Positions 1 through 64,000 of a stretch of 64,000 nt of DNA are shown in pieces; position 1 is the stretch's first letter; each line of letters starts with the position of its first letter. Position numbers and translations under genes: made by a program. The DNA lies in contig NZ_WACG01000001.1 of the NCBI RefSeq assembly GCF_009193255.1, positions 1,178,001 through 1,242,000 on the forward strand, written 5' to 3'. The notes under the pieces were generated by a model, which was given only the letters and a program-made list of their open reading frames with translations, did not search any database and was not told where the DNA came from. The DNA is from Arthrobacter koreensis. GTDB taxonomy: Bacteria > Actinomycetota > Actinomycetes > Actinomycetales > Micrococcaceae.

Positions 1-1539
1 GGCGTGAAGGAAGCGGGCTCCGTGTTCGCGGTGCCAACCTACCTCTTCCTCGCTTCAGTGCTGGGCATGTGCGCCATCGGCCTGTTCCAGGCGGCCACGG
101 GCACCCTGGAGCAGGCACCTTCCGCAGGGTTCGACCTGCTTCCCGAGGCGGGACTCGACGCCGGACTCACCGGTCTGGCCGGTGCCTTCCTCCTGCTCCG
201 GGCGTTCTCCTCCGGCGCTGCCGCGCTCACCGGCGTGGAAGCCATCAGCAACGGCGTTCCGACGTTCCGCAAGCCCAAGAGCCGCAATGCCGCCACTACC
301 CTGCTGCTGCTGGGCGGGCTGGCAGCAGCCATGCTTGCCGGCATCCTCGCCCTGGCGACCCTCACCAAGGTCCATTTTGTGCAGGACCCTGCCACCCAGC
401 TGCTGCAGAACGGGTTGCCGGTCCAGGACTACATCCAGCACCCGGTCATCAGCCAGCTGGCAGAGACCGTCTTCGGAGACGGCTCACTGTTCTTCTACGT
501 TGTGGTCGCCTCGACCGGACTGATCCTGGTGTTCGCATCCAACACGGCCTTCAACGGTTTCCCCATCCTGGCGTCCGTGCTGGCGAAGGACGGCTACCTG
601 CCCCGGCAGATGCGCACCCGCGGGGACCGGCTGGCCTTCAGCAACGGCATCATCGTCCTCGGGCTGGCGGCACTAGCCCTGATCCTCATTTTCAACGCGG
701 ATGTGACACGGCTGATCCAGCTTTACATCGTTGGCGTCTTTGTCTCCTTCACGGCAAGCCAGCTGGGCATGATCCGGCACTGGACCGCCAAGCTCCGCAC
801 CGAACGCAAACCTGAAAACCGGCGCCGGATGGTCCGTTCCAGGCTGATCAACTCCTGTGGTTTCGGCATGACGGCCCTGGTGCTGGTGATCGTGGTGGTC
901 ACCAAGTTTGAGCACGGAGCCTGGATTGCCCTGTTAGCCATGGCATTCCTGTACGTGGTGATGGACAGCATCCGCCGGCACTACGAGGCGGTTGCCGAAG
1001 AACTGCGGGTCGAGGAAGATCCCTCGGTCCTGGCGCTTCCCAGCCGGGTCAACGCGGTGATCCTGGTCTCCAAGGTGCACAAGCCCGTCCTGCGGGCCCT
1101 GGCCTACGCACGGGCCTCACGCCCCTCGAGCCTGAACGCCATCATTGTGGACCTGGATGCGGATGAAACGGAGAGGACCGTCCGTGAATGGGAGCGGCTG
1201 CGCATCCCCGTGCCCCTGACAGTTCTTTCCTCCCCCTACCGGGAAACCGTCTCACCGGTCCTGGCGTACCTGCGTGAAGCCCGCCGTGCCTCTCCGCGGG
1301 AACTGTTCGTGGTCTACATTCCCGAGTACGTCGTCGGGCGCTGGTGGGAGCAGCTCGTGCACAACCAGACCGCCCTGCGGATCAAGGCACGGCTCCACTT
1401 TGAACCGGGCATCATGGTTGCCAGTGTTCCGTGGCAGCTGGCCTCCAGCCGTGACGCCGCCGCAGCGTCACGCGAAGCGGGCGAGGATGTCCGTCCGAGT
1501 TCGGTTGCGCAGCCGAACCCGGACGCCAAGACCCTCTGA
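1..1539 (+). CDS. APC family amino-acid/polyamine permease, 3' part (N-terminus outside window)
   Basis: Integral membrane amino-acid or cation transporter of the APC superfamily. The frame is open from base 1, and the protein begins in the middle of a membrane region with no N-terminal transporter core, so the gene starts upstream of the window; about 510 residues are visible. Several hydrophobic helices alternate with loops, including the stretch around GVEAISNGVPTFRKPKS that recurs in long actinobacterial APC permeases. The last 130 residues or so are soluble and resemble the cytoplasmic C-terminal domain of this subgroup (family usually 600-700 residues). Its stop codon lies two bases from the stop of the convergent flavoprotein gene, and I see no terminator between them. 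The substrate cannot be told from sequence. Confidence 0.85.
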   Translation, partial: GVKEAGSVFAVPTYLFLASVLGMCAIGLFQAATGTLEQAPSAGFDLLPEAGLDAGLTGLAGAFLLLRAFSSGAAALTGVEAISNGVPTFRKPKSRNAATTLLLLGGLAAAMLAGILALATLTKVHFVQDPATQLLQNGLPVQDYIQHPVISQLAETVFGDGSLFFYVVVASTGLILVFASNTAFNGFPILASVLAKDGYLPRQMRTRGDRLAFSNGIIVLGLAALALILIFNADVTRLIQLYIVGVFVSFTASQLGMIRHWTAKLRTERKPENRRRMVRSRLINSCGFGMTALVLVIVVVTKFEHGAWIALLAMAFLYVVMDSIRRHYEAVAEELRVEEDPSVLALPSRVNAVILVSKVHKPVLRALAYARASRPSSLNAIIVDLDADETERTVREWERLRIPVPLTVLSSPYRETVSPVLAYLREARRASPRELFVVYIPEYVVGRWWEQLVHNQTALRIKARLHFEPGIMVASVPWQLASSRDAAAASREAGEDVRPSSVAQPNPDAKTL

Positions 1540-1541
1540 CC

Positions 1542-2582
1542 CTAGCGCAGCAGCGGGCCGGCTTCCGCGCCGAAAGCCTCGTCCTGCAGCCCTTCCCGGC
1601 GGGCCGCAGCAACGGCGGCGGCCGTGTCCTCGGCGATCAGCTCGGCGTTAATCGCTGCGGCCGTGGCGAGCCCGGCGGCGGCGGCCCCGATGACCTGCGT
1701 CATGGGGGACGTCAAGTTGCCTGTGGCATACACCCCTGGGACGGAGGTCGCACCGCTGGGCTCCGCGGGTACGGCAGTTCCAATGGCAAGGTCCCCAAAG
1801 TACTGATCCTCCGCGGCCAGCCCCACGCCGGCAAGGTAACCGTCCCGGGCACGCAGCTTCGACATCACAACGAGGGCCTGGCGGGGCACAAACTCCCCCG
1901 ACGCCAGCCGCACCCCGGCCAGGCCGGCGCCGTCGCCCTCCACCGCAGTTACCGGGCCGTCCACGATCCGAATTCCGCGGGCGGCGAGCTGCCCTTCCTG
2001 TTCGTCGCTCGGCGTGCCAGTGCCGTTGAGGAAAAGCACAATGTCCGCGCACCACTGCCGCCACATCAGTGCCTGGTGGATGGCTGCGTCCAGGTTGGAG
2101 GCCAGGACGCCAAGTGCCTTCCCTCCTGCCTCCCAGCCGTGGCAGTACGGGCAGTGCAGCACATCGGTGCCCCAGAAACCTGACAGGCCCGGAACTGCCG
2201 GAAGTTCATCGAGGGCTCCGCTGGCGGCGAGGATTTTGCGGCAGGAGAGCGTCCTGCCGTCCTCCAGGATGACCCGGAACATCCCGCTGCCGCGGTGCTC
2301 AACGTTCTGGGCCCGTCCCGGGATGATCGTGCCGCCGTAGCTGCGGACTTCCTCCCGTCCTGCAGCGTAGAGCTCGCCGGGGGCGGCTCCTTCGCGGCCC
2401 AGGTAGTTGTGAATGTGTCCGGCAGCAGCGTTGCGGGGTTCACCCGCATCGACCACGGCAACCCTCCGCCGCGCCCGGGAGAGCACCAGCCCCGCACTGA
2501 GTCCCGCGGCGGCCCCACCCACAATAACGACGTCGTACTCTGCGGCTGCTGTGCCGTCCTGTTCCGAATCCAGCATGGTCAT
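1542..2582 (-). CDS. NAD(P)/FAD-dependent oxidoreductase, thioredoxin-reductase-like
   Basis: Soluble flavoprotein of about 346 residues. It has an N-terminal FAD-binding Rossmann motif (VVIVGGAAAGLSAG), a central NAD(P)H domain and a C-terminal ATGN motif (VYATGN). The redox pair is CPYC at about C144 and C147, followed by HGWE. This differs from the CATC of the true thioredoxin reductase encoded at 37584-38618, so it probably reduces another thiol or small substrate. The frame is open further upstream, but I chose the ATG at 2582 because AAGGAG lies 4 bases before it; an ATG two codons on is equally usable. It is divergent from the XRE-cupin regulator, a pairing that suggests local control. 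The physiological electron acceptor is unknown. Confidence 0.85.
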   Translation of the reverse strand: MTMLDSEQDGTAAAEYDVVIVGGAAAGLSAGLVLSRARRRVAVVDAGEPRNAAAGHIHNYLGREGAAPGELYAAGREEVRSYGGTIIPGRAQNVEHRGSGMFRVILEDGRTLSCRKILAASGALDELPAVPGLSGFWGTDVLHCPYCHGWEAGGKALGVLASNLDAAIHQALMWRQWCADIVLFLNGTGTPSDEQEGQLAARGIRIVDGPVTAVEGDGAGLAGVRLASGEFVPRQALVVMSKLRARDGYLAGVGLAAEDQYFGDLAIGTAVPAEPSGATSVPGVYATGNLTSPMTQVIGAAAAGLATAAAINAELIAEDTAAAVAAARREGLQDEAFGAEAGPLLR

Positions 2583-2692
2583 CAAACTCCTTGGCCCGTT
2601 GGGCCGGCAATGCGCCGGCGCCCTGCGTGCCAGTCTTCCGGGCGCCCCTGCGGGCGGCAATAAGTTTTGCTGTTATGGCAAGATCGGGGATT

Positions 2693-3286
2693 ATGAACGA
2701 CGACGAATCTGTCCTGGCAGGAATCGGACCCCGGCTGCGGTCGCTGCGCACAGCCCGCGGAAAAACCCTGACGGAAGTCGCGGAGACCAGCGGGATGTCC
2801 CTCAGCACCCTCTCCCGGCTGGAAAGCGGACAGCGGCGGGCCACCCTGGAACTGCTGCTGCCCCTGGCCCGGATTTACGCCGTCACTCTGGATGAACTGG
2901 TGGGCGGCCCCAGGACCGGAGATCCGCGCGTGCACATGCGGTCGGTGCGCCGCCAGGGCGCGACCGTCATTGCCCTGACCGAAAAGGCCAGCGGCATCGG
3001 TGCATTCAAGTACATACTTCCGGCACCGAAGGAACCAGCCGCCCCGGACCCCAAGACCCACGACGGCTATGAATGGCTGTACGTGCTCAGCGGCCGGCTG
3101 CGGCTGCTGCTGGGAAAGACCGAGCTCATCCTGGGCGCCGGTGAGGCTGCCGAGTTTGATACCCGGGTGCCGCACTGGATGGGAAACGCCGGACCGGACG
3201 TGGTGGAGTTCCTCGCGCTCTTTGGACCGCAGGGAGAGAAGGCGCACGTCCGGGCGAGGCCTGCGGATCCCCGAAAGCGGTCCTGA
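2693..3286 (+). CDS. XRE family transcriptional regulator with C-terminal cupin domain
   Basis: DNA-binding regulator of about 197 residues. Residues about 10-65 form a helix-turn-helix of the Cro/CI type (LRTARGKTLTEVAETSGMS, then LSRLESGQRRATLELL). The C-terminal half is a cupin barrel (YEWLYVLSGRLRLLLG ... FDTRVPHWMGN) that usually binds a small ligand. The family commonly represses its own gene and a divergent metabolic gene; here the neighbour across a roughly 110-bp gap is the flavoprotein ending at 1542. Two starts are possible: ATG 2675 (no clear ribosome site) and ATG 2693 (GGGGA only two bases upstream), so a leaderless message is possible. The AT-richer segment with an imperfect ATAA/TTAT dyad near 2659-2677 could be its operator. 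Confidence 0.85.
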   Translation: MNDDESVLAGIGPRLRSLRTARGKTLTEVAETSGMSLSTLSRLESGQRRATLELLLPLARIYAVTLDELVGGPRTGDPRVHMRSVRRQGATVIALTEKASGIGAFKYILPAPKEPAAPDPKTHDGYEWLYVLSGRLRLLLGKTELILGAGEAAEFDTRVPHWMGNAGPDVVEFLALFGPQGEKAHVRARPADPRKRS

Positions 3287-3301
3287 CCCCGCCCCGCAGG
3301 A

Positions 3302-3925
3302 CTACTTTGCGGAAGCGGCACCGCGCCCGGCAAGGACTGACCGGTAGGCATAGTCCGTGAGCCGGCCGTCCTGCGCGGCCTGCTCGACGACGGCGAAGGA
3401 GCGGGACTCGTCGCCGTCGGTGTAGGGGTAATGGATCAGCTCGGCGATCAGCTCCCACTCCTCGGAGATCGAGTCGATCAGATTCGCCGGTGTCTCCTCG
3501 TCCGCTCCGGGCAGCGCCGTCCAGGTACCGGCGGGCACACGGTAGGCCTCGAGGCGCTCCAGGTCTGCTTCGAGCTCGTCGAGGGAACCGTACTCGGTTT
3601 GCGCAGCGGGCGGCACGGAGCCGTCCGGAGTCGCCAGCTGGGCAACGAAGGTGTTCTCAGTCGAGGGGTAGACCGAGGTTGGTACCGGCTCACCCTCCTC
3701 CAGATAGGCCGGCAGCTGCGACGGCATCCAGTACCACGCATCGCCCTGATCAGCGCCGCCGGGCTGGGTCCGCTCACTGATCCAGCCGCGTGCGGTCAGC
3801 AGCGCATCGGCGTCGTCGCTGAAGTAGGCGGTCTCCCCGCGAAGCATCGCGTTGACTTCGTGCTCCGCGCGGCGGGCCTGCTTCTTCTTGTGGACGGCCT
3901 TCCTGCGTGGCTTTGACTTGGGCAC
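3302..3925 (-). CDS. conserved hypothetical protein (basic N-terminus)
   Basis: I do not recognise this 207-residue protein. It starts with a strongly basic tail (MPKSKPRRKAVHKKKQARR) and then becomes acidic, with many Asp/Glu and a mixed alpha/beta composition; there is no signal peptide or membrane segment. It lies 44 bases downstream of dnaB on the same strand, with no terminator visible between them, so the two are probably co-transcribed. Codon use (G/C at third positions) is like that of its neighbours, which supports a real gene. The basic tail might bind nucleic acid, but that is only an inference. Confidence 0.75.
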   Translation of the reverse strand: MPKSKPRRKAVHKKKQARRAEHEVNAMLRGETAYFSDDADALLTARGWISERTQPGGADQGDAWYWMPSQLPAYLEEGEPVPTSVYPSTENTFVAQLATPDGSVPPAAQTEYGSLDELEADLERLEAYRVPAGTWTALPGADEETPANLIDSISEEWELIAELIHYPYTDGDESRSFAVVEQAAQDGRLTDYAYRSVLAGRGAASAK

Positions 3926-3969
3926 TGCGGATCTCCTGGTGTGGGGTGGATACTGCTTTGAGGCTGCGG

Positions 3970-5349
3970 CTAGAAGCCGGAGCCGCCTTCTACGGCCATG
4001 TTGGAGAACCGCGAATAGTGGCCCTGGAACCCAACCACGATGGTCTTGGTGGGACCGTTACGGTGCTTGGCCACAATCACGTCGGCTTCACCGGCCCGCG
4101 GGGACTCCTTGTCGTAGATGTCCTCGCGGTGCAGCAGGATCACCATGTCAGCGTCCTGCTCGATCGAGCCGGATTCACGCAGGTCCGAGACCATGGGCTT
4201 CTTGTCGGTGCGCTGCTCGGAACCACGGTTCAGCTGCGAGAGGGCGATGACCGGCACTTCAAGTTCCTTGGCCAGCAGTTTCAGTGCACGGGAGAACTCC
4301 GAGACTTCCTGCTGGCGGGATTCGACACGCTTGCCGGAGGACATCAGCTGAAGGTAGTCCAGGACCACGAGCTTCAGGTCATGCCGCTGCTTCAGGCGCC
4401 GGCACTTGGCCCGGATTTCCATCAGGGACATGTTGGGGCTGTCATCGATGAACAGCGGGGCATCGTTCATCCGGCCCATCGTGGTGGCGATTTTGCCCCA
4501 CTGCTCGTCCTTGATGGTGCCCTTGCGCAGATCCTGCAGGCCGATGGTGGCCTCGGCGGAGAGCAGGCGCATGGCGATTTCGTTGCGGCCCATTTCCAGG
4601 GAGAAGAAAACCGTGGTCATGTTGTGCTTGATGGCCGCCGACCGGGCGAAGTCCAGGGCGAAGGTGGACTTGCCGACGGCGGGACGGGCCGCGATGACGA
4701 TCATCTGGCCGCCGTGCAGGCCCTGGGTCAGTTCGTCGAGTTCGTAGAAACCGGTGGGAACACCGGTCATGCCTTCGCCGCGGTGGCCGGCGGACTCGAT
4801 TTCGTCCACCGTGCCCTCAATGATGTCCTTCAGCGGAACATAGTCTTCCGCCGTGCGGCGTTCGGCGACGGCGTAGACCTCGGCCTGCGCAGCATTGACC
4901 AGGTCATCGACTTCTCCGTCATTGGAGTAGCCCAGCTGGACAATCTTGGTGCCGGCGTCCACCAGGCGTCGCAGGACGGCGCGCTCACGCACAATCTCGG
5001 CGTAGAAGCCGGCGTTGGCGGCCGTGGGGACGGACTGGATCAGGGTGTGCAGGTAGGCGGGCCCGCCAATACGCGTGATTTCCCCGCGCTTGGTCAGCTC
5101 ATCGGAGACGGTGACGGCGTCCGCCGGCTCGCCGCGTCCGTACAGGTCAATGATGGCCTCGTAGATGGCCTCATGGGCGGGGCGGTAGAAGTCCACACCG
5201 CGCAGCACCTCAACGCAGTCTGCGATCGCGTCCTTGGAAAGCATCATGCCGCCAAGCACCGACTGCTCCGCCACCAGGTCCTGGGGCGGAGTCCGGCCAA
5301 AATCGGGAGTTCGGGTTGATTCAGCGGAATCCGCATGTGCAAGCGACAC
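3970..5349 (-). CDS. dnaB: replicative DNA helicase DnaB
   Basis: Hexameric 5'-3' helicase that unwinds the replication fork. 459 residues, the normal length, with no intein. Residues about 20-120 are the DnaG-interacting N-terminal domain (QDLVAEQSVLGGMM...). The RecA-like motor follows, with Walker A ARPAVGKST at about 221-229, the Walker B region VVLDYLQLM, and DLRESGSIEQDAD near the C-terminus. The ATG at 5349 precedes a typical DnaB N-terminus. The loader is probably DciA, encoded at 55477-56022, since no dnaC or dnaI is seen. Upstream lies a 570-bp gap with a DnaA-box cluster, which may link dnaB expression to DnaA; that is inference. Confidence 0.98.
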   Translation of the reverse strand: MSLAHADSAESTRTPDFGRTPPQDLVAEQSVLGGMMLSKDAIADCVEVLRGVDFYRPAHEAIYEAIIDLYGRGEPADAVTVSDELTKRGEITRIGGPAYLHTLIQSVPTAANAGFYAEIVRERAVLRRLVDAGTKIVQLGYSNDGEVDDLVNAAQAEVYAVAERRTAEDYVPLKDIIEGTVDEIESAGHRGEGMTGVPTGFYELDELTQGLHGGQMIVIAARPAVGKSTFALDFARSAAIKHNMTTVFFSLEMGRNEIAMRLLSAEATIGLQDLRKGTIKDEQWGKIATTMGRMNDAPLFIDDSPNMSLMEIRAKCRRLKQRHDLKLVVLDYLQLMSSGKRVESRQQEVSEFSRALKLLAKELEVPVIALSQLNRGSEQRTDKKPMVSDLRESGSIEQDADMVILLHREDIYDKESPRAGEADVIVAKHRNGPTKTIVVGFQGHYSRFSNMAVEGGSGF

Positions 5350-5547
5350 GAGGCCACCCTTTCAAAGAATGTTCTATCCATGGGTCCCGTCAGGCAGACC
5401 CAAAAAACGTGTAAGGCTGGCTTAGTTCTAGCCGACGGCACTGACACTGGGCGACAGCGCCCGCCGTGCCCTCGCCGATACTGCCGGGTGCGCCGATGAG
5501 GGAGTCCACCGCAACCGTAGCCCTGTAAGGCCCCCTCATCAAACGAG

Positions 5548-5783
5548 TTATCCACAGGTGGTGTGGATAGGCTGTTCATAACCGGGCGTGTCTTGTGCAC
5601 AGGTTGGGCATAAGGCTGTGGAAAAGAAAATTCTTTTACGGAAAATACGGGTTTGACTAGGGCAAACACTTCTCCACACCTGTGTACAGACAACTATTTT
5701 GGTCAACATTCAGCCTCAACCTTCAGGTTGACAGATTCACGGATCGCGCATAAGCACGCCGTTATCCACAGCCGATATCCACA
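5548..5783. promoter_or_regulatory. DnaA-box cluster upstream of dnaB
   Basis: The dnaB-rplI gap (5350-5918) holds no gene but many DnaA-box-like 9-mers. TTATCCACA occurs perfectly at 5548-5556 and 5762-5770. Near matches lie at 5562-5570 (minus, CTATCCACA), 5593-5601 (TTGTGCACA), 5617-5625 (minus, TTTTCCACA), 5670-5678 (TTCTCCACA) and 5775-5783 (ATATCCACA). An AT-rich patch lies at about 5622-5645. The cluster is about 46 kb from oriC. It may regulate dnaB, titrate DnaA, or both; this is not shown by sequence alone. Confidence 0.7.
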
Positions 5784-5854
5784 TACTTGTGAGGTTCTTG
5801 GGATTACTCGCGACGCTCAGCCTGCTTGCCACGCCGACGGCCCTTATAACGCAG

Positions 5855-5889
5855 CTGCGCCCCCGTCTCCTCAGGAGGCGGGGGCGCAG
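5855..5889 (-). terminator. hairpin downstream of rplI
   Basis: An 11-bp GC-rich inverted repeat (CTGCGCCCCCG at 5855-5865, complement at 5879-5889) lies 30 bases after the rplI stop on the minus strand. There is no clear U-run after it, as is common for actinobacterial terminators. It probably ends the rpsF-ssb-rpsR-rplI transcript before dnaB. Confidence 0.6.
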
Positions 5890-5918
5890 CAGATTCCGCA
5901 GTGTGCGTCTAAACGCTG

Positions 5919-6368
5919 TTAGCTGGCAACGACCTCGAGGTCGATGACGGCAGCAACGTCGTCGTGCAGGCGGACGTTGGCCTGGAAGGAACCAACCGAC
6001 TTGATGTGGGTCGGCAGTTCAACCTTGCGCTTGTCGATGCTGCCGAGGCCGGCAGCTTCAACGGCAGCAGCAACGTCAGCGGGCTTGACCGTGCCGAAGA
6101 GGCGTCCGGACTCGCCGGCCTTGACGGTCAGCTTGACCGGCTTGGCGGAGAGTGCAGCAGCCTGCTTCTGGGCGTCTTCCAGCGAAGCGTGCTCGCGGGC
6201 AGCGCGGGCAGCCTTGATGGACTCAACCTGCTTCTCGCCACCCTTGGTCCAGGTGAGAGCGAAGCCGCGGGGTACCAGGTAGTTACGTGCGTAACCGTCC
6301 TTCACCTCAACAACGTCGCCTGCGGCACCGAGACCGGTGACTTCGTGGGTCAGAATGAGCTTTGCCAT
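5919..6368 (-). CDS. rplI: 50S ribosomal protein L9
   Basis: Ribosomal protein of the large subunit that binds 23S rRNA and stabilises the L1 stalk region. 149 residues, the usual length. The N-terminal domain is [31 protein letters not shown] in spirit (KVK-type start, [16 protein letters not shown] motif), followed by the long connecting helix rich in Ala, Lys and Glu and the C-terminal domain ending in [12 protein letters not shown]. It is the last gene of the rpsF-ssb-rpsR-rplI run and starts 18 bases after the rpsR stop, with AAAGGAA upstream. A hairpin terminator follows. Confidence 0.98.
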
Positions 6369-6386
6369 GAGTTAGGTTCCTTTCCT

Positions 6387-6626
6387 TTAGCCGCGGCCAG
6401 CGCCGGAGTAAGGCAGGAGTGCAACTTCACGGGCGTTCTTGATTGCCTGTGCGATCTTGCGCTGTTCCTGCACGGTTACGCCAGTTACGCGACGAGCGCG
6501 GATCTTTCCGCGGTCGGAAATGAACTTGCGCAGCAATGCTACGTCCTTGTAGTCGATGACAGTGATGTCAGCGGCCTTCAAGGGATTGGACTTTGGTTTG
6601 GGCTTGCGAAGTTCAGCCTTAGCCAT
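6387..6626 (-). CDS. rpsR: 30S ribosomal protein S18 (zinc-free form)
   Basis: Small-subunit protein that forms a heterodimer with S6 on the platform of the 30S subunit. 79 residues, with the conserved core [19 protein letters not shown] and the Arg-rich stretch after it. The protein has no cysteine, so it is the zinc-independent (C-minus) paralogue type; many actinobacteria carry a second, cysteine-bearing copy elsewhere. TAAGGAG sits 7 bases before the ATG. In the 103-base gap after ssb there is a hairpin (CCCGTGGA at 6653-6660 with TCCACGGG at 6666-6673) whose role is unknown. Confidence 0.97.
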
Positions 6627-6729
6627 CGTGGAGCTCCTTATGTCTAGTGGAGCCCGTGGATCAGTTCCACGGGATGGGCTCGACGGCGGTTGCCGTCAGA
6701 GGTTGTGCCTTGCGGCACGTGGGTATTGC

Positions 6730-7281
6730 TTAGAAGGGCGGATCGTTGGAATCCGGGCCGGCTCCCCAGCCGCCTGAGTTGCCGCCTGCAGGGGCACCCC
6801 AGGGATCGTCCGCAGGTGCGGACTGCTGCTGCTGCTGGCCGCCCCAACCGGAGTTGGAGTTGCCGCCGAAGCCGCCGCCGGCGTTCCCGCCGAAGCCACC
6901 GCCGCCACCGCCGGAGCGCTGGGTGCGGGTGACCTTTGCGGACGCGTAACGAAGCGAGGGGCCGATTTCGTCGACCTCAAGCTCCATGACGGTACGCTTT
7001 TCGCCCTCTTTGGTCTCGTACGAACGCGACTTCAGGCGGCCCTGGCAGACGACGCGGGTTCCCTTGGTCAGGGACTCGGCGACGTTTTCCGCAGCTTCAC
7101 GCCAGACCGACGCACGGAGGAACAGCGTTTCGCCGTCCTTCCATTCATTGGACTGCCGGTCGAAGGTGCGCGGCGTCGAGGCAATGGTGAAGTTCGCCAC
7201 TGCTGAACCGGACGGGGTGAACCGGAGTTCCGGATCGTTCGTCAGGTTGCCGACCACGGTGATCGTTGTCTCGCCTGCCAT
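6730..7281 (-). CDS. ssb: single-stranded DNA-binding protein
   Basis: Coats single-stranded DNA during replication, repair and recombination. 183 residues: an OB-fold over the first 115 or so ([25 protein letters not shown], then [24 protein letters not shown]), a Gly/Gln-rich flexible linker with GGGGGFGG and QQQQQ runs, and the acidic C-terminal tip DSNDPPF that recruits partner proteins. The ATG has AGGAGG close upstream. Position between rpsF and rpsR is the standard arrangement, so it is made from the ribosomal-protein operon. Confidence 0.98.
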
Positions 7282-7349
7282 TTATGCCTCCTGGTGTCTC
7301 GGCCCGGAATGCCCGGGCCTTTCGTTGACGATTAAAGGATGGACCGAAA

Positions 7350-7655
7350 TTACTCGGCAACAACCTTCTGGTCTTCGGGGCGGATGATCTTGGTACGCAG
7401 GATGGTCTCGTTGAGGCCAAGCTGGCGGTCAAGCTCAGCAGCAGCTGCAGGGCTGGCGGTGAAGTTAACCACCGCGTAGATGCCTTCAGACTTCTTCTTG
7501 ATGTCGTAGGCCAGGCGGCGGCGACCCCAGATGTCAACCTTGTCGACGGTTCCACCCTCGTTGCGGACAACGTTGAGGAACTTGTCGAGCGAAGGCTCCA
7601 CGGTACGCTCTTCGACCTCGGGGTCGATGATTACCATCAGTTCATAAGCACGCAT
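7350..7655 (-). CDS. rpsF: 30S ribosomal protein S6
   Basis: Small-subunit platform protein that partners S18. 101 residues ([20 protein letters not shown]...), with the central conserved stretch [22 protein letters not shown] start at the ATG at 7655 rather than the in-frame ATG four codons upstream because the near-perfect ribosome site AAAGGAGGTG lies at the right distance only for this one, and because MRAYE is the usual beginning. It is the first gene of the rpsF-ssb-rpsR-rplI run. Its leader can pair with the ribosome site (see the regulatory entry at 7666-7710). Confidence 0.97.
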
Positions 7656-7665
7656 TTGTGAACCC

Positions 7666-7710
7666 ACCTCCTTTGGGCTATACGGTCACGGTCTTTCCGT
7701 AACAGGAGGT
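7666..7710 (-). promoter_or_regulatory. rpsF leader with anti-Shine-Dalgarno pairing
   Basis: On the minus strand the message reads ACCTCCT (7710-7704) about 31 bases before AGGAGGT (7672-7666), which is the rpsF ribosome site. The two are perfectly complementary over 7 bases. Between them is a small ACGG-AAAGA-CCGT hairpin (7700-7688). Such a fold would hide the ribosome site and could be controlled by S6:S18, which is known to bind rpsF leaders in several phyla. The pairing is seen; the control is inferred. Confidence 0.4.
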
Positions 7711-7866
7711 TCTTTAGCGTTGTCTTTGCGCTCCGGGCCGGCGGTGAACCCGCGTTGCGCCCGGAAGCCTGCCAGCCGAAGCCGACAGCACAGACTTCAC
7801 TATCCTATCGGATTTTCGCGACTCCAAAGTTCACCTGTGGACAGAGCCCCGTCTCCCAGCGTGCGG

Positions 7867-9141
7867 CTACCGCGTGAAGAACGCTGCAGCGGCCCGGGAA
7901 AGCTGGAACGGGTCGCTGACCCCGGACATTTCGCGGGCGGAGTGCATCGAAAGCAGCGGAATCCCGACGTCGATGGTGCGGATGCCCAGGCGGGTTGCTG
8001 TCAGCGGGCCGATCGTTGAGCCGCAGGGAATCGAGTTGTTGGAGACGAACTCCTGGTAGGGAACCTCTGCCTCGCGGCACAGCGCAGCCCAGTACGCGGC
8101 GCCTGGCGCGTCCGTCGTGTAGCGCTGGTTGGCGTTGATCTTCAGCAGTGGCCCGCCGCCCAGCACCGGACGGTTGGCTGGGTCGTGGCGTTCGGCGTAG
8201 TTCGGGTGCACGGCGTGCCCGGCATCCGCGGAGATGCAGAAGGAGGCGGCAAGGGCACGCTGGGAATCCGCGGTTCCGGCTCCCATCCCGGCACCGATGC
8301 GGGCAAGGACGTCCTCCAGGAACGGGCCTGCCGCACCGGAACGGCTTCCGCTTCCCACTTCTTCATGGTCGAAGGCAGCCAGCACGGCGATCGATCCGCC
8401 GCTCTTGGATTCGGCCGCCGATTCAAGGGCACACAGTCCCGCGTGAACGGAGGAGAGGTTGTCCAGCCGTCCGGAGGCGAAAAACTCAGCATTGGCGCCA
8501 AACACCTGTGCGGGTTGCGTGTCCGCGGCAACGACGTCGTACCCGCCGATTTCTTCGCGGTCCACGCCGGCCCTGGCCGCGAGCAGTCCCAGCAGGTCTG
8601 CCGCAGACGGGTCCCCAAGCCCCCAGACCGGATTCATGTGCTGCTGCTTATCCAGTTTCAGGCCTTCGTTCACGGCGCGGTCCAGGTGGATGGCCAGCTG
8701 CGGGAAACGCAGCAGCGGACCGGTGGCAACCAGGTGCTCGGCGCCGTCGAGCGTCACCAGCCGCCCGGCCAGCTGGAGTTCGCGGTCCAGCCAGGAGTTC
8801 AGCAGCGGACCGCCGTAGACCTCAACGCCGGCCTGCAGCCAGCCGAACTTCCCGGTGGTGGGAGAAGGCTTCAGCTTGAAGGTAGGCGAGTCGGTGTGGG
8901 TGCCGAAAATGTTGAATCCGGTGCCTGCCGCTGCACCCTCCGGAATAATCCAGGCGATGAATGCGCCGTCACGGACCACCACGTACTTACCGGCAGTCTC
9001 CGGCCAGTTCGCGTCTTCATGCAGCTCGATGAAACCGGCGGCCTGCAGCCGGTCTGCTGCCGTTCGGGCGGCGTGGAAGCTGGAAGGTGAGGCGGCTACA
9101 TATTCGCCGAGGTCTTTTACGTGGGCCAGTGCGTCAGACAT
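7867..9141 (-). CDS. M18 family aminopeptidase
   Basis: Cytoplasmic zinc aminopeptidase (aspartyl aminopeptidase family) that removes N-terminal residues from peptides. 424 residues from the ATG at 9141. Metal and catalytic motifs are present: GTHTDSPTF (H82, D84), the FDHEEVGSGS block with the catalytic Glu pair, the ISADAGHAVHPNY segment and the final IPLLSMHSAREM with the last histidine ligand. The open frame runs far upstream through the ABC permease region in another frame, but that part does not resemble the family, and the peptidase begins at MSDALAHVKDLGEYV. It stands alone, flanked by the rpsF promoter region on one side and the terminator of the ABC operon on the other. Confidence 0.94.
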   Translation of the reverse strand: MSDALAHVKDLGEYVAASPSSFHAARTAADRLQAAGFIELHEDANWPETAGKYVVVRDGAFIAWIIPEGAAAGTGFNIFGTHTDSPTFKLKPSPTTGKFGWLQAGVEVYGGPLLNSWLDRELQLAGRLVTLDGAEHLVATGPLLRFPQLAIHLDRAVNEGLKLDKQQHMNPVWGLGDPSAADLLGLLAARAGVDREEIGGYDVVAADTQPAQVFGANAEFFASGRLDNLSSVHAGLCALESAAESKSGGSIAVLAAFDHEEVGSGSRSGAAGPFLEDVLARIGAGMGAGTADSQRALAASFCISADAGHAVHPNYAERHDPANRPVLGGGPLLKINANQRYTTDAPGAAYWAALCREAEVPYQEFVSNNSIPCGSTIGPLTATRLGIRTIDVGIPLLSMHSAREMSGVSDPFQLSRAAAAFFTR

Positions 9142-9203
9142 GTTCCGATTCAACCAGAGCCGGGGGCGCCCGCGTAACCGGTGGGATGTGCCCGTGGAAA
9201 CAA

Positions 9204-9234
9204 ACAACCCCCGGTGCCGGGCACCGGGGGTTGT
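9204..9234 (-). terminator. terminator of the ABC-2 operon
   Basis: A 13-bp stem (ACAACCCCCGGTG at 9204-9216 with its complement at 9222-9234) and a 5-base loop lies about 70 bases after the permease stop at 9303. On the minus strand it is followed by TTGTTTGTTT, so it is a good intrinsic terminator. Confidence 0.8.
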
Positions 9235-9302
9235 GGAGGGGTTTTCAGTGAAGACGTCGGCGGCCGTTCTTCCACCGCCGCCTTCACCGAAGTCTTGTGC
9301 GC

Positions 9303-10178
9303 CTAGACGTCGCGGCGCTTGGTGACGATCATCGCCACGACCAGCAGGACAACTGCCCAGCCGCCAAGGACCAGTCCGCCTTCCAGCTGGTTCAGGGCAC
9401 CGTCGGCGATGTTCGTGGCCACCAGCTGGGTTCCTGCGTTGCTGGGAAGGAACCGGGCGGCGTCGGGAATCCAGTCCGCCAAACCGGAGATCAGCTGGAT
9501 GATCACCGGCAGCACGAACAGCACGCCAATGATGGTGACGATTCCGCCGGCCGTGCTGCGGAGCAGCGATCCGGTGGCTACGCCCATGATCGCGATGCCG
9601 GCAAGGAGTGTTCCGGTGTTGATGATGCTGGGCAGCACCCACGGAGCGTCCAGGCCGAAGTCCAGGTTCTCCGGTGCCAGCAGCGGCTGGCTGATCAGGT
9701 AGCTGGCGAACGCTCCGGCGACTCCGATGACGAAGGCAACCAGCGCGATGATGATGGCCTTGGCGAGCAGCGCCGGAGTACGGGTGGGTACGGCCACCAT
9801 GGTGGAACGGATCATGCCGGTGCTGTATTCGGAAGCCACGAGGACCACGGCGAGGGCAGCGATCAGCAGCTGGCCGAAGAGCACGCCGGAGGCAGGCGTG
9901 TCATAGACCAGGGCCTGGAGGTCCATTTCCGGCGCAACACCCATGGCAGGGGCCATGGCCGGATCGTCGGAGATCATCTGCGCGGTGGTGGCCCAGCTCC
10001 AGGCCACAAGTGCCGCCAGGCCCACCATGACCACCAGGGTGACGGAGAGCAGGATGACGGTGGAGGGCAGGGTGGTGACCTTGATCCATTCCGAGCGCAG
10101 GACCCGGGCGAAATTGACACCGCTGCCGTCGGTGCGGGCCGTCCGGCGCGACGGCGCGGGTGCGGTTGTGGTGCTCAT
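9303..10178 (-). CDS. ABC-2 type transporter permease (copy 1)
   Basis: Membrane subunit of an ABC exporter. 291 residues with about six hydrophobic segments, starting after FARVLRSEWIKVTTLPSTVILL, a motif of actinobacterial ABC-2 permeases. The start ATG overlaps the stop of the upstream ATPase gene (ATGA), indicating translational coupling. It is clearly paralogous to the permease at 11296-12147 (shared LRSEWIK, PSTVILL, GMIRSTMVAVPTR and ILNTGT-like blocks). The substrate is unknown; relatives include exporters linked to antibiotic or membrane stress. A terminator follows. Confidence 0.9.
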   Translation of the reverse strand: MSTTTAPAPSRRTARTDGSGVNFARVLRSEWIKVTTLPSTVILLSVTLVVMVGLAALVAWSWATTAQMISDDPAMAPAMGVAPEMDLQALVYDTPASGVLFGQLLIAALAVVLVASEYSTGMIRSTMVAVPTRTPALLAKAIIIALVAFVIGVAGAFASYLISQPLLAPENLDFGLDAPWVLPSIINTGTLLAGIAIMGVATGSLLRSTAGGIVTIIGVLFVLPVIIQLISGLADWIPDAARFLPSNAGTQLVATNIADGALNQLEGGLVLGGWAVVLLVVAMIVTKRRDV

Positions 10179-11131
10179 GCTCGGGTTCCTTCCACAACAG
10201 GCTCGGCTGCAGCCGGTTCCTGGCTAAATCCGTGGGACTTGTATTCGACGTCGTCCCGGGTGAGTTCCATGTAGGCGTCCTCCAGCGAGACCTGGATCGG
10301 GGTCAGCTCGGTGAGGAGGATCCGGCGGTCCAGGGCGATCTCCGCGATGGAGCGCGAATCGGCGCCGCTGATTTCGAAGAGTCCGTCCTCGAGCCGGTTG
10401 ATCTCCGCGCCCTGTCCTTCCAGGACGGGCAGGAGGTCGGCTGCGTTGTCGGTGCGTACGCGGGTGCGCTGGCGGCCGCCGCCGTCGATGATCTCCTGGA
10501 TCGGCGCGTTGGCGATGATCCGTCCGCGGCCAATCACGATGAGGTGGTCCGCGGTGACGGCCATTTCACTCATCAGGTGGGAGGAGAGGAAGACGGTGCG
10601 GCCTTCAGCGGCCAGGCCGCGGGCCAAGTTGCGGACCCAGAGCACGCCTTCCGGATCGAGGCCGTTGACCGGCTCGTCCAGGATCAGGGTGTTGGGGTCC
10701 CCGAGCATGGCGACGGCGATGCCGAGGCGCTGGCCCATGCCGAGCGAGAATCCGCCGACGCGCTTCTTGGCGACCGCGCCCAGCCCGGTGAGCTCGATGA
10801 CTTCGTTGACGCGCTTGTTGGAGATGCCGTGGGTGGCGGCCATCGCGCGGAGGTGGTTGTATGCCGACCGGCGGGTGTGCACCGCCTTCGCGTCAAGCAG
10901 GGCGCCAACCTCATGGAGCGGAGCCTTGTGGCGGGCGTAGGGCTGGCCGTTGATGGTCACGTTTCCGGAGGTGGGACGGTCCAGTCCCACGATCATCCGC
11001 ATGGTCGTCGACTTGCCGGCACCGTTCGGGCCCAGGAAGCCAGTCACTTTTCCCGGTTCGACGGTGAAGGAAATATTGTCGACGGCGGTTTTGCTGCCGT
11101 AGCGCTTGGAGAGGCCGCGTGCCTCGATCAT
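10175..11131 (-). CDS. ABC transporter ATP-binding protein (copy 1)
   Basis: Cytoplasmic ATPase of the exporter pair with the permease at 9303-10178. 318 residues: Walker A GPNGAGKST near residue 40, signature FSLGMGQRLGIA, Walker B TLILDEPVNGLDPEG and the switch histidine in SSHLMSEM. The C-terminal 90 residues are a family-specific extension (DUF4162-like position). I chose the ATG at 11131 (MIEARGLSKRYG) because ATGAGG sits 6 bases before it; an ATG four codons upstream is possible. It is a tandem paralogue of the ATPase at 12144-13091. A 164-bp gap with repeats and a palindrome precedes it, so it probably has its own promoter. Confidence 0.92.
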   Translation of the reverse strand: MIEARGLSKRYGSKTAVDNISFTVEPGKVTGFLGPNGAGKSTTMRMIVGLDRPTSGNVTINGQPYARHKAPLHEVGALLDAKAVHTRRSAYNHLRAMAATHGISNKRVNEVIELTGLGAVAKKRVGGFSLGMGQRLGIAVAMLGDPNTLILDEPVNGLDPEGVLWVRNLARGLAAEGRTVFLSSHLMSEMAVTADHLIVIGRGRIIANAPIQEIIDGGGRQRTRVRTDNAADLLPVLEGQGAEINRLEDGLFEISGADSRSIAEIALDRRILLTELTPIQVSLEDAYMELTRDDVEYKSHGFSQEPAAAEPVVEGTRA

Positions 11132-11161
11132 GGTGATCCTCATCTTGGAGCGTACAAGTTC

Positions 11162-11260
11162 GGGGGTGTACCCCCACACTATGCGCCCGCTGTCTGCTGC
11201 GGACCGGTCCAAAGGATGATTCAGGGCAAAACCGGCGTCCCCCTTAGGGATGACTCAGGG
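11162..11260 (-). promoter_or_regulatory. candidate operators before ABC pair 1
   Basis: The gap 11132-11295 contains a perfect 14-bp palindrome GGGGGTGTACCCCC at 11162-11175, and two 13-bp direct repeats GGATGAYTCAGGG at 11214-11226 and 11248-11260, 34 bases apart. The second repeat is part of a CTCAGGG/CCCTGAG hairpin (11254-11260 with 11265-11271). This arrangement looks like a regulated promoter, but no regulator is encoded nearby. Confidence 0.4.
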
Positions 11261-11295
11261 TGGACCCTGAGCAGCCGGTATGAAAGCGGCGGGTT

Positions 11296-12147
11296 TTAGA
11301 CGTCCCGCTTCCGAAGGACCACCACCGCGGCAGCAAGGAGCACCGCCGCCCAACCCGCCAGGATCAGGCCGCCCTCTACCTGGTTGAAGGCGTCCGGCTG
11401 GATTTGGGTGGCTACCAGCTGCGCCGCGGCACTGCTGGGCAGGAAGCGGGCGGCGTCTTCCACCCAGTCCGCCAGGCCGGTCAGCAATCCCGCGATGATT
11501 GGCAGCACGAAGAGCGCACCAACCAGGGTGACCACTCCCCCGGCAGTGCTGCGCAGCAGTGCACCGATGGCCACGCCCATCACGGCGATCAGCGCCAGGA
11601 CGGTGCCGGTGTTGAGGATGGAGGGCAGCACCCACTCTGCGTCCAGTCCGAAATCCAGGTCGGAACCGGCCAGGATGGGCTGCGCCAGCAAATACGTCAC
11701 GAAAGCCGAAAGCACTCCCACCAGGAAGGAAATGACGGCGATGACCACCGTCTTGGCCAGCAGCGCCGGGACTCGTGTGGGCACGGCCACCATGGTGGAG
11801 CGGATCATTCCGGTGGTGTATTCGGAGCCGATCAGCACCACCGCCAGGGAAGCAATCAGCAGCTGGCCAAAGGGCAGGCCGGAGGCCGGGACGTCATATG
11901 CCGCACTTTGCAGGGACTGGCCGATCCCCTGCGGCGGGCCGCTTTCCGGTTCGCCGGCCAGCTGGACCAGCCCCCAGGCCACAAGCGCACCGAGGCCGAT
12001 CATCACCGCGAAACTCACGGCCAGGAGGATGACGGTCGAAGGAACCGTTGCTGTCTTGATCCATTCGGAGCGCAGCACACGGCCAAAGGTGACCGGACCT
12101 CCCCAGGTGCGCTGCGACCGGGACCGGGGGGTTGCCGCTGTGCTCAT
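11296..12147 (-). CDS. ABC-2 type transporter permease (copy 2)
   Basis: Membrane subunit, 283 residues and about six hydrophobic helices; the N-terminus FGRVLRSEWIKTATVPSTVILL matches copy 1 almost block for block. Its ATG overlaps the stop of the ATPase at 12144-13091 (ATGA), so the pair is translationally coupled. It ends just before the regulatory gap in front of copy 1. The duplication shows in all four genes between 9303 and 13091. Substrate unknown. Confidence 0.9.
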   Translation of the reverse strand: MSTAATPRSRSQRTWGGPVTFGRVLRSEWIKTATVPSTVILLAVSFAVMIGLGALVAWGLVQLAGEPESGPPQGIGQSLQSAAYDVPASGLPFGQLLIASLAVVLIGSEYTTGMIRSTMVAVPTRVPALLAKTVVIAVISFLVGVLSAFVTYLLAQPILAGSDLDFGLDAEWVLPSILNTGTVLALIAVMGVAIGALLRSTAGGVVTLVGALFVLPIIAGLLTGLADWVEDAARFLPSSAAAQLVATQIQPDAFNQVEGGLILAGWAAVLLAAAVVVLRKRDV

Positions 12148-13091
12148 GAGCTGCGTCCTTCAGTAGCCGGGAGCGCCTGCGCGCCGATCTGCTGTGACTG
12201 GTACTCGACCTCGCCGCCGGTCAGTTCCATATAGGCATCTTCAAGGGTCTCCTGCTGCGGTATCAGTCCGGTGACGAGGATGCCCCGGCTGAAGGCCGTT
12301 TCAGCGATACGGCGCGCGGGCAGGCCGAGGACAGTCAGCTCATCCGCCGCTTCCCTGCGGATCTCCACGCCGTCCCCGGCGAGCGCGGCCGCCAGGGCAT
12401 CGGCGTCGTCAGTCCGCACCAGGACGCGTTCAGCCTGGCCGCCGGTGAGCACTGTCTCGATGGGCGCGTCCGCCAGGATGCGGCCGCGGCCAATCACGAT
12501 CAGGTGGTCCGCGGTGACAGCCATCTCGCTCATCAGATGGGAGGAGATGAACACCGTTCGGCCCTCGGCAGCGAGGCCCTTCACCAGGTAGCGCACCCAT
12601 TTCACGCCTTCCGGATCGAGGCCGTTCACCGGTTCGTCCAGGATCAGGGTCTGCGGGTCCCCCAGCAGCGCTGCAGCAATGCCGAGGCGCTGGCCCATGC
12701 CGAGGGAGAAGCCGCCCACCCTTTTCCGGGCCACCGGGCCCAGGCCGGTGAGGTCGATGACGTCGTTGACGCGCGAGGCGGGTATGCCCTCCGTTGCGGC
12801 GAGGGCCCGCAGGTGGTTGTAGGCGGACCGCCGGGGGTGCACGGCCTTGGCCTCCAGCAGGGCGCCCACTTCGTGCAGCGGCATCCTGTGCCGGGCGTAC
12901 GGCTTGCCGTTGACGCTCACGCTGCCGGAGCTGGGGTGGTCCAGGCCGACGATCAGCCGCATGGTGGTGGATTTCCCGGCGCCGTTCGGACCGAGGAATC
13001 CGGTCACCTTGCCGGGCTGGACGCTGAAGGTGACACCGTCGACGGCAGTCTTGCCGCCGAAGCGCTTGGTGAGTTCATGTGCCTCGATCAT
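12144..13091 (-). CDS. ABC transporter ATP-binding protein (copy 2)
   Basis: ATPase partner of the permease at 11296-12147, 315 residues. Walker A GPNGAGKST, signature FSLGMGQRLGIA, Walker B TLILDEPVNGLDPEG and SSHLMSEMAV are identical or nearly so to copy 1, while the C-terminal extension has diverged, as expected if the two systems respond to or handle different substrates. It starts only 30 bases after the stop of the DrrB-like permease, so it probably belongs to the transcript that begins at the DrrA-like gene. Confidence 0.92.
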   Translation of the reverse strand: MIEAHELTKRFGGKTAVDGVTFSVQPGKVTGFLGPNGAGKSTTMRLIVGLDHPSSGSVSVNGKPYARHRMPLHEVGALLEAKAVHPRRSAYNHLRALAATEGIPASRVNDVIDLTGLGPVARKRVGGFSLGMGQRLGIAAALLGDPQTLILDEPVNGLDPEGVKWVRYLVKGLAAEGRTVFISSHLMSEMAVTADHLIVIGRGRILADAPIETVLTGGQAERVLVRTDDADALAAALAGDGVEIRREAADELTVLGLPARRIAETAFSRGILVTGLIPQQETLEDAYMELTGGEVEYQSQQIGAQALPATEGRSS

Positions 13092-13121
13092 GCTCAGTCC
13101 TTTGGTTCGGAGGAACGGGGC

Positions 13122-13958
13122 CTAGCGTGAACTCACCGCCTCGAACTTGCGGACGGCCAGGGGGACGAACACCACGAGCATGATGGCGGAACCGATCAGC
13201 ACGGTGGTGATGGGGTTCTGCATCGGCCAGGTATCCGGTACCGGCGTGGATCCCAGGTTGCCGAACAGCTGCCTTACCGCCTGGACCAGTGCGGAGACCG
13301 GATTCCAGTCGGCGATCGTGCGCAGCGGTTCGGGCAGCGTGGAACTCTGCACAAACGCGTTGGAAATGAAGGTGATGGGGAACAGGATGATGAAGGAGGC
13401 GTTGTTGATGGCTTCCGGGGAGCGGACGGACATACCGAGCAGTGCCATCACCCAGCTGAACGCGTAGGAGAACAGCAGCAGCAGGCCCACCCCGCCCAGG
13501 AACTCCCAGAAGGACGTGTTGACCCGCCAGCCGACCAGCAGCCCGGTACACATCATGATGACCACCGAGATGCCGTTCAGCACCAGGTCGGAGTTGGTCC
13601 GCCCGATCAGTACCGCGGACGGGCTCATGGGGAGGGTGCGGAACCGGTCGATGATTCCTTCCTTCAGGTCCTGGGCCATGGCCGATCCGGAAAACGTGGA
13701 GCCGAAGACCACCGTCTGGGCGAAGATGCCTGCCATCAGGTACTGCGTGTAGTTGGTCCCGGCCACCTGGATGGATCCGCCGTAGACCTGGCTGAAGAGA
13801 AGCACGAACATGATCGGCTGCAGCACGGCGAACACGATCATGTCCGGTGTGCGGCGGATCTTGATCAGGTTCCGCTTGGTGACGGTCCACCCGTCCGAGA
13901 CCCAGCTCCCGGCGGTGGTCCCGGATCCGAACCGGGCGGCAGCGGTTGCGGCGCTCAT
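13122..13958 (-). CDS. ABC-2 permease, DrrB (daunorubicin resistance) family
   Basis: Membrane component of a DrrAB-type exporter. 278 residues with six hydrophobic segments and the family motif pattern RTPDMIVFAVLQPIMFVLLF, then GIIDRFRTLPMSPSAVLIGR. Its ATG overlaps the stop of the DrrA-like ATPase at 13955 (ATGA). Family members export hydrophobic compounds such as anthracyclines, but many serve endogenous lipids or unknown substrates, so resistance cannot be assumed. Confidence 0.92.
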   Translation of the reverse strand: MSAATAAARFGSGTTAGSWVSDGWTVTKRNLIKIRRTPDMIVFAVLQPIMFVLLFSQVYGGSIQVAGTNYTQYLMAGIFAQTVVFGSTFSGSAMAQDLKEGIIDRFRTLPMSPSAVLIGRTNSDLVLNGISVVIMMCTGLLVGWRVNTSFWEFLGGVGLLLLFSYAFSWVMALLGMSVRSPEAINNASFIILFPITFISNAFVQSSTLPEPLRTIADWNPVSALVQAVRQLFGNLGSTPVPDTWPMQNPITTVLIGSAIMLVVFVPLAVRKFEAVSSR

Positions 13959-15010
13959 CGTGCTGCCTTCGCTTTCCCTGCGTCTTCAGCGCTTTCGCCC
14001 TCTGCCTCGGCGATGTGCCCCGTGAGCTTCAGGAACACGTCGTCGAGCGTGGGGCGCCGGATACCGGCGTCGTGAAGCTGGATTCCCGCCGCCTCCAGGT
14101 CCCGCAGCACCAGCTGCAGTGCGGCGGGGCCTTCAGTGACGGCTACTTCCAGCGACCGCCCGTCGCCGGCGGTATGCACCTCTCCGCTGCCGTAGCGGGC
14201 CAGGATCTCCCGGGCGGTGCCAGCGTCGAACCCTTCAACCAGGGCAACGGCCACCCGGTGCCCGCCAATCCTGGCCTTGAGCTGGTCCGACGTGCCCTCG
14301 GCAATGACCTTGCCGCCGTCGATCACGGCGACCGTATCTGCCAGCTGGTCCGCTTCTTCGAGGTACTGGGTGGTGAGCAGCAGGGTGGTTCCCGCCGCTA
14401 CCAGGGACTTGATCACGTCCCAGAGGGCCAGGCGGCTGCGCGGGTCCAGGCCGGTGGTGGGCTCGTCCAGGAACAGGACGCGGGGGTTGTTCACCAGGGC
14501 CCCGGCAAGGTCCAGCCTGCGGCGCATGCCGCCGGAGTACCCCTTCACGGGCCGGTTGCCCGCATCCGCCAGGTCGAACTGCTCGATGAGCTCTCCCGCC
14601 CGGTTCCGGGCCTGCTCAGTGGGCAGGTGGTAAAGCTTGCCGACCATCCTGAGGTTCTCTATGCCCGTGAGGTTTTCGTCCACCGCAGAGTACTGTCCGG
14701 ACACACCGATGATCCGGCGGACGTCCTTGGGCCTGGCGGTGACGTCGATCCCGTCAATGGAGGCGGTCCCTGCAGTGGGTTTGATCAGCGTGGTCAGCAC
14801 CTTGACCGCCGTCGTTTTTCCGGCGCCGTTCGGGCCCAGGAGTGCCGTGACGGTTCCCTGCGGTACGCCGATGTCCAGGCCGTCGAGGGCGCGTACCAGG
14901 CCTGACTTGGACTTGTAGACCTTGGTCAGGCCGCGTGCCTGGATCAGTGGATCGCGCCGGCCTTCCGAGACCGGACGCACGTGGTTTTCTGGGTTGGGGG
15001 GAAGGGACAT
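13955..15010 (-). CDS. ABC ATP-binding protein, DrrA (daunorubicin resistance) family
   Basis: ATPase of the DrrAB-type exporter, 351 residues. Walker A GPNGAGKTT, signature YSGGMRRRLDLA, Walker B VLFLDEPTTGLDPRSR and the H-loop replaced in the usual DrrA manner by TTQYLEEADQL. A C-terminal DrrA-type domain follows. It is the first of three consecutive ATPase-permease pairs on the minus strand (15010 down to 9303). The promoter should lie in 15011-15109, where I cannot name clear -10 or -35 boxes. Confidence 0.93.
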   Translation of the reverse strand: MSLPPNPENHVRPVSEGRRDPLIQARGLTKVYKSKSGLVRALDGLDIGVPQGTVTALLGPNGAGKTTAVKVLTTLIKPTAGTASIDGIDVTARPKDVRRIIGVSGQYSAVDENLTGIENLRMVGKLYHLPTEQARNRAGELIEQFDLADAGNRPVKGYSGGMRRRLDLAGALVNNPRVLFLDEPTTGLDPRSRLALWDVIKSLVAAGTTLLLTTQYLEEADQLADTVAVIDGGKVIAEGTSDQLKARIGGHRVAVALVEGFDAGTAREILARYGSGEVHTAGDGRSLEVAVTEGPAALQLVLRDLEAAGIQLHDAGIRRPTLDDVFLKLTGHIAEAEGESAEDAGKAKAAR

Positions 15011-15109
15011 GCGAACAGGTTAGGACCGCCCGGACGCGCTGGATAGGGGTTATCCGGACAGATTCAGTCCTGAAGCCGAGAGTGCCGCGGCTCCGGCTGG
15101 AATTGCGCC

Positions 15110-16315
15110 CTAGGCGGCTGGCCTTCCGGCATCGAGTTCCCCGTCCGTCCGCTCAGCCGCCACCGGCGCAAAGACAATGGACATCAGCATGGCCGCTCCC
15201 ACCACGAGCAGTGCATTGCGCAGCCCCCAGAGTTCACCCAGGAAGCCGAGCAGCGGAGGTCCGACGAAGAAGGCCGTGTACCCCAGGGTGGAGACCACGG
15301 AGACGCGCCCTGCCGCGTGCGCCGGATCGTCGCCCGCGGCGGACATCCCCATGGGGAAGCCCAGGGCGGCCCCGATACCCCACAGGACGACGCCGATCCC
15401 GGCCAGCCAGAGAACGGGGGCGAACACGAACAGGATCAGTCCTGCCAGCGAGGCGCCCATGCACAGCCGCAGCGCGCGGACCCGGCCCAGGCGGTCGATC
15501 AGGCGGGCACCGAACCAGCGGGTGGCGGTCATGGCGGCGACGAAGACACCGAACATCACCGCGCCGGCGGTCTCCGAGGCGTCGAGTCCGTCGACCGTCG
15601 CCTTGGCTACCCAGTCGTTGGCGGCGCCTTCTGTCAGGGCAGCCCCCAGGACAACGACGCCGATCAGCAGGGTGCGGCCCTCTTTCCATGCACCGAAGCT
15701 GGAAGGCTTCGGTGCGCCCGTTTGGTGCGGGTGGAGCATCTCCACGGAATCCGGCAGGAAGGCACGGGGAACCAGCGTCACCAGCACGACGGCGATCACC
15801 ACGATTCCGATCAGGTGCACCGGCAGGCTGACGTTCAGGGCAGACAGCCCGGCACCGATCATCGCGCCCAGGAACGCGCCGCCGCTGAAGGCACCGTGGA
15901 ACTTGGGCATCAGCGTCCTGCGCAGGCCGCGTTCAACTTCCGTGCCCTCTAGGTTCATGGCCACGTCCCAGAGGCCAATGCCGGAGCCGAAGATCAGCAG
16001 CCCGGCTGCGGTCAGGGGAATCGATCCCGCGGACAGTCCCGCTGCGATGACCAGTCCGGCCGCGGAGGCAAGCAGTCCGCCGGTCCGCACCGCGTTGGCG
16101 GTGCCTACCCGCTGGGCCAGGGCGCCGGCGAGCGGCAGCGCACCCACGGAGCCTACTGCGGAGAAGAGCAGCAGCAGCCCCACCCCGGCGGAACCGATGT
16201 CCAGGGCCTGGGCAGCGGCGGGAATCCGTGCTGCCCAGCTGGCGAAGATCAGGCCGTTGAGGGCAAAGACCGCGAAGACAGCCAGGAGTGCCCGGTCCAG
16301 GGTTTTGGTGTTCAC
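15110..16315 (-). CDS. major facilitator superfamily transporter
   Basis: Secondary transporter of 401 residues with twelve predicted membrane helices. It opens with LDRALLAVFAVFALNGLIFASWAARIP and contains an MFS loop motif ALAQRVGTANAVR and, at the start of the second half, RLIDRLGRVRALRL. The GTG at 16315 is the only plausible start before helix 1, although its ribosome site is weak. It ends 99 bases before the DrrA-like gene. This subgroup is often annotated as YbjJ-like; the substrate is not known. Confidence 0.88.
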   Translation of the reverse strand: MNTKTLDRALLAVFAVFALNGLIFASWAARIPAAAQALDIGSAGVGLLLLFSAVGSVGALPLAGALAQRVGTANAVRTGGLLASAAGLVIAAGLSAGSIPLTAAGLLIFGSGIGLWDVAMNLEGTEVERGLRRTLMPKFHGAFSGGAFLGAMIGAGLSALNVSLPVHLIGIVVIAVVLVTLVPRAFLPDSVEMLHPHQTGAPKPSSFGAWKEGRTLLIGVVVLGAALTEGAANDWVAKATVDGLDASETAGAVMFGVFVAAMTATRWFGARLIDRLGRVRALRLCMGASLAGLILFVFAPVLWLAGIGVVLWGIGAALGFPMGMSAAGDDPAHAAGRVSVVSTLGYTAFFVGPPLLGFLGELWGLRNALLVVGAAMLMSIVFAPVAAERTDGELDAGRPAA

Positions 16316-16370
16316 GCCTTCATTCTGGAGCCCGGAGGCTGCCGGAGGGAAATACCCTCCGGCAGCGCGG

Positions 16371-18053
16371 TCAGCGGACGCGCTCGACCCGCTTTTCGTC
16401 CCACACGGGCTCTTCGGATTCGTAGACCCGCCCGTCGGATCCGAACACGAGGAACCGGTCGAAGCTGCGGGCGAACCAGCGGTCGTGCGTGACCGCCAGG
16501 ACCGTGCCTTCGAAGGCTTCGATCGCCTTCTCGAGGGCTTCGGCCGAGTGCAGGTCCAGGTTGTCCGTCGGCTCATCCAGCAGCAGCAGGGTGGCACCGG
16601 AGAGTTCAAGCAGCAGGATCTGCAGGCGCGCCTGCTGGCCGCCGGAAAGCGAGTCGTACTTCTGTTCGCCGGAGGAAGCCAGCCCATACCGGTCCAGGGC
16701 ACCGGCTGCCGCTTCCCGGCCCAGGCCGGAGCGGTGCTCGTCGCCGCGGTGCAGGATGTCGAGCAGCGTTTTGCCCAGCAGGTCCGGGCGCAGCATGGTC
16801 TGGGCGAAGAACCCCGGCCGGATCCGGGCTCCCAGCTTGACCGAACCCTCATGCGGCACGGGAGCGATCTCCACCTCGGAAACCGGCTCGTGTTCCTTGT
16901 CCGGGTCACTGCCGCCCAAGGCCAGCAGGCGGAGGAAATGGGATTTGCCGGAACCGTTGGAACCCAGCACGCCCACGCGGTCGCCGAACCAGATTTCAGT
17001 GCTGAACGGCTTCATCAGGCCGATCAGTTCCAGCTTCCGGGCCACTACGGCGCGCTTGGCGGTCCGTCCGCCGCGCAGGCGCATATTGACGTTCTGCTCG
17101 ATGGGCAGGGCCTCGGGCGGTCCGGCCTCCAGGAACTTTGCCAGCCGGGTCTGCGCCGCGTGGTACCGGTTGGCCATGTCTGAGCGGAACGCGGCCTTGT
17201 TCTTGTACATGTTGACGAGTTCCTTGAGCTTCACGTGCTCCTCGTCCCAGCGCCTGCGCAGTTCCTCGAAGCGTGCGTTGCGGTCTTCGCGGGCCTTGAT
17301 GTAGCTGCCGAAGCCGCCGCCGTGGATCCAGGCCGAGGCCCCGTTTATGCCCGGTTCGAGCGTGACGATGCGTGTTGCTGCGTTGGCGAGCAGCTCGCGG
17401 TCGTGGGAGACGAACAGGACGGACTTCTTCGACTCGGCCAGCTTGGCCTCCAGCCAGCGCTTGCCGGGTACGTCAAGGTAGTTGTCCGGTTCATCAAGGA
17501 GCAGCAGTTCATCCGGGCCGGAGAACAGTGCCTCCAGGACCAGGCGCTTTTGTTCGCCGCCGGAAAGAGTGCTTGCCTGGCGGTACTGGGCAGTGTCGAA
17601 GGGCATGCCCAGGGCGGCCGTCGTGACTTCGTCCCAGACTGTTTCCTGCTCGTACCCGCCAACGTCACCCCAGTCGGCAATCGCCTGGGCGTAGCGCATC
17701 TGGGTGGGCTCATCGTCGTTCTCCATCATGGCTTCCTCAGCCTGGTCGACGGCCCGCGCAGCGGCCGCGATGGCCGGCGGGGCTGCGGAGACGAGCAGGT
17801 CGCGGACGGTGCTGCCGTCCCTCACCTGGCCCACGAACTGGCGCATGATGCCCATGTTCCCGGAGCGGGACACCGTGCCCTCGTCCGGCTTGATGTCCTC
17901 GGCGACGATCCGCAGCAGGGTGGTCTTGCCCGTGCCGTTGGGTCCAATCAGCGCTGTCTTGTGTCCTTCCCCCACCTTGAAGCTGACGCCGCTGAGCAGC
18001 TGCCTGCCGTCGGAGAGGAAGTAGTCAATGCCGGATACGTCGAGATGAGCCAC
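16371..18053 (-). CDS. ABC-F family ATPase (ribosome-associated or resistance type)
   Basis: Soluble protein with two fused ABC domains and no membrane segment, 560 residues. Domain 1 has GPNGTGKTT, signature LSGGEQKRL and LLLDEPDNYLD; domain 2 has GSNGSGKSH, signature LSGGQQARL and LLLDEPTDNLD. The linker carries the charged helices (RNARFEELRRRWDEEH...) expected for the P-site tRNA interaction motif. ABC-F proteins act on the ribosome, either regulating translation or protecting it from antibiotics; which applies here cannot be decided. The GTG at 18053 has GGAGG 8 bases upstream. Divergent from the small monooxygenase gene. Confidence 0.93.
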   Translation of the reverse strand: MAHLDVSGIDYFLSDGRQLLSGVSFKVGEGHKTALIGPNGTGKTTLLRIVAEDIKPDEGTVSRSGNMGIMRQFVGQVRDGSTVRDLLVSAAPPAIAAAARAVDQAEEAMMENDDEPTQMRYAQAIADWGDVGGYEQETVWDEVTTAALGMPFDTAQYRQASTLSGGEQKRLVLEALFSGPDELLLLDEPDNYLDVPGKRWLEAKLAESKKSVLFVSHDRELLANAATRIVTLEPGINGASAWIHGGGFGSYIKAREDRNARFEELRRRWDEEHVKLKELVNMYKNKAAFRSDMANRYHAAQTRLAKFLEAGPPEALPIEQNVNMRLRGGRTAKRAVVARKLELIGLMKPFSTEIWFGDRVGVLGSNGSGKSHFLRLLALGGSDPDKEHEPVSEVEIAPVPHEGSVKLGARIRPGFFAQTMLRPDLLGKTLLDILHRGDEHRSGLGREAAAGALDRYGLASSGEQKYDSLSGGQQARLQILLLELSGATLLLLDEPTDNLDLHSAEALEKAIEAFEGTVLAVTHDRWFARSFDRFLVFGSDGRVYESEEPVWDEKRVERVR

Positions 18054-18169
18054 GCTTCCATCCTCCCACCACGGACCTGATCTTTCCCCAGCGGCCGCCG
18101 GCGTGACGGCGGACAAGCCCCGGCATAGGATTTGAGATGGGAAAATCCGTATCAATCCAGGAGAAAAAG

Positions 18170-18490
18170 ATGATCTTCATCGTCGTCAAGTTCAAGGTCA
18201 AGCCGGACTGGACCGAGCGCTGGCCGCAGCTCACCGCAGATTTCACCGCGGCGACCCGCGGCGAGGAGGGCAACCTGTGGTTTGACTGGTCCCGCAGCCT
18301 GGAAGACCCGAACGAGTTCGTCCTTGTTGAGGCATTCAAGGACGACGCCGCTGCCGCCCACGTGAACAGCGACCACTTCCAGCAGGCCATGAAGGACATG
18401 CTCCCGGCCCTGGTGGAGACCCCACAGATCATTAACACGCTGATCGACGGCGAAGAATGGTCCCGGATGGGCGAACTCGAAGTTAAGTAG
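18170..18490 (+). CDS. antibiotic biosynthesis monooxygenase (ABM) family protein, putative quinol monooxygenase
   Basis: Small dimeric alpha+beta-barrel protein, 106 residues. It begins MIFIVVKFKVKPDWTERWP and has the family core of strand-helix-strand with WFDWSRSLEDPNEFVLVEAF and the following HVNSDHFQQAMKDM. Relatives are YgiN-like quinol monooxygenases or heme-degrading enzymes. The ATG at 18170 has AGGAG with 7-base spacing; an in-frame ATG 11 codons upstream is less well placed. Alone on its strand; a shared hairpin terminator separates it from the convergent gene at 18509. Confidence 0.88.
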   Translation: MIFIVVKFKVKPDWTERWPQLTADFTAATRGEEGNLWFDWSRSLEDPNEFVLVEAFKDDAAAAHVNSDHFQQAMKDMLPALVETPQIINTLIDGEEWSRMGELEVK

Positions 18491-18496
18491 TGCCCC

Positions 18497-18539
18497 GGAG
18501 CGCGCCGGTTATTCCTGCAGGGAGTAGCCGGCGCGCTCC
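18497..18539. terminator. convergent terminator overlapping the end of the next gene
   Basis: A perfect 12-bp inverted repeat, GGAGCGCGCCGG (18497-18508) and its complement (18528-18539), with a 19-base loop. The right arm and loop contain the last codons and stop of the gene at 18509-18781, so one hairpin serves both convergent genes. Confidence 0.6.
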
Positions 18540-18781
18540 AGCATTTCCCGCAGGTCCACTACTGTCTGTTCGTCGATGTCCTTGCCCTTGGGCGGGGTGA
18601 GGTAGTCGGTTTGCCCGGCGAGGGTGACCTCATACTTGCCGTTGTGTTCACGCGTGGTGTCGGCAACGGCTTCGAGCAGCGAGCGCACGCGCTTCCACTC
18701 GATGTTGTGGGAGACCGGATGGCGCAGGATTTCGTTCAGTGTGTCCCGGTGGTGGTTGTTCAGGTGTGGTGTGTCCGTCAT
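18509..18781 (-). CDS. small conserved protein, HicA-like arrangement possible
   Basis: 90-residue protein beginning MTDTPHLNNHHRDTLNEILRHP, with GGAGG 5 bases before the ATG at 18781. The middle (NIEWKRVRSLLEAVADTTREHNGKYEV, then TDYLTPPKGKDIDEQTVVDLREMLERAGY) has the order of elements seen in HicA-type double-stranded-RNA-binding folds, including a terminal helix like LREMLERAG. No HicB-like partner gene is next to it, so a toxin role is doubtful. It lies 37 bases after the anchored protein at 18819 on the same strand and may be co-transcribed with it. Confidence 0.7.
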   Translation of the reverse strand: MTDTPHLNNHHRDTLNEILRHPVSHNIEWKRVRSLLEAVADTTREHNGKYEVTLAGQTDYLTPPKGKDIDEQTVVDLREMLERAGYSLQE

Positions 18782-18818
18782 GGGAACCTCCTCGTTCAAG
18801 TTCCCCACGCCGAGGACC

Positions 18819-19940
18819 TCAGTGCAAGGGGTCCGGCCGGAAGTCCAGGCCCAGGACGTCCCCCTCGGGTTCGATTTCCGCGCCAAAGTTGATGTTCACC
18901 AGGTCTGACCGGCTCTCCCAGCGGCCGGCGCCGGTGGTGTCCTCCTGGTACCGTGCGCGGGCCTTGCCGCCTGTGGCGTACACCGTCATTCCCAGTTCGG
19001 GCGTACCGGCGACGCGGTACTGCGGCGCGCGTTCCAGGGTCCACTGCACGTTCCGAATCCGCTCCGGCCCGACGCTGGCGTAGGCCTCGTTGGGACAGGC
19101 GGCCGGCGCCGCTTCCTGGCGGGCCAGGCAGGCAGCCAGGTAGGCGTCAGCCTGTGCCTCCACCGCCGTCAGCAGTTCCCCCTTCGCGGCCGGATGAAGT
19201 TTGACCGGTGCCGGTCCCCCGGCCATGCTCGGTTCCACGAGGACCTGCGTCCCGGGACCGTAGCTGAGATAGCGCTCGCGCGGCCCTTCAACGAGGTAGG
19301 AGCCGGGCAGCAGCAGCAGCTGGGCCGAGGTCCTATCGGACGGAAGCGGGTACCGGGTTCCGTTGATCCGGATCTCTTCCGTGCCGGCAGGGAACTCGAC
19401 GTCCACGGTCCGTGCAGCCGATGGACCCAGCTGCCACTGCGTGAAAATCACGGCCCGGGGACCGGCCTTCCCAAGCCGGAATTCGACGGTTTTCCGCTCT
19501 CCGCCCTGGTCCACCAGGGCCTGGACGACGGCGGTGCCCTCCCTGATGTCCTGGCCCAGGATCTCGAAGCCGGTGATCTTCTCTCCAGCGGCGGCGAAGA
19601 TTTCCGGGTCCCGGGGCACCAGTGCATCCGTAGCAGGCAGCAGCGCGTGGGCTGCCGCCTGGTCTCCGGACGCCAGGGCAGCCAGATAGTCCTCGGTGAC
19701 TGCCTTCGGGCCCAGGACGTCCCTGCTGATGTATCCATGACCCAGCACCGCGGCACCCGCGAGCACGGCCGCACCGGCGGCAGCGAGGACGGCTGCCGAA
19801 GCCAGGTGGCGGCGTCCGCCGGAACGGCGCCGTCCGCGCTTGCGGTCCGGTTTCCGGGACGGGGTTGCCGGGGCATCCGGAGTCTCCGGGGCAACGGAAC
19901 CGGAGGCACGGCTGTCAGACTGCTGTGTTGAAACCGTCAT
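18819..19940 (-). CDS. membrane-anchored protein with TcaA/NTF2-like extracellular domains
   Basis: 373 residues. A Pro/Ser/Arg-rich cytoplasmic head (residues 1-45) precedes a single Ala/Val/Leu helix (about 46-67), after which the rest lies outside the cell. The segment ARTV..., through TEEIRINGTRYPLPSD and LLLLPGSYLVEG, resembles the repeated domains of TcaA-type wall proteins; the flanking parts (AVTEDYLAALASGDQAAAHALLP and a second similar block near VEAQADAYLAACLARQ) look NTF2-like. No zinc ribbon is visible at the N-terminus. The function is unknown; TcaA relatives affect glycopeptide sensitivity and wall homeostasis. Start ATG 19940 with GGGGGA upstream. Confidence 0.8.
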   Translation of the reverse strand: MTVSTQQSDSRASGSVAPETPDAPATPSRKPDRKRGRRRSGGRRHLASAAVLAAAGAAVLAGAAVLGHGYISRDVLGPKAVTEDYLAALASGDQAAAHALLPATDALVPRDPEIFAAAGEKITGFEILGQDIREGTAVVQALVDQGGERKTVEFRLGKAGPRAVIFTQWQLGPSAARTVDVEFPAGTEEIRINGTRYPLPSDRTSAQLLLLPGSYLVEGPRERYLSYGPGTQVLVEPSMAGGPAPVKLHPAAKGELLTAVEAQADAYLAACLARQEAAPAACPNEAYASVGPERIRNVQWTLERAPQYRVAGTPELGMTVYATGGKARARYQEDTTGAGRWESRSDLVNINFGAEIEPEGDVLGLDFRPDPLH

Positions 19941-20083
19941 GAAAAATCCCCCGGACTGCTAACTGTTCCCGGGTACTTCCTGGTGCTTCTGGGATCCGGG
20001 TGCCGACTCCCAAGATACCGCCCAGGCGGTCCGCTGCCTTCGGGCGGCACGCCCGGTTACGCCGAATGGCAGGCGCGCGGCTG

Positions 20084-21526
20084 CTATTCCGGGGCGAGGG
20101 ACGGCGTTGGCAATCCAAAGACCCTGCGCAGCGCCTGCCCGGCGGCGTGGTAGCCGCCCATTCCGTGCACACCGGGCCCGGGCGGGGTCGAGGCGGAGCA
20201 CAGGAAGACACCCTCCAAGGGCGTGTTCCACGGAACCGGGGACAGGACCGGACGGCGGAGCATCTGTCCCAGGGTCACTGCCCCGGCACCGAAGTCCCCG
20301 CCCACGTAGTTCTCGTTGTAGGCAGCCAGGCCGCGCGCCGTCGTCGTCCGCGTTTCGACGACGACGTCCCGGAAGCCGGGTGCAAAACGTTCAATCCTGG
20401 CCGTTACCGCAGCAGCCATGTCCTGGTCCGATCCGGCCGGGACGTGGCAATAGGTCCATAGGATGTGCCGGCCCGCGGGTGCGCGGGTGGGGTCGAAGGT
20501 GCTGGGCTGGGAAAGCAGCACGTAGGGCTGCTCCGGGTGCCGGCCGGAAGCGACGGCGGCCTCGGAGGCAGCCGTTTCGGCGCGTGTTCCGCCCACGTGC
20601 ACGGTTCCCGCTTCGGCGAGCGCCGGATTTGTCCACGGAACCGGCCCGGAGAGGATGAAGTCCACTTTGCAGGCGGCGTTGCCGTAGCGGAACTGCCGCA
20701 GCGCGCGCTCATAGCGTGCGGGCAGCCGCCCCTCGGCCAGCCGAAGCAGTCCGGCGGGGGCAGTATCCAGGATGACGGCGCGGGAGCCGGAAAGTTCGCG
20801 GAGGGAGTCCACCCGGTGCCCGGTCTCCAGTTCCCCGCCGTGCGCGCGAAGGTCCTCCACCAGGGCGTCGGCGATGGCCTGGGATCCGCCCACGGGTACG
20901 GGCCAGCCAACGGTGTGGGCCAGCAGGGCGAGCAGCAGTCCGCCGCCGGCTGAGGGCAGGGACGGCAGCCGGCCGACGGGGTGGGCCATCACGCCGGTCA
21001 GCAGGGCAGGGGCGGCATCTTCCGAGAAGCGCCGGTTCCAGGCACCGGTCCCCTGGTCCAGTGCTGCCAAGCCGAAGCGCAGCGCCGCCAAGGGTTCGCG
21101 GGGAATCTTCAGCAAGGGGTCCATCAGCGTGCGCGTAATGGCTTCACTGTGCTGAACCAAGGGGCGCATCAGCGCGGACCAGGCCTTGCCGTCCGCCCCG
21201 AGCTCCCGGGCGGTGCGGTCCAGGCTGCGGTAGGCCACGGCGGCGCGGCCCCCGTCCAGCGGCTGGGCATAGGAAACATCCGGCACTTCCAGCCGGATCC
21301 GCTCGGAGAGACCAAAATCCCGGAAAAAGGGAGCTGCCAGCGCCATGGGATGCACTGCGGAGCACACATCGTGCCGGTGACCGGGACGGATGAGCTCGCT
21401 GGTGCGTGATCCTCCCCCCGCGGTGGGCGCAGCCTCAAGGACACGCACGGATAAACCCGCGCGGGCCATGGTGACCGCTGCCGCCAGGCCGTTGGGCCCG
21501 GCTCCCACCACGGTTACATCAGTCAC
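20084..21526 (-). CDS. phytoene-desaturase-like NAD(P)/FAD oxidoreductase
   Basis: Flavoprotein of 480 residues. The N-terminal dinucleotide-binding motif is VVGAGPNGLAAAVTMARAGLSVRVLEA; the C-terminal block is FLCSASTPPGPGVHGMGGYHAAGQALR, typical of the CrtI/PYROXD2 branch. Its GTG start lies 8 bases inside the end of the FemX-like gene, so the two are translationally coupled. No other carotenoid gene (crtB, crtE) is present, so a role in carotenoid synthesis is not supported; proteins of this branch without such neighbours have unknown substrates. Confidence 0.88.
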   Translation of the reverse strand: MTDVTVVGAGPNGLAAAVTMARAGLSVRVLEAAPTAGGGSRTSELIRPGHRHDVCSAVHPMALAAPFFRDFGLSERIRLEVPDVSYAQPLDGGRAAVAYRSLDRTARELGADGKAWSALMRPLVQHSEAITRTLMDPLLKIPREPLAALRFGLAALDQGTGAWNRRFSEDAAPALLTGVMAHPVGRLPSLPSAGGGLLLALLAHTVGWPVPVGGSQAIADALVEDLRAHGGELETGHRVDSLRELSGSRAVILDTAPAGLLRLAEGRLPARYERALRQFRYGNAACKVDFILSGPVPWTNPALAEAGTVHVGGTRAETAASEAAVASGRHPEQPYVLLSQPSTFDPTRAPAGRHILWTYCHVPAGSDQDMAAAVTARIERFAPGFRDVVVETRTTTARGLAAYNENYVGGDFGAGAVTLGQMLRRPVLSPVPWNTPLEGVFLCSASTPPGPGVHGMGGYHAAGQALRRVFGLPTPSLAPE

Positions 21527-22592
21527 GGCCGGCCCCTGCCCTGCCGCCTTTCAGGCGGGCGCGGGCGCTGCGCAGCAGCCCCGGAGCTTCCCGGCGCAGC
21601 CGAAGCGCAGCTGACAGGGCACGGTAGCGCAGCGGTGAAAGCGGAATGTCATAGGTGGTGGGAACGGTGACCACGGTCTTTGAGAAGTTGCGTTTGAACG
21701 TGGTCACGTTGGCGAGCGACGGGTAGTTCTCGCTCTCAATCCCGGTAAGTCCGCAGGCCGTGTAGCCGGCAGCCTTGAGGACCTTGAACGCTTCCCAGAG
21801 CAGCAGGTACGGGGCGTTGGTCTTGCGGGCATCCCGTGAGCTTGCGGCGAAATAGTACACGGCGTAGCCGCGGTACTCGGTGGTGATCAGCCAGGAAACC
21901 GGCTTGCCCTCCACGTAGGCCACCATCAGGCGCAGGTAGTCACCCAGTTCGGTGAGCAGGGTTTCGTAGAAAGCCGAGTCGAAGCTGGAGAACCCGTCCC
22001 GGGCAGCGGTTTCCTGCATGATGGGGAACAGTTCGGTCCGGAAGACCTCGGCCCACCGTTCCCGTTCCACGGTGCGGACCTCCACGCCGAGCTTCTCCGC
22101 CTTGCGGATCAGGTTGCGGGCGTTGGGGCGGAAGGCCGCGAAAATCTGTTCCGTGTCCGGGGTCAGGTCCACCACGATTTCGCGTTCGTACCAGCCGTGC
22201 TCCAGCGGTCCCGTGACCGGCGGGCTCACATGCTCCACCTGCATTCGGACATACAGCGGGTCGACGGCGGGATCGGCGCGGAACTGCTCCTGCACGGTGG
22301 CCACCAGGCGTGCCTCGGCGTCGGGGGTCCGCTCAGTGAACCAGGTGGGGCCATTAACGACTACCAGTGAAGGCCGCAGGCGCCGGCGGGACCGCAGGTA
22401 ACTGGCGGTGGCAACCAGCTTCTCGCCGTCGTAATAGGCCCACACACCGTAGGGTTCGCGGCCCAGGCGGGTTTCGAAGTCCGCCCAGTAAGGAGTCTGC
22501 TCCAAAGGAATGACAACACCGGGGTGCCGGGCCGCCAGGGACTCGAAGTCCTCGCGGGACAGCTGCTGGAAACGGTAGGGAGCGGGGGTCAC
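21519..22592 (-). CDS. FemABX-type peptidyltransferase (lipid II amino-acid ligase)
   Basis: 357 residues with the two-GNAT-fold architecture of Fem ligases, which add amino acids from aminoacyl-tRNA to the interpeptide bridge of peptidoglycan precursors. Recognisable blocks are QTPYWADFETRLG near residue 33, the RPNARNLIRKAEKLGVEV helix and the final ACGLTGIESENYPSLANVTTFKRNFS substrate-binding segment. Arthrobacter-type walls carry variable interpeptide bridges, which need such enzymes. GTG start overlaps the stop of the GT87 gene (GTGA). Which residue it adds is not known. Confidence 0.92.
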   Translation of the reverse strand: MTPAPYRFQQLSREDFESLAARHPGVVIPLEQTPYWADFETRLGREPYGVWAYYDGEKLVATASYLRSRRRLRPSLVVVNGPTWFTERTPDAEARLVATVQEQFRADPAVDPLYVRMQVEHVSPPVTGPLEHGWYEREIVVDLTPDTEQIFAAFRPNARNLIRKAEKLGVEVRTVERERWAEVFRTELFPIMQETAARDGFSSFDSAFYETLLTELGDYLRLMVAYVEGKPVSWLITTEYRGYAVYYFAASSRDARKTNAPYLLLWEAFKVLKAAGYTACGLTGIESENYPSLANVTTFKRNFSKTVVTVPTTYDIPLSPLRYRALSAALRLRREAPGLLRSARARLKGGRAGAGRD

Positions 22593-24034
22593 ATTGCTTC
22601 TTTCGCCGGGGCTGCGTCCGTCTCCAAGGGTACCCGAGGGCGGCGGGACAGCCTGAGCCGCCAGCGGTCCGGCGCCAGGTTGAACGGCCCGCCCTGCGGA
22701 TCGTCGATGCCCATGCGCCGTACCGGATCGGTCCGCGGGTTCCAGATGTCCATCGCGACCCGGGCCATCAGGTACATGGTGGCAACCATGTGCCCCGCCA
22801 CCGAAAGCACGAACCAGCCGGGATCAAGGTTGTTCTCCGGAGCTCCTCCGCCGATCAGGAACGCGAGGTAAAGCCAGATGGCCCAGAAGTGCATTACCTC
22901 GAAGAACTGCCAGATCAGGAAATCCCGCCAGCGCGGCCTCGCCAGCGCCAGCAACGGCACGAGCCACAGCACGAACTGGGGCGAGTAGACCTTGTTGGTG
23001 AGGATGAAAGCCGCCACGATCAGGAACACCAGCTGCGCGATCCGGGGCCGCTGCGGAGCCGCCAGGGCCAGGACGGCGATTCCCGCGCAGGCCAGGGCAA
23101 ACAGGAAGTAGGCCCAGAAGCTGATGAACGCGGCGTCGACCGCGTGTTCGGGGAAGGTGATGTTCCAGGCCTGCCAGACGCTTGAATTGCCGGCGCCGCG
23201 GTCGCGGGAAAAATCGTAGAAGTATTTCCAGCCCTGGAAGTCGCGGAGCATGAACGGAACGTTGACCACCAGCCAGGTCAGGGCCGTGGCGGCGAAGGTG
23301 ACGGCAGCAGCCCGCAGCTTCAGGGTCCGCAGGGCCAGGACGAGGACGGCTCCGAGGATCAGTACCGGATAGAGCTTCAGTGCCGTGCCAAGGCCCAGCA
23401 GGACGCCGGCCAGGAGCGGTTTGTTCCGGGCGAAGGCGAGCATGGCCAGGGAGGCCAGCATCACGGCCCAGATGTCCCAGTTGATGAACATGGACAGGAT
23501 CATCGCCGGGGCAACCGCAACCATCGCCGCGTCCCAGGGGCGGCGGTTGGCCATGCGCATGGTGGCGATCACCGTCACGATCCAGGCGGCGGTGGCAAAG
23601 ACGGCGTTCAGGTCAAAGTAAACCAGTCCGCGGGAATCAGCTCCCGCAGGGACGAGCCACGCCACAAACCCGGCCAGGAGCCCCAGCAGCACCGGGTACT
23701 CGAACTCGGACCCCGGGCTGATGAAGGGATAGATACCGGCGCCGAGGCCGCGGGCACCGAACAGCGCCGGCCAGTCCGAGTAGCAGGCCTGGTAGAACTG
23801 GTCGGACCAGCCGTTGAGCCGGCAGGGGGTCTTCGCCAGCAGCGCCAGCAGGGCCGCCGCGGTGGTCAGCAGAATGAGCACCCGGGGAATGGTGAAGAAT
23901 CCCGGGGAAACGACTCCCGGGGCGGTGTACCGCCCCAGCGGGCCGCCCAGAACCTCGGTGAACCGGCGTAGCAGCCGGTCATTCCGGCTGGGTACTACAA
24001 TCCGCATCGGCCGCCGGCGTGGAGTTGAATCCAT
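22589..24034 (-). CDS. glycosyltransferase family 87 (DUF2029) membrane protein
   Basis: 481 residues with about ten to twelve hydrophobic helices and loops rich in Trp and Arg, as in polyprenol-phosphate-mannose-dependent mannosyltransferases of actinobacteria. Helix-loop features include NGWSDQFYQACYSDWPALF and the FINWDIWAVML stretch with the family's Asp after a membrane helix, plus KLYPVLILG. In M. tuberculosis a GT87 gene also lies close to the rpsF-dnaB operon, so its general neighbourhood is conserved. It starts at ATG 24034 and is coupled to the FemX-like gene, which suggests a shared envelope function. Confidence 0.9.
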   Translation of the reverse strand: MDSTPRRRPMRIVVPSRNDRLLRRFTEVLGGPLGRYTAPGVVSPGFFTIPRVLILLTTAAALLALLAKTPCRLNGWSDQFYQACYSDWPALFGARGLGAGIYPFISPGSEFEYPVLLGLLAGFVAWLVPAGADSRGLVYFDLNAVFATAAWIVTVIATMRMANRRPWDAAMVAVAPAMILSMFINWDIWAVMLASLAMLAFARNKPLLAGVLLGLGTALKLYPVLILGAVLVLALRTLKLRAAAVTFAATALTWLVVNVPFMLRDFQGWKYFYDFSRDRGAGNSSVWQAWNITFPEHAVDAAFISFWAYFLFALACAGIAVLALAAPQRPRIAQLVFLIVAAFILTNKVYSPQFVLWLVPLLALARPRWRDFLIWQFFEVMHFWAIWLYLAFLIGGGAPENNLDPGWFVLSVAGHMVATMYLMARVAMDIWNPRTDPVRRMGIDDPQGGPFNLAPDRWRLRLSRRPRVPLETDAAPAKEAM

Positions 24035-24151
24035 GCCTACCAGTATGCAGGCGCGTTTCCCTCCGGCTTGGCGTTGTGGTCCGGAACAGGTCCGTCTTCA
24101 CCGCTGCCGCGGGCTCACGGCGTACCGGGAGAGACCGCTGTCCGGAAAGGC

Positions 24152-25462
24152 TCAGGGAGCAGCCCGCAGGGTCCCCCCGCCGGCGAGCTGGTAGTCCTGT
24201 CCGTTGAGGTAGCCGTTTCCCTCCGCGCCCGGGTTGTAGGTGAGGGTGTGGCCGTTGCCCGTGATGTTGGTGATCTCGTTTCCCTTGACCAGTGCGCCCT
24301 GCACCGAGGTGGCTGATGAATCCGCGGTGAGTTCCACCGTGCTGGTGTTGTCCAGCCCGACGCCGACGTTGTCCAGGGCGCCGCTGATCCGGCTGTTCGC
24401 CGTGAGGGACACTGACAGCGTGCTCCCGTCGTCGGCAGCCAGCTGTCCTTCCAGCACCGTTTCCTGCAGTGACGCCGATGCACTGCCGCCATTGGAAACG
24501 CTGATCAGGGCTCCGGCCCCCGGCTCAAGCTTTGCCGCGTTGCTGAGGTTGAGTGTGGCGGCAACACCGTCCACGAAGACGGCGTGGCCGTCCTTGGCCG
24601 TCAGTGTTCCACCGGACATGGTGAAGGTTCCGCCGCCGGTGCTGCCGGGCGTGCTTGAGTACAGGTAGGCGCCGTGGGTGCCGCCGGTCAGCTCGGAGCT
24701 GGTGGCGCTCACTGAGTTGGCGCCCTCGACGACGGCGGCCTCCGCCAGTGCCGATGATCCGGTCAGGCCGCACACCGCGATGGTCCCGGTGGAGTAGATG
24801 ACGGCGGAAAGTTCACCGCCCGCCGTCGCGCTTCCGCCGCTGACCTGGATGTCTCCCCCGCCGCGGTCCGTGGCGATGACGCTTGAATGGTCGCTGGCCG
24901 TGGAAAGCTCCGGACTCACGGCCGTGAGGCTCCCGCCGTCAGTGACCTCCAGGGCATGGGAGAAGCTGCCCTCGGTCTTCACGCCCGCATCCTGCAGGGA
25001 CGCCGATGAGCCCGTACCGGTCACAAAGACCCCGTTGGCGCCGGCACCGGCGGTTTCAACGGTGGTTCCGTTCATCGCCAGGGAGCCGCCTCCGGAGACC
25101 AGCACCGCCGCATTGAGTCCGGTAAAGCTCGAGGAATCCGTGTTGGAGCTGTCCCCGGACTTGCGGATGGTGGAGCTGCCAACCGCCTTCTGTTCACCGC
25201 TGCCCACTTCCAGTGCCGAACTGTCCGCGTCCGATGCCGCGAAATCCTTGTCCTCCGGGCTGGGTGTGGCCGACGGTTCGGGCAGTTCACATTCATCGGC
25301 CAGCTGCGGGGATGAAGACGGAGAGGGGGACTCCGCCGTCGGGCTCTGCGCAGGCTCGCTGCCGCTGGAGGTGCAGGCTGAGAGCCCGCCCCCGGCCAGG
25401 AGGCCGGCGGCTGCCAGTACGACGGCGGCGCGGGTGCGGAAGGCGGCTGGAATGTCATTCAT
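24152..25462 (-). CDS. repetitive beta-helix-like lipoprotein, unknown function
   Basis: 436 residues. A signal peptide ends in the lipobox LSAC (Cys30), so it is exported and lipid-anchored. A Ser/Pro/Thr spacer (residues 31-60) follows. The rest is a low-charge, Gly/Ser/Thr/Ala-rich region made of short imperfect units such as LLVSGGGSLAMNGTTVETAGAGANGV-type phrases (sequence pattern GGxLxxxGxxV), consistent with a right-handed beta-helix as in Gram-positive surface or carbohydrate-binding proteins. AGGAG lies 6 bases before ATG 25462. No partner gene suggests its task; it stands alone between the GT87 gene and the Lrp remnant. Confidence 0.8.
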   Translation of the reverse strand: MNDIPAAFRTRAAVVLAAAGLLAGGGLSACTSSGSEPAQSPTAESPSPSSSPQLADECELPEPSATPSPEDKDFAASDADSSALEVGSGEQKAVGSSTIRKSGDSSNTDSSSFTGLNAAVLVSGGGSLAMNGTTVETAGAGANGVFVTGTGSSASLQDAGVKTEGSFSHALEVTDGGSLTAVSPELSTASDHSSVIATDRGGGDIQVSGGSATAGGELSAVIYSTGTIAVCGLTGSSALAEAAVVEGANSVSATSSELTGGTHGAYLYSSTPGSTGGGTFTMSGGTLTAKDGHAVFVDGVAATLNLSNAAKLEPGAGALISVSNGGSASASLQETVLEGQLAADDGSTLSVSLTANSRISGALDNVGVGLDNTSTVELTADSSATSVQGALVKGNEITNITGNGHTLTYNPGAEGNGYLNGQDYQLAGGGTLRAAP

Positions 25463-25553
25463 GGTGCACTCCTAGCGGAGGATGGGCTCCGGCACTGTCC
25501 TTCCAGCGTAGGCTCGCCGGTTGGCCCTGCCACCGCCCGCGGCCCAAAACCGC

Positions 25554-25820
25554 TCAGCGGAGGGCGAGCCGGGTCTGTGTCTGCAGGGCGCCCGACTCGG
25601 TCTTGAGCTGGTGGAGCAGTGCGTCGAGTGCCGGCATGCCCGGCACCCGGACGTTCAGCAGGTAGTCGTAGGGGCCGGTCACATGCACGGCGTCGCGGAC
25701 AGCAGGATTGTCCTGTGCCCTGGCCAGGAACGAACGGGAATCGGCGTCCGGTTTCAGCCTTACGTCAATGAAGGCCTGCAGTCCGGCACCGGGAACTGCA
25801 CCGTTGCCGTCCTGGGGGGG
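25554..25820 (-). pseudogene. truncated Lrp/AsnC-type regulator (ligand-binding domain only)
   Basis: About 75 codons (LQAFIDVRLKPDADSRSFLARA ... YDYLLNVRVPGMPALD ... TQTRLALR) match the C-terminal RAM ligand-binding domain of Lrp/AsnC regulators, ending in a TGA at 25554-25556. The N-terminal helix-turn-helix that should precede it is absent. Upstream the frame turns into Pro-rich sequence with no family resemblance, and I find no HTH in any minus-strand frame up to the ino1 start. No good start codon or ribosome site sits at the domain edge. I take it as a 5'-deleted relic; a stand-alone RAM protein is the alternative. Confidence 0.55.
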
Positions 25821-25877
25821 CAGTGGCACTGGCGGCGGCCCTGTAGCGAGGCGAAATAGCTGAAAGCTACAACTCCC

Positions 25878-25904
25878 TTGAGTGTTTGCTGGACGAAGTA
25901 GACT
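25878..25904 (+). promoter_or_regulatory. candidate ino1 promoter
   Basis: TTGAGT (25878-25883) and TAGACT (25899-25904) lie 15 bases apart about 85 bases before the ino1 start. The -10 fits actinobacterial SigA promoters; the spacer is short, so the -35 assignment is uncertain. Confidence 0.4.
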
Positions 25905-25988
25905 GGGGCAGTTGCCTGCGCAGCCCGCTGCGTCACATCCGCGAGTCAGCGGCGGGCGGCGGCACAGGAATGTCTTCAAAGGAGAACC

Positions 25989-27074
25989 GTGGCAAATAAC
26001 CCGATCCGGGTGGCAATCGTTGGTGTTGGAAACTGCGCAGCATCGCTGGTGCAGGGTGTCCAGTACTACCGCGACGCCGACCCGTCAGCAACCGTCCCAG
26101 GCCTGATGCACGTTCAGTTCGGCGACTACCACGTCAATGACGTGCAGTTCGCGGCCGCATTCGACGTCGACGCGAAGAAGGTTGGGCTGGACCTGGCCGA
26201 CGCAATCGGCGCCAGCGAAAACAACACCATCAAGATTGCCGACGTTCCGCAGACCGGCGTGAAGGTACAGCGCGGCCACACCCTGGATGGCCTCGGCAAG
26301 TACTACCGCGAGACGATCAGCGAGTCCGATGAGGATCCGGCAGACATCGTCGCGGAGCTCAAGGCGGCGGAGATTGACGTCATGGTCTGCTACCTGCCGG
26401 TCGGTTCCGAGCAGGCAGCGAAGTTCTACGCCCAGTGCGCCATTGACGCCGGCGTGGCCTTCGTCAACGCCCTGCCCGTCTTCATTGCCGGCACCAAGGA
26501 GTGGGCGGACAAGTTCACCGCTGCAGGCGTGCCGATCGTCGGCGACGACATCAAGAGCCAGATCGGTGCCACCATTACGCACCGTGTGATGGCCAAGCTC
26601 TTCGAAGACCGCGGCGTCACGCTGGACCGCACCTACCAGCTGAACGTGGGCGGCAACATGGACTTCAAGAACATGCTTGAGCGTGAGCGGCTTGAATCCA
26701 AGAAGATCTCCAAAACGCAGGCCGTCACCTCCAACGTCGCTGCTGAAATGGCCGCCAATGACGTCCACATTGGCCCGTCCGACTTCGTGGCCTGGCTCGA
26801 CGACCGCAAGTGGGCCTTCGTCCGCCTCGAAGGCCGCAACTTCGGCGACGCCCCGGTGTCGCTGGAGTACAAGCTTGAGGTCTGGGACTCCCCCAACTCC
26901 GCCGGTGTGATCATCGACGCCGTCCGTGCAGCGAAGATCGCTCTGGACCGCGGAATCGGCGGACCGATCCTCTCTGCCTCCAGCTACTTCATGAAGTCCC
27001 CGCCGGAGCAGTACAACGATGACATTGCCCGCGAAAAGGTGGAGCAGTTCATCCGGGGCGAAGCCGAGCGCTAA
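25989..27074 (+). CDS. ino1: inositol-3-phosphate synthase
   Basis: Converts glucose 6-phosphate to myo-inositol 3-phosphate using bound NAD+. 361 residues, typical of the actinobacterial form (M. tuberculosis Ino1, about 367). The NAD-binding motif [16 protein letters not shown] is at the N-terminus; the active-site blocks [14 protein letters not shown] and [11 protein letters not shown] are intact. GTG start at 25989 with AAGGAGA just upstream. The product feeds mycothiol synthesis through MshA, encoded 2 kb away on the other strand, and inositol phospholipids. A 56-bp palindrome follows the stop. Confidence 0.97.
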
Positions 27075-27090
27075 GCGTCTCCCTTCACAT

Positions 27091-27146
27091 CGAGATAGCA
27101 GAAAGTGCACGTCCCAGCGCTGGGACGTGCACTTTCTGCTATCTCG
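27091..27146. terminator. 56-bp perfect palindrome between ino1 and fhs
   Basis: Bases 27091-27118 and 27119-27146 are exact reverse complements with no loop, from CGAGATAGCAG to CTGCTATCTCG through the centre CCCAGCGCTGGG. It sits between the stops of convergent ino1 and fhs, 10 to 16 bases from each. TTTAAAA follows on the plus strand. It is well placed as a bidirectional terminator, but its length and perfection exceed what termination needs. Confidence 0.75.
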
Positions 27147-27156
27147 TTTAAAAGAC

Positions 27157-28824
27157 CTAGAACAGGCCCGACGGTGTTCCGTCCGCGGCCACTCCCATGC
27201 GCAGCGCGGCGGGCTGCTTGGGCAGCCCCGGCATGGTCATCACTGCGCCGGTCAGTGCCACGATGAAACCGGCACCGGTCTTGGGCACCAGGTCCCGGAC
27301 ATGGATGGTGAAACCTTCCGGGGCGCCCAGCTTGGCAGCATCGTCAGAGAATGAATACTGCGTCTTCGCCATACAGACCGGAACGTTCTCCCAGCCGTTT
27401 GCTTCGATTTCCTCCAGCCGGCGCAGCGCCGGAACTGAAAACTCGACGTCGTCCGCTCCGTAAATCTCCCGGACCACCGTGCGGATCTTCTCGGCGACAC
27501 CCATCTGCAGCGGGTACAGCGGCTGGAAATCCACGTTCCGCTTCAGTGCCGCCAGCACCTTCGCGGCGAGGTCATCCCCGCCCGGGCCGCCGCCGCCCTG
27601 CGCCCAGACATCCGCCACGGCGGCATCAACGCCTTCCTGCGAACACCAGCCAAGCAGCCATTCAACCTCCTCAGGAGTGTCGGTGGTGAAACGGTTGATG
27701 GCCACCACGGGCGAGAATCCAAACTTGCCAAGATTCCGCACATGCCTGCGGAGGTTGGCAGTGCCCGCTTCGAGTCCGGCGAGGTTCGGTTCGTCCAGCC
27801 GCTCCCGTGGCACACCGCCGTGCATCTTCAGTGCACGGACAGTGGCCACCACTACGACGGCGTCGGGCGCCACGTCTGCCACGCGCGAGGTGATGTCCAT
27901 GTACTTTTCGGCGCCGAGGTCCGCCCCGAAGCCCGCCTCGGTAACCACCACGTCAGCCAGCTCCCGGCCCAGGGATGTGGCGATGACGGAGTTGCAGCCG
28001 TGCGCAATATTGGCGAAGGGTCCGCCGTGAACCAGCGCCGGAGTGCCGGCAATGGTCTGCACCAGGTTGGGCTTCAGCGCGTCCTTAAGCAGCAGTGCCA
28101 GTGCCCCCTGGACCCTGAGGTCCGCCACGGTCACCGGTTTCCGGTCCCAGGTGTAGCCAACGGTGATCCGGGCCAGCCGTGAGGTCAGGTCCTCGATGTC
28201 CGTTGCCAGGCAGAACACTGCCATGATTTCCGAGGCAACGGTGATGTCGAACCCGTCCTCGCGGACCGTGCCCTGCCCTGGTCCGCCAAGGCCCACCACA
28301 ATGTGCCGCAGAGAGCGGTCATTCATGTCCATGACGCGGCGGAACGTAATTCGCCGCGGATCGATGCCCAGCTCGTTCCCCTGGAAGATGTGGTTGTCCA
28401 CCAGGGCAGCCAGGGCGTTGTTGGCACTCGTGATGGCGTGGAAATCCCCGGTGAAGTGCAGGTTGATCTCCTCCATGGGAATCACCTGCGAATAGCCGCC
28501 GCCCGTGGCGCCGCCCTTCATGCCAAGGACAGGTCCCAGGGACGGTTCACGCAGGGCGATCACGGTTTTCTGCCCGGCACGGGCCAGGGCGTCCCCGAGT
28601 CCAACGGTCACCGTGGATTTCCCCTCCCCCGCCGGCGTAGGGCTCATGGCGGTTACCAGGACAACCTTTCCGCGCTCGGCCCGTCGGGGCACCAGGGCAG
28701 GGTTCACCTTTGCCTTGTAGCGTCCGTAGAGTTCGAGCGCGTCCTCAGGTATGCCTGCAGAGCGCGCTACATCGGTGATGGGCTGCAGCGTCGCAGCCCG
28801 CGAAATTTCGAGGTCATTGGCCAT
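27157..28824 (-). CDS. fhs: formate--tetrahydrofolate ligase
   Basis: Makes 10-formyltetrahydrofolate from formate, tetrahydrofolate and ATP in one-carbon metabolism. 555 residues, normal for the family. The P-loop-like [19 protein letters not shown] lies near residues 58-76; [23 protein letters not shown] and [11 protein letters not shown] follow. It lies 82 bases downstream of mshA on the same strand and may be read through from it. ATG start at 28824. It ends 11 bases from the 56-bp palindrome. Confidence 0.97.
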
Positions 28825-28890
28825 GGCTCAACGCTGGCACCGGCACGGGGTCCCGTCAATGCGGCACACCAGCGCACACAGGACAGTGTG

Positions 28891-28919
28891 TAGTTCCCGA
28901 CGCCGTTTAGTTCCCGACG
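28891..28919. repeat. 12-bp direct repeat over the mshA stop
   Basis: TAGTTCCCGACG occurs at 28891-28902 and 28908-28919. The second copy covers the end of mshA, so the repeat looks like a small local duplication at the gene's 3' end. CGCCGT and ACGGCG within it could form a short stem. Confidence 0.6.
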
Positions 28920-30151
28920 GCGTGGGCGGCAGACTGGTCTGCGGCATGCAGGTAGGACTGTGTGGTCAGGGCTGCTGTCCGCCGCCAGCCAAAGGACCGC
29001 GCGTGCTCTGCCGCGCTCCGGCCCAGCTCCATGCGCCAGGCACGGTGGTCATACAGCGCCTCGAGTTCAACGGCCCAGCGTGAGGGATCATGGCCCTGGA
29101 CGAGGACACCAGTGGTTCCGGAACTGACCGCTTTCGGCAAGCCGCCGACGTCGGCCGCGAGGACCGGGGTGCCGCAGGCCTGGGCCTCCAGCGCAACCAG
29201 CCCGAACGATTCGCTGAAGGAAGGCACTGCCACGACGTCCGCGGACCTGAACCATCCGGCGAGACCCGGGGGCGCCACGGGAGGATGCAGCTGGACAACG
29301 CCCTGCAGTCCGTGGGCGCGGATCGCGGCTTCAAGGTCCAGGACCTCGGATCCGCTGGGGGCGCCGAGGATACTGACCCGAAGCGGGATATCCGGACGGC
29401 AGGCCCGCAGCCGGGCTGCGGAGTCAACCAGCACCTGCGGACCCTTCATCCGCTGGATGCGCCCGGCGAAGACCACATGGAACTCATCTCGGCGCACGCC
29501 GCGGCGGGTGCGCGCCTCATCACGGCCGGCCGGGGAAAAGACCTCCAGGTCCACCCCGGGGGCAACCACGTCAATTGACGCCGGATCCGCGCCGTACCAC
29601 GCTGTCAGCTCATCAGCCTCGGTGGTGGTGTTGGCGATCAGGCGGGCAGCCGAGTCAACAATGTCCTGTTCACCGTGGATCCGGACCTGCGGCTCGGGGG
29701 TTTCACCCGGCTGGAGCTGCAGGTTCTTCACCCTGGCCATCGTGTGCATGGTGTGGACCAGGGGAACATCCCAGTGCCGGGCCAGGCTGAGTCCGGCAAC
29801 GCCGGAAACCCAATAGTGGGAATGCAGGGCATCAAAGCGTGGGCTGTGAAGGGCGGAGCGGGCTACGCCTTCCACCAGTTCGGCGGAGAGTTTGGGAAGG
29901 AGTTCCTTGGGAACCTTGCGGCGCGGACCAGCCGTGACATGGTGCACGGTAACCCCGGGTGCCAGTTCGACGGCATGGGGCTGGTCCGGTGCGCAGGCGC
30001 GCGTGAAGATATCCACTTCAACGCCCATTTTCGCCATCTCGACGGCAACGGAACGAACGTAGACATTCATCCCGCCCGCGTCGCCGGAACCAGGCTGTTC
30101 GAGCGGCGAGGTATGCAGCGAGAGCATGGCCACCCGGTTGACCTGGGGCAC
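28907..30151 (-). CDS. mshA: D-inositol-3-phosphate glycosyltransferase MshA
   Basis: First committed enzyme of mycothiol synthesis: transfers GlcNAc from UDP-GlcNAc to 1-L-myo-inositol 1-phosphate (D-inositol 3-phosphate). 414 residues, GT4 fold with two Rossmann domains. Seen: SLHTSPLEQPGSGDAGGMNVYV at the N-terminus (acceptor site), HSHYWVSGVAG, the VAPGVDLEVFSP segment, and the C-terminal donor motif SFSESFGLVALEAQACGTPV. GTG start at 30151 with GGGAG upstream. Together with ino1 it supplies the main low-molecular-weight thiol of actinobacteria. Confidence 0.96.
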   Translation of the reverse strand: MPQVNRVAMLSLHTSPLEQPGSGDAGGMNVYVRSVAVEMAKMGVEVDIFTRACAPDQPHAVELAPGVTVHHVTAGPRRKVPKELLPKLSAELVEGVARSALHSPRFDALHSHYWVSGVAGLSLARHWDVPLVHTMHTMARVKNLQLQPGETPEPQVRIHGEQDIVDSAARLIANTTTEADELTAWYGADPASIDVVAPGVDLEVFSPAGRDEARTRRGVRRDEFHVVFAGRIQRMKGPQVLVDSAARLRACRPDIPLRVSILGAPSGSEVLDLEAAIRAHGLQGVVQLHPPVAPPGLAGWFRSADVVAVPSFSESFGLVALEAQACGTPVLAADVGGLPKAVSSGTTGVLVQGHDPSRWAVELEALYDHRAWRMELGRSAAEHARSFGWRRTAALTTQSYLHAADQSAAHAVGN

Positions 30152-30279
30152 AGCACTCCCTTCGTCGCTGGCCTGTGTTCCCTACCTATCGACCATACAA
30201 CGCCAACGGGTCCAGCTTTGTTTCCTTGTCCCCGGACTGCCGCGGAATTCCGGGGCAGTCCGGGCAAGGGTGTGCAGTC

Positions 30280-30558
30280 TCACCGCCCGTGAAATGATGC
30301 CGGTGCGCTGAGCCTGAGCAGGCGCAGCTGACGCTGTTCCTGCTCATCGACCAGCCGACCACTGGCGGCGGCACGGACGGCAGCGGCCCGCAGGAACAGG
30401 CGGAGCAGTCCCGCTGCCAGCTGGCGCCGCGAGGATGCAGGCCGGCGCACGGGCAGGGCCGAGCCGGCACCGGCGCGGCGACCCATAGCGGCGTCCTTAT
30501 GGGGTTGACGGGGGGCTGCCGGCTCCAGTCCGGCGGAGGGCAATTTGTAAAAAGGCAT
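30280..30558 (-). CDS. small basic protein of unknown function
   Basis: 92 codons starting MPFYKLPSAGLEPAAPRQP. GGAG lies 7 bases before the ATG at 30558, and third codon positions are strongly G/C, both arguing for a real gene. The product is rich in Arg, Ala and Leu, with an Arg/Leu helix-like middle (LAAGLLRLFLRAAAVRAAA) that could be amphipathic or membrane-associated, and no recognisable domain. It lies 128 bases upstream of mshA on the same strand. A spurious frame is the alternative. Confidence 0.45.
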   Translation of the reverse strand: MPFYKLPSAGLEPAAPRQPHKDAAMGRRAGAGSALPVRRPASSRRQLAAGLLRLFLRAAAVRAAASGRLVDEQEQRQLRLLRLSAPASFHGR

Positions 30559-31172
30559 GACAAAACTCCGGAAAAAGGGCGCGCAAAAGCGCATGAATGA
30601 TGAAAAGGGAAACGTCCGGAAAGACGATTAAAGGGGGTCCACTGGGTTGCAGCAAATGAGGTCACGTCATTTAGGTGCGTTTTGCTGCAGCACTTTCCCG
30701 GTCCGCGCCAGCGCAGAGTACTCCACAGAAACCGCAGAAAAACCGCAGAAGATCCGCTGAAGACGCAGGCCGCCGGGAAACTCTACGGTCAGTCCGGGAA
30801 GGGCGCTTCTTCGAAGCACGCCCTAAGGCAGCCACGGTCCGTTCGGCAGAAGCCGGGACAGGAAGCGTCAGCGGGTGATCTGGCAGTGCCAGCCAATCGG
30901 TGCCGGGGGGCGGAGCTTAAGCCTGAGAGCCCGTTTCGCCCGGGAACCACCGAAGGCAGAGAACTGCGGGGACCGCGGTCCGCCGGATCATATCCGTGTA
31001 ATCAAACACCACACTCCACCTCCTGTTAAGTGGTTCTGTTTCCCGGGACTGGCACACAGTACTCGAGCCATATCATCGGGACTGACTGCACCGCATTCTT
31101 GCGGACTCAAAAAATATAACCCGAAAGGGACGCGGCTGCCAAGCCTTTTCCGGACAAACTTTTAAGAGTTTC
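30559..31172. other. intergenic stretch without a convincing gene
   Basis: About 600 bases between the small gene and the histidine phosphatase stop. Frames present here lack ribosome sites and family resemblance. The notable element is an inverted repeat TGCAGCAAA (30648-30656) / TTTGCTGCA (30681-30689) around GAGGTCACGTCATTTAGG, which could be an operator or a hairpin. The right part (31060-31170) is AT-richer than the surroundings and contains a weak CCGCA/TGCGG stem after the phosphatase stop. Confidence 0.6.
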
Positions 31173-31826
31173 CTACATATTCCATTTAAGGATCGCGGGC
31201 GTGTGCTTATCCCAGCCCAGGACGCAGACAGCGGCCGTTCCCAGAACCAGGTGCCGCCCGGCGTCGGGCGCAAGGCCCAGCCAGCGGGCAGCAAGTATCC
31301 GCAGGAAGTGGCCGTGGGCCACCAGCAGCGCCCGTTCAAGGGGAGCCGAGTCCGGTTCCTGGTCCATGGGCGTGCCGCAGCCGGCCTGCACCGTGGAGAT
31401 GATGCGGTCTGCCCTCCCCGCGACCTGGGCCAGGGTCTCACCGCCGGGTACGCCGTCGTTCCAGATGATGTAGCCGGGGTTTTCCGCCCGGACGTCAGTG
31501 TTCCGCCGGCCTTCGTTAAGGCCGTAGTCCCACTCGTGCGCGTGCGGCAGCACTTCGGGAGAGGGATGCCCCAGCAGTTCGGCCGTTCGCCGGGCACGGA
31601 CCAGGGGGGATGAGAAGACGCGGTCGAATTCGACGTCGCCGATTTTTTCCCGGGCGGCAGTGGCCTGGGCTTCGCCCTCCGGCGTCAGGGGGATGTCCGT
31701 GAGTCCGGTGTAGTTGCCCTGCCGGGACCATTCGGTTTCGCCGTGGCGCACGAGCCACAGGATGGGCAGCGGGGTCCCCGCCGGCGTCAGGTCAGGAACC
31801 GCGGGCCCCAGGTTCAGTGCGCTCAT
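31173..31826 (-). CDS. histidine phosphatase family protein (phosphoglycerate-mutase-like)
   Basis: 217 residues. The catalytic phospho-histidine motif is LVRHGETEWSRQGNYTGLTDIPLT near residue 26, followed by VFSSPLVRARRTAELLG, the acid Glu region WDYGLNEGRR and the second histidine in LLVAHGHFLRIL. These are the key residues of branch-1 phosphatases; the substrate is unknown. The ATG at 31826 overlaps the TGA of the CCA-enzyme gene (ATGA), and AGAAGGA lies upstream, so it is translated together with that gene. Confidence 0.93.
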   Translation of the reverse strand: MSALNLGPAVPDLTPAGTPLPILWLVRHGETEWSRQGNYTGLTDIPLTPEGEAQATAAREKIGDVEFDRVFSSPLVRARRTAELLGHPSPEVLPHAHEWDYGLNEGRRNTDVRAENPGYIIWNDGVPGGETLAQVAGRADRIISTVQAGCGTPMDQEPDSAPLERALLVAHGHFLRILAARWLGLAPDAGRHLVLGTAAVCVLGWDKHTPAILKWNM

Positions 31827-33304
31827 GACATTCCTTCTGTTGCCGATCCTGATTCGGGACGTTCCTGGGCCGGCGCGGACTCCGGCTGCTGCTGCCACCA
31901 CTCGCGCAGCTTCGCTTCGGCCTCTCCTGGCGCACCCGGGCCGTTCTCCATCCGTTCTTCAAGCAGGAACCGGTACGCGCGGCCCACCACCGGTCCGGGA
32001 CGGATGCCCAGCAGGTCCATGATCTGGCTTCCGTCCAGGTCCGGACGAATGGCTGCCAGCTCTTCCTGCTCGGCAAGCTTCTCGATCCGGGCTTCGAGGT
32101 CGTCGTAGGCGAACGCCAGTCTTTCGGCCTTGCGCCGGTTGCGTGTGGTGACGTCGGAGCGGGTCAGGCGGTGCAGACGCTGCAGCAGCGGACCGGCGTC
32201 AGTAACGTAGCGGCGCACGGCGGAGTCGCTCCAGCCTGCGTCGCCGTAGCCGTAGAAGCGCATGTGCAGCTCCACCAGCCGGGAGACGGCCTTGATGGTG
32301 TCATTGTCAAACCGCAGCGCCTTCATGCGTTTGGCTGTGAGCTTCGCGCCGACGACGTCGTGGTGCAGGAAGCTGACCGCACCCGTACCCTCGAAGCGCC
32401 GGGTAGCCGGCTTGCCGACGTCGTGCATCAGCGCCGCGAAGCGGAGCACAAAGTCCGGGGCGGGCACGGCGCCGTCAGGGCCGGTCTCAAGGTCGCAGGC
32501 CTGCCGCAGCACCGTGAGCGAGTGCTGGTACACGTCCTTATGGCGGTGGTGTTCGTCAATTTCAAGGCGCAGGGCTGCCACCTCGGGAAGAACGTAGTCG
32601 GCCAGGCCGCTCTCCACCAGCAGGTCCACGCCGTCCGCCGGCGTCTTGCCGTTGATCAGCTTCACCAGTTCATCCCGGACGCGCTCGGCCGAGATGATCT
32701 CGATCCGGCCTGCCATGTCCTTCATGGCGTCGAAGACCTCCGGTGCCACGGTGACGCCCAGCTGGGAGGCGAACCGTGCGGCGCGCATCATCCGCAGCGG
32801 GTCGTCGGAGAAAGACGACGACGGCGCCCCGGGAGTGCGCACAATCCCTTCGTGGAGGTCACGGACACCGCCGTAGGGATCCACCAGCTCCATCTGCGGC
32901 AGCCGCAGGGCCATGGCGTTCATGGTGAAGTCCCGGCGGTACAGGTCGTCCTCGAGGCGGTCCCCGAACGCTACGACCGGTTTGCGCGACTCCGGGTCAT
33001 AGGCCTCTGAACGGTAGGTGGTGATTTCAATCTGGAAGCCGTCCTTGCGCATTCCGATCGTGCCGAACTCGCGGCCCATCTCCCAGTAGGTGTCGCACCA
33101 GCGCCGGGTGAGAGCAATGATGTCATCCGGAAGGGCGTTGGTGGTGAAGTCCAGGTCCGGGGATACCCGGCCCAGGAACAGGTCGCGGACCGGCCCGCCC
33201 ACCAGGGAGAGTTCGAACCCGGCGGCCTCGAAGAGCTCACCGAGCTGCTCGATCACGCCGGGAAGCTCGGTGATGGGAAATGAACTGTCGGAAAGGTGCG
33301 CCAT
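31823..33304 (-). CDS. CCA tRNA nucleotidyltransferase
   Basis: Adds or repairs the 3' CCA of tRNAs. 493 residues. The nucleotidyltransferase head has LVGGPVRDLFLG (about residues 34-45) and the DLDFTT metal motif (about 50-55), then the RRDFTMNAMALRLP block; a C-terminal HD domain follows (ALMHDVGKPATRR). The two tRNA genes in this window (61668, 61973) do not encode CCA, so the enzyme is needed for synthesis and not only repair. Its position close to murJ and the Nudix gene is common in actinobacteria. Divergent from the Nudix gene across 143 bases. Confidence 0.96.
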   Translation of the reverse strand: MAHLSDSSFPITELPGVIEQLGELFEAAGFELSLVGGPVRDLFLGRVSPDLDFTTNALPDDIIALTRRWCDTYWEMGREFGTIGMRKDGFQIEITTYRSEAYDPESRKPVVAFGDRLEDDLYRRDFTMNAMALRLPQMELVDPYGGVRDLHEGIVRTPGAPSSSFSDDPLRMMRAARFASQLGVTVAPEVFDAMKDMAGRIEIISAERVRDELVKLINGKTPADGVDLLVESGLADYVLPEVAALRLEIDEHHRHKDVYQHSLTVLRQACDLETGPDGAVPAPDFVLRFAALMHDVGKPATRRFEGTGAVSFLHHDVVGAKLTAKRMKALRFDNDTIKAVSRLVELHMRFYGYGDAGWSDSAVRRYVTDAGPLLQRLHRLTRSDVTTRNRRKAERLAFAYDDLEARIEKLAEQEELAAIRPDLDGSQIMDLLGIRPGPVVGRAYRFLLEERMENGPGAPGEAEAKLREWWQQQPESAPAQERPESGSATEGMS

Positions 33305-33447
33305 AGTGCTTTAAGCGTGCCAGATAATCCAGCCTCCGCGGACAATGCGTCCGCTCCGCGGCCCGGACACGCCGGGGTTGGCGCGGCGCCATGGGGTCCA
33401 GCTGTGAACGGTCATCATCGGCAGGCAAAGATAGTTACAGTGGGGGT

Positions 33448-33978
33448 ATGGCCCATCCCGTCCCGAGTGCGCCCAAGCGGACCCCATTGACAGCGTCAAT
33501 GGGCAGTTCAGCCGCGCATTCGGCACACTCGGCGCTTCCCACGGTGGAAGAGGTTTCCGCCGGGGGAATTGTGGTCAACTGCACTGACCCTGACCTGCCC
33601 GTAGCGATCATCGCCAGGCTCAACCGCGGCGGCCGCCTTGAATGGTGCCTGCCCAAGGGCCATCCCGAAGATGAGGAAAACAACGAGCAGGCGGCAGTCC
33701 GCGAAATCGCCGAGGAAACCGGGATCGACGGCAGGATCCTGACGCCGCTGGGCAGCATCGACTACTGGTTCACCGTGAGCGGGCACCGGGTGCACAAGAC
33801 CGTGCACCACTACCTGCTCGAAGCCACCGGCGGCGAACTCACCATAGAGAATGACCCGGACCACGAGGCAGTGGACGTTGCCTGGGTTCCGCTGGCTGTG
33901 CTGGGCCGCAGGCTGTCCTTCCCCAACGAGCGGCGGATCGCGGACCTGGCCCGGGAAGTCCTGCCCAAGTACCGCTGA
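33448..33978 (+). CDS. NUDIX hydrolase
   Basis: 176 residues. The Nudix box G-x5-E-x7-REUxEExGU is complete: GHPEDEENNEQAAVREIAEETGI after the phrase EWCLPKG. The N-terminal 25 residues are Ser/Ala-rich and probably flexible. The conserved position between the CCA enzyme and murJ corresponds to the MutT4-type gene at this place in mycobacteria; the substrate (nucleotide, cap-like or other pyrophosphate) is not determined. ATG 33448 has no well-spaced ribosome site and an AT-rich TAGTTA lies 10 to 15 bases before it, so the message may be leaderless. Confidence 0.92.
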   Translation: MAHPVPSAPKRTPLTASMGSSAAHSAHSALPTVEEVSAGGIVVNCTDPDLPVAIIARLNRGGRLEWCLPKGHPEDEENNEQAAVREIAEETGIDGRILTPLGSIDYWFTVSGHRVHKTVHHYLLEATGGELTIENDPDHEAVDVAWVPLAVLGRRLSFPNERRIADLAREVLPKYR

Positions 33979-34045
33979 CGCACCGCGCGGGACAGGCACC
34001 GGCTTTTGAGGAAAAACGGCCGCCGGGTGAGAGCATAAGGACATA

Positions 34046-35713
34046 ATGGCCGTTCAGAATCCTGCTCCCAGTACCGCCCGCTCAAGTGCCGTCATGGCTG
34101 CGGGAACCATGGTCTCCCGTGTACTCGGGCTGGTCCGCACCTCCCTGCTCGCCGTCGCGATTGGCGGAGCCGGCGGCGTCACCGACCTTTTCTCCATCGC
34201 CAACGTCCTGCCGAACTTCATTTACCTCCTGGTAGCGGGCGGGGTGTTCAACGCCGTCCTGGTTCCGCAGATCATCAAGGCAAGCAAGCGCGAGGACCGG
34301 GGCGCGGAATATGTCTCTCGGATCATGACGCTGAGCCTGTTGTTCCTGGGGGCCGTGGCCCTGGTTGTCACCGTCGCCGCTCCGCTGGTCCTTTCGGTGG
34401 TCACGGAGCTGACGGGCGACGAGCTGGCGCTGGCCACGGTGTTCGCCTACTGGCTGTTCCCGCAGATCCTCTTCTACGGTGCATACGCCGTGATTGGCCA
34501 GGTACTGAACGCCAACGGCCGGTTCGGCGCCTACATGTGGGCTCCCGTGGTCAACAACGTGGTCGCGATCAGCGGATTGATTCTTTTCATCAACCTGATC
34601 GGCCGGCAGACCAGCGAACAGTTCACGCCGGATAACTGGACGTCCTCCGCCACCCTGATCCTCGCCGGAAGCACCACCCTGGGCGTTGCGCTCCAGGCCC
34701 TGGTCCTGCTGGTCCCGCTGAAGAAGCTCGGACTGGGCCTGCGGCCTATTTTCGGAATTCGCGGAGTCGGCCTGGGTGAAACCGCGCGGGTGGCCAAGTG
34801 GACCATCATCACAATGCTCGTGGGCAACGGCGCTTACCTCGTCTACACGAACGTAGCTTCCATCGCCTCCGAGGCCAGGGAGTCCTTCCTGGCCATGGAC
34901 CCGCCACGGCTGATCGCCGGCCAGTTCAACCTTGAAACCGGCGCGATGCTCTACATCATTCCGCACTCCGTCATCACGCTTTCCCTGGCTACGGTGCTCT
35001 TCAACCGGATGTCCCATGCCTTTGTGGAGAAGGACCTCGACGGCGTCCGGGAGACTATTTCGCGGGGGCTGCGGGTCATCGGTGTGGCAACCGTCTTCAG
35101 CGCCGCCGTCATGGTGGTCCTGGCCGGGCCCATCGGCATGTGGTTCGGCGGCGGTTCCAACGCCACCGCCGTCATCCAGGGCCAGGTCCTCGTCCTGCTG
35201 GCCGTGAGCGCGCCGTTCCTCAGCGCGACATTCCTGATGAACCGCGCGTTCTACGCCAGCGAGGACGCCAAGACCCCCATGGTCATGCAGCTCATCCTGG
35301 CGGCCCTGGGTATCGGCCTGGCGCTGGCTGCCGCGGCCCTGCCTGCGGACAAGATCGTCTTCGGCCTCGCGGTGGCCTACTCCATAGGCAACATTGCCGC
35401 CGTCGTACTCAGCCACGTCTTCCTGAACCGGAAACTGGGCCACTACGGTGCTGCCCAGATTTTCGATGTGCATGTGCGCCTCACCGTGGCGGCACTCGGT
35501 TCGGCGGCCGTTGGCGCTGCTGCACTGGCGCTGCTGGGCGGCTACAGCCCGGACGGCTTTGCGTGGCGTTCCCTGGTGAGCGCCACCATTGTCCTAATTA
35601 TCTGCGGTGCACTGATGGCCGCCGCCTACCTTGGGATGCTGAGAGTGCTCAAAGTCCGCGAACTGGATGAACTCCTGAAACCGGCGCTGGCGAAGATCAG
35701 GCGCCGGGGCTGA
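34046..35713 (+). CDS. murJ: lipid II flippase MurJ
   Basis: Moves the peptidoglycan precursor lipid II across the membrane. 555 residues with fourteen predicted helices. Typical blocks: SSAVMAAGTMVSRVLGLVRTSLLA at the N-terminus (the conserved Arg pair in helix 1), DLFSIANVLPNFIYLLVAGG, and FNLETGAMLYIIPHSVITLSLATVLFNRM in the middle. Unlike M. tuberculosis MviN, where a pseudokinase and discoidin-like domain are fused to the C-terminus, this protein ends after the last helix with a short basic tail; the fused part is a separate gene downstream (35880). Confidence 0.96.
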   Translation: MAVQNPAPSTARSSAVMAAGTMVSRVLGLVRTSLLAVAIGGAGGVTDLFSIANVLPNFIYLLVAGGVFNAVLVPQIIKASKREDRGAEYVSRIMTLSLLFLGAVALVVTVAAPLVLSVVTELTGDELALATVFAYWLFPQILFYGAYAVIGQVLNANGRFGAYMWAPVVNNVVAISGLILFINLIGRQTSEQFTPDNWTSSATLILAGSTTLGVALQALVLLVPLKKLGLGLRPIFGIRGVGLGETARVAKWTIITMLVGNGAYLVYTNVASIASEARESFLAMDPPRLIAGQFNLETGAMLYIIPHSVITLSLATVLFNRMSHAFVEKDLDGVRETISRGLRVIGVATVFSAAVMVVLAGPIGMWFGGGSNATAVIQGQVLVLLAVSAPFLSATFLMNRAFYASEDAKTPMVMQLILAALGIGLALAAAALPADKIVFGLAVAYSIGNIAAVVLSHVFLNRKLGHYGAAQIFDVHVRLTVAALGSAAVGAAALALLGGYSPDGFAWRSLVSATIVLIICGALMAAAYLGMLRVLKVRELDELLKPALAKIRRRG

Positions 35714-35764
35714 TACGGCCAACTCAGGTTTTGGCCCTGCGCGCGGGTAGCATGGGTACAAAGT

Positions 35765-35803
35765 GGGCAGTACCGGATGGGCTTGGCCCAAAAGATACTG
35801 CCC
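35765..35803 (+). other. double-stem hairpin between murJ and the pseudokinase gene
   Basis: GGGCAGTA (35765-35772) pairs with TACTGCCC (35796-35803), and inside it TGGGC (35778-35782) pairs with GCCCA (35786-35790). No U-run follows. It may be a terminator for murJ or a structure in the leader of the next gene. Confidence 0.45.
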
Positions 35804-35879
35804 TGGTCCGCACCGGCCGCCCCACCGGCGCCGGTGGCAACACAGCTTGCAGTCATAGCCGTTTCCACGGGAGGAACAC

Positions 35880-37400
35880 GTGCCACAGCCGGTAAATGCT
35901 GGGTCAGTGCTGGGCGGCCGATACAAGGTCACCGCACAGGTCCTGGCCTCAGCAGAGAATGACCTCGTCCTCGACGGCGTGGACCAGGTACTCAACCGTG
36001 CCGTAAGCATCCTCGTCGCTGCACCCCAGAACGCCAGCCAAGTCAGTGCCAGCGCCCGTGAAATCGCGATTGGCGAGCGTCACTCCACGGTCCAGATCCT
36101 CGATCTGGGCGTCAGCGACGGACGCACCTACCTGGTCACCTCGAACGGCAACGCCGCAGACCTGCTTGACCTGGTCATCGAGCGAGACGCGCCCTACGTG
36201 GAACCGTTTTTCACGGACACGCTCGGGTCGGAGATCTTCGGAGTGGCACGTTCCCGTGAGCCTGAGACGGTCGAGGACGACCGTTACGTCGAAGAGCACG
36301 CACCGCGGGACCGCAAGCCGCTGCTCTCCAACCTGCCCAAGCCGCACCTGCCGCGCTTCGGGCGCGGTGCCGGAGCAGCTGGCGCTGCCGGCGCAGGCGC
36401 TGCCGGGGTGGCCGGTGCGGAAGCCGAGCGGGACCTTGAGTTCGGCGGCCCGCAGGAGGCACCCGCCGAGGCCGCGACCGGCGCCGCCGTCGTTCCTCCG
36501 CCTCCCAGCCAGAGCCCGCGGACGGCGTCCTACTCTGCGCCCACCCGCGACACCCCCGCGCAGTCCCCCAAGGTCAGCCGCTGGGAGGAAGAGGAAGACG
36601 ACTTCCCGGCAGAAGGCTACGCAACGGCCGGCTCCGGAGACCGCCGGGCCTCCAACTTCCCGCGCACCGCGCTGGGAGCGGACTACGAAACGGAAGAAGA
36701 GTACGACGGCTACGACGACGATGAGGACCAGCCCGCCCGCGGCAGCGACCGTAAATCCGGGCGCCTCCTGGTAGGCGGAATCCTCAGCGTCATCCTGCTG
36801 GTGGCAGTGGTGCTCGTCTTCACCAACCTTGGCCGCGTGGGAGACATGTTCGCGTCGGGTGACCCCTCGCCGACGGTTTCCGAACAGCCGGCAACCACCG
36901 AAGAACCCGCAGAAGTCCCCGGAGCGGAGCTTCCGGCTCCCGTTACCACCGGAATTACGCGCCTGGTGCCCGGAAACCAGGAACTCGATTCGGTGAACGA
37001 CGCCGCGCTGCCTCAGATCATTGACGGCAACCCTGCCAGCTACTGGTCCAGCTACGTGTACGCCTCGGATACCTTTGGCGGGCTGGCCCCGAGCCTGGCA
37101 CTGGTCGTTGAACTGGAGGAGGAATCCGCCATTTCCAAGGTGGACATCACCCAGCTCAACGGCAGCGGCGGCAACTTCTCCGTCATGCTCAATGACTCCC
37201 CTTCCTTGGAGGGTGCCACCACCGTGGCACAGAGCGGCTTCACCGGGCCCGAAACCTCCATCACCGTGCCCAAGGGCGCGGACGGGGAACCGGCGTCGGC
37301 AAGCTACGTGATCATCAACTTCACCCAGCTGCCGCGCCTCAGCGGAGTGCAGGCCGAGTACCCCTGGGGCCTGCGGATCGCCGAGATCGGCGTGTCCTGA
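35880..37400 (+). CDS. MurJ-linked pseudokinase (N-lobe only) with discoidin-like extracellular domain
   Basis: 506 residues. The first 95 (SVLGGRYKVTAQVLASAEND ... ILDLGVSDGRTYLVTSN) align with the N-lobe of Ser/Thr kinases, but the ATP-binding lysine position reads Leu (AVSILVA) and the C-lobe with catalytic and DFG loops is missing. A 190-residue acidic, Ala/Gly/Pro-rich linker follows, then one membrane helix (about 293-315, LLVGGILSVILLVAVVLVF) and an outside domain (about 360-506) like the F5/8-type C-terminus of mycobacterial MviN. In that protein the pseudokinase binds the FHA protein FhaA and restrains lipid II flipping. GTG start, GGAGG upstream. Confidence 0.82.
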   Translation: MPQPVNAGSVLGGRYKVTAQVLASAENDLVLDGVDQVLNRAVSILVAAPQNASQVSASAREIAIGERHSTVQILDLGVSDGRTYLVTSNGNAADLLDLVIERDAPYVEPFFTDTLGSEIFGVARSREPETVEDDRYVEEHAPRDRKPLLSNLPKPHLPRFGRGAGAAGAAGAGAAGVAGAEAERDLEFGGPQEAPAEAATGAAVVPPPPSQSPRTASYSAPTRDTPAQSPKVSRWEEEEDDFPAEGYATAGSGDRRASNFPRTALGADYETEEEYDGYDDDEDQPARGSDRKSGRLLVGGILSVILLVAVVLVFTNLGRVGDMFASGDPSPTVSEQPATTEEPAEVPGAELPAPVTTGITRLVPGNQELDSVNDAALPQIIDGNPASYWSSYVYASDTFGGLAPSLALVVELEEESAISKVDITQLNGSGGNFSVMLNDSPSLEGATTVAQSGFTGPETSITVPKGADGEPASASYVIINFTQLPRLSGVQAEYPWGLRIAEIGVS

Positions 37401-37462
37401 CCCACGCATTCAGGCTGACGGGAACCGGCCCGGCAGCCCATCATGTGACGCGGGAGCCATTC

Positions 37463-37488
37463 GGAATAAGCTGTTCCGTGTCAGTGTT
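37463..37488 (+). promoter_or_regulatory. SigR/SigH-type oxidative-stress promoter of trxBA
   Basis: GGAAT (37463-37467), exactly 18 bases, then GTT (37486-37488): the consensus of thiol-stress sigma factor SigR of Streptomyces and SigH of mycobacteria, which are known to drive trxBA. It lies 96 bases before the trxB start. Confidence 0.75.
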
Positions 37489-37583
37489 GTGAGGTGTGAT
37501 TGGCGGTTCCACATGTTCCGCCAGCATTGTTCTACCGGAGCTCCACAAAGCCAAGGAAACACCAGGAAAGAGGTTCACAGCAC

Positions 37584-38618
37584 GTGAGCACAGATATTCG
37601 TCCCGAAGCCGCTGGTTCCGGCCAGGAAGTCCGTGATGTCATCATCGTTGGATCCGGCCCTTCCGGTTACACCGCCGCCATCTACACGGCCCGGGCGAAC
37701 CTCAAGCCTCTGCTGATCGCCAGCTCGGTCACCGCCGGCGGTGAGCTCATGAACACCACCGACGTGGAGAACTTCCCGGGCTTCCCGGAAGGCATCATGG
37801 GCCCTGACCTGATGGCCGGGCTAGAGAAGCAGGCCGACCGTTTCGGTACCGAGATCCTCTTCGAAGACGTTACCTCCGTAGACCTTGCCGGCGACATCAA
37901 GAAGGTCACCATCGGCACCGGGGAAACCTTCCTCTCCCGCTCTGTGATCATCTCTACCGGCTCCGCCTACCGCGAACTGGGACTCGAAGACGAGAAGCGG
38001 CTTTCCGGCCGCGGCGTCAGCTGGTGTGCAACCTGCGACGGTTTCTTCTTCAAGGGCCAGGACATCGCCGTCATCGGCGGCGGCGACTCTGCGCTGGAAG
38101 AGGCCCTGTTCCTGACCAAATTCGCTTCCTCGGTCACCATCGTCCACCGCCGGAACACGCTGCGTGCCTCCAAGATCATGCAGGACCGTGCCCTGGCCAA
38201 CGAAAAGATCCGCTTCGTCTGGGATTCCGAGGTTGTCGGGATCCACGGCGAGGACAAGGTCACCGGCATCCGCCTGCGCAGCACGGTGGACGGAGCGGAG
38301 TCGGAGCTCAACGTAACCGGCATCTTCGTGGCGATCGGCAACGATCCGCGCGTGGACCTGGTCCGCGAGCAGCTGGAACTGACCGAGGCCGGGACCATCG
38401 CCGTCCAGGGACGCACCTCGAAGACCTCCCTCCCGGGCGTCTTCGCCGCCGGTGACGTCATCGACCCGACCTACCGCCAGGCCATCACCGCCGCCGGTTC
38501 CGGTTGCGTAGCGGCCCTCGACGTCGAGCACTACCTCGCAGACGTCGCCTCCACGGTGACCGCGGCCACCGTTCCCACCCCGGCGTCGGAAACCGTTTCC
38601 GAGAACGCTTCCGTCTAG
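37584..38618 (+). CDS. trxB: thioredoxin reductase
   Basis: NADPH-dependent flavoenzyme that reduces thioredoxin. 344 residues. FAD motif [15 protein letters not shown] near residue 20, redox-active CATC (C148, C151) in [19 protein letters not shown] motif [15 protein letters not shown], and the C-terminal [23 protein letters not shown]. The GTG at 37584 (VSTDIRPEA) gives the usual N-terminus; AAAGAGG is 10 bases upstream. An in-frame run to 37500 is unlikely to be translated, since the region contains the promoter. Followed after 22 bases by trxA. Confidence 0.96.
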
Positions 38619-38640
38619 AGATCCACAAGGAGCAAGAACC

Positions 38641-38967
38641 ATGAGCAACGCCAAAGACGTAACGGATTCCTCGTTCAGCACCGACGTGCTGGCAGCCGAC
38701 AAGCCGGTCATCGTGGACTTCTGGGCCGAGTGGTGCGGACCGTGCCGCATGCTCTCCCCCATCCTGGATGACATCGCCGCTGAGTACTCGGACAAGGTCG
38801 ACGTCGTAAAGGTCAACGTCGACGACAACCCGGCCATCGCCGCGAAGTACGGCATCACTTCCATTCCGGCGGTCTACGTCTTCAAGGGCGGTGAGGTTGC
38901 GGCCACGTCCATCGGTGCCAAGCCGAAGCAGGTCCTTGAGCAGGAATTCGCGGCCTACCTGAAGTAG
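38641..38967 (+). CDS. trxA: thioredoxin
   Basis: Small disulfide reductase, 108 residues, thioredoxin fold. Active site WCGPC at residues 31-35 (C32, C35) in the phrase FWAEWCGPCRMLSPIL; the conserved cis-proline is in ITSIPAVYVF. CAAGGAGC lies upstream of the ATG. It is reduced by the adjacent trxB product and shares its promoter. The CwlM-like gene begins 9 bases after its stop, so all three genes probably form one transcript. Confidence 0.97.
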   Translation: MSNAKDVTDSSFSTDVLAADKPVIVDFWAEWCGPCRMLSPILDDIAAEYSDKVDVVKVNVDDNPAIAAKYGITSIPAVYVFKGGEVAATSIGAKPKQVLEQEFAAYLK

Positions 38968-38976
38968 GTCCCCACT

Positions 38977-40164
38977 ATGCATCCGACGGACGAGAGTCTG
39001 CGGAGGCTGGACTCCAGCCGGCGCGTGGTGGCGCTTCGTGAAGCGCTGCTGCGTGCCGGCATTTCCATGTCCTACCTCGCCCCCGACTCGGTCAATAACC
39101 CGGCGGTCTTCGACGACCACGTGGACGCAGCCGTGCGCGCCTTCCAGCAGAGCCGCGGCCTGATTGTCGACGGCGTTGCCGGGCCCGACACCCAGCGCGC
39201 GCTGGCCGAGGCGCAGTTCCGTTTTGGGGACCGGGTACTCGCCTTCTCCGAGGATCAGCCTGCGGTACGCGGAGACGACGTCGCGGAGCTGCAGCGCCAC
39301 CTCTCCCACCTGGGTTTCTACTACGGCCACATTGACGGGGAGTTTGGGGTCCGAACCCGCTACGCGGTGGCCGAGCTGCAGGAGAACCTCGGGATTCCCG
39401 GCACCGGTGTCTGCGACGGGGACACGATGACCGCTATGTCACGCGTCAACCGGGCAATTTCACCCAGCCAGGCGTATGCATTGCGCGATTACGAGCGGTT
39501 GGACCGCTCCACGGCAGCGCTGCGCGGACGCACCATCACCCTGAACACCGGCAAGTCCGCGACGCCCTCCGCGCATGTTGCCGAGCGGTTGACCGGAGAG
39601 CCCCTCACCGAACTGCTGGTGGCTACTGACGTGCGGGTACGGGTTGAGCGCATCCTGCGGGAGTTCGGCGCAGAGGTGGTGGAGTTCGACGCCGCTGCTG
39701 CTGCAGAGGGAGCTCCAGGCCGCACACCAAGCCTGAACGTGAACATCCACTGTGACTGGCTGGACCAGCCGGCGGCCTCGGGTATAGCCGCCTACTACTG
39801 GGGGCTTCCCGTCACGGGTGAGCCGCGGTCCCCCATTGGCCAGCGCGCAGCCATCCTCATGATCAAGGAGCTCGCCGCGCGTACCGACATGGCAAGTCTC
39901 GGCGTGCACGCCCGCACGTGGGACACGCTCAAGCTGCCGGGCATCCCTTCCGTGGGAATCGATCTTGGGTACCTCAGCAACTTCCACGACGCACACCGGC
40001 TTGCTGATCCGGTGTTCCGGCAGACGGTCGCGGATTCGATTGTCATCGCCATCCAGCGCCTGTACCTGCTGGAGGAGGAAGACCAGCCCACCGGCACCCT
40101 GGCACTCGATGACGTGAGCCGTTTCAACCCGATGGAAGACCGCCGCCGGGTTTCCGGCCTCTAA
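38977..40164 (+). CDS. CwlM-like protein: degenerate N-acetylmuramoyl-L-alanine amidase
   Basis: 395 residues without signal peptide, hence cytoplasmic. Two peptidoglycan-binding domains (about 15-80 and 95-160) precede an amidase_3 fold (about 185-375). Zinc and catalytic positions are altered: the DPGHGG motif reads NTGKS (190-194), the following metal-binding Glu is missing, the third site keeps a histidine (NIHCD, 256-260), and the catalytic Glu of the VELGFLSN motif is Asp (GIDLGYLSN). In M. tuberculosis the homologue at this place after trxBA, CwlM, activates MurA and has no amidase role. A regulatory function in wall-precursor synthesis is therefore likely. ATG 38977; strong terminator behind. 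Confidence 0.88.
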   Translation: MHPTDESLRRLDSSRRVVALREALLRAGISMSYLAPDSVNNPAVFDDHVDAAVRAFQQSRGLIVDGVAGPDTQRALAEAQFRFGDRVLAFSEDQPAVRGDDVAELQRHLSHLGFYYGHIDGEFGVRTRYAVAELQENLGIPGTGVCDGDTMTAMSRVNRAISPSQAYALRDYERLDRSTAALRGRTITLNTGKSATPSAHVAERLTGEPLTELLVATDVRVRVERILREFGAEVVEFDAAAAAEGAPGRTPSLNVNIHCDWLDQPAASGIAAYYWGLPVTGEPRSPIGQRAAILMIKELAARTDMASLGVHARTWDTLKLPGIPSVGIDLGYLSNFHDAHRLADPVFRQTVADSIVIAIQRLYLLEEEDQPTGTLALDDVSRFNPMEDRRRVSGL

Positions 40165-40175
40165 TAACCCCGTAC

Positions 40176-40224
40176 ATGCCGCGCAGACCAGGATTTGGTC
40201 TGCGCGGCATTGCTCTTTTTGTTG
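40176..40224 (+). terminator. terminator of trxB-trxA-cwlM-like
   Basis: A perfect 15-bp stem (40176-40190 with 40196-40210; arms ATGCCGCGCAGACCA and complement), loop GGATT, followed by TGCTCTTTTTG. A textbook intrinsic terminator 12 bases after the stop. Confidence 0.9.
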
Positions 40225-40430
40225 GGAAACTATTCCGTGTTGTTTCTGCCGTGAAACTACCGGTCTGGGAGCTATTCCGTTCCAAGCACGGCCTCCGACC
40301 ACCGTCACGTTAGCCTTGTGTCCTGGCACTCGCGCCGCCCCGGCATAGTCATCCCGATGCTCGGCCCCCTAGTGGCAACGCGAGAAGCAGCTGCAGCTCT
40401 GAGCTATTCGGGTGAGCTAGGGAGGAAGTT

Positions 40431-41010
40431 ATGGGCAAGGTTGTCCTGTACGGATCCGTTTCGGTTGACGGCTATATATCGAAGAAACAGGACCAGCCAG
40501 GGCCGCTGTCGACTGGCTGACCAACGGCGACGTCGCACTAGGCGCAGATGGTCAGCTTCGGGTTACTCAGTCCTCCTACGATTACACCCATTCGTACTGG
40601 GACCGGATCGGCGTGACGATCGCCGGGCGTCGGGTGTTTGACCTGACGGATGGCTGGGGTGGGGCACCACCATCGGGTGTGGACCACATGGTGATTGTTA
40701 CGCGCAGGCCTCCCCCAGAGGGTTGGGGTCCGCGAGGCTCATTCGTCTTCGCCGACGGTGTTGAGGCAGCCGTTGCCAGGGCCCAAGATCTGGCCCGCGA
40801 TCGGATAGTCGAAGTTGCCGCCGGTGACGTCGGTGGACAGGCATTCGCTGCCGGCTTCGTCGATGAGGTGCGGATGGATATTGCCCCCGTTGCGTTCGGG
40901 GCAGGTCACCGCTTTTTCGGCAGCGTCGACGCTATGCACTCCCTCGGCGATCCCCGGTGGTTACCGGCAAGGGAGTACTCCACGTGCGCTATAACGTTCA
41001 TGCGAGGTAG
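40431..41010 (+). pseudogene. dihydrofolate-reductase-family (RibD C-terminal) gene with two frameshifts
   Basis: GGGAGG before ATG 40431 starts MGKVVLYGSVSVDGYISKK..., the beginning of an actinobacterial RibD-C/DHFR-family protein. Near 40509 one base is missing (GPL then FDWL expected) and the frame meets TGA. The next frame continues well: DWLTNGDVALGADGQLRV..., IAGRRVFDLTDGWGG, then IVEVAAGDVGGQAFAAGFVDEVRMD. Near 40955 a second single-base loss shifts into VVTGKGVLHVRYNV and a TAG at 41008-41010. Joined, the parts cover a full-length protein of about 193 residues. Two separate shifts and the empty DNA behind argue for decay, although sequencing error is possible. Confidence 0.8.
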
Positions 41011-41320
41011 TGGATCAATGCGCAGCGGTGTCGCCCATTCCGGGATGCTCAAATACTCGCACTCACTTGGACAATTACCTACCTGCGCCTCGGTATCTAC
41101 TCAAGCTCGCTGTAGGCACTACGCGAAGAAGCTACGCTATTTAAGCCGGCCGGCGTTGAGATCCTTCTAGTATCGAGCAACCCCGTAGCTGATGCCCAGT
41201 AGATCGCACGGGATTCTCGCGGAGCTCGACGACACTCGGCCCGCGGATGCACTCCTTCGAAAATGCGAGGTGCCAAGCCGTTCCTCGTCAATTCCTGCCG
41301 CCGATTCGGCACCCGCAGGT

Positions 41321-41334
41321 GTTTCACGTGAAAC
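41321..41334. other. parS: parS site 1
   Basis: GTTTCACGTGAAAC, perfect 14-bp core of the bacterial parS consensus; the flank T/G gives one mismatch to the 16-mer. Confidence 0.9.
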
Positions 41335-41967
41335 GCGTACAGTCAGCCCGGTGTCGCAGTTATCACGCGTGGGTCCGTCGTAGACTTCCGAAATGAAAGC
41401 CGTGAGTACCTGTCAGACCCAAACCTCTCCGGGGTTTTCATTACATTCTCATTGTCGATGGTTGTGCTGGCACCCACCTCGTCTGTGAATAGCTCGGTGT
41501 TCTAATCGCCGGCCTTGATGGGTGAGCCGGAGGGGCGTGTTCCGCCCGCATGAAAACAACAAGCACCATTCCTGTGTTTCATCCGCTTACTTTGCGGGAC
41601 GGCAACGTTCAATGGCTCCGGCCCGATTGTCCACCACGGTTAGAACGCGGGACTCACTCGCGCACAGGTTCCATGACAGTCTCCTCGGGATGATGCACGT
41701 AAGGATGCCAGTGACCGTGGGTAAGGCCTACCAACAACTGCATGGAGCCGTGTCGATTCCACGCAATTCCTCCTAACCTGGGCGCTGAAAATACGAGGTC
41801 ACCCTAGGAACCGCCATCTGCTGAGGAACTCCCTCTGTACGCGACTATTGTCAGCAACGGCGTCAAGCTTGCCGCAACCTTGTAGTGCCGGTACAGACGG
41901 CCATGAGGGACTCCCGCCGCATCCCTCGTGCCCCTGCAGCCAGGCCGTGCCGAGGCCGGGACGGGTC

Positions 41968-41981
41968 GTTTCACGTGAAAC
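41968..41981. other. parS: parS site 2
   Basis: Perfect GTTTCACGTGAAAC core, 647 bases from site 1, flanked symmetrically by C and G. Confidence 0.9.
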
Positions 41982-42404
41982 GATGACGACGTTCAGCATG
42001 CTATCTGAGGTGCCAGGGCAACCCACGAGGCTCACGAGTGAGTCGAAAGGCGTGTGACTGGGCCGGAAGCACTCACCGAAGAGCGCACCGACAGGACTAT
42101 GGCGCAACGTCGGATGTTCTCCGCGCATTCGGAGTAGATCCAAAAGTAGCTGCTCTGAAGTAGCTACGCCCATGCGGCGCGGGCTGATCCGGCCCATGGC
42201 ATACCGTGTGGATCTGATGGACCGACGAACTACCTGCGCACGGGCTCATTGTGAGTTGCCGCTTGTTGCGGCCAAAAAACATACGGAGGGTTTGCCACGC
42301 GGACAGAGGCGGCACACGTGGGCGTCGCGGCAGCCGATCTATTTGCACGTCGCCGGCACGGCATGCGACTGCCGCACCCAAGGATCGGCCTGGAACTATT
42401 CGTC

Positions 42405-42418
42405 GTTTCACGTGAAAC
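42405..42418. other. parS: parS site 3
   Basis: Perfect GTTTCACGTGAAAC core, 437 bases from site 2. Confidence 0.9.
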
Positions 42419-42703
42419 CGGGGTCCGCATTCCGACTCAGAACACCGGGCTTTCAACCCGCGCCATTCGTTGGCACCATCCCTGCACCCAATGAGCATCC
42501 TGAGGAACCCAAGTTGTGTGACATAGGAGATATCTATAGCCAAGAGGTGCACTGCAGCTTGCCTAGAGCTCGGACGAGTGGAGCGAGGTTTCTGTACGAA
42601 CTCTCTTGGAAGAATTGGGCGTAGACCTGTCAGCAGCGAATCAATGCTGCTGCATCTCCCCTCACCTCCGGGATCCCGTTCGAAGGACGTGTCGAAATGC
42701 GCC

Positions 42704-42717
42704 GTTGCACGTGAAAC
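42704..42717. other. parS: degenerate parS site 4
   Basis: GTTGCACGTGAAAC differs from the core at one base (T to G at position 4). Binding is likely to be weaker. Confidence 0.6.
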
Positions 42718-42950
42718 GGAACGAGCCCAAGTGAATCGGCTAGGAACTTAGGCGTGTCGTGTCGATCCCGCGAATTAGTCCCATAAACAGGAAATGAGTC
42801 GCAGTAAACGCGGGATCGGTGTGGACATCACTGAGCTGCTCGACATCGCGTGTGCTCCTTTGGGCACGCTCTAGCTGTCGTGTCAGCCCTCAGAGCTTCC
42901 CCTGAGCGGCTTCACACTCACAGGCGCCATGGACGTGCACACGCCTCCCT

Positions 42951-42964
42951 GTTTCACGTGAAAC
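42951..42964. other. parS: parS site 5
   Basis: Perfect core; with flanks it is the full 16-mer TGTTTCACGTGAAACA (42950-42965). Confidence 0.92.
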
Positions 42965-43323
42965 AGTAGGAGCTTCGTAGAGTCCGTTCCAGTTCGAAGC
43001 TAGACGTCAAGCATCAGAACGGAGACATGAAAGAGTTTGAAGGTGCCCCGCACGGAAAGCCGAACCCGGGATAGTCCTTCCCCAAGTGGTTTCGCCTGGG
43101 ACTCAGAGTTCCTGTCTCTCACCATCCAGGAACACATAGCGATTTAGTTGCCATACATTAGATGGTGCGGGCATACCGGCTATACAAGGTCCTTTTGTTC
43201 AGGTTCGTTTCCAGATTCGAGGTCGACGTTCACGTTCGTTGTCCACCGGCGGGCAGTCCTCCACAGTCTGTGCTTCAAATGGTGCGCACTATAGCCTAGC
43301 TCGCTTAGCTCGCGTGACAGACG

Positions 43324-43337
43324 GTTTCACGTGAATC
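43324..43337. other. parS: degenerate parS site 6
   Basis: GTTTCACGTGAATC, one mismatch in the right arm. Confidence 0.6.
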
Positions 43338-43520
43338 GCTGTCAGCGCGTACGGGCAAGGCTTTCAAGAAATCAGGCGTCCCCAAGGTACTTTTGTCTTC
43401 CATACCTTGTGGCACTGTCAACCCAACTTGCAAGGGGGGTGCATGAGGACACCTACAAGGTCTGACACGCCGTGATCCCTTATGCGCGGGTGCGAAAGGT
43501 TATGAAGCTACGACTTACAT

Positions 43521-43534
43521 GTTTCACGTGAAAC
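43521..43534. other. parS: parS site 7
   Basis: Perfect GTTTCACGTGAAAC core, 197 bases from site 6. Confidence 0.9.
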
Positions 43535-43712
43535 TTCCAGACCACTTAAGATACCTCCGCATCGCATGGCGCCCCGTAGTACTCGTACGGCCGGAACATT
43601 GGTAGAGCCTCAGCGGCAGGGCACTGAAGGATTGTCGAATGGGGGTTTTGTTCCTGGCCTTACGGCTGGCGTCGACGTTTCCTGGAAACCGGCGGTTCCG
43701 CACCGACAGAAA

Positions 43713-43746
43713 ATGGGCCGCTGTTTCACGTGAAACAGCGGCCCAT
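43713..43746 (-). terminator. parS: 34-bp palindrome after parB with parS at its centre (site 8)
   Basis: Bases 43713-43729 and 43730-43746 are exact reverse complements, GGGCCGCTG flanking TTCACGTGAA. The central 16-mer is a perfect parS (core 43723-43736). It lies 22 bases after the parB stop, so as RNA it can act as the parB terminator hairpin and as DNA it is a ParB site. Confidence 0.75.
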
Positions 43747-43767
43747 CCAGGTCTTGGTCATGCCACT

Positions 43768-45132
43768 CTATGAAGCAGCGCCCTCTACGGGGTTCAGCAC
43801 TGACATAATGCGATTCAAGTCATCAACGCTCGCGAACTCGATGCTGACCTTACCCTTGCGCGCTCCGAGGGTAATCTTGACGTTCGTGTCCAGGCGGTCG
43901 GACAGTGAGTTTGCCAAGTAGTCCAGCCTCTCATGCCGGGCACCTACCTTCGGCTTGGCTTCCTTCGCCGGACGGCGGATCCCGTCAGACAGCGAGACGA
44001 CTTCCTCCGTGGCCCGAACGGACATTCCTTCTGCTACGATCTTCTGCGCGAGTTTCTCCATCTCGGCAGGATCGTTGAGACCCAGAAGCGCCCGCGCATG
44101 ACCAGCTGACAGTACACCCGCTGCGAGCCTGCGTTGCACCAGCGGAGGGAGCTTCATCAACCGAAGGGTGTTGGATATCTGCGGTCTGGACCGGCCGATA
44201 CGCTCTGCGAGTTCCTCATGGGAGCATTCAAAATCGTCCAGAAGCTGCTGGTACGCGGCAGCCTCTTCGAGCGGATTCAGCTGGCTGCGGTGCAGGTTCT
44301 CCAGCAGGGCGTCACGGAGAAGATCCACGTCCTGGGTAGAGCGGATGATCGCAGGTACCGCGGTGAGGCCGGCCTCTCGGCTGGCACGCCACCTCCGTTC
44401 ACCCATGACGAGTTCGTATGGATGGTCATCGTCGCCCTCAGCGGATGGACGGACGACGATCGGCTGGAGCACTCCAATTTCCCTAATGGAGTGGACCAGT
44501 TCAGACATGTCATCTTCATCAAAGACGCTGCGTGGCTGCTTCCGGTTGGGGTGGATCGAGTCGATCGGCAGCTCCGCGAACCGCGCACCAGGAACCTCCA
44601 TCAACGTTTCACGTGAAACGGTGCCGCCTTCGCCTGCAGGAGGAGTGTCGCCCTCGTCTACAGCAGGACGAGTCTTGTCTTCCGCCGCAGCATCCTGTGC
44701 ACCGGTGACTGCGGCGATGCGGCCGGCATCTGGGTCAGCGTCCTTGGGAGCCCTTCCTGCGGGCTTGGATGCCGCCTTCCGTGCCGCAACCTTCCCGGTG
44801 GGCTGATCGGCCTCCACAGTCGCAGTAGGCGGCGTTTCCAGGGAGCGGTCCGATACGGTTTTACGCCCTGTAGTCCCCGTACGGGTGGAGGAGGACCGCG
44901 TTGCGGGTTTTTTCTTTGCGGGCGTCTGCAACGCCTCTTTGTTGATTCCCGCTCCGCGCCGCGGTCCGCTGGTGCGCGCAGCTCCTGCCTCATCACTAAC
45001 GGAGGTAAAGAACAGATCGACCGGCCGCCCGGCACGTGCAGACTGGCCTGATTCGGTTGCTTCAGCAGGCTCAGCAGCACTGGGGATCAACGCACCCAGA
45101 CCCCGGCCCAAACCACGACGCTTTTCGGTCAT
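43768..45132 (-). CDS. parB: chromosome partitioning protein ParB
   Basis: CTP-dependent DNA clamp that loads at parS and spreads, organising the origin for segregation. 454 residues, longer than usual because of a roughly 150-residue Ala/Thr/Lys-rich linker after the ParA-contact N-terminus (RRGLGRGLGALIP). The N-terminal CTPase domain starts near residue 185 and contains GERRWRA (244-250, box II); the HTH is SHEELAERIGRSRPQISNTLRLM; the dimerisation domain is at the end. Codons 172-176 (VSRET) are a parS site. TAGAAT on the minus strand at 45192-45187 is a possible own promoter inside the 101-base parA-parB gap. Confidence 0.97.
   Translation of the reverse strand: MTEKRRGLGRGLGALIPSAAEPAEATESGQSARAGRPVDLFFTSVSDEAGAARTSGPRRGAGINKEALQTPAKKKPATRSSSTRTGTTGRKTVSDRSLETPPTATVEADQPTGKVAARKAASKPAGRAPKDADPDAGRIAAVTGAQDAAAEDKTRPAVDEGDTPPAGEGGTVSRETLMEVPGARFAELPIDSIHPNRKQPRSVFDEDDMSELVHSIREIGVLQPIVVRPSAEGDDDHPYELVMGERRWRASREAGLTAVPAIIRSTQDVDLLRDALLENLHRSQLNPLEEAAAYQQLLDDFECSHEELAERIGRSRPQISNTLRLMKLPPLVQRRLAAGVLSAGHARALLGLNDPAEMEKLAQKIVAEGMSVRATEEVVSLSDGIRRPAKEAKPKVGARHERLDYLANSLSDRLDTNVKITLGARKGKVSIEFASVDDLNRIMSVLNPVEGAAS
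44606..44619. other. parS: parS site 9, inside parB
   Basis: Perfect GTTTCACGTGAAAC in the linker-coding part of parB, read as Val-Ser-Arg-Glu-Thr (residues 172-176). Confidence 0.9.
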
Positions 45133-45233
45133 GGGTAAGTCCTTCCCTTATGCGCACAGCAAGCGGCATGGATTGATTGTGAATGTATTCTACGGTTGAA
45201 GGCCGCCGGGGCCCGGCAACCCGGAGGGAGTGT

Positions 45234-46373
45234 CTAGACGGATCGCTGGGAGATCTCGGCAGCGGCTTCCAGATAGGACAATGCACCCGTGGATGAGGGG
45301 TCGTACGTCATGACCGTCTGCTGGTAGCTGGGAGCCTCAGAAATGCGCACCGAACGCGGAACAACGGCCGAGAGAACCTGCTGCGGGAAGTGCTCCCGTA
45401 CTTCGGCTGCAACCTGTGCAGCGAGGTTGGTGCGGCCGTCGTACATCGTGAGCAGGATCGTGGAGACAACCAGGTCGGCGTTCAGGTGCTTCTGGATCAT
45501 TTCGATGTTCTTCAGCAGCTGGCTGAGGCCCTCAAGGGCGTAGTACTCACACTGGATGGGAATAAGGACTTCCCTGGCTGCCACGAATGCATTCACCGTC
45601 AACAGGCCGAGGCTCGGCGGGCAGTCAATGAAAATGTAGTCAAGCCGTTCCTCGCCGGCGGCCTTGCGCTCGGCAGCGTACACGTCGATTGCCCGGCGGA
45701 GGCGCTGCTCGCGTGCCACGAGGGAGACCAGCTCGATCTCGGCGCCCGCCAGGTGGATAGTTGCCGGCGCGCAGATCAGATTCTTGATGTCCGGGCACTG
45801 GGCTACAACATTGGCCAGCGGCAGGTCATCGATGAGGACGTCATAGATGCTCTCGACGTCGGCTCGATGGTCAATTCCCAGGGCCGTTGAGGCATTTCCC
45901 TGCGGATCGATATCGATAACCATGACGTTGAGACCAGCCGTCGCCAGCGCCGCAGCAATGTTGACGGTTGTAGTCGTCTTGCCAACGCCGCCTTTCTGAT
46001 TGCTCACCGTCATGATCCGGGTCTCTGCCGGACGTGGCAGCACGCGGCCCATCAGCTTCTCGCGGCGGCGGGTCTCGCTGGCCAGCTCGCGGGCTAGCGG
46101 CGTGCTCTCGTCCATCAGATCCATAACGTCTACCGGCTCGGACGGGAGGACCGCCTGGCCGGCTACACCACCTTCGCTGGTCTCGGATTCAGGCACATCG
46201 GATGCGCCGGCAGACTGTGTTGGAACAGCATGTCCTGTTTCACGTGAAACAGGCAAGTGACTCTCGGGCTTCTCAACCTCTTTAGGTTGTGACCTTGAGA
46301 AAGGCGAGGAGAAGGCAGAGCCGAGCGCAGCAAAGGGGGGAATTCGTTTTGCGGCAGAATCGCGCACACTCAC
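45234..46373 (-). CDS. parA: chromosome partitioning ATPase ParA
   Basis: Deviant Walker ATPase that binds DNA non-specifically and moves ParB-parS complexes. 379 residues: a roughly 115-residue variable N-terminal extension, then the ParA core with KGGVGKTTT (about 127-135), VIDIDPQGNASTALG, and the Walker B-type IFIDCPPSLGLLTVNAF. The extension is rich in Ser, Pro and Glu and codes VSRET (42-46) over a parS site. GTG start at 46373 has only a weak ribosome site; later starts would remove the extension but keep the core, so the exact N-terminus is uncertain. It follows rsmG by 114 bases. Confidence 0.96.
   Translation of the reverse strand: MSVRDSAAKRIPPFAALGSAFSSPFSRSQPKEVEKPESHLPVSRETGHAVPTQSAGASDVPESETSEGGVAGQAVLPSEPVDVMDLMDESTPLARELASETRRREKLMGRVLPRPAETRIMTVSNQKGGVGKTTTTVNIAAALATAGLNVMVIDIDPQGNASTALGIDHRADVESIYDVLIDDLPLANVVAQCPDIKNLICAPATIHLAGAEIELVSLVAREQRLRRAIDVYAAERKAAGEERLDYIFIDCPPSLGLLTVNAFVAAREVLIPIQCEYYALEGLSQLLKNIEMIQKHLNADLVVSTILLTMYDGRTNLAAQVAAEVREHFPQQVLSAVVPRSVRISEAPSYQQTVMTYDPSSTGALSYLEAAAEISQRSV
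46237..46250. other. parS: parS site 10, inside parA
   Basis: Perfect core, full 16-mer TGTTTCACGTGAAACA (46236-46251), in the extension-coding part of parA, read as VSRET (residues 42-46). Confidence 0.92.
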
Positions 46374-46487
46374 CGGGACATGCTCACTTTCACAACATAA
46401 GGCATTACTGCCACTAGCCTATCGGCTGCCCCGGGAAATATCGGGATCGGTCCGGGTGTGTGCACAGCGCAAGAACGCTGCGCGGGA

Positions 46488-47117
46488 CTAAACCACAATC
46501 CGCACGACTGTGGTGTGCTCCTCGAGGACGTCTGACCCGGCAGTCACTACCGTGGTTTCCTTCCCGCCCAGCTTGCGGATCTGCTTTGCCGCTTTTTCGA
46601 TTTCCTCGGCAGCGCTTCGTCCCTTGATAGCCAGGACAACCCCGGAGCCTCCCAGGAGCGGAATGGTCAGGCCGCAGAGTCCGGACAGGGCGGAGACCGC
46701 ACGGGCAGTCACAACATCCACGTCCACCTTGCCAACGGCCTGCTCAGCACGTCCGCGGATGACAGAGACGTTATCCAGTTTGAGGTCTTCAATCACTTCG
46801 TTGAGCCACGTAACCCGCCGTTCAAGCGGCTCAATGAGCGTCATCGAAAGGTCCGGCCGGGCAATCGCCAGGCAGAGACCGGGCAATCCGGCACCGGAGC
46901 CGACGTCCGCAACCTTGCTGCCCTGCGGAATAAGCTCAGCCACAACGGCACAGTTCAGCACGTGGCGGCTCCATAGCCGGGGAACCTCACGGGGTCCGAG
47001 GAGGCCCCGCTCCATCCCCGAAGTTGCCAGGTGCTCAACGTAACGCTCGGCCAGGGGCAGACGGTCACCAAAGACCTTAACCGCCGCCGTATGTTCGGCA
47101 GGCGTTATCTCAACCAC
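46488..47117 (-). CDS. rsmG: 16S rRNA (guanine-527-N7)-methyltransferase RsmG
   Basis: Methylates G527 of 16S rRNA (E. coli numbering); loss gives low-level streptomycin resistance in several bacteria. 209 residues, SAM-binding motif VADVGSGAGLPGLCLAIARPDLS near residue 68, preceded by LLGPREVPRLWSRHVLNC, the family signature. ATG at 47117. Part of the run rpmH-rnpA-yidD-yidC-jag-rsmG-parA-parB that reads away from dnaA. Confidence 0.96.
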   Translation of the reverse strand: MVEITPAEHTAAVKVFGDRLPLAERYVEHLATSGMERGLLGPREVPRLWSRHVLNCAVVAELIPQGSKVADVGSGAGLPGLCLAIARPDLSMTLIEPLERRVTWLNEVIEDLKLDNVSVIRGRAEQAVGKVDVDVVTARAVSALSGLCGLTIPLLGGSGVVLAIKGRSAAEEIEKAAKQIRKLGGKETTVVTAGSDVLEEHTTVVRIVV

Positions 47118-47170
47118 GTGAAAACAATCCTTGTCCTAGATAAGTACTCGCGGATCCCGAACCGGCGAAG

Positions 47171-47704
47171 CTAAGCGTCGGAGAGGGACACCACGATATG
47201 TCGGCCTGCGCCTTCGCCCTCGGACTCGCTGACGAGTCCAAGCTCCGCTACGGCGTCGTGCACGATCTTGCGTTCATAGGCGCTCATCGGAGCCAGGGCA
47301 ATATCCTTGCCCGACGTCTTGGCGCGTGAGACAGCGTCCTCGGCGATGCGGTGCAGTTCCTCGCTGCGCTCCCTGCGGTATCCGGAGATGTCCAGCACGA
47401 GGCGTGAGCGGCTGTCCGTGGCAGTCAGTACGGAGAGGCGGGTCAGCTCCTGCAGGGCCTCAAGGACCTCACCGTCGCGGCCCACGAGCGCCTGGAGACC
47501 GGAGTCGTCACCTTCCTCGGAAACCACCGAGATGTAGGTGCGGCCACTGCGGACCTCAATGTCGATATCACCATCGATATCGGCAATGTCCAGCAGTTCC
47601 TCGAGGTAGTCGGCGGCTACGTCGCCCTCTTCCTCCAGGCGGCTTGCAGCGCCGTTGCCGGCAGCCAGTTCTTCCACGGTCTCGTCGACGTGCTCAGTAC
47701 TCAT
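47171..47704 (-). CDS. jag: Jag/KhpB-like RNA-binding protein (KH and R3H domains)
   Basis: 177 residues: an acidic N-terminus, a KH-type domain (about 35-110, IDIEVRSGRTYISV, LVGRDGEVLEALQELTRL with the GRDG loop) and a C-terminal R3H domain (about 110-175; APMSAYERKIVHDAV). Jag proteins bind RNA and affect cell shape and division in Gram-positives. The ATG overlaps the yidC stop (ATGA), so its translation is coupled to that of the membrane insertase. Confidence 0.95.
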   Translation of the reverse strand: MSTEHVDETVEELAAGNGAASRLEEEGDVAADYLEELLDIADIDGDIDIEVRSGRTYISVVSEEGDDSGLQALVGRDGEVLEALQELTRLSVLTATDSRSRLVLDISGYRRERSEELHRIAEDAVSRAKTSGKDIALAPMSAYERKIVHDAVAELGLVSESEGEGAGRHIVVSLSDA

Positions 47705-48663
47705 CTTTTCTTCCTGTTCTTGCGCTGGGGCTGCTGGCGCTGGCCCTTGGCGGGGACGGGTACTTCTTCGGCGGGCTCGGTCTTCTTTTCACCCAGCAGG
47801 GGGACCATGGGCAGGCCCTTGGCGGCACGGCGTTCGGCCAGGGCCTTGGCTGCGGGGGAACCGGGAGTAGGCATACGGCGGATGACGAAGAACTGCTGTG
47901 CCATGGTCCACAGGTTGGTGGTGGTCCAGTAGATCAGGACACCGATGGGGAAGTTGATACCACCAATGCCGAATACCAGCGGCAGTACGTACAGCATCAT
48001 CTTCTGCTGGCGCATGAACGGGCTCTGCAGCGCTTCTTCAGACATGTTCTTGGACATGATCTGCTTCTGCGTAATGAACTGCGAGGCAGTCATGGCGATG
48101 ATCATGATGATCGAGAGGACAACGACTGACGTGTGGCCCTCAGTGCCGAATCCGTGGAGCAGCGACGACGAGAGCGGAGCGCCCAGGATGGTCGCCTCAT
48201 CGAACTGAACGACGGCGTCGTGGCTCAGCGCGCCGATCCCCTCGCCGCCGGAGCTGGCGTTGGAAACGCCGTTCAGCACCTGGAAAAGGGCAAAGAAGAA
48301 CGGCATTTGGATCAGCATTGGCAGGCAGGCGGCGAACGGGTTGGTGCCGTGCTTCTTGTAGAGCGCCATCTGCTCCTGCGTCATTGCCTGGCGCGAGAGC
48401 TGGTCCGTCTTGCCCTTGTACTTCTGCTGCAGCTTGCGCAGGTCAGGCTGCAGCGACTGCATGCCCCGCTGGGCTTTGATCTGCTTGACGAAGACCGGGA
48501 TCAGGGCGGCCCGGATGACGATAACCAGGCCAATGATGGAAAGGGTCCAGGTCCAACCGGAGGCGGCGTCCATCCCGAGGAAGACAAATCCCTCGTGGAA
48601 GATCCACATGATCCATGACACCACCCACTTGAATGGAAACATGATCGTGTCGAAGAAACCCAT
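47701..48663 (-). CDS. yidC: membrane protein insertase YidC
   Basis: Inserts membrane proteins alone or with SecYEG. 320 residues of the short Gram-positive type without the large periplasmic domain. Five helices; conserved blocks are KQIKAQRGMQSLQPDLRKLQQKYKGK (the cytoplasmic hairpin) and the NPFAACLPMLIQMPFFFALFQVL segment; the hydrophilic-groove Arg is in the first helix-loop (VIRAALIPVFVKQIKAQ). The C-terminus is very basic (about 15 residues, Arg/Lys/Gln). ATG 48663 with GAGGAG upstream. No lipobox is evident. Confidence 0.96.
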   Translation of the reverse strand: MGFFDTIMFPFKWVVSWIMWIFHEGFVFLGMDAASGWTWTLSIIGLVIVIRAALIPVFVKQIKAQRGMQSLQPDLRKLQQKYKGKTDQLSRQAMTQEQMALYKKHGTNPFAACLPMLIQMPFFFALFQVLNGVSNASSGGEGIGALSHDAVVQFDEATILGAPLSSSLLHGFGTEGHTSVVVLSIIMIIAMTASQFITQKQIMSKNMSEEALQSPFMRQQKMMLYVLPLVFGIGGINFPIGVLIYWTTTNLWTMAQQFFVIRRMPTPGSPAAKALAERRAAKGLPMVPLLGEKKTEPAEEVPVPAKGQRQQPQRKNRKKR

Positions 48664-48672
48664 TTACACTCC

Positions 48673-49062
48673 TCAAGCCGCCGAGCGGCTGTCTTCGTCT
48701 GCCGGAATCACGGGATGATTCAGCACAATAATCTTGGGAACTGACTCCTGGGGCCAGGTCCGGCCACCGGCGGGCACATGGTCCACTCCGCCGTCGTTCC
48801 AGGGGTGGCACCGTACGAGCCTCCGGCCTGCCAGCCAGCTCCCCTTCACCGCGCCGTACACGGTGATGGCCTCCAGGGCGTAAGCCGAGCAGGAAGGGAA
48901 GAAACGGCACACCGGACCGTAGAGCGGGGAGACCACCTTGCGGTAGGCGATGAGGAAACCGATGAGAAGATTCCGCGGCAGGTGCCAGACAAAGAGCAGA
49001 ACAGCACGGAAAAAGGCAGCACTGGCAGAGGCCTTCGCCGGATCACTTCCGGTGCGGCCCAT
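48673..49062 (-). CDS. yidD: membrane protein insertion efficiency factor YidD
   Basis: 129 residues. The core [30 protein letters not shown] and [24 protein letters not shown] contains the three conserved cysteines. Helps YidC-dependent insertion; acts at the inner membrane. I use the ATG at 49062 because GAGGGG lies 6 bases upstream; longer frames reach into rnpA and are unlikely. The C-terminal tail beyond VDHVP is longer than in E. coli but usual for Micrococcaceae-like sequences as far as I can judge. Confidence 0.94.
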
Positions 49063-49091
49063 GCTCTGCCCCTCCCTCATCTGTGTGGATC

Positions 49092-49436
49092 TTACCGGGA
49101 AAGCTTGTTCAAACATGCGCAGAGGGCACCTGCGTAGTCGGCGCTTAACTGCGCCCACGACGCCGACGCCGCCGGCGGCAGCGCTCTGACGACAATGTCC
49201 AACCCGGTGGGGTTTTCTGCCAGGCTCTGCGCTGCTGCTTCTCTCAGTCTTCTCTTAACGAGGTTGCGTGTCACGGCGTTCCCAACTGCCTTCGACACAA
49301 TGAACCCGACGCGCGTAGGCGCGGCCGGGTTTGGCACTGCATATAAGACTACGTTCCGGCGCCCGCTTCGGGCACCGGAACGTACGGTATGGGAAAAATC
49401 CGCCGACGACCGTACCCGGTTCCTCGCGGCCAGCAT
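49092..49436 (-). CDS. rnpA: ribonuclease P protein component
   Basis: Protein subunit of RNase P, which trims the 5' end of tRNA precursors; the RNA subunit gene is not in this window. 114 residues with the RNR motif [13 protein letters not shown] near residue 57 and the N-terminal [16 protein letters not shown] 49436. It follows rpmH by 61 bases, as in nearly all bacteria. Confidence 0.96.
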
Positions 49437-49497
49437 TCAGGAGGCCAGGATGGTGGGACTGAGCTGCTGCTGCAGCATCGGCAAACCTAAGGCTGTT

Positions 49498-49635
49498 TTA
49501 CGCCGACAGTTCGGTGCGGCCCTTGGAACGGCGTGCAGAAAGGATGGCACGGCCGGCACGGGTACGCATGCGAAGGCGGAAGCCGTGCTTCTTGGCACGA
49601 CGGCGGTTATTCGGCTGAAAAGTCCGCTTGCTCAC
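49498..49635 (-). CDS. rpmH: 50S ribosomal protein L34
   Basis: 45 residues, translated directly from the minus strand: it begins [20 protein letters not shown] and ends SKGRTELSA, the canonical basic L34. Start is GTG at 49635-49633, stop TAA at 49500-49498. Binds 23S rRNA. First gene of the operon reading away from dnaA; its promoter must lie in the 462-base divergent gap 49636-50097, where TTGAGT and TATCTG on the minus strand (about 49812-49785) are weak candidates. Confidence 0.97.
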
Positions 49636-49873
49636 GGTGGTTACTCCAAGACAATATGCGCTGCGCCTGCTGCATCAAGGGGGAAGCACAAGCGGCGCTA
49701 AGTTTTCATGTGACTGACTACGCTCAACCCGGACCTGGACCCTGATTCCCAGAACCCTGATGGGCATGAATGAGTGCAGATAGCAGACACAAAGGACTAC
49801 TCAACGTTAGGTGAGAGCCCCAATCCAGTCAAACCGGGGATCCACGGCCTGTGAGCCCGAAACTATCAACACC

Positions 49874-50028
49874 TGTGGACAAGTGCCGCGGACCACGCTC
49901 CGGCGTGTCATTGTGAGTGACATCCCAAGTCCCGCAGGGGCGCAGGAATCCAGCTACCGGCTGGGGAAAACTTGATCTAGGCTTGGCGCGGGGCATTTAT
50001 CCACCGCTGTGTATAACTCTGTGGATGA
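49874..50028 (+). promoter_or_regulatory. DnaA boxes in the dnaA promoter region
   Basis: The rpmH-dnaA gap (49636-50097) contains a perfect TTGTCCACA on the minus strand (49874-49882), TTATCCACC (49997-50005), TTATACACA on the minus strand (50008-50016) and TCATCCACA on the minus strand (50020-50028). DnaA binding here would give autoregulation of dnaA, as known in other bacteria. I see no gene in the gap. Confidence 0.75.
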
Positions 50029-50097
50029 GCTCCCCGGAATCCAGGCCTGGATCCCGGTTTCTTAGACCGCCCGGATCGGGCGTCACGAGAGGTTTTT

Positions 50098-51516
50098 GTG
50101 GGTACGGACGAAATCAACGATGTCGGCAGCTCCTGGCGCAAGGTCATCCGGACGCTGGAATCCGATGACAGGGTCTCGCCCCGGCAGCGCGGATTCGTGG
50201 TCCTGGCCCAGGCCCAGGGCCTGATCGGCACTACCCTGCTGGTCGCCGTACCTAATGAACTGACCCGCGAAGTCCTCCAGACACAGCTGAAGAACATCCT
50301 CGACGAAGTCCTCAAGACCGTCTTTCAGGCGGACATCCAGTGCGCATTCGTGATCGACGCCGATCTGACGCCGGTAGTACAGGCGGAACCGGAGCCCGAG
50401 CCGGAAGAAGCTTCCCCCTCGCCCGTCCCGACCGGCGAGAGTGCGCCGTCGCCCACTCCGCCGAGCACGTCCCAGGAATTCGGCCGGCTGAACCCCAAGT
50501 ACGTTTTTGAGACTTTCGTCATCGGTTCGTCCAACCGTTTTGCCCACGCAGCCGCAGTTGCGGTGGCCGAGGCGCCGGCGAAGGCCTACAACCCGCTCTT
50601 TATCTACGGTGACTCCGGACTGGGCAAGACCCACCTCCTCCACGCGATTGGGCACTACGCCCGCCACCTCTACACGGGCATCCGTGTGCGCTACGTGAAC
50701 TCCGAGGAATTCACCAACGACTTCATCAACTCCATCCGCTATGACGAGGGCGCGAGTTTCAAGCAGCTCTACCGCAACGTGGACATCCTTCTTATTGACG
50801 ACATCCAGTTCCTCGCCAACAAGGACGCAACGCAGGAAGAGTTCTTCCACACCTTCAATGCGCTGCACAACCACAACAAGCAGGTGGTAATCACCTCTGA
50901 CTTGCCGCCCAAGCAGCTCTCCGGGTTCGAAGAACGCATGCGGTCGCGTTTCGAATGGGGCCTGCTCACGGATGTCCAGCCTCCGGAGCTGGAAACCCGC
51001 ATTGCGATCCTGCGCAAGAAAGCGATCGGGGATTCGCTCAGCGCCCCGGACGATGTCCTCGAATACATCGCCTCGAAAATCTCGACCAACATCCGCGAAC
51101 TCGAAGGGGCACTGATTCGCGTCACCGCGTTCGCCAGCCTTAACCGGCAGCAGGTTGACGTGGGCCTGGCGGAGATTGTCCTCAAGGACCTCATTACCGA
51201 CGACGGCGCCCAGGAAATCACTGCGGCCTCCATCCTTGGACAGACAGCGGCGTACTTCCAGATCAGCCTGGAAGAACTGTGCAGCAAGTCGCGCACCCGG
51301 ACCCTGGTGACCGCGCGGCAGATCGCCATGTATCTCTGCCGCGAACTGACTGACATGTCGCTTCCGAAAATCGGTCAGGAACTCGGTGGACGGGACCACA
51401 CCACCGTTATCCACGCTGACCGGAAGATCCGTGAACTCATGGCTGAGCGCCGGGCCATCTACAACCAGGTCACGGAGCTGACTAACCGCATCAAGCAGCA
51501 ACAGCGCGAAGCCTAG
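50098..51516 (+). CDS. dnaA: chromosomal replication initiator protein DnaA
   Basis: Binds DnaA boxes at oriC and melts the duplex. 472 residues: domain I (1-85), a short Pro/Glu-rich domain II (about 95-128), the AAA+ domain with GDSGLGKTH (171-179) and [12 protein letters not shown], and domain IV with the signature [15 protein letters not shown] near 430. Shorter domain II than in Streptomyces. GTG start at 50098 with GAGAGG 5 bases upstream. It is followed directly by oriC. Confidence 0.98.
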
Positions 51517-51572
51517 AAATCCGCGCCAACGCAGGGATGTAAGGGCCCCGAAGGGGCTCGAGATTAACAGAT

Positions 51573-51810
51573 GTGGACAAGGGTGTGGATAACTCGGTGG
51601 ACAACCCCGAACTTCCAGTGCTTCCCTGTGGATACGCGGAACGACAAAAAAGTTCCCAACACCTGGCCTCAGCGCGTAGGCTGGCCATCCACAAGTTATC
51701 AACAGGCTTAAAACGCAGATTCGGGCCGATGGGGCTGGTTGTCCACAGTATCCACAGGAGTTATTAACACTACGAATCTTAAGAAATTGGGTTCCACCAA
51801 ATAACATCTG
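51573..51810. other. oriC: replication origin oriC
   Basis: The 561-base dnaA-dnaN gap has no gene. DnaA boxes: TTGTCCACA perfect at 51573-51581 (minus) and 51739-51747 (plus); TTATCCACA at 51585-51593 (minus); near matches at 51597-51605, 51628-51636, 51685-51693, 51696-51704 and 51748-51756. Directly after the last box comes AT-rich DNA (about 51757-51810, TTATTAACAC ... AATCTTAAGAAATTG), the likely unwinding element. The remaining part to 52077 holds the dnaN promoter. Confidence 0.93.
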
Positions 51811-52077
51811 ACCTTCCACGCCAAACATCCGATCTTCTCGATCGGGGATCTTCAAGGAACCGGAGCGTGGGTCCGGTGCTGTTGGGCAAACGCACAAAGC
51901 CCTCTCCCTGCCGGTAAGCCGTGCAGGGAAAACCATGCTGGCGGTAAGCTGGCACAGAGTATTGTTGTGATTCCCAGGCGGACAGCCCGGGCGGCACTGC
52001 CGCACGATTTGCTCCCTCACGTGTTCATGAAAGTTCAGTAGTACTGATAAGTACGTTGTGAAAGGCGGCACCCTGCA

Positions 52078-53202
52078 GTGAAGTTCAGAGTTGAGCGGGA
52101 TGTCCTGGCCGAGGCGGTTACGTGGACAGCGCGGTCCCTCTCCCCCCGCCCGCCGGTTCCTGTGCTTTCCGGCCTGCTGATCAAGGCCGAATCCGGTTCT
52201 CTTAGCATTGCCAGCTTCGACTACGAGATTTCGGCGAGGCTTCAGATCCCGGCGGACATCTCTGAAGAAGGCACCATCCTTGTCTCGGGCCGGCTCCTGG
52301 CAGAAATCTGCCGCAGCCTTCCCTCCGCACCAGTGGATGTGGAAACCGATGGTTCGAAGGTCACGCTTACCTGCCGCAACAGCCGCTTCAACCTGGCAAC
52401 CATGCCGGTCTCGGAATACCCCGAACTGCCGGCACTTCCGGACGTCAGCGGCGTCGTCGACGGTAATGCCTTCGCGCAGGCCGTTTCACAGGTGATTATC
52501 GCCGCGAGCCGCGACGACACCCTGCCGATCCTCACCGGCGTACGGATGGAAATCGAAGATGATCTCATTACCTTCCTTGCCACCGACCGCTACCGGCTCG
52601 CCCTGCGTGAACTCCCGTGGAAGCCGGCAACCCCGGGTATCTCGACTTCCGCACTGGTGAAGGCCAAAACCCTGAACGAAGTCGCAAAGACACTCGGCAG
52701 CGGCGGAGACCTGAACATTGCACTGTCCGGAGACAGCGAACTAATCGGTTTCGAAAGCGGTGGACGCCGCACCACGTCGCTGCTGGTGGACGGGGACTAC
52801 CCCAAGATCCGCTCGCTGTTCCCGGAGAACACCCCGATCCACGCCACCGTGGAAACACATGCGCTGGTGGAAGCCGTGCGCCGCGTTTCGCTTGTTGCTG
52901 AGCGGAACACTCCCGTGCGCCTCGCCTTCACGGACGGACAGGTGACGCTCGACGCCGGTACCGGTGAAGATGCCCAGGCCTCCGAGGCGCTCGAGGCATC
53001 GCTCGTCGGCGACGACATCACCGTTGCCTTCAACCCGCACTACCTCAGCGAAGGCCTGGGTGCCTTCCCGAGCAAGTACGTGCGTTTTTCCTTCACCACC
53101 CCGCCGAAGCCGGCCGTGATCTCCGCGCAGGAAGAGCTCACCGGCGACGACCAGGAAGACTACCGGTACCTGCTGATGCCGGTCCGGCTGCCTAACCAGT
53201 AG
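52078..53202 (+). CDS. dnaN: DNA polymerase III beta subunit (sliding clamp)
   Basis: Ring-shaped dimer that tethers the polymerase. 374 residues, three repeated clamp domains, starting MKFRVERDVLAEAVTWTARSL and ending YRYLLMPVRLPNQ, the typical MPxRL tail. GTG start at 52078; the candidate ribosome site AAAGGCGG is slightly distant. Downstream after 67 bases is gnd. Confidence 0.98.
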   Translation: MKFRVERDVLAEAVTWTARSLSPRPPVPVLSGLLIKAESGSLSIASFDYEISARLQIPADISEEGTILVSGRLLAEICRSLPSAPVDVETDGSKVTLTCRNSRFNLATMPVSEYPELPALPDVSGVVDGNAFAQAVSQVIIAASRDDTLPILTGVRMEIEDDLITFLATDRYRLALRELPWKPATPGISTSALVKAKTLNEVAKTLGSGGDLNIALSGDSELIGFESGGRRTTSLLVDGDYPKIRSLFPENTPIHATVETHALVEAVRRVSLVAERNTPVRLAFTDGQVTLDAGTGEDAQASEALEASLVGDDITVAFNPHYLSEGLGAFPSKYVRFSFTTPPKPAVISAQEELTGDDQEDYRYLLMPVRLPNQ

Positions 53203-53269
53203 GGCTTTCACCCGCATCTCGAGAGCCTTTCCAGTCCACGTCAGTGGACCTGAGCAGGGAGGAACCGAC

Positions 53270-54226
53270 ATGCATGTGGGTTTGATTGGACTCGGAAAGA
53301 TGGGCCTTCCCATGAGGGAGAGGCTGCGTTCCAAAGGCATCCAGGTATCCGGATTCGACCGGAACCCAGTGTCCTCGGACGCAGGCTCGCTCAGGGACCT
53401 GGCGGCGCGGCTGACAGTTCCGCGAATCGTCTGGGTGATGGTTCCCAGCGGCAGCGCCACCTCTGCGGTCATCACAGACCTGGCCGAAGTGCTCAGCGAG
53501 GGAGACCTCGTCATTGAAGGCGGAAATTCCCGCTACACCGATGACCGGAAACACGCCGAGCAGCTGGCATCGCGGGGCATCCGGTACCTGGACTGCGGGG
53601 TCTCCGGCGGAGTCTGGGGACGGGAGACCGGATACGGACTGATGGTTGGCGGGGAAGAAGCCGACGTCATCGAAGCCATGCCGGTCTTCGACGCGCTGCG
53701 CCCTGACGGGGCACGCGAGGACGGGTTCGTGCACGCCGGCGCTGTAGGCGCGGGCCACTACGCCAAGATGGTGCACAACGGAATCGAGTACGGGCTCATG
53801 CAGGCCTATGCCGAGGGCTATGAACTCCTCGAATCACAGGACATCATCGAGGACACCGGAGGCATCCTCCGTGCCTGGCAGAGCGGAACAGTCATCCGTT
53901 CCTGGCTGCTGGAACTGGCGGTAAGGGCAGTGGAGGAAGACCCGGGGCTCAGCCGGATCGAAGGCTTCGTGGAAGATTCCGGGGAGGGCCGCTGGACCGT
54001 CGAGGAAGCACTGGCCGCGGAGGTTCCGGCGCCGGTGATCTCCGCAGCGGTGTTTGCCCGTTTCGTCTCGCGCCAGGAGGAGTCACCGGCGATGAAACTG
54101 GTCGCGGCCCTGCGCGGACAGTTCGGTGGGCACGCCGTAAGGCAGGTGTCCGGTCCGGAGCCCGCCGGGAAGGCCGCCCAGACAGAGGCAGAACAGGCCA
54201 TAGGGGAAACAGGGGCCCCGGAGTAA
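53270..54226 (+). CDS. gnd: 6-phosphogluconate dehydrogenase, decarboxylating (short type)
   Basis: Oxidises 6-phosphogluconate to ribulose 5-phosphate in the pentose-phosphate pathway. 318 residues, the short YqeC/GntZ-like class as opposed to the 470-residue class. NAD(P) motif HVGLIGLGKMGLPMRERL at the start, GGNSRYTDD and DCGVSGGVWG in the middle, and the catalytic Lys-His region HYAKMVHNGIEYG. A gnd gene between dnaN and recF is common in actinobacteria. GGAGG lies near the ATG at 53270. Confidence 0.94.
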   Translation: MHVGLIGLGKMGLPMRERLRSKGIQVSGFDRNPVSSDAGSLRDLAARLTVPRIVWVMVPSGSATSAVITDLAEVLSEGDLVIEGGNSRYTDDRKHAEQLASRGIRYLDCGVSGGVWGRETGYGLMVGGEEADVIEAMPVFDALRPDGAREDGFVHAGAVGAGHYAKMVHNGIEYGLMQAYAEGYELLESQDIIEDTGGILRAWQSGTVIRSWLLELAVRAVEEDPGLSRIEGFVEDSGEGRWTVEEALAAEVPAPVISAAVFARFVSRQEESPAMKLVAALRGQFGGHAVRQVSGPEPAGKAAQTEAEQAIGETGAPE

Positions 54227-54308
54227 GCGGTTGTAGGCTGGATGGGGATGGCCGGGAGCGGCTGAATGACAGACGCAGGGATTGGAAGGCAGGCACAGGT
54301 GGAGCAGC

Positions 54309-55493
54309 GTGTACGTTGATTACCTTTCCCTGACCGGTTTTCGCAGCTATAAGCAGCTTGACCTCAGCCTGAACCCCGGCGTCAGTGTCTTCGTGGGCCC
54401 CAACGGCACGGGAAAGACCAACATCGTCGAATCGATCGGCTATCTCGCGTCGCTTTCCTCCCACCGGGTGAGTTCCGATGCGCCGCTGGTGGCGTTCGAC
54501 GCCGAACAGGCACTCGTTAGGGCACGCGTCCTCCGCGGTTCCCAGGCCACGGCGCTGGAAGTCGAAATCAACCCGGGCCGCGCCAACCGGGCCCGCATCA
54601 ACCGGGCCAATCCGGTCCGTGCCCGGGACATCCTGGGCATCTGCCGGACCGTTCTCTTCGCCCCGGAAGACCTTGCCCTGGTCAAGGGCGACCCCTCGGC
54701 CCGCCGCCGCTTCCTCGATGACCTGATCGTTTCCCTGGTACCGCGGCATGCTGCAACCCGGGCAGATTATGAGCGCGTCCTGAAACAGCGCAATGCACTG
54801 CTGAAATCCGCGCGGATCAGCGGCCGGTTCACTTCCGCCCATGAAGCCACGCTTGAGGTGTGGGACCACCACATGGCCGAGGCTGGTGCGCAGCTGGTTT
54901 CCGCCCGCCTCCACGCGCTTGACCTGCTCAGCCCGCATCTCCAGGGCGCTTACCAGGACCTCACCGACGGTTCGAAGGAGGCCCGCGGGACGTACCGCTC
55001 CACGCTTCTCGGCGAAGTGGACGACGACGGCGCCTCACCGTCCGGTGCCGATCCGGCAGAACTGCTGGCGCTTAGCCAGGAAGAGCTGCGCGAACGGTTC
55101 CTGCAGGCTTTCGCCGCAAACCGCAAACGCGAGATCGACCGCGGAGTGTCGCTCGTGGGGCCGCACCGCGACGACGTCGAGCTTGTTCTGGGGCAGGCAC
55201 CGGCCAAGGGCTATGCCTCGCACGGCGAGACCTGGTCCCTGGCCCTGGCCATGCGCCTTGGCTCCTACTACCTGCTGCGCGACGACGATCCAACGCCGGG
55301 CTCCGGTCCCATCCTGATCCTGGATGACGTCTTCGCTGAGCTCGACGCCGGACGCCGGGGCCGGCTCGCGTCGATCGTGGCGGGAGCCGAGCAGGTGCTC
55401 GTGACGGCTGCCGTTGCCGAGGACATCCCCGAATCCCTGGCAGGAGACCAGATCCCCGTCATCCCCGGAGGAATCCGTGCAGCCGCAGGATGA
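54309..55493 (+). CDS. recF: DNA repair protein RecF
   Basis: SMC-like ATPase that helps load RecA at single-strand gaps. 394 residues. Walker A GPNGTGKTN near residue 34, family phrase LTGFRSYKQLDLSLNPG, KGDPSARRRFLDD, signature region and Walker B ILILDDVFAELDAGRR near the C-terminus. GTG start at 54309 (VYVDYLSLTGF) with GGAG 4 bases upstream; nine extra in-frame codons are not needed. Its end overlaps dciA by 17 bases. Confidence 0.96.
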   Translation: MYVDYLSLTGFRSYKQLDLSLNPGVSVFVGPNGTGKTNIVESIGYLASLSSHRVSSDAPLVAFDAEQALVRARVLRGSQATALEVEINPGRANRARINRANPVRARDILGICRTVLFAPEDLALVKGDPSARRRFLDDLIVSLVPRHAATRADYERVLKQRNALLKSARISGRFTSAHEATLEVWDHHMAEAGAQLVSARLHALDLLSPHLQGAYQDLTDGSKEARGTYRSTLLGEVDDDGASPSGADPAELLALSQEELRERFLQAFAANRKREIDRGVSLVGPHRDDVELVLGQAPAKGYASHGETWSLALAMRLGSYYLLRDDDPTPGSGPILILDDVFAELDAGRRGRLASIVAGAEQVLVTAAVAEDIPESLAGDQIPVIPGGIRAAAG

Positions 55494-56022
55494 ACCGGCA
55501 GGCCGGGACGGTTCGGAACCCCTTGAAAACGATCTGCCGGATGCCGCCCAGGAACAGCTGAACCGGATGCGGCAGGCAGCGCAGGCGCGCGGGAACCAGC
55601 GGGTTCCGGCCGTCAGGCGGAAGACTGCGCGCAAATCCGCGCCGTTCATTCCGGGGGAGTACACCGGCCGCGACCCCCAGGGCCTGGGGAAGGTCTTCAG
55701 CCGCTTCGTCAACGAACGGGGCTGGAATTCGCCGGTGGCGGTAGGGTCCGTCATCTCGCGCTGGGAAGAGCTTGTTGGCCCGGATGTCAGCGCCCACTGC
55801 AAACCGGAGTCCTTCTCCGACACCACTGTCCAGGTCCGGTGCGACTCCACCGCCTGGGCGACCCAGCTGCGGCTGCTCCGCTCGGCGCTCATTGAACGCT
55901 TCGACGCCGAACTTGGCAGCGGCGTTGTCACCCGCATTGAAGTCATTGGTCCGGCAGCGCCGAACTGGCGCAAGGGCCTGCGCAGCGTCAAGGGCCGCGG
56001 TCCCCGGGACACCTACGGTTAG
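55477..56022 (+). CDS. dciA: DciA-type replicative helicase loader/chaperone (DUF721)
   Basis: 181 residues. The C-terminal 95 form the DUF721 domain (FSRFVNERGWNSPVAVGSVISRWEELVGPDVSAHCKPESF, then LRLLRSALIERFDAELG). DciA is the ancestral loader that interacts with DnaB in bacteria without DnaC/DnaI; the dnaB in this window fits that. The N-terminal half is charged and probably disordered. GTG at 55477 with GGAGG 5 bases upstream, inside the end of recF, so translation is coupled. Confidence 0.92.
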   Translation: MQPQDEPAGRDGSEPLENDLPDAAQEQLNRMRQAAQARGNQRVPAVRRKTARKSAPFIPGEYTGRDPQGLGKVFSRFVNERGWNSPVAVGSVISRWEELVGPDVSAHCKPESFSDTTVQVRCDSTAWATQLRLLRSALIERFDAELGSGVVTRIEVIGPAAPNWRKGLRSVKGRGPRDTYG

Positions 56023-56098
56023 CAGGCGGCGGAATGGGCATGAAAAAAGTTGTTGAAAAAGCGGTCTTTTTGTGCTCGCGTTCACACGCGCTCCGTGC

Positions 56099-56119
56099 GG
56101 GTTTGCGGGCTGCAAACCC
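56099..56119 (+). terminator. hairpin between dciA and gyrB
   Basis: GGGTTTGC (56099-56106) and GCAAACCC (56112-56119) with a 5-base loop, 77 bases after the dciA stop. A possible terminator; no U-run. Confidence 0.45.
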
Positions 56120-56223
56120 TGCAGGACGTATCCGGAGCCGTGGAAGTGCTTGAAAACCGCTCATAAGCCGCTTTAGTGGCCGCTGGAGGGGTGTTTTGGC
56201 CAGCAAAGGTCCCCTTAGCACGG

Positions 56224-56229
56224 TAGAAT
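56224..56229 (+). promoter_or_regulatory. candidate gyrB -10 element
   Basis: TAGAAT lies 77 bases before the gyrB start in the 283-base dciA-gyrB gap. A clear -35 at 16-18 bases is missing, which is not unusual for gyrase promoters. Confidence 0.45.
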
Positions 56230-56278
56230 TGGTAATAGAGGCGCCCTGTCCGCTGCAGGACGGGGTGCCAAATTCTGA

Positions 56279-58372
<2,094 letters not shown>

Positions 58373-58420
58373 TGCCGCAGCTACCCGGACTTTTCAAGAA
58401 CTTAGAACGGAACACAACCA

Positions 58421-61050
<2,630 letters not shown>

Positions 61051-61054
<4 letters not shown>

Positions 61055-61557
61055 GCTCGACCAACTCTAACGCCAGGTCCGGCGGCGGTCCGAGGGTGAA
61101 GACCCCGGCCCGGCCCGCGCAGCGGCCTGGGACGGGTCAGAGCGCGCCAGGCGGCAACCGGCAGCCGCTGGTCAAGCCGGCACCCAAGGCAAAGGCCCGC
61201 AAGGCCCGCCTGCTGGTAAGCAAGATCGACCCGTGGTCGGTCCTGAAGATGTCCTTCCTGCTCTCTGTCGCCCTCGGAGTGGTCACGGTAGTGGCCGCGA
61301 TCGTCCTGTGGACGGTCCTGGACCTCACCGGCATTTTCGACCAGGTGAACCGCCTCCTGGGTGAGATCGCAGGCTCCGAATCCGGCGGGTTCGACCTGCG
61401 CGAGTTTGCGTCACTGGGACAGGTGGTCTCCTTCGCGACGATCATCGCCGTCGTCAATGTCCTGCTCCTGACGGCACTGTCGATGCTTTCGGCCGTGCTG
61501 TACAACATCGCCTCCACTCTGGTGGGCGGCATCGGCGTCACCCTTACCGACGACTAA
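61051..61557 (+). CDS. DUF3566 membrane protein
   Basis: 168 residues. A basic, Pro/Gly-rich cytoplasmic head (1-50), then two membrane helices (about 66-92, [21 protein letters not shown], and 128-155, [23 protein letters not shown]) around an acidic outside loop. The segment [22 protein letters not shown] is the DUF3566 hallmark. The gene follows gyrA in most actinobacteria; function unknown. GTG start overlaps the gyrA TGA, so it is coupled to gyrase. Confidence 0.92.
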
Positions 61558-61567
61558 TTCCGCTTAT

Positions 61568-61600
61568 CTTCCGGTGCGGACAGCTGCTCCGCACCGGAAG
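61568..61600 (+). terminator. terminator after gyrA-DUF3566
   Basis: A perfect 13-bp stem (61568-61580 with 61588-61600; CTTCCGGTGCGGA and complement) and a 7-base loop, 10 bases after the stop; no U-run. Confidence 0.75.
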
Positions 61601-61667
61601 AATCCAGCGGATTTGTTGAAGTGGTCGAGGGTACGGTAGAGTCTTATCTCGGCCCGGTGAGGTATCG

Positions 61668-61741
61668 GGGCGTATAGCTCAGGCGGTTAGAGCGCTTCGC
61701 TGATAACGAAGAGGTCCCAGGTTCAAGTCCTGGTACGCCCA
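61668..61741 (+). tRNA. tRNA-Ile (GAT anticodon)
   Basis: 74 bases with a perfect 7-bp acceptor stem (GGGCGTA/TACGCCC), TAGCTCAGGCGG D-arm, anticodon stem CTTCG/CGAAG with loop CTGATAA (anticodon GAT at 61702-61704), and GGTTCAAGTCC T-arm. The 3' CCA is not encoded. A tRNA-Ile after gyrA is the usual actinobacterial position. Confidence 0.98.
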
Positions 61742-61786
61742 CGGAAGACTGTGAAGACAGTCAACCACAACGGCAAGGAGACAACT

Positions 61787-61906
61787 GTGAAGAAGCTGAT
61801 TGCGATTGCAGCGGCGACGGCAGCGGGAGTCTTCGCTTTCCGGAAATGGCAGGAAACTGCCGCGGAGAAATCCATCTGGAAGGCCTCGACCGATAAAGTC
61901 GAGTAG
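61787..61906 (+). CDS. DLW-39 family small protein
   Basis: 39 residues, read directly: MKKLIAIAAATAAGVFAFRK, then WQETAAEKSIWKASTDKVE, stop TAG. AAGGAG lies 6 bases before the GTG start. Its length, position between tRNA-Ile and tRNA-Ala after gyrA, short N-terminal Ala-rich hydrophobic helix and Lys-Trp-Gln...TD tail match the actinobacterial DLW-39 family. The eponymous DLW triplet is SIW here. It probably sits in the membrane with the charged tail in the cytoplasm. Function unknown. Confidence 0.88.
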   Translation: MKKLIAIAAATAAGVFAFRKWQETAAEKSIWKASTDKVE

Positions 61907-61972
61907 CTCCACTAAGGATCGGCCGGTTTGACCACTCTTCCAGGTGGGATATACTGGTGAAGTTCCAAATTC

Positions 61973-62045
61973 GGGGGCATGGCGCAATTGGTAGCGCACC
62001 TGCTTTGCAAGCAGGGGGTTCGGGGTTCGAGTCCCCGTGCCTCCA
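61973..62045 (+). tRNA. tRNA-Ala (TGC anticodon)
   Basis: 73 bases. Acceptor GGGGGCA/TGCCTCC (one G-U pair), anticodon stem CCTGC/GCAGG with loop TTTGCAA (anticodon TGC at 62006-62008), T-arm GGTTCGAGTCC. The 3' CCA is not encoded. A 14-bp hairpin follows after 5 bases. Confidence 0.98.
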
Positions 62046-62050
62046 CCGAA

Positions 62051-62082
62051 AGAAAGTCCCGGCCTGCTGGCCGGGACTTTCT
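62051..62082 (+). terminator. terminator after tRNA-Ala
   Basis: AGAAAGTCCCGGCC (62051-62064) pairs perfectly with 62069-62082 over 14 bp around a TGCT loop, followed by GCTTTAA. Confidence 0.85.
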
Positions 62083-62205
62083 GCTTTAACCACACCCGCG
62101 GCTTTGGCTAGCCCCACCTCTGCGGGACACCGGTCCGGGCCGACACAAAGCCGACCGTACGGCGCAGGAACACCGCCGGAACGGACGGACGGATAACCTC
62201 GGGGA

Positions 62206-63138
62206 ATGACCTTTTTCCTCGCCGTTATCGGCGTGCTGGGCGTCTCCGCGTCCGGACCCATCATGGCAGCCACTGCCGCACCGGCCCTCGCGATCGCGTT
62301 GTGGCGCAATGCACTGGGCGCCGTCATCATGGGAGTTCCCGCCGGGATCCGCGGCCGGGACCAGTTCCGGAACCTCAGCCGCACAGAACTGCGGTGGACG
62401 GCATTGGATTCTCTGGCCCTGGCCCTGCACTTTGCCTGTTTCATCACGGCCCTGCAGCTGACCTCGGTGGCGGTTGCCACCGCACTGGTTTGCCTGCAGG
62501 CTGGCTGGATCGCTTTGTTCGACGTCTTCCGCGGGCGCCGCGTTGCACCGAAGACACTGGCGGGGCTGGTCATCGCGTTTGCCGGCGTCCTGGTGATTAC
62601 CGGATTCGACCTGGGTCTCTCCCCCGAAGCGCTGCTGGGTGACGGCCTGGCCGTGGCAGGCGGCGCGCTGGCAGGCCTGTACACGATTGCCGGAGGCAAA
62701 GCCCGGCGGACCATGTCCACCGGCACCTACACCACCCTCTGCTACGGCTTCTGTGCCCTGATCCTGGCCGTGCTGTGCCTGGCCTTCCAGCAGCCCGTGA
62801 TTGGCTTTTCCCCGGCTGCCTGGGCGGGAATCCTCGGTGTCACCGTCATGGCCCAGCTGCTGGGGCACACCGTGTTCAACCACCTGCTGGCCGTCATCAG
62901 CCCGCTGGTGGTCTCGATGATCATCCTGCTGGAAATACCGGGGGCAGCGATCCTTGCCGCGATCTTCCTGGGGGAGGAACTGCCAGGCGGCACCTACGCT
63001 GGGCTGGCGGTCATCCTGGCGGGCCTCGCCGTCGTCCTGCTGGGACAGGCGAAGAAGAAAGAGGCGCTGCCGCCGTCGTCAAAGGAGGACCCGCTTCCGC
63101 CGGCCCCGCCGGCGCTGGGCGGAGACGTGGAACGCTGA
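62206..63138 (+). CDS. EamA family (DMT superfamily) transporter
   Basis: 310 residues with ten hydrophobic helices in two EamA repeats; the helix with WRNALGAVIMGVP and the phrase TALVCLQAGWIALFD in repeat 1, and ISPLVVSMIILLEIPGAAILA with FLGEELPGGTYAGLAVILAGLAVV in repeat 2 are typical. A Pro/Lys-rich cytoplasmic tail of about 30 residues follows. Substrate unknown (metabolite exporters or importers). Convergent with the gene at 63215 across two hairpins. Confidence 0.92.
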   Translation: MTFFLAVIGVLGVSASGPIMAATAAPALAIALWRNALGAVIMGVPAGIRGRDQFRNLSRTELRWTALDSLALALHFACFITALQLTSVAVATALVCLQAGWIALFDVFRGRRVAPKTLAGLVIAFAGVLVITGFDLGLSPEALLGDGLAVAGGALAGLYTIAGGKARRTMSTGTYTTLCYGFCALILAVLCLAFQQPVIGFSPAAWAGILGVTVMAQLLGHTVFNHLLAVISPLVVSMIILLEIPGAAILAAIFLGEELPGGTYAGLAVILAGLAVVLLGQAKKKEALPPSSKEDPLPPAPPALGGDVER

Positions 63139-63146
63139 CTTAACGC

Positions 63147-63184
63147 CGGAGGGGCCGGACGCCAACTGGCTTCCGGCCCCTCCG
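63147..63184. terminator. bidirectional hairpin after eamA-like gene
   Basis: CGGAGGGGCCGGA at 63147-63159 pairs with 63172-63184 over 13 bp around a 12-base loop between convergent genes. Confidence 0.7.
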
Positions 63185-63189
63185 TGACT

Positions 63190-63210
63190 GTCCCGGCAAT
63201 CCGCCGGGAC
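63190..63210 (-). terminator. short hairpin after the last gene
   Basis: GTCCCGGC (63190-63197) and GCCGGGAC (63203-63210), 5-base loop, 4 bases after the stop of the minus-strand gene. Confidence 0.55.
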
Positions 63211-63214
63211 AGGG

Positions 63215-64000
63215 TTACTTCTGCGGCTTGTCAGCCTTGGTTTCTGCGTGGGCGCCGCCGGACTTCGTTGCGGCTGCCTCCTGGGTCTTCTTAACGGCTT
63301 CGCCGGCCTTGTCGGTTGCCTTCTCAGCGCTCGAAGCAGCGGCTTCCTTCACATTCTGTGCCGCTTCCTTAGCCTTCTGTGCAGCGGTGGCTGCCGTGTC
63401 CTTGGCCTGTTCCATCGGCGTTTCGGCTGCCTTGGCCGCGGGCTTGGCTTCTGCCGCGGGCTTGGTCTCTGCGGCGGGCTTGGCTTCTTCTGCAGGCTTT
63501 GCCGCGGGAGCCGGAGCGGGGACCGGGACGGAAGGCTGGGCCGGAGCCGGAGTCTTCCAGGGATCCTCGACCGGACGCGAGGCCCGCCAGGCAGCAACGC
63601 CGGCTACCACTGCGGAGGCAATGATGCCGAAGATGAGCCAGCCCTTGCCGCCGTTCTTACCCTTCCGGGCTTCCTTGGCGGCCTTGGCAGCAGCCTTCTG
63701 GGCTTTCTTCAGCGCCTTCTTGTTACCGGTTGCCTTGGCAACGGCGGTCTGGACCGGAACCGTGGCGGTTCCCAGCTGGCGGGACACTGAGTCTGCTGCC
63801 TCGCCAATGCGCGAAGACAGGGTGGGAATGTAGCTGTCCACAACCTTGTCCTTGGCGTGGGTCAGGGCAGGGGATGCCTTGTCCAGCGTGGTCTGGATTT
63901 TCGGCACTGCGTCGTCAACAACCTGGCTGATCCTGGGGCCGACTTTCTGCAGACCGTCCTGGAGCCGCGGCGTCACGACTGCTACGCCCTGCGCGATCTC
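63215..64000 (-). CDS. Ala/Lys/Pro-rich membrane-anchored protein, C-terminal part
   Basis: The frame is open to the window edge (…EIAQGVAVVTPRLQDGL), so the start lies beyond 64000; about 261 residues are visible. A helical region with regularly spaced hydrophobics (LQKVGPRISQVVDDAVPKIQTTL) precedes a Lys/Ala-rich stretch, one membrane helix (GWLIFGIIASAVVAGVAAW), a Pro/Ala linker and a C-terminal tail of repeated AAETKPAAEAKPA and AAQKAKEAAQNVKEAAASS units, which look like LEA-type amphipathic helices. Function unknown. Confidence 0.78.
   Translation of the reverse strand, partial: EIAQGVAVVTPRLQDGLQKVGPRISQVVDDAVPKIQTTLDKASPALTHAKDKVVDSYIPTLSSRIGEAADSVSRQLGTATVPVQTAVAKATGNKKALKKAQKAAAKAAKEARKGKNGGKGWLIFGIIASAVVAGVAAWRASRPVEDPWKTPAPAQPSVPVPAPAPAAKPAEEAKPAAETKPAAEAKPAAKAAETPMEQAKDTAATAAQKAKEAAQNVKEAAASSAEKATDKAGEAVKKTQEAAATKSGGAHAETKADKPQK

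Follow-up and report, generated by a model that had tools for sequence, protein, structure and literature searches.

Introduction

Clusters of the centromere site parS close to the partition genes are known from unrelated bacteria. In Myxococcus xanthus, 22 parS sites lie in about 3 kb near parAB and are bound by ParB in vitro (excerpts of PMC3899335). In Corynebacterium glutamicum, parS1-10 form one oriC-proximal cluster with nine of the ten sites in intergenic DNA, and recruitment of ParB was shown (excerpts of PMC7083940). An initial inspection of the locus described here, made from the letters alone (hereafter the sequence-only reading), had assumed that parS sites are usually scattered in or between genes; in view of these two clusters this is too general. 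At parS, ParB dimers are loaded as CTP clamps, which then slide along the DNA; bound proteins block them, and recruitment in trans aids the bypass (excerpts of PMC9242446). SMC in turn starts from ParB-parS (excerpts of PMC7083940 and PMC8357415).

Here we analysed a 64-kb stretch (the window) of the 3.55-Mb genome of Arthrobacter koreensis, in which parS sites are arrayed in gene-free DNA beside parB. This region is referred to as the island and the DNA between its parS sites as filler. The island was compared with related loci, which are given with their locus numbers where needed.

Results

A gene-free parS array next to parB

A motif scan for parS (core GTTTCACGTGAAAC) detected ten sites with at most three mismatches to the 16-mer in the 64 kb, compared to 0.14 expected by chance, and none of 100 shuffled sequences reached ten (Table 1). 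The island sites follow each other at distances of 647, 437, 299, 247, 373, 197 and 202 bp. This reproduces the counts and spacings of the sequence-only reading (six perfect and two one-mismatch sites, 200-650 bases apart), and the two further perfect sites that it had placed in parB and parA were also found. All eight perfect copies of the genome are located within 41321-46250, and of the four one-mismatch copies two lie in the island and two elsewhere. The copies in parB and parA precede the conserved domains of both proteins. The VSRET frame is used by all 53 parB copies of parS across the loci, and of 76 copies that precede the parA core by at most 420 bp, 69 lie in the open parA frame.

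The gap between parB and a convergent amidase gene comprises 3,603 bp without a called gene and is the largest of the window. It had been regarded as the interval between trxA and parB, which is incorrect, as the amidase gene sits between trxA and the island. The earlier bounds of 41011-43767 did capture a gene-free island, the limits of which are now set by the alignment of relatives to about 40998-43712. parA and parB adjoin each other beside the island, and dnaA and dnaN are close by. The Pfam domains ParB_N, HTH_ParB and ParB_C (N-terminal, HTH and dimerisation domains) were all detected above the cut-off in ParB. Furthermore, the ParB translation contains a GERR motif, which we count towards a predicted CTP-clamp domain. 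Three sequence characteristics of a ParABS centromere are found together at this locus, namely a 16-bp parS palindrome far above chance frequency, proximity to parAB as well as to dnaA/dnaN, and a ParB with the cognate domains.

No credible gene was found between the outermost island sites. Using a codon model trained on long ORFs, all 14 ORFs of at least 50 amino acids that lie wholly within 41.0-43.77 kb received scores below zero; the longest island ORFs reach 150 amino acids. Pfam scans of nine of these 14 ORFs gave no match, in agreement with the initial impression of about 2.75 kb without a convincing gene. A tenth scanned ORF (40613-41170), which enters from the edge, matched RibD_C weakly, with a score under the curated cut-off. 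The respective RibD-like gene is an intact frame of 192 codons in A. citreus (L001, 12612-13190) and a more decayed trace in L003. It may be speculated that the island expands by swallowing decaying neighbours such as this gene. An Rfam search over the island detected no family above the gathering threshold (best E-values of 0.3-0.59, i.e. noise). A scan for sigma-70-like promoters over 39.9-44.0 kb, a weak test with 1.2 hits expected by chance, found none. The G+C content of the island is 0.571, compared to 0.631 in the other gaps and 0.647 in the rest of the window, and thus below its flanks, as had been observed before.

Table 1 Features of the parS island and its surroundings. Positions refer to the window.
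Feature	Position	Strand	Basis or remark
N-acetylmuramoyl-L-alanine amidase with PG_binding_1, convergent neighbour	38977-40164	+	Pfam
Intrinsic-terminator-like hairpin of the amidase gene, far-side boundary	40176-40210	+	16 pairs, then T run
Broken (frameshifted) RibD/DHFR-family-like gene, far edge of the island	40430-41000	+	weak RibD_C match; comparison with L001 and L003
Gene-free parS array (island)	40998-43712		no ORF with coding signal; unalignable to L001 and L003, both 88% identical to the window across the flanking kilobases
parS, perfect core	41321-41334		motif scan
parS, perfect core	41968-41981		motif scan
parS, perfect core	42405-42418		motif scan
parS-like, one mismatch	42704-42717		motif scan
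parS, perfect core	42951-42964		motif scan
parS-like, one mismatch	43324-43337		motif scan
parS, perfect core	43521-43534		motif scan
34-bp perfect palindrome with parS 43723-43736 at its apex, predicted parB terminator	43713-43746	-	T-rich tail on the parB strand
parS, perfect core, apex of the 34-bp palindrome	43723-43736		motif scan
parB (ParB_N, HTH_ParB, ParB_C)	43768-45132	-	Pfam
parS in parB, read as VSRET	44606-44619	parB on -	motif scan
parA (AAA_31)	45234-46373	-	Pfam
parS in parA, read as VSRET	46237-46250	parA on -	motif scan
dnaA	50098-51516		Pfam
dnaN	52078-53202		Pfam

The parS site nearest to parB forms part of a terminator-like hairpin

The palindrome at the parB end of the island folds with -35.6 kcal/mol (z-score -6.7); two other island sites gave z-scores of 1.0 and -2.2. 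A consensus terminator scan did not list the hairpin at 43713-43746. Across the loci, at least four extra paired bases were present in 47 of 59 cases in which the first parS site lies within 60 bp of the parB stop codon, compared to 19 of 364 other downstream sites; the extended stem is absent at 12 of the 59. The arms vary in sequence yet stay complementary: 86.2% of the cells are paired compared to 48.0% when arms were re-paired between loci, and none of 2,000 re-pairings was as high (68 loci). At least four T within the eight nucleotides after the stem were found for 26 of 46 long stems, compared to three of 46 for the nucleotides before the stem, and such a tail is missing at 20 of the 46. 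The parS site nearest to parB is usually the top of a covarying, terminator-like hairpin of parB, in which the components of an intrinsic terminator, a stable covarying stem and a T-rich tail on the strand of the gene, are found together. As predicted from these features, the hairpin would look like a parB terminator built around parS. Alternatively, the palindrome may have a role as a DNA cruciform. Among titles and opening lines of abstracts on parS and terminators or hairpins, there was no report of a parS site inside a gene terminator. Such a hybrid would join centromere and operon end in one dual-use palindrome. Long perfect palindromic extensions of 7-11 bp per arm were also observed around a few parS sites within arrays, further away from the parB stop (L120, relative position 1239; L027, 1326; L012, 1882; L009, 344).

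The array is conserved in the genus and regularly spaced

All 29 genomes of the genus contain 5-11 perfect parS sites, and each was classed as having, after parB, a gene-free array that comprises four or more sites, which corroborates the earlier suggestion of a dedicated and conserved non-coding parS platform. In 28 of them the array is a single gap starting from parB, and in the remaining one (L069) it is divided in two by one ORF call. The gene following a downstream array is convergent in 34 of 42 cases and codirectional in three, and five arrays run into a contig end. Conserved between species are the presence, the number and the rough spacing of parS sites; conservation of their exact positions was not found except where islands still align.

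The DNA of the island itself is hardly shared with relatives. Over 8.3 kb, the window shares 88% identity with A. citreus (L001) and L003, in alignments that end 61 and 44 bp beyond the parB stop, respectively; the alignment with L001 restarts at position 40997 of the window. An island probe gave short matches at the parB-end palindrome in 12 of the other 28 genus genomes and none in 16. Among 197 sampled genomes of the family (own genome included; two candidates scored per genome where listed), two others matched the island, over 26 and 43 bp. A search for other motifs in 44 pooled islands, left after removal of five near-duplicates, returned enriched k-mers that are mostly GC-rich, the longer ones being restricted to few loci. 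Four loci (L015, L019, L020, L026) carry arrays of approximately 4.6-5.5 kb after parB that consist almost wholly of one-mismatch sites (8-11 each), nearly all of which are GTTCCACGTGAAAC or its complement in the two arrays inspected. Of the 96 one-mismatch sites found downstream of parB in the loci compared, 74 are of this variant.

The spacing was analysed in 42 downstream arrays with a mean of 7.1 sites over 2.36 kb. For this purpose, the near-identical loci L020, L133, L138, L139 and L140 were dropped; arrays had to have at least five sites and were cut wherever a gap exceeded 1,500 bp. The mean coefficient of variation (CV) of the spacing was 0.467 compared to 0.80 for random placement, with none of 2,000 simulations as low, and the mean smallest gap was 166 bp compared to 67 bp; as these loci are kin, the independent cases are fewer than the arrays. 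In 33 of the 42 arrays, spacing tends to grow with distance from parB. Twelve arrays between parA and parB had a CV of 0.628 compared to 0.821 by chance (0.1% of simulations as low). In two loci whose parA-parB gap measures 4.2-4.6 kb (L036, L039), several parS sites are only 34-99 bp apart and one is more than 2 kb away from the others.

Arrays occur at three junctions of the parAB locus

A gene-aware scan of 125 ParB loci, a count that retains near-identical loci, assigned 55 arrays to the region after parB, 12 to the region between parA and parB and four to the region upstream of parA. The second class comprises Yaniella, Enteractinococcus, Citricoccus, Zhihengliuella, Kocuria, Galactobacter and two further records, and the third belongs to other families of the order. 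The 54 loci without an array include all 20 loci from outside the order, together with truncated contigs and short arrays. In loci of the Glutamicibacter and Paeniglutamicibacter type with lower G+C, gene calling produced implausibly long gaps (5-8 kb), and array calls there are therefore uncertain. On a FastTree tree of RsmG, ParA and the ParB core, the array classes need 13 changes compared to a mean of 52 with shuffled labels. This indicates that the arrangement follows the clades and that it arose or changed its place more than once, in several instances.

The filler changes almost beyond recognition between species

Our conclusions on drift are based on every pair (1,378) among 53 loci with an array, recounted without selection. 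With decreasing identity of the parA-parB side (0.99, 0.99, 0.97, 0.95 and 0.94), island identity was 0.96, 0.92, 0.82, 0.73 and 0.70. Pairs with 0.87-0.93 on the parA-parB side were mixed with respect to island alignability, and at 80-87% less than 5% of the island was alignable in 48 of 50 pairs. In the other two, at least half of the island aligns, one of them being L007/L008 with 62% identity. In 12 pairs that had been picked largely for non-aligning islands, other intergenic DNA (27,073 bp) was covered by BLAST matches to 100% and the island (29,760 bp) to 0.1%. A comparison list of 2,485 pairs leaves out pairs that align through the island (L004/L005, L019/L020).

In six pairs chosen as alignable, and with parS sites opposite a gap set aside, the filler differs at 22.6% of 17,472 columns and parS at 1.2% of 642 (eight differences); a few sites were gained or lost opposite gaps. 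Of the earlier expectation that parS sites and their positions are kept while the intervening sequence drifts, the first part is in line with these values, and the exact positions are retained only where the islands align. With parS preserved and the filler changed almost beyond recognition, the island looks like a bacterial centromere that was built for the purpose.

Three close pairs, of which about 165 kb each were compared, allowed us to relate this drift to other DNA. The divergence of the island, of 4-fold sites and of other intergenic DNA was 0.042/0.018/0.010, 0.075/0.023/0.011 and 0.145/0.080/0.040, respectively. The island is consequently 1.8-3.2 times as divergent as 4-fold sites and 3.6-7.0 times as divergent as other intergenic DNA, and splitting the latter by gene orientation gave values close to the unsplit ones. 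It is the most divergent of the long aligned non-coding regions. A few short intergenic regions are about as divergent (maxima of 0.125, 0.073 and 0.158), and others could not be aligned, such as stretches of 669 and 530 bp in the third pair. Island windows of 500 bp rank 2-40 of 326, 1-65 of 316 and 3-22 of 288. Over nine pairs, the ratio of island to 4-fold divergence was 1.3-5.0 and was 1.3 in the closest pair; these nine remained of 12 after the mutual pairs of L042, L043 and L074, where one island has only 35 bp, were dropped. A regional mutation gradient into parB was also considered and rejected, as the 4-fold divergence of parB is not consistently raised.

The ratio of transitions to transversions is 1.17 in the island and 1.23 in other intergenic DNA, and the substitution types match as well. 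With this ordinary spectrum, relaxed constraint suffices as an explanation. In high-GC genomes, 4-fold sites are restrained by codon bias. By our own estimate, relaxed constraint alone would therefore lead to an approximately twofold excess of the island over these sites. In the closest pairs the differences are unevenly distributed along the island, which makes some recombination likely. We read the filler as unconstrained DNA rather than as a proven case of hypermutation.

Discussion

We consider it likely that the island is a dedicated ParB-loading array and the core of the centromere of this chromosome, in which the number and spacing of sites and the absence of obstacles are selected, not the sequence. 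The array lies where parB and the amidase gene converge, approximately 6 kb from dnaA. At its seven to eight sites, roughly 200-650 bp apart, and at those in parB and parA, ParB-CTP clamps would be loaded, and they would slide over the filler to form one compact partition complex, which ParA would pull and from which SMC would be loaded. The parB-proximal end is presumably closed by the parS-terminator hybrid hairpin, which would bar parB transcripts and double as a loading site. Sites at such intervals in obstacle-free DNA could keep a short domain densely loaded and provide a compact entry zone for SMC. Selection would maintain the number of sites at rather even distances and would keep genes out, and the filler would be free to drift.

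The absence of genes would imply the absence of promoters and other site-bound obstacles. The sequence-only reading had suggested that clamps could slide here without meeting transcription. On the F plasmid, ParB was impeded chiefly by site-bound complexes at promoters, and its spreading was not limited by active transcription, although the authors suggest that highly transcribed genes such as an rRNA operon of Vibrio cholerae may interfere (excerpts of PMC6238139). The suggestion is therefore supported in part only; the benefit probably lies in a lack of promoter complexes and further bound obstacles more than in a lack of elongating polymerase. Growth and overall folding of C. glutamicum with a single parS site were near normal (excerpts of PMC7083940). 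Together with the spreading on the F plasmid, this argues against taking the need for a gene-free array for granted. As one site largely suffices for C. glutamicum under laboratory conditions, the advantage may be one of robustness. The 54 of 125 ParB loci classed without an array, a count with truncated contigs and short arrays in it, likewise speak against the platform reading, as do the two of 50 pairs at 80-87% that still align through the island.

The main rival to this platform reading holds that only parS is selected. Silencing or disturbance of genes near a dense ParB-loading zone would lead to their decay, and the gap would end up gene-free and drifting without any benefit from the lack of genes. 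The edge gene of the RibD type, which is broken in the window but intact in L001 and has decayed further in L003, would fit such a process, as would the repression of promoters beside parS3 and parS4 by ParB in Pseudomonas aeruginosa (excerpts of PMC7022226) and an island substitution spectrum equal to that of other intergenic DNA. We nevertheless regard decay as the unlikely explanation, because conserved parB and parA genes coexist with internal parS sites, genes beside parS in Bacillus subtilis are unchanged without Spo0J (excerpts of PMC7022226), and regular spacing as well as three junctions in separate clades would be unexpected from decay alone.

A faster mutation rate of the island than of the rest of the chromosome, for instance through a ParB- or SMC-linked process, appears improbable to us. 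In the three close pairs, the island does diverge more than 4-fold sites and other intergenic DNA, but transition/transversion ratio and substitution types match those of other intergenic DNA, codon bias at 4-fold sites would account for about a twofold excess by our estimate, and recombination blocks may add to it. Still further down the scale, we think it very improbable that the island was imported or is mobile, or that the array of each species was replaced by recombination with foreign DNA. Close pairs are colinear through the island, identity falls smoothly with overall divergence and the substitution spectrum is ordinary, even though differences are uneven along the island in the closest pairs and, short matches aside, a homologue of the filler was found neither in the 28 further genomes of the genus nor among 197 sampled family genomes (own included; two candidates scored per genome where listed). 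A mobile or phage origin was rejected, as searches gave no phage match to the island and the three plasmid records that match the region are confined to the broken RibD-like stretch, with none matching the island proper. That unrecognised genes or non-coding RNAs fill the island is barely credible: despite ORFs of up to 150 amino acids, hidden genes were rejected by the 14 negative codon scores, the nine ORFs without a Pfam match and DNA that, short matches excepted, is unconserved in the genomes searched, and RNAs by Rfam hits that stay at noise level.

Extending the platform reading to the order, we tentatively propose, and hold it slightly less probable than its opposite, that the Micrococcales centromere is a domain set by architecture, not by sequence. 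Such a domain would be promoter-free and bounded by terminators, with a parS-terminator hybrid at its edge; only the number and even spacing of parS would be selected, filler turnover would be almost complete between related species, and the domain would have arisen or moved several times, to positions after parB, between parA and parB and upstream of parA. If true, this would be a prokaryotic parallel to the fast-evolving but functionally constant centromere DNA of eukaryotes, and obstacle-free sliding space would itself be a selected resource. The question addressed is how sliding ParB-CTP clamps handle obstacles in cells, for which the arrays would be a natural experiment: evolution would repeatedly have supplied fairly even loading sites in gene-cleared DNA. 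As related species have matching arrays with unrelated filler, swaps between them could separate the effects of site number, spacing and filler.

Among titles and opening lines of abstracts on parS in Arthrobacter, Micrococcus luteus and Micrococcales, no gene-free array is described. Streptomyces venezuelae resembles the island in having 16-17 ParB-bound parS sites near oriC, but a gene-free block is not mentioned in the excerpts of that report (PMC12511625). The cluster of C. glutamicum shares with the island the actinobacterial host, a 16-bp consensus like that of B. subtilis and the organisation as a single cluster; it differs in that its ten sites extend across 35 kb at 73 kb from oriC, and the excerpts describe no single gene-free block (PMC7083940). 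The M. xanthus cluster is similarly a dense set of parS sites in approximately 3 kb near parAB, but it is about 2.5 times denser, lies 4 kb upstream of parA, has the consensus TGTTCCACGTGGAACG and belongs to an unrelated phylum; the excerpts make no statement on gene content, evenness of spacing or pace of evolution of that stretch (PMC3899335). Dense parS clusters are therefore already known; new are the predicted parS-terminator hairpin and the arrays of Micrococcales at other parA/parB junctions.
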